A stretch of 10,092 nucleotides of DNA from Campylobacter sp. UBA1713 (lineage in GTDB: Bacteria; Campylobacterota; Campylobacteria; Campylobacterales; Campylobacteraceae), in the NCBI GenBank assembly GCA_002317305.1, contig DCIZ01000123.1:12658-22749 (forward strand), in the 5' to 3' direction. Positions 1 to 10,092 of this stretch are shown here, piece by piece. The notes beneath the pieces are model-generated. The model did not search any database and was not told the DNA's origin. It saw nothing but the letters and a program-made list of their open reading frames with translations. The translations under genes and the position numbers were made by a program. How positions within the stretch are numbered: the first letter of the stretch is position 1; the number at the start of each line of letters is the position of its first letter.

Positions 1-41
1 TTTTCTTTTCGATAAATCTCAAAGAAAATGGTGGCGAGGAT

Positions 42-71
42 GGGGACGGGGGTTTTCGCCCCTGCGACCCC
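42..71 (-). repeat. 30-bp G/C-rich hairpin repeat, copy 1
   Basis: This G/C-rich block stands out from the AT-rich spacer. Its reverse complement matches 3162-3191 at 29 of 30 positions, so the two spacers carry inverted copies of one element. A G-run and a C-run face each other around a short T-rich loop, so it can fold as a hairpin. In both spacers a heptamer array (CGGAATG type) lies nearby, which suggests the two modules travel together. Function unknown. Confidence 0.8.
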
Positions 72-74
72 GTT

Positions 75-107
75 CGGAATGCGGAAAACGGAAAACGGAA
101 AACGGAA
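75..107 (+). repeat. Heptamer tandem array (CGGAATG then CGGAAAA x3)
   Basis: Read in sevens from 75, the sequence is CGGAATG followed by three CGGAAAA units and a partial CGGA, then ATTTGT. The same heptamers return in inverted orientation at 232-267, so the two arrays bracket about 125 bp that contain a copy of the 64-bp repeat. Related arrays lie at 3278-3311, 6047-6075 and 9980-10011, all between genes. Confidence 0.85.
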
Positions 108-138
108 TTTGTAAAAATTCGCTTTTCTTGAATTTGAC

Positions 139-202
139 GATTCTACTCCGTCAAATTTCAGGGGATTCTTCGGTCGGCTTTGCCTCCCTCAGAATGACGG
201 CG
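139..202 (-). repeat. 64-bp dispersed repeat, copy R1
   Basis: Starts GATTCTACT and ends AGAATGACGGCG. Within 161-202 it differs from copy R4 (9934-9975) at one base only. It carries outer inverted ends (ATTCT and AGAAT) and a central GGC-TTT-GCC mini-hairpin; the three loop bases differ in other copies while the stem is kept. A second small stem (AATTTGACG at 131-139 with CGTCAAATT at 149-157) overlaps its left end. It sits inside the heptamer-bounded unit 75-267, as if inserted there. Confidence 0.85.
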
Positions 203-231
203 TGATTTATCGATTCACGAGAATCGCGTCA

Positions 232-267
232 TCCGCATTCCGTTTTCCGTTTTCCGAACGCACTCCG
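232..267 (-). repeat. Inverted heptamer array closing the 75-267 unit
   Basis: On the minus strand this reads CGGAGTG, CGTT, CGGAAAA twice, CGGAATG, CGGATG. It is the inverted partner of the array at 75-107. CGTT between heptamers also occurs at 6061-6064, so even the interruption recurs. Confidence 0.8.
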
Positions 268-302
268 CAAGTTTTTCAGATTTATTTGTTTATTAGTTAA
301 AA

Positions 303-320
303 TTTGATATCTTATGAATC
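303..320 (+). promoter_or_regulatory. Possible promoter of the ftsE operon
   Basis: The stretch just upstream of ftsE is A/T-rich and contains TATCTT (308-313) and overlapping TATGAAT (313-319), either of which could serve as a -10 element. Campylobacter promoters usually lack a clear -35 box, so none is claimed. This is a weak call made mainly from position: no other promoter-like site lies between the repeats and the gene. Confidence 0.25.
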
Positions 321-340
321 TTTTGGTTTAGGAGTTTGTG

Positions 341-994
341 ATGAAGGTGATCGAGGCTAGGAATTTGACTATAAACGGCGTTGTAAAAGGGGCGAATTTT
401 GAAATTTTACGAAAGGACATTTTGTTTTTGAGTGCAAAAAGTGGTGGTGGCAAAAGTGCACTCCTTAGGTCGTTTTACGGCGACTTAAAACCAGACGGCG
501 GCAGCTTAAAGCTCTTTGACACACAGCTAAACGGCATCGGCAGTGGCAAGCTTTGTGCGCTTAGGCGTAGAATGGGCATAGCTTTTGAGGACTTTAAGCT
601 CATAGCAGACTGGACGGTAGAAAAAAACGTCTCTTTACCGCTCATGATAGCGGGACGCTCGCCCGCCTTTTGTCAGCGAGCAGCTTTAAGGCTACTAAAA
701 TATGTAGATCTTTTGCCAAAGGCAAATTTCTACCCACATGAGCTAAGCGGTGGCGAGAAAAAACGTGTCGCCATCATTCGTGCGCTTGTCGCTTCGCCAG
801 AGCTTGTGCTACTAGACGAGCCTACTTCGTTTTTGGACGACTACTCAGCAGAGATCGTTTGGATGCTACTAGAGGCGGCATCTCGCTCATTTGGTGCGAC
901 CATCGTAGTAGCCACAAACAACATTCCGACCTTAAAGAATCTCACGACACGAAGCCTCACGCTCGAAGACGGCGCCGTGATCCAAAAAGGCTAG
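341..994 (+). CDS. ftsE: Cell-division ABC transporter ATP-binding protein FtsE
   Basis: Cytoplasmic ATPase partner of FtsX; in known systems FtsEX couples division to periplasmic wall hydrolysis. The 217-residue length fits the family. Visible motifs are a P-loop at residues 32-39 (AKSGGGKS), FEDFKLI at 82-88, the signature LSGGEKKR at 135-142, Walker B LVLLDEPT at 155-162 and a D-loop SFLD. I chose ATG 341 because AGGAG at 330-334 is six bases upstream of it; the GTG at 338 would be only three away. Three positions are unusual: Ala for the first P-loop Gly, Glu83 where the Q-loop normally has Gln, and Asn193 (ATNN) where the switch His is expected. The gene is followed at once by ftsX, which supports FtsE over a generic transporter ATPase. 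The family call is firm; full ATPase activity is not assured. Confidence 0.9.
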   Translation: MKVIEARNLTINGVVKGANFEILRKDILFLSAKSGGGKSALLRSFYGDLKPDGGSLKLFDTQLNGIGSGKLCALRRRMGIAFEDFKLIADWTVEKNVSLPLMIAGRSPAFCQRAALRLLKYVDLLPKANFYPHELSGGEKKRVAIIRALVASPELVLLDEPTSFLDDYSAEIVWMLLEAASRSFGATIVVATNNIPTLKNLTTRSLTLEDGAVIQKG

Positions 995-998
995 GAGG
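993..998 (+). promoter_or_regulatory. Strong ribosome binding site of ftsX, overlapping the ftsE stop
   Basis: AGGAGG begins inside the ftsE stop codon (TAG, 992-994) and lies five bases before the ftsX ATG at 1004. The overlap suggests that translation of the two subunits is coupled. Confidence 0.8.
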
Positions 999-1003
999 CA
1001 AAG

Positions 1004-1810
1004 ATGCGAGGTTTAAGAAAGCGTTTGGCGATGATCGTTCCGCTGTTTATCATTTTGTTTTGTGTAGAATTTAGCGTCATTACAAACAGAATCGTAAAAA
1101 ATTATGAAAAAAACATGAGTCAAGACTACAACATCATAGTCGTTAGCAAAGAGCGACTAAGCGAAGAAGAGCTCCGCCCAAAGATAGTCGGCTTTGCCTC
1201 GCTTTCGCTACTTGACACCACCAGTGTAGCCAGTCGCCTAAAAAGCGAACTAACATCTACTAACTACAACGCACTTTTAAAGTCGTTGCCGTTTTTCTAC
1301 TCGGTAAAACTAAATTTTTTCCCGAGCCCACAGGTGATGAACCAGATAAGCACAGAGCTACTAAAAAACAAAAATATCTCACGCGTGGAGACGTTTACAA
1401 AGACGCATGACAAAGTTTACAGGATCTTGCAAGTCCTCATATATCTCTTTGACGCCTTTGTCATTTTGGTCGGTCTAATAGTTTTCATGGTCATTTTTAG
1501 TCAAATTCGAATTTGGATCTACGAACAACAAAACCGCCTTGAAGTGATGCGATTCTTCGGTGCTAGCTACCTCTACCGCGCGGGCGGTCTCTACGTCTGT
1601 GCCATCTTTGACAGCTTTGTTAGCACCATTTTCGTGCTGGTCGTCTATCTTTTTGGGCTACAAAGCATGGCGGTAACTGATGTCATAACTTCGCTTGGTT
1701 TCACCGCCGAAAAACTCTTTCGGCTAAAAGATTTCGTGCCGCTTTTTTTCCTAGCCATCGGCACGTGTTTTTTTGCCGTCATCGTTACAACAGCAAAGGT
1801 GCGTAAATGA
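1004..1810 (+). CDS. ftsX: Cell-division membrane protein FtsX
   Basis: Membrane partner of FtsE. The 268 residues show the FtsX plan: a short cytoplasmic N-terminus, one helix at about 8-27, a large periplasmic loop at about 28-145, then three helices near 148-168, 195-218 and 243-263. After helix 2 comes YEQQNRLEVMRFFGAS (173-188), which resembles the cytoplasmic loop in which FtsX-type permeases carry a conserved VMR..GA pattern. In characterised systems the first periplasmic loop binds EnvC or another wall-hydrolase regulator, and here the next gene encodes such a protein. The stop codon overlaps the next start as ATGA (1807-1810), typical of translational coupling. Primary sequence in this family is weakly conserved, so the call rests on topology, length and context. 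Confidence 0.88.
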   Translation: MRGLRKRLAMIVPLFIILFCVEFSVITNRIVKNYEKNMSQDYNIIVVSKERLSEEELRPKIVGFASLSLLDTTSVASRLKSELTSTNYNALLKSLPFFYSVKLNFFPSPQVMNQISTELLKNKNISRVETFTKTHDKVYRILQVLIYLFDAFVILVGLIVFMVIFSQIRIWIYEQQNRLEVMRFFGASYLYRAGGLYVCAIFDSFVSTIFVLVVYLFGLQSMAVTDVITSLGFTAEKLFRLKDFVPLFFLAIGTCFFAVIVTTAKVRK

Positions 1811-3039
1811 CAAGAAATTTAGTAAAAAGGCTTTTTGCGTTTTTGGTTTTTGTGTTGTTTTTTGACGAGTGTTTTGGTGCAAAAGCAAATTTAAACCAAC
1901 GCATCTTAGATTCACAGGGCTCGCTAGAGGCAGCAAAGGTCATAGAGGGCGGAATCAACGACAAACTTCGCTCACTCGCAGATGAGATTCTAAAAGCACA
2001 AGAGGCGGCAAAGGTTACTAAGTCGCAGATAAACGAGCTAACCAAAACAGTCGCCGACTTAGATGCGCAGTTTAAGAGCATGAATGACGAAGTGGCTGGA
2101 CTAGAAGCCCAAAACAGAGACCTCGCTGAAAAACAAGAGCAGACAAAACAGACGCTTGTTAGAATCATAGGACAAGAATTTGCCTTTGACCTCGTGGTAA
2201 AGCCGGACGGCTCAGAGGGCGTGATGAGCGAAGTTATCTTAGAAAACCTTCACGGCGTCATAAAAAACGAGCTAAATTCGCTTGTGAGCGATTTTGAAAA
2301 AGGCAACGCCGAGATAAAAAAACGAAACGCAAAAATTCGAAATGTAAACGAAAAGATGGCGGAGCTAAAAGAGACACAAAAGCGTTTGGAGAGTTTGCGT
2401 GAACAACAAAACCGCGACCTTGCGCTTTTGCAAAAACACAAAGGCATCTACTCAAAAGAGCTTTTGGCGGTGCAAGTGAGGCAAAACCAGCTGGCAAAGG
2501 CGCTCGAGGAGCTTAGCATCTTGCGTAAAAACGAAGAGGAGCGCAAACGAGCAGCAGAGATGGCAAAAAAACGCGAAGAGGAGGTAAAACGCGCTGAAAC
2601 CAGTGGCGAAATTCGCAAAATAGGCTCAAGTTACCAAAAGACAAAAGTCCGCAAATATACGGGCGCAAAGACCATTTCGCCGCTTGTAAGCTACACTTTG
2701 AGGCAGAAATTTGGCGACTTTGTAGATCCTGTTTACAAAATTCCCGTCTTTAACGAATCTGTCATTTTGCGCTCACGGACAAGCGATGCAAAAGTGCGAA
2801 GCGTGCTAGACGGCAAGGTGGTTTTCGCAAAAGACATGGGGATTTTAGGCAAGGTTGTCATCGTTGAACACGCAAATGACATTCACACCATTTACGCACA
2901 CTTAGACCAAATAGCACCCGCAGCACAAGTGGGCGAGAGTGTGCAAAAAGGCGTGGTGATAGGACGCGTGAAGCAGGATTTGACCTTTGAGGTTACGCAA
3001 AAAAATGTGCACATTGACCCGATGGAGCTAATTCGCTGA
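1807..3039 (+). CDS. EnvC-like periplasmic murein hydrolase activator with degenerate LytM domain
   Basis: A 410-residue exported protein. Residues 1-24 look like a signal peptide (RNLVKR, a hydrophobic stretch, then CFGA). Residues about 28-265 are charged and heptad-like, consistent with a long coiled coil. Residues about 290-410 form an M23/LytM-type domain (VRSVLDGKVVFAKD, VVIVEHAN, YAHLDQI, QKGVVIGRV). An active M23 enzyme needs an HxxxD and an HxH motif; here the region before VRSVLDGKV has no HxxxD, and the place of HLHFE reads DLTFE (391-395). Only the YAHL His remains. This architecture, length and gene order match E. coli EnvC, which activates cell-wall amidases when FtsEX releases it. 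The inferred role is a FtsEX-controlled amidase activator, not an endopeptidase. The partner amidase is not in the window. Confidence 0.85.
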   Translation: MTRNLVKRLFAFLVFVLFFDECFGAKANLNQRILDSQGSLEAAKVIEGGINDKLRSLADEILKAQEAAKVTKSQINELTKTVADLDAQFKSMNDEVAGLEAQNRDLAEKQEQTKQTLVRIIGQEFAFDLVVKPDGSEGVMSEVILENLHGVIKNELNSLVSDFEKGNAEIKKRNAKIRNVNEKMAELKETQKRLESLREQQNRDLALLQKHKGIYSKELLAVQVRQNQLAKALEELSILRKNEEERKRAAEMAKKREEEVKRAETSGEIRKIGSSYQKTKVRKYTGAKTISPLVSYTLRQKFGDFVDPVYKIPVFNESVILRSRTSDAKVRSVLDGKVVFAKDMGILGKVVIVEHANDIHTIYAHLDQIAPAAQVGESVQKGVVIGRVKQDLTFEVTQKNVHIDPMELIR

Positions 3040-3070
3040 ATTTTTAATATAAAAAAAAGACAAATTCACA

Positions 3071-3101
3071 AAAAAGCGAATTTTGACAAATTCCGCTTTT
3101 T
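3071..3101 (+). terminator. Probable intrinsic terminator of the ftsE operon
   Basis: AAAAAGCG-AATTT (3071-3083) pairs with AAATT-C-CGCTTTTT (3088-3101), leaving one bulged C and a four-base loop, and the right arm ends in a T-run. It lies 32 bases after the stop of the LytM gene. The stem is GC-poor. Its right arm is also the start of a 56-bp direct repeat, so the terminator may be built from repeat DNA. Confidence 0.5.
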
Positions 3102-3149
3102 CATAAATTTGCTTCTCTATTTTATAGAATCGCAAATTTACGCACTCCG
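3094..3149 (+). repeat. 56-bp direct repeat, copy 1
   Basis: Identical over 56 bases to 3324-3379, at a spacing of 230. It runs from CGCTTTTTCATAAATTTG through TATTTTATAGAATCGC to CGCACTCCG and ends in an inverted heptamer unit. A third, diverged version appears near 10025-10064. Confidence 0.95.
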
Positions 3150-3161
3150 CACTCCAAAAAA

Positions 3162-3191
3162 GGGGTCGCAGGGGCGAAAGCCCCCGTCCCC
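3162..3191 (+). repeat. 30-bp G/C-rich hairpin repeat, copy 2
   Basis: Inverted copy of 42-71 (29 of 30 bases). At its centre GGGGC (3171-3175) pairs with GCCCC (3180-3184) around a GAAA tetraloop, a very stable RNA fold; outer G4 and C4 runs (3162-3165, 3188-3191) can pair too. Confidence 0.85.
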
Positions 3192-3192
3192 C

Positions 3193-3248
3193 AGCCTCCG
3201 CCGACACAATTTTTGAGCTTTAGCGAAAAAATTGTGGTGGCGGAGGCT
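3193..3248. repeat. Long inverted repeat (22-bp arms, 12-base loop)
   Basis: The left arm 3193-3214 starts AGCCTCCGCC and the right arm 3227-3248 ends GGCGGAGGCT. They pair at 20 of 22 positions, with two adjacent mismatches mid-stem. The loop 3215-3226 can itself close with GCT/AGC. A second perfect hairpin follows at 3253-3272 (AAAAAAGC, loop GTTA, GCTTTTTT). Together they give a structured block of about 80 bases in the spacer before pepA. Confidence 0.85.
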
Positions 3249-3277
3249 AAACAAAAAAGCGTTAGCTTTTTTACATA

Positions 3278-3311
3278 CGGAATGCGGAAAACAGAAAAAC
3301 AGAAAACAGAA
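3278..3311 (+). repeat. Heptamer array, CGGAATG CGGAAAA plus CAGAAAA variants
   Basis: CGGAATG and CGGAAAA are followed by CAGAAAAA and CAGAAAA and then CAGAATTTGT. It is the same layout as 75-107 with a G-to-A change in the later units. It is closed by the inverted CGCACTCCG at 3371-3379, giving a unit of about 100 bp. Confidence 0.8.
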
Positions 3312-3323
3312 TTTGTAAAAATT

Positions 3324-3379
3324 CGCTTTTTCATAAATTTGCTTCTCTATTTTATAGAATCGCAAATTTACGCACTCCG
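3324..3379 (+). repeat. 56-bp direct repeat, copy 2
   Basis: Identical to 3094-3149. It contains TATAGA at 3353-3358, which resembles a -10 element, and sits 52 bases before the pepA start. Repeat DNA may therefore supply or affect the pepA promoter, but no transcript evidence is visible here. Confidence 0.95.
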
Positions 3380-3430
3380 AACTTTGAAAACAAACCACAT
3401 AAAAACAAAATTTAAAAAAAAGGACAAAAA

Positions 3431-4909
3431 ATGAAGATAGAATTTTTTGACGGTGCATTTAAAGAGGCACAAGCAGACGCACAGCTAGAACTAGTCTTAA
3501 ACAAAGACCTAAGCAAATTTACAGATGTTGACTTTGGCTTTTGTGGCTACGATGGCACGGGCGTGCTAGCATTGCCAGAGAGCAGGCGTGTATTTGTCGG
3601 CGTAAAAGACCTCTACAACAACGAAATTCGAAACGGCGTTGCAAAAGGGTTACGTGCAATGCGCTCATGGAACATAAAAAGCGTAAAGATGCGAAGCTAC
3701 AACTACAAATGCGTAAAGAGCTTTTTTGCAAACATCTACGAAGGCGCGATTCTCGGGCTTTACAAATTTGACAAATACAAAAGCGACAAAAAGCCTTTTA
3801 CGCTAGAAAAGATCGTCGTAGCGCGTGAGGAGTTTTTGCCACTTGACGACATCGACTGCCTCGCTGACTATGAGTTTAAACAAGGGCTTGGCTACCTAAA
3901 AGGCTCGGTCGCTGCAAACGCTGCAAACTTCGCCAGAGACATAGTAAACGAAATTCCACAAATTTTTACGCCAGAGAAATTTGCCGAAGTAGCACAAAAA
4001 GTCGCCACCGAATCTAACGGCAAGATCACCTGCGAAGTGTGGGACGAAGCGAAGCTAAAAGCAGAAAAAATGGAAGCCTTTTTGGCGGTCGCTCGCGCTA
4101 GCACCCACGCCCCACGCCTCATTCACCTCACTTACAAACCCGCAAATGCCGCACAGAAAATAGTCTTTGTCGGAAAAGGGCTTTGCTACGACAGCGGCGG
4201 ACTTAGCCTAAAACCGAGCGACTACATGGTAACGATGAAAGCGGACAAAAGTGGCGCAGCAGCTGCACTTGCCATCATAAAAGCCGTAAGCGAGCTAGGC
4301 GACGAGACACCTTTTGAAGTGCATGCCATTTTGGGCTGTGCTGAAAACATGATAGGCGGCAACGCCTACAAACCAGACGACGTGCTAGTTAGCCGAAGTG
4401 GCGTAACCATCGAAGTGAGAAACACAGACGCTGAAGGTCGCCTCGTGCTAGCTGACTGCCTCGACTACGCACAAGACCTAAAACCAGACTTGTTAGTAGA
4501 CATGGCGACTTTGACGGGTGCTTGTGTGGTGGGACTGGGCGAATACACCAGTGCTATCATGGGCTGGAACGAAGATCTAAAAGCCAAATTTAAAAAAGCC
4601 ACCTCAAAAAGCGGCGAACTCTACACAGTGCTAGAATTTAACGAACACTTAGGAGAGCTCATAAAAAGTCAGGTGGCTGACGTCAGCAACTGCGCTAGCT
4701 CACGCTACGGCGGTGCGCTCACAGCGGGGCTTTTTTTAGACAAATTCATTCGCCCTGAATTTAAAGATAAGTGGCTTCACCTCGACATAGCAGGACCGGC
4801 TTACGTCGAAAAAGCGTGGGGAATTTACGATGCGGGCGCAACTGGTGCTGGCGTGCTGGGCTGCCTCTACTACCTCATGAAAGTAGGCTTGGAGCACATG
4901 AAAAAGTAA
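3431..4909 (+). CDS. pepA: Leucyl aminopeptidase (M17 family)
   Basis: Cytosolic metallo-aminopeptidase that removes N-terminal residues from peptides, normally as a hexamer with two metal ions per subunit. The 492-residue length is typical. The variable N-terminal domain covers about 1-160 and the catalytic domain about 165-492. The family active site is complete: Lys249 and Asp254 in GKGLCYDSGG, catalytic Lys261 in LKPS, Asp272 in MKADKSG, and Asp333, Glu335 and Arg337 in the M17 signature NTDAEGRL. Relative spacing agrees with E. coli PepA (K270, D275, K282, D293, D352, E354, R356) apart from a two-residue insertion before the signature. ATG 3431 is preceded by AAGGA (3420-3424). ychF follows 16 bases after the stop, so the two are probably co-transcribed. 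Confidence 0.96.
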   Translation: MKIEFFDGAFKEAQADAQLELVLNKDLSKFTDVDFGFCGYDGTGVLALPESRRVFVGVKDLYNNEIRNGVAKGLRAMRSWNIKSVKMRSYNYKCVKSFFANIYEGAILGLYKFDKYKSDKKPFTLEKIVVAREEFLPLDDIDCLADYEFKQGLGYLKGSVAANAANFARDIVNEIPQIFTPEKFAEVAQKVATESNGKITCEVWDEAKLKAEKMEAFLAVARASTHAPRLIHLTYKPANAAQKIVFVGKGLCYDSGGLSLKPSDYMVTMKADKSGAAAALAIIKAVSELGDETPFEVHAILGCAENMIGGNAYKPDDVLVSRSGVTIEVRNTDAEGRLVLADCLDYAQDLKPDLLVDMATLTGACVVGLGEYTSAIMGWNEDLKAKFKKATSKSGELYTVLEFNEHLGELIKSQVADVSNCASSRYGGALTAGLFLDKFIRPEFKDKWLHLDIAGPAYVEKAWGIYDAGATGAGVLGCLYYLMKVGLEHMKK

Positions 4910-4925
4910 AATGTAAAGGACACAA

Positions 4926-6041
4926 ATGGGACTAACAGTAGGAATCGTAGGTTTGCCAAATGTCGGCAAGTCTACAACTTTTAACGCACTCACAAAAGCG
5001 GCAAACGCACAAGCGGCAAACTACCCTTTTTGCACCATAGAGCCAAACAAAGCCATCGTCGAAGTACCAGACAAAAGGCTTTCAGAGCTTGCGCGCATCG
5101 TGCAGCCAAACCGCATCGTTTGCTCGCAGATAGAATTTACAGACATCGCTGGGCTAGTAAAGGGCGCTAGCAAAGGCGAAGGGCTGGGTAACAAATTTTT
5201 AGCAAACATTCGCGAGTGCGAGGTGGTTTTGCACATTGTTCGTTGTTTTGAGGACGGAAACATTACGCACGTCGAAGGCGGCATCGACCCCGTCCGCGAC
5301 ATAGAGATCATAGAGACAGAGCTCATACTAGCTGACATAGAGCAAGTGGCAAAAAAGAGCGAGAGGCTGGCAAAAGAGGCAAAAGCAAACGTAAAAGGGG
5401 CAAAAGAGAATTTGGCGGTGCTAACAGCGCTTTCTGAGTGGCTAAACGATGGCAAAAGTGCGGCTAGTTTTGCGGGCAGTTTGGACGAAAAAGAGAGTGA
5501 AATTTTTGCTTTGTTAAACAAAGAGCTTCGGCTTTTGAGTGCAAAAGAGGTCATTTACGGCGCAAACGTGGACGAAAACGCGCTTGGCGAAGACAACGAA
5601 TTTGTAAAAAAAGTGCGTGAATTTGCGGCAAAAAGCGGACACGAAGTCATAAAACTTTGCGCAAAAGTAGAAGAAGATCTCATAGGCATGAGCGAAGATG
5701 AAGCGGCAGAGTTTTTGGGCGAGCTAGGCGCAGATGAGAGCGGACTGGAAAAGATCATTCGCACGAGTTTTGCAAAACTGAATCTCATAAGCTACTTTAC
5801 CGCTGGCGTGGTTGAGGTGCGCTCATGGACTATAAAACGCGGCTGGAAAGCACCAAAAGCAGCAAGCGTGATTCACAATGACTTTGAAAAGGGCTTCATT
5901 CGCGCTGAAGTGATCGCCTATGAAGATTTTGTGGCGTGTGGCGGCGAGGCAAAGGCAAAAGAGAGTGGCAAGATGCGACTAGAAGGCAAGGACTACGTGG
6001 TGGCTGACGGCGACGTGATGCATTTTAGGTTTAATGTGTAA
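4926..6041 (+). CDS. ychF: Ribosome-binding ATPase YchF (Obg-related P-loop NTPase)
   Basis: A 371-residue member of the universal YchF/OLA1 family, which prefers ATP, binds ribosomes and is linked to stress and redox responses. The G1 loop is GLPNVGKST at residues 9-17, followed by NYPFCTIEPN at 32-41. G3 is DIAGLVKGA at 73-81, with the hydrophobic Leu77 in place of the usual catalytic Gln. G4 is NVDE at 214-217 instead of NKxD, which is what gives this family its ATP preference. Residues about 125-205 are a helical coiled-coil insertion. The C-terminal TGS domain starts near 288 (LISYFTAG) and runs to HFRFNV. ATG 4926 has AAGGA at 4916-4920 and follows pepA closely. Nothing in the gene looks broken. 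Confidence 0.96.
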   Translation: MGLTVGIVGLPNVGKSTTFNALTKAANAQAANYPFCTIEPNKAIVEVPDKRLSELARIVQPNRIVCSQIEFTDIAGLVKGASKGEGLGNKFLANIRECEVVLHIVRCFEDGNITHVEGGIDPVRDIEIIETELILADIEQVAKKSERLAKEAKANVKGAKENLAVLTALSEWLNDGKSAASFAGSLDEKESEIFALLNKELRLLSAKEVIYGANVDENALGEDNEFVKKVREFAAKSGHEVIKLCAKVEEDLIGMSEDEAAEFLGELGADESGLEKIIRTSFAKLNLISYFTAGVVEVRSWTIKRGWKAPKAASVIHNDFEKGFIRAEVIAYEDFVACGGEAKAKESGKMRLEGKDYVVADGDVMHFRFNV

Positions 6042-6046
6042 ATTTG

Positions 6047-6075
6047 CGGAGTGCGGAATGCGTTCGGAATGCGGA
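6047..6075 (+). repeat. Heptamer array after ychF
   Basis: Starting six bases after the ychF stop: CGGAGTG, CGGAATG, CGTT, CGGAATG, CGGA and then ATTT. An inverted array (CTGTTTTCCGTTTTCCGTT, 6116-6134) lies 40 bases downstream, so they bracket a short A/T-rich core as in the other units. Confidence 0.8.
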
Positions 6076-6134
6076 ATTTAGTCAAATTTAGCCAAAAGCA
6101 AATTTTCACAAATTCTGTTTTCCGTTTTCCGTTA

Positions 6135-6177
6135 CCGCCATTATTCGCAAACGTTGCAAAGCGACCGAAGAATCTCA
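6135..6177 (+). repeat. Diverged copy of the 64-bp repeat (R5, partial)
   Basis: Begins CCGCCATTATTC and ends GCGACCGAAGAATCTCAC, matching the two ends of R2 and R3, but the middle (CGCAAACGTTGCAAA) has been replaced by a different palindrome-like core and the outer tail is missing. It also lies next to a heptamer array. No gene is seen in 6042-6283. Confidence 0.5.
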
Positions 6178-6246
6178 CGAATGATGTATAGCATAAGCCA
6201 AACAAGCACGTATGAAAAATTCAAGCTTTTTTAAGTATGGTTTTAG

Positions 6247-6252
6247 TAAAAT
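6247..6252 (+). promoter_or_regulatory. Possible -10 box for the glycosyltransferase genes
   Basis: TAAAAT preceded by TTTTAG and, further up, by a T-run (6227-6232). It lies 37 bases before the ATG at 6284, leaving room for a short leader with the ribosome site. TATTAT at 6264-6269 is a second candidate, but it sits too close to the ribosome site. Weak call. Confidence 0.3.
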
Positions 6253-6271
6253 CTCCTCCATTTTATTATTT

Positions 6272-6276
6272 AGGAA
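6272..6276 (+). promoter_or_regulatory. Ribosome binding site that points to ATG 6284
   Basis: AGGAA lies seven bases before ATG 6284. No comparable site precedes TTG 6378, the first possible start in the long downstream frame. This is the main reason for placing the true start of the large glycosyltransferase gene at 6284. Confidence 0.7.
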
Positions 6277-6299
6277 ATTTTTCATGAAAATCCAGCCAC

Positions 6300-6311
6300 G
6301 AGAGAGAGAGA
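6300..6311. repeat. (GA)6 dinucleotide tract in the start region of the glucosyltransferase
   Basis: Six GA units lie 16 bases after ATG 6284, exactly where the reading frame is lost. With six units the ATG frame ends at TAA 6323. With seven (or four) units it enters the long frame. Dinucleotide tracts at gene starts are a known site of slipped-strand phase variation in host-associated bacteria. Six units is short for such a tract. Confidence 0.85.
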
Positions 6312-6808
6312 TTAGCCCTCGCTAAACCACTTCTCATATCTTTTTACATACTTATCGCACTTATTGTCATTACGGCTTTGACGCCGAATTTACAAAAATT
6401 CTTTTTACGAGATTCTGCATTTGCGACACTAGAGCAAAACTACGCAAAAGTTGAAATCTTTTCAACAGATGTAAATTTCACGACAAACAACCCAGAAAAA
6501 ACACGCATCGCTAGCATAAAAAATGGCATAAAAGTCGCATTTTCACAATCCATATTTTACAAAAACTACACACTTGTTGTAACACCAAAAGCGTTGCTAA
6601 AAACTTCGCCCGAGCAAAAAACCGCCACTATCACACTAAAATTTGCCAGCGAAGAGACAAAAGTAGACGGCAAAAGAGTCGAGGCTTTGAGTAAATTTAA
6701 GAATCTAAAAGTCAACGGCGCACCTTTGTTTTACACAAAAAGCACAAGTTTTGCCGAGCCTTTTACGCACGCACTCACCTTTTCTTTGCCAAAGTTGCAA
6801 CAAAATTC

Positions 6809-6868
6809 TACACAAACAACAGAAACAACACAAACAACACAAACGACTACACAAAAAACAACAAACGC
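6809..6868 (+). repeat. Low-complexity ACACAAACA repeat encoding a Thr/Gln linker
   Basis: Degenerate repeats of ACA CAA ACA encode Thr-Gln-Thr and Thr-Thr-Gln runs (STQTTETTQTTQTTTQ). The stretch lies between the N-terminal soluble domain and the next membrane helix of the glucosyltransferase, so it is probably a flexible linker on the outer face of the membrane. It keeps the reading frame. Confidence 0.75.
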
Positions 6869-8608
6869 CACGCCACAAACCATAAAAATAGAATTTAGTG
6901 TCAAAAAACCACTCTACTTTTCAAAGCTTTTTCGCTGGACAAATTTAATGCTCGCTATCGTCCTCATCTTTAGCGTGCCTTTTGTGTGGATAAAATTCGA
7001 AATTTCACAAAAACTATCAAAAAGCAAATTTAACGCCACCGACCTCGCAACTCACTTGTGGACAAACTACAAAAACATCGACAAAGTCTATCGCCACAGC
7101 TTTTGGATCATCTTTGCGGTCTTAAATGTGGTTTTTGGCTACCTGACCGTCTCGTTTTTGTGGGGGAATCATGACTGGGATTTTCTCATTAGCGGTTCGC
7201 TAACAGGAGATGGTTTAAACTACTCAAAATACATTGCAAAAGTCGGACGCTACGGCACTTACGCTTTTAACGACCTCTTTACAAACGGCGCTGTTTTACC
7301 CATTTTCTCCACCGTTGTAAGCATTTTGGCAATGTCGCTTTGTGCCATTTTTCTATGCAAATTGTGGCAAATTCCAGAAAAAATTTGGGCTTACTCTATA
7401 ACTGGACTTCTGTTTTTTTGCAACCCTTTTCCTTTGTCGAGATTCTTCTACATGCATGAAATTCCGAGCTTTTTTATAGCCATCATGTGTGGCGTGCTAG
7501 CGATTCTGCTAAACAAAAATGGCTCAATCCTAAAAAGCATCATAGGCAGTGTTTTGATTCACTTTATGATGAGCGTTCATCAGTCGCTTGCCACTGTTCC
7601 CTTGATGGCATTGTGTGGCGCTCTGTTTGTGTCGAGTTTACAACCAAATTCACTTAAAGAGATTTTAACTAAATTTAAATTTGCCTTTTTAGCAGTCGGT
7701 TTTGGTTTTATTTCATTTCTTTTTGTGAGACAAATTTTAAAATATTTTGGCTTTTACGCCACTTCTTACAACAACGAATTTGTCTCATTTGAAGGACTTT
7801 TAAGTAAATTTATAACAATCATAAAAGAGTCTTTTGAGCAAATTTTTTCATATAATTTTGCCTTTATGTCAAATTTTGCAACTTGCTTTTTTGCGTTTTG
7901 TTTTTGCGCTACTGTGTTTATTCTTTTGCAAAAAAGGAAATTTATCTCCATTTTTTTGCTGTTCATCACACTTTTAACAACCAAATTTATCTACCTAACA
8001 GCACAATACAACCTCGGCTTATCGCCGAGAATTGACATAGGTGGACTTTTGTTTTTTAGAATTTTGTGTGTTGTAGCACTCCTAATATTAACAAAAAACA
8101 TCGTCTCAAATTTGGTCTTTCTTTGTGGCATAGTGGCGGTATTTTTTAGCTCCATAGGCGTTTTTGAAGCAACAAAAGTTTGGAATTTAGCGCTCGAAGC
8201 CGACAAAATGCTTTTCAACCGAATCATCACTAGACTTGAACCAAATTTAAAACCAAACCAAAAATACACGCTTGTTACTTTTGGAAATGTCCCAAACAAC
8301 AAAGCATTTAGACTAGCGACACATGCAAACAAAAAAGGGTGGGAGATGACAAACCTGTTAGATAGATTCTGAAATCCGTTTGAAAGCGTGGAGAGTTTTT
8401 ACCATAGAAAATTTATCAAAAAAAGAATCGCAAATCCAAATAAAAATAACTTTTTTGTCAAAAAACTAAAAGCAAAAAATATTTTACAAAAAGCTGACGC
8501 GTGGCCAGCGACAAATTCGCTTTTTATATACGAAGATGTTATTGTATTTGTAGGCTCAAAAAACAAACTTACCGATGCGTTAAAATAATTTTAAAAAAAG
8601 GATAAAAC

Positions 8609-9571
8609 ATGTTGATTAGCATCATTGCACCGTGCTACAATGAAGCGTTGAATTTGGTTAAATTTAAAGAAGCTGTTTTGGAGCAGTTCGACAAGATAAA
8701 AAAGTATGAATCTAGTGTGTTGGGAGGCGTAGATGTAGAGATAGAATTTGTCTTGGTTGATGATGGCAGCAAAGACAACACGGAGGAAGTTTTACTGGAA
8801 CTTGCGGAGCAAGATGAGCGTGTGAAACCGCTGTTTTTTAGTAGAAATTTTGGCAAAGAGGCTGCCGTTTTGGCTGGTCTTACAAATGCAAAAGGCGATG
8901 CGGTTATTTTACTTGATGCCGATTTGCAACATCCAGTTGAGTTGATTCCAAAAATGTGGGAAAAATTTAAAAATGGCGCTGACGTTGCGTTTGCAAGACG
9001 CGTAAACAGAGAAGGCGAGAGTAAAATTCGTGCCTTTTTTAGCAATATGTTTTACAAATTTAACAAATTCATAAGTGGCGTAAAACTTATGAGTGGCACG
9101 AGTGATTATCGTCTTATGAGTCGCGAAGTTATTAATTCTATTTTAAGCATCAACGAGTATCATCGTTTTTCTAAAAATATTTTTGAGTGGATAGGTTTTA
9201 AAAAAGAGATGGTAGAGTATGAATATAAAGCAAGAGAAGCGGGGGCGAGTAGCTGGAGTTTTACTAGCCTGTTCAAATACGCTGTTGAAGGAATCTTGAG
9301 TTTTAGTGCTGCGCCACTTCGTCTTGCATTTTTGCTCGGGTTTGGTGCGGCGTTTTTTGGCGGTTTTTACGGATTTTATTTGATGATAAAATGGATAATT
9401 TTTGGAAATCAAGTAAGCGGTTGGACTTCTCTTTCTTGTCTAATGAGTTTTTTTGGCGGTTTGATTCTGATCGTTCAAGGAATTCAAGGCGAGTATATTG
9501 CTAGAATTTACGAGCAGTCAAAAAACCGACCACACTATATCATTAAAAAACAAAAAAAACGCAAAGGCTAG
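8609..9571 (+). CDS. GtrB-like polyprenyl-phosphate glycosyltransferase (GT2 family)
   Basis: Membrane-anchored GT2 enzyme that, in this family, moves a sugar (often glucose) from a nucleotide sugar to undecaprenyl phosphate on the cytoplasmic face. The 320 residues fit GtrB/DPM-type enzymes. Visible are IIAPCYNE at 5-12, VLVDDGSKDNT at 48-58, FSRNFGKEAAVLAGL at 77-91, the metal-binding DADLQHP at 103-109 and SGTSDYRLMSR at 162-172. Two C-terminal helices lie at about 237-262 and 273-297, followed by the family's closing pattern, IYEQSKNRPHYII. ATG 8609 has AAGGA at 8598-8602, and the gene follows the GtrII-like gene by 20 bases, so it would supply that enzyme's lipid-linked donor. No gtrA-like flippase gene is in the window. 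The gene looks intact although its partner does not. The sugar cannot be told from sequence. Confidence 0.85.
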   Translation: MLISIIAPCYNEALNLVKFKEAVLEQFDKIKKYESSVLGGVDVEIEFVLVDDGSKDNTEEVLLELAEQDERVKPLFFSRNFGKEAAVLAGLTNAKGDAVILLDADLQHPVELIPKMWEKFKNGADVAFARRVNREGESKIRAFFSNMFYKFNKFISGVKLMSGTSDYRLMSREVINSILSINEYHRFSKNIFEWIGFKKEMVEYEYKAREAGASSWSFTSLFKYAVEGILSFSAAPLRLAFLLGFGAAFFGGFYGFYLMIKWIIFGNQVSGWTSLSCLMSFFGGLILIVQGIQGEYIARIYEQSKNRPHYIIKKQKKRKG

Positions 9572-9728
9572 TTTTTAGAGATACTCTAGAACCACTGTTT
9601 GCAAACAAACATACAAAGCGTCATAGCATTATAAGAAGCAAAAAAAAAACGTTTTTTACGCTGTTATGTATTTGTAGAATGAAAAGCATAGAATATAAAT
9701 TCAAGAATCTTGCAAATCTACAATAAAC

Positions 9729-9792
9729 CGCCGTCATTCTGAGGCTGGCTGTGCCGACCGAAGAATCCCCTGTCTTTTGAGCGAATAGAATC
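9729..9792 (+). repeat. 64-bp dispersed repeat, copy R2
   Basis: Runs from CGCCGTCATTCTGAGG to GAATAGAATC. It is a direct repeat of R3 at a spacing of 91 bases, with eight differences by eye. The central stem is GGC-TGT-GCC. The stretch 9572-9728 before it is A/T-rich with no gene; it holds only small palindromes such as GTTTGCAAAC and AAAAAACGTTTTTT. Confidence 0.85.
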
Positions 9793-9819
9793 ATCAAAAT
9801 TCGAGAATCTACGAACCAA

Positions 9820-9883
9820 CGCCGTCATTCTGAGGGAGGCGTAGCCGACCGAAGAATCACCTGCCTTTTGAGCGAGTAGAATC
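9820..9883 (+). repeat. 64-bp dispersed repeat, copy R3 (left half of a palindrome)
   Basis: Central stem GGC-GTA-GCC, ending TTTTGAGCGAGTAGAATC. With R4 on the other strand it forms a 156-bp inverted repeat (9820-9975). Confidence 0.85.
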
Positions 9884-9920
9884 TACAAATTTGCTTTTTT
9901 GTAAATTTGTAGATTCTACT
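9875..9920. repeat. Perfect 18-bp inverted repeat at the centre of the R3-R4 palindrome
   Basis: AGTAGAATCTACAAATTT (9875-9892) is matched by its exact reverse complement at 9903-9920 around a ten-base T-rich loop (9893-9902). It joins the R3 and R4 halves, so the whole of 9820-9975 could fold into one long hairpin in RNA or a cruciform in DNA. Confidence 0.9.
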
Positions 9921-9975
9921 ATATCAAATTTCAGGGGATTCTTCGGTCGGCTTTGCCTCCCTTAGAATGACGGCG
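9912..9975 (-). repeat. 64-bp dispersed repeat, copy R4 (right half of a palindrome)
   Basis: Starts GATTCTACT and ends AGAATGACGGCG, close to R1 throughout (one difference in the last 42 bases). A heptamer array follows four bases later. Confidence 0.85.
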
Positions 9976-9979
9976 GTAA

Positions 9980-10011
9980 CGGAAAACGGAATGCGGAAAA
10001 CGGAAAACAGA
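9980..10011 (+). repeat. Heptamer array (CGGAAAA, CGGAATG, CGGAAAA x2)
   Basis: Four heptamers are followed by CAGAATTTGT, then a diverged form of the 56-bp repeat (about 10025-10064, TTTTTCGTAAATTTG to AGAGAATCGCA). This is the same order of modules as at 3278-3379. Confidence 0.8.
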
Positions 10012-10071
10012 ATTTGTCAAAATTTGCTTTTTCGTAAATTTGTTTGTCTATTCTAGAGAATCGCATCATCC

Positions 10072-10092
10072 ACACTCCACACTCCACACTCC
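10072..10092 (-). repeat. ACACTCC heptamer x3 at the window edge
   Basis: Three perfect ACACTCC units end exactly at the last base and probably continue beyond it. On the minus strand they read GGAGTGT, close to the CGGAGTG heptamer, so they are the inverted closing array of the unit that opens at 9980. Confidence 0.8.

What the first reader, a model, noticed from the sequence alone, without database searches (positions are those of the whole stretch)
6284..6400. Likely phase-variable start of a surface-glycan glucosyltransferase, now in the OFF frame
A ribosome site and ATG at 6284 lead into a (GA)6 tract (6300-6311). With six units translation ends at TAA 6323 after 13 codons. Adding one unit (or removing two) runs the ATG into the 664-codon frame and adds a first membrane helix (PLLISFYILIALIVITAL) that this frame encodes but cannot start by itself. 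It has no ATG there, and TTG 6378 has no ribosome site. Length change in simple repeats is an established switch for surface-glycan genes in host-associated bacteria; its use here is inference.
Basis: partly seen in the sequence, partly recalled or inferred. Interest (0 to 1): 0.78.

Follow-up and report, generated by a model that had tools for sequence, protein, structure and literature searches.

The report
GA-repeat switch on surface-sugar gene
A short GA repeat sits between the start signal and the body of a membrane sugar-transferase gene, and similar repeats recur in this genome at other likely surface-modifying genes, so the bacterium probably turns such genes on and off through copying errors in the repeat, although this copy also carries a second stop further on.

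Summary
A ribosome site, ATG 6284 and (GA)6 at 6300-6311 run into TAA 6323, while a 694-codon frame with a membrane helix opens through the tract without its own ATG. The interpretation gains strong indirect support. The genome holds 11 GA tracts of at least 11 nt, against 0.34 expected. Eight follow a leader ATG, each with a Shine-Dalgarno 4-mer. Genes at the tracts include three GtrII genes, two sulfatase-fold (phosphoethanolamine-transferase-like) genes and an MBOAT acyltransferase. Of 8 loci with a clear long gene, 3 are in frame and 5 out, and all three phases occur. An in-frame sister (C80) carries the same N-terminal module right behind its tract. So this looks like a dinucleotide contingency set with the window gene as an OFF member.

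No second isolate was reachable, so length variation itself is unseen. Known kind of switch; unusual repeat unit for this family.

The parts
6272..6275 (+). Shine-Dalgarno-like AGGA, 8 bases before ATG 6284
   Evidence: Sequence; 8 of 8 leader ATGs in this genome have such a 4-mer against 171 of 2011 background ATGs
6284..6325 (+). Leader frame: ATG, 13 codons, TAA (OFF product as assembled)
   Evidence: Sequence, phases
6300..6311 (+). (GA)6 tract
   Evidence: one of 11 GA tracts of at least 11 nt in the genome, and the shortest
6288..8372 (+). Long open frame, 694 codons, ending at TGA 8370
6327..6380 (+). First membrane helix (PLLISFYILIALIVITAL) directly behind the tract
   Evidence: Sequence; a hydrophobic stretch at the same place in C33, C80 and C133
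6312..6977 (+). N-terminal module shared with proteins of C33, C80 and C133 (more weakly C66 and C134)
7233..8006 (+). GtrII domain, Pfam PF14264
   Evidence: 82.8 bits, curated cut-off 30
8370..8372 (+). In-frame TGA inside what is probably a longer gene
8373..8588 (+). Probable C-terminal tail, 71 sense codons and TAA, in the same frame
   Evidence: Open frame; weak match to the C-terminus of C33
8609..9571 (+). Family 2 glycosyltransferase, GtrB-like by neighbourhood and architecture
   Evidence: PF00535, 115.9 bits; best NCBIfam model PgfS, 314.9 bits, below its cut-off of 500

Best explanation
The GA tract is a translational contingency tract. Ribosomes start at ATG 6284 and read across the repeat. 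Slipped-strand mispairing during replication changes the number of GA units and so moves the downstream GtrII-like gene into or out of frame. As assembled it is out of frame and only a 13-codon peptide is made. It is one of 11 GA tracts in this genome (plus two AC tracts) that sit at the start of, or inside, genes mostly for surface decoration. Shown here: tract, leader, ribosome sites, phases, paralogs, families. Inferred: slippage, switching in cells, the surface-glycan role. This copy also has an in-frame TGA at 8370 and the shortest tract, so it may be a slow or decaying member of the set.
For: 11 GA tracts of at least 11 nt against 0.34 expected, 10 of at least 13 nt against 0.016. Eight follow a leader ATG by 9-53 nt, all 8 with a strict SD 4-mer against 171 of 2011 background ATGs. 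Of 8 loci with a clear long gene 3 are in frame and 5 out, with all three phases represented. In-frame sister C80 reads from an SD-preceded ATG through the tract into the same N-terminal module. Gene content is rich in surface modification families. Frame-shifting AG repeats are described in Mycoplasma (PMC3498834, abstract and passages).
Against: No length variation was seen: no second isolate was found (1 of 16 genus genomes; 1 of 153 family genomes; own entry only in the protein database). The window's tract is only 12 nt. The gene has a second stop. At three of the 11 tracts (C111:12539, C122, C159) the next gene has its own start, so a simple on/off frame switch does not describe them. 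Two of six loci with the N-terminal module have no GA tract.
Confidence: 0.78

Rival explanations
1. The window gene is a decaying pseudogene: once a contingency gene, now with a fixed internal stop and a shortened tract. This can be true together with the best explanation for the set as a whole.
For: In-frame TGA 8370 with an open, weakly homologous tail behind it; shortest of 11 tracts; flat G+C by codon position (0.37, 0.35, 0.39).
Against: 694 codons without any other stop; GtrII match well above cut-off. The missing tail lies beyond the Pfam domain, so a shortened protein might still work.
Confidence: 0.3
2. Assembly or sequencing error: the tract length and the TGA are miscalled and the gene is intact.
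For: Draft assembly of 160 contigs; no reads were available.
Against: The own genome has 8 loci in all three phases with tracts up to 20 nt, which errors alone would not concentrate at SD-preceded leaders. The protein-database entry of C80 comes from a contig of another length and is identical.
Confidence: 0.08
3. Programmed ribosomal frameshifting at the GA repeat.
For: The leader overlaps the long frame, and several loci are out of frame as assembled.
Against: All three phases occur among 8 clear loci, 3 of them in frame; one fixed frameshift would give one offset.
Confidence: 0.03
4. Translation starts at TTG 6378 or another internal codon, and the leader and tract are irrelevant.
For: TTG 6378 is the first listed start of the long frame. 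C134, a module gene without a tract, seems to start at a TTG.
Against: TTG 6378 lies behind the helix and has no SD 4-mer, whereas the TTG of C134 has one and lies before its helix. C80 has its start upstream of the tract.
Confidence: 0.05

Closest known systems
AG-repeat methyltransferase gene mmyCImod of Mycoplasma mycoides (PMC3498834; abstract and passages)
   Same: AG/GA dinucleotide repeat inside the reading frame; the unit number decides between full protein and early stop
   Different: A restriction-modification gene with the repeat well inside the coding region; variation was seen between clones there and not here
Poly-G/C contingency genes of Campylobacter (PMC6321876 and PMC8355987; passages)
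   Same: Repeat-driven frame switching of surface and glycan genes in what is probably the same bacterial family
   Different: There poly-G/C makes up 91% of the repeats and dinucleotide repeats number 44 in 77 genomes (eight species); here one genome has 11 GA tracts
CT-repeat start of H. pylori oipA (PMC10564699; search listing only)
   Same: Dinucleotide repeat in the 5' region of a surface-protein gene
   Different: CT on the coding strand, not GA; an adhesin, not a transferase
Salmonella gtr operons (PMC2909390; passages)
   Same: Phase-variable glucosylation of a surface glycan by a gtr-type transferase beside a donor-lipid transferase
   Different: Switched at the promoter by Dam methylation and OxyR, not by a coding repeat

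Membership tests
Simple-sequence-repeat translational contingency locus | Repeat unit not a multiple of three, between a start codon and the body of a gene | tested here: met
   (GA)6 between SD-preceded ATG 6284 and the 694-codon frame
Simple-sequence-repeat translational contingency locus | Repeat number at or above the published dinucleotide cut-off (six units, PMC6321876) | tested here: met
   Exactly six units here; 14-20 nt at the ten other GA tracts (cut-off)
Simple-sequence-repeat translational contingency locus | More tracts than chance, in both in-frame and out-of-frame states | tested here: met
   11 against 0.34 expected; 3 in frame and 5 out of 8 clear loci
Simple-sequence-repeat translational contingency locus | Length variation between reads or isolates, with a matching change of expression | not testable with these tools
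   No reads; no second isolate found
GtrII glucosyltransferase family (PF14264) | Match above Pfam's curated cut-off | tested here: met
   82.8 bits against 30
GtrII glucosyltransferase family (PF14264) | Transfers glucose to a surface glycan | not testable with these tools
   Needs biochemistry
Three-gene gtr cluster (gtrA, gtrB, acceptor-specific transferase) | GtrB-like family 2 glycosyltransferase next to the transferase | tested here: met
   8609-9571; also beside the C33 and C4 GtrII genes
Three-gene gtr cluster (gtrA, gtrB, acceptor-specific transferase) | GtrA flippase gene | tested here: inconclusive
   None among the eight window proteins given to Pfam; the genome was not searched for it

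The most novel reading that the evidence does not exclude
A start-proximal GA tract behind a short leader is a recurrent switch module in this bacterial family. In the window's species it governs enzymes that share an N-terminal module but carry different catalytic domains (GtrII and sulfatase-fold phosphoethanolamine-transferase-like), so that one shared surface acceptor is re-decorated in changing combinations. In a second genus (g9) a similar leader and a similar post-tract peptide recur ahead of several genes, two of them with GLUG motifs.
Probability: 0.3. Interest if true: 0.65.

Novelty: new member of a known kind. Interest (0 to 1): 0.5.

Why it matters
It turns one suspected switch into a set of 11 GA tracts in one genome, in what is probably a family whose phase variation is described in print as dominated by poly-G/C (PMC6321876, PMC8355987, passages). 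Each tract gives a simple prediction: mixed lengths in reads. It also shows an N-terminal module shared by GtrII and phosphoethanolamine-transferase-like proteins, which suggests that these enzymes work on one variable surface structure.

Tried and rejected
Other isolates: the window's GtrII protein was found in no other genome of the genus (own genome only, 1 of 16) or family (1 of 153). The protein database returned the window's own protein and, for the C80 sister, its own entry and one distant hit (24% identity). Genome contigs returned four distant loci in Akkermansia and Alphaproteobacteria MAGs, which I did not study.

A shared promoter cassette upstream of the tracts was considered, because C80, C122 and C159 share TTTTTAGAGRTGCCCTTAA. 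Rejected as specific to the tracts: the motif is a dispersed repeat with 381 matches at up to 3 mismatches (control 2), and control upstream regions carry it too. In one search, 7 of 28 leader pairs exceed the 99th percentile of 1035 control pairs, but five of the seven or so best pairs involve genes that carry this repeat. What remains is a similarity of about 79 columns between the C33 and C141 leaders and about 59 between the window and C159, suggestive only.

Programmed frameshifting was rejected on the mixed phases. The dispersed-repeat pattern had no match in viral contigs, and the N-terminal module gave 44 pattern matches there, none confirmed. Six paper searches gave precedents for AG and CT repeats; 'GA dinucleotide repeat' with 'phase variation' gave 0 papers. 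I could not name the species. No structure was predicted.

Full report
What is there. ATG 6284, with AGGA ending 8 bases before it, starts a 13-codon frame that crosses (GA)6 at 6300-6311 and stops at TAA 6323. Another frame is open from 6288 to TGA 8370, 694 codons. Its first listed start is TTG 6378, which has no ribosome site by eye and lies behind the first membrane helix (6327-6380). The 664 aa from TTG 6378 match Pfam Glucos_trans_II (82.8 bits, cut-off 30). They match no NCBIfam model (E up to 0.001) and no PDB sequence (E up to 0.1). Downstream lies a family 2 glycosyltransferase (8609-9571). Upstream are an ABC-transporter ATPase and an FtsX-like permease (FtsE/FtsX by my reading), an M23 peptidase, a leucyl aminopeptidase and YchF.

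After TGA 8370 the frame stays open for 71 sense codons to TAA 8586. A stop-free run of 72 codons has about a 0.8% chance at this base composition. The tail weakly matches the C-terminus of the C33 paralog (28% over 46 residues, E 0.021 for a single comparison), and C33 has no stop there. The main bodies of the two proteins align over 639 columns at 28% identity. So the window gene probably has a premature stop as well as an out-of-frame start, or the assembly has an error.

The tract is one of a set. In the own genome (1.7 Mb, 160 contigs) GAGAGAGAGAG has 35 matches, which collapse to 11 tracts of 12-20 nt. A dinucleotide estimate from the fetched stretches expects 0.34 runs of 11 nt or more and 0.016 of 13 nt or more. 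The stretches used for the estimate contain the tracts. Observed: 11 and 10. Genes at the tracts: GtrII on C17 (the window), C33 and C4; sulfatase-fold proteins on C80 and C133, whose best NCBIfam hits are phosphoethanolamine transferase CptA models, below cut-off; an MBOAT acyltransferase on C111:1086; a YqcI/YcgG protein on C141; a TauD-like protein on C42 (26.6 bits, just under the cut-off of 27); a family 2 glycosyltransferase behind the C122 leader; an FdtA, hexapeptide-transferase and DegT-aminotransferase cluster behind the C159 leader; a gene without a Pfam match behind the C111:12539 leader. C141 and C42 are thus not obviously surface genes; their NCBIfam hits are far below cut-off. 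A family 2 glycosyltransferase adjoins each of the three GtrII genes. Two AC tracts also exist. One lies in frame between an SD-preceded ATG and a sulfatase-fold gene; the other shows no leader ATG.

Leaders and phases. Eight of the 11 tracts follow a leader ATG at 9-53 nt; three (C4, C42, C111:1086) lie inside genes. A strict SD 4-mer precedes 8 of 8 leader ATGs, against 171 of 2011 ATGs in the fetched stretches (binomial P 2.7e-9). Where two leader ATGs were possible (window, C122) I took the nearer, before scoring, so the P value is somewhat flattering. Eight loci have a clear long gene (C4, C17, C33, C42, C80, C111:1086, C133, C141): 3 are in frame and 5 out, and all three phases occur. 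Free slippage predicts this; one fixed frameshift does not. At the other three (C111:12539, C122, C159) the next gene has its own start. At C122 the leader frame ends on the start codon of the glycosyltransferase, which suggests translational coupling (inference).

An in-frame sister shows the likely start. C80 begins at an SD-preceded ATG and reads Met-Lys-Thr, an Arg-Glu repeat, a hydrophobic helix and then a domain that aligns with the window, C33 and C133 (415 columns, 21-29% identity to the window). A profile of this module has seven matches at six loci of the own genome, and one match in each of 3 of the other 152 family genomes. Against a strict link of module and tract: two of the six loci, C134 and C66, have no GA tract at the module's start. 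C134 is an open frame with DUF6056 that seems to begin at an SD-preceded TTG right before its helix. C66 is interrupted: two open segments of 312 and 349 codons with stops between them. So the helix seems to be the basic N-terminus, and leader and Arg-Glu repeat are an added front piece in the tract genes.

Other species. GA runs of 13 nt or more occur in 3 of 16 genomes of the genus: the own genome (10 tracts), G010 (one tract, at a contig end) and G013 (one, inside an EcoRI-type methylase gene). They occur in 50 of 153 family genomes and in 13 of 14 genomes of genus g9. The own genome has the fewest poly-G 9-mer positions of the 16 (12, against 19-76). In g9 a pattern that catches only part of the tracts gave 19 in 10 of 14 genomes. 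I kept 13 and dropped 6 that lack the common leader. Of the 13, 12 have a leader ATG near -26 to -31. The peptide behind the tract resembles L-K-R-x-L-N-Y in the longest open frame: mean pairwise BLOSUM 8.3, against -1.8 and 2.9 in the other two frames. That frame was picked for being longest and anchored on a Leu, so its lack of stops is built in and its score is biased; differences by codon position are weak (0.45, 0.44, 0.51). One of the 13 is in frame (L082). Two g9 open frames carry GLUG motifs; two others gave no Pfam match.

Literature. PhasomeIt (PMC6321876, passages) used a cut-off of six dinucleotide units and found 1944 poly-G/C tracts and 44 dinucleotide repeats in 77 Campylobacter genomes, the latter in eight species. 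So dinucleotide tracts in Campylobacter are already on record; the passages do not give the unit. A 2021 review (PMC8355987, passages) calls A/T and TA tracts an unexplored phenomenon. [quoted passage not shown] AG repeats that shift frame are reported for a Mycoplasma methyltransferase (PMC3498834, abstract and passages) and discussed for hpyAVIBM of H. pylori (PMC3411764, passages). Salmonella gtr operons vary by Dam and OxyR (PMC2909390, passages). That the window's family is Campylobacteraceae is my inference from sequence style; the best PDB match of its aminopeptidase is 4zi6, which I recall as H. pylori. No call named the species.

Verdict. The feature is real and the reading is probably right in kind: a start-proximal dinucleotide switch, out of frame as assembled, and one of a set. 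The kind of switch is known. The newer parts are the number of GA tracts in one genome and the N-terminal module shared by different surface enzymes.

Noticed in passing
Genome G000, e.g. L041 minus strand 2268, L044:2570, L047 minus strand 2546: A dispersed repeat with the core TTTTTAGAGRTGCCCTTAA: 381 matches at up to 3 mismatches, control 2. Listed copies often come in opposed pairs about 160-230 bases apart, and some lie at contig ends. It looks like a small mobile or palindromic element.
   Followed up: partly
window 9730-9960 and 6160-6180; also L041, L043, L045, L046: A second dispersed repeat around CGCCGTCATTCTGAGG...GCCGACCGAAGAATC, in both orientations.
   Followed up: no
L044:2651-2870 (C122): The leader frame with the GA tract ends on the start codon of the family 2 glycosyltransferase, a possible translational-coupling version of the switch.
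   Followed up: no
L122:224-1771 (C65): An AC tract of 16 nt lies in frame 20 nt behind an SD-preceded ATG of a sulfatase-fold gene (EptA_B_N 21.9 bits, cut-off 22.3), so the set includes another dinucleotide unit.
   Followed up: partly
L072:2957-4131 (G013): In a sister species a GA tract sits at the join of two frames that each match part of an EcoRI-type adenine methylase.
   Followed up: partly
L045:600-1080 (C133): The N-terminal module of C133 holds a long Asn/Gln/Thr-rich repetitive insert that the other module proteins lack; the window's gene has a short Thr/Gln-rich repeat at 6810-6866.
   Followed up: no
protein P0002: The database copy of the C80 protein is identical but lies on a contig of 16155 bases, while C80 here has 16002, so another assembly of this genome or a close strain may exist.
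   Followed up: no
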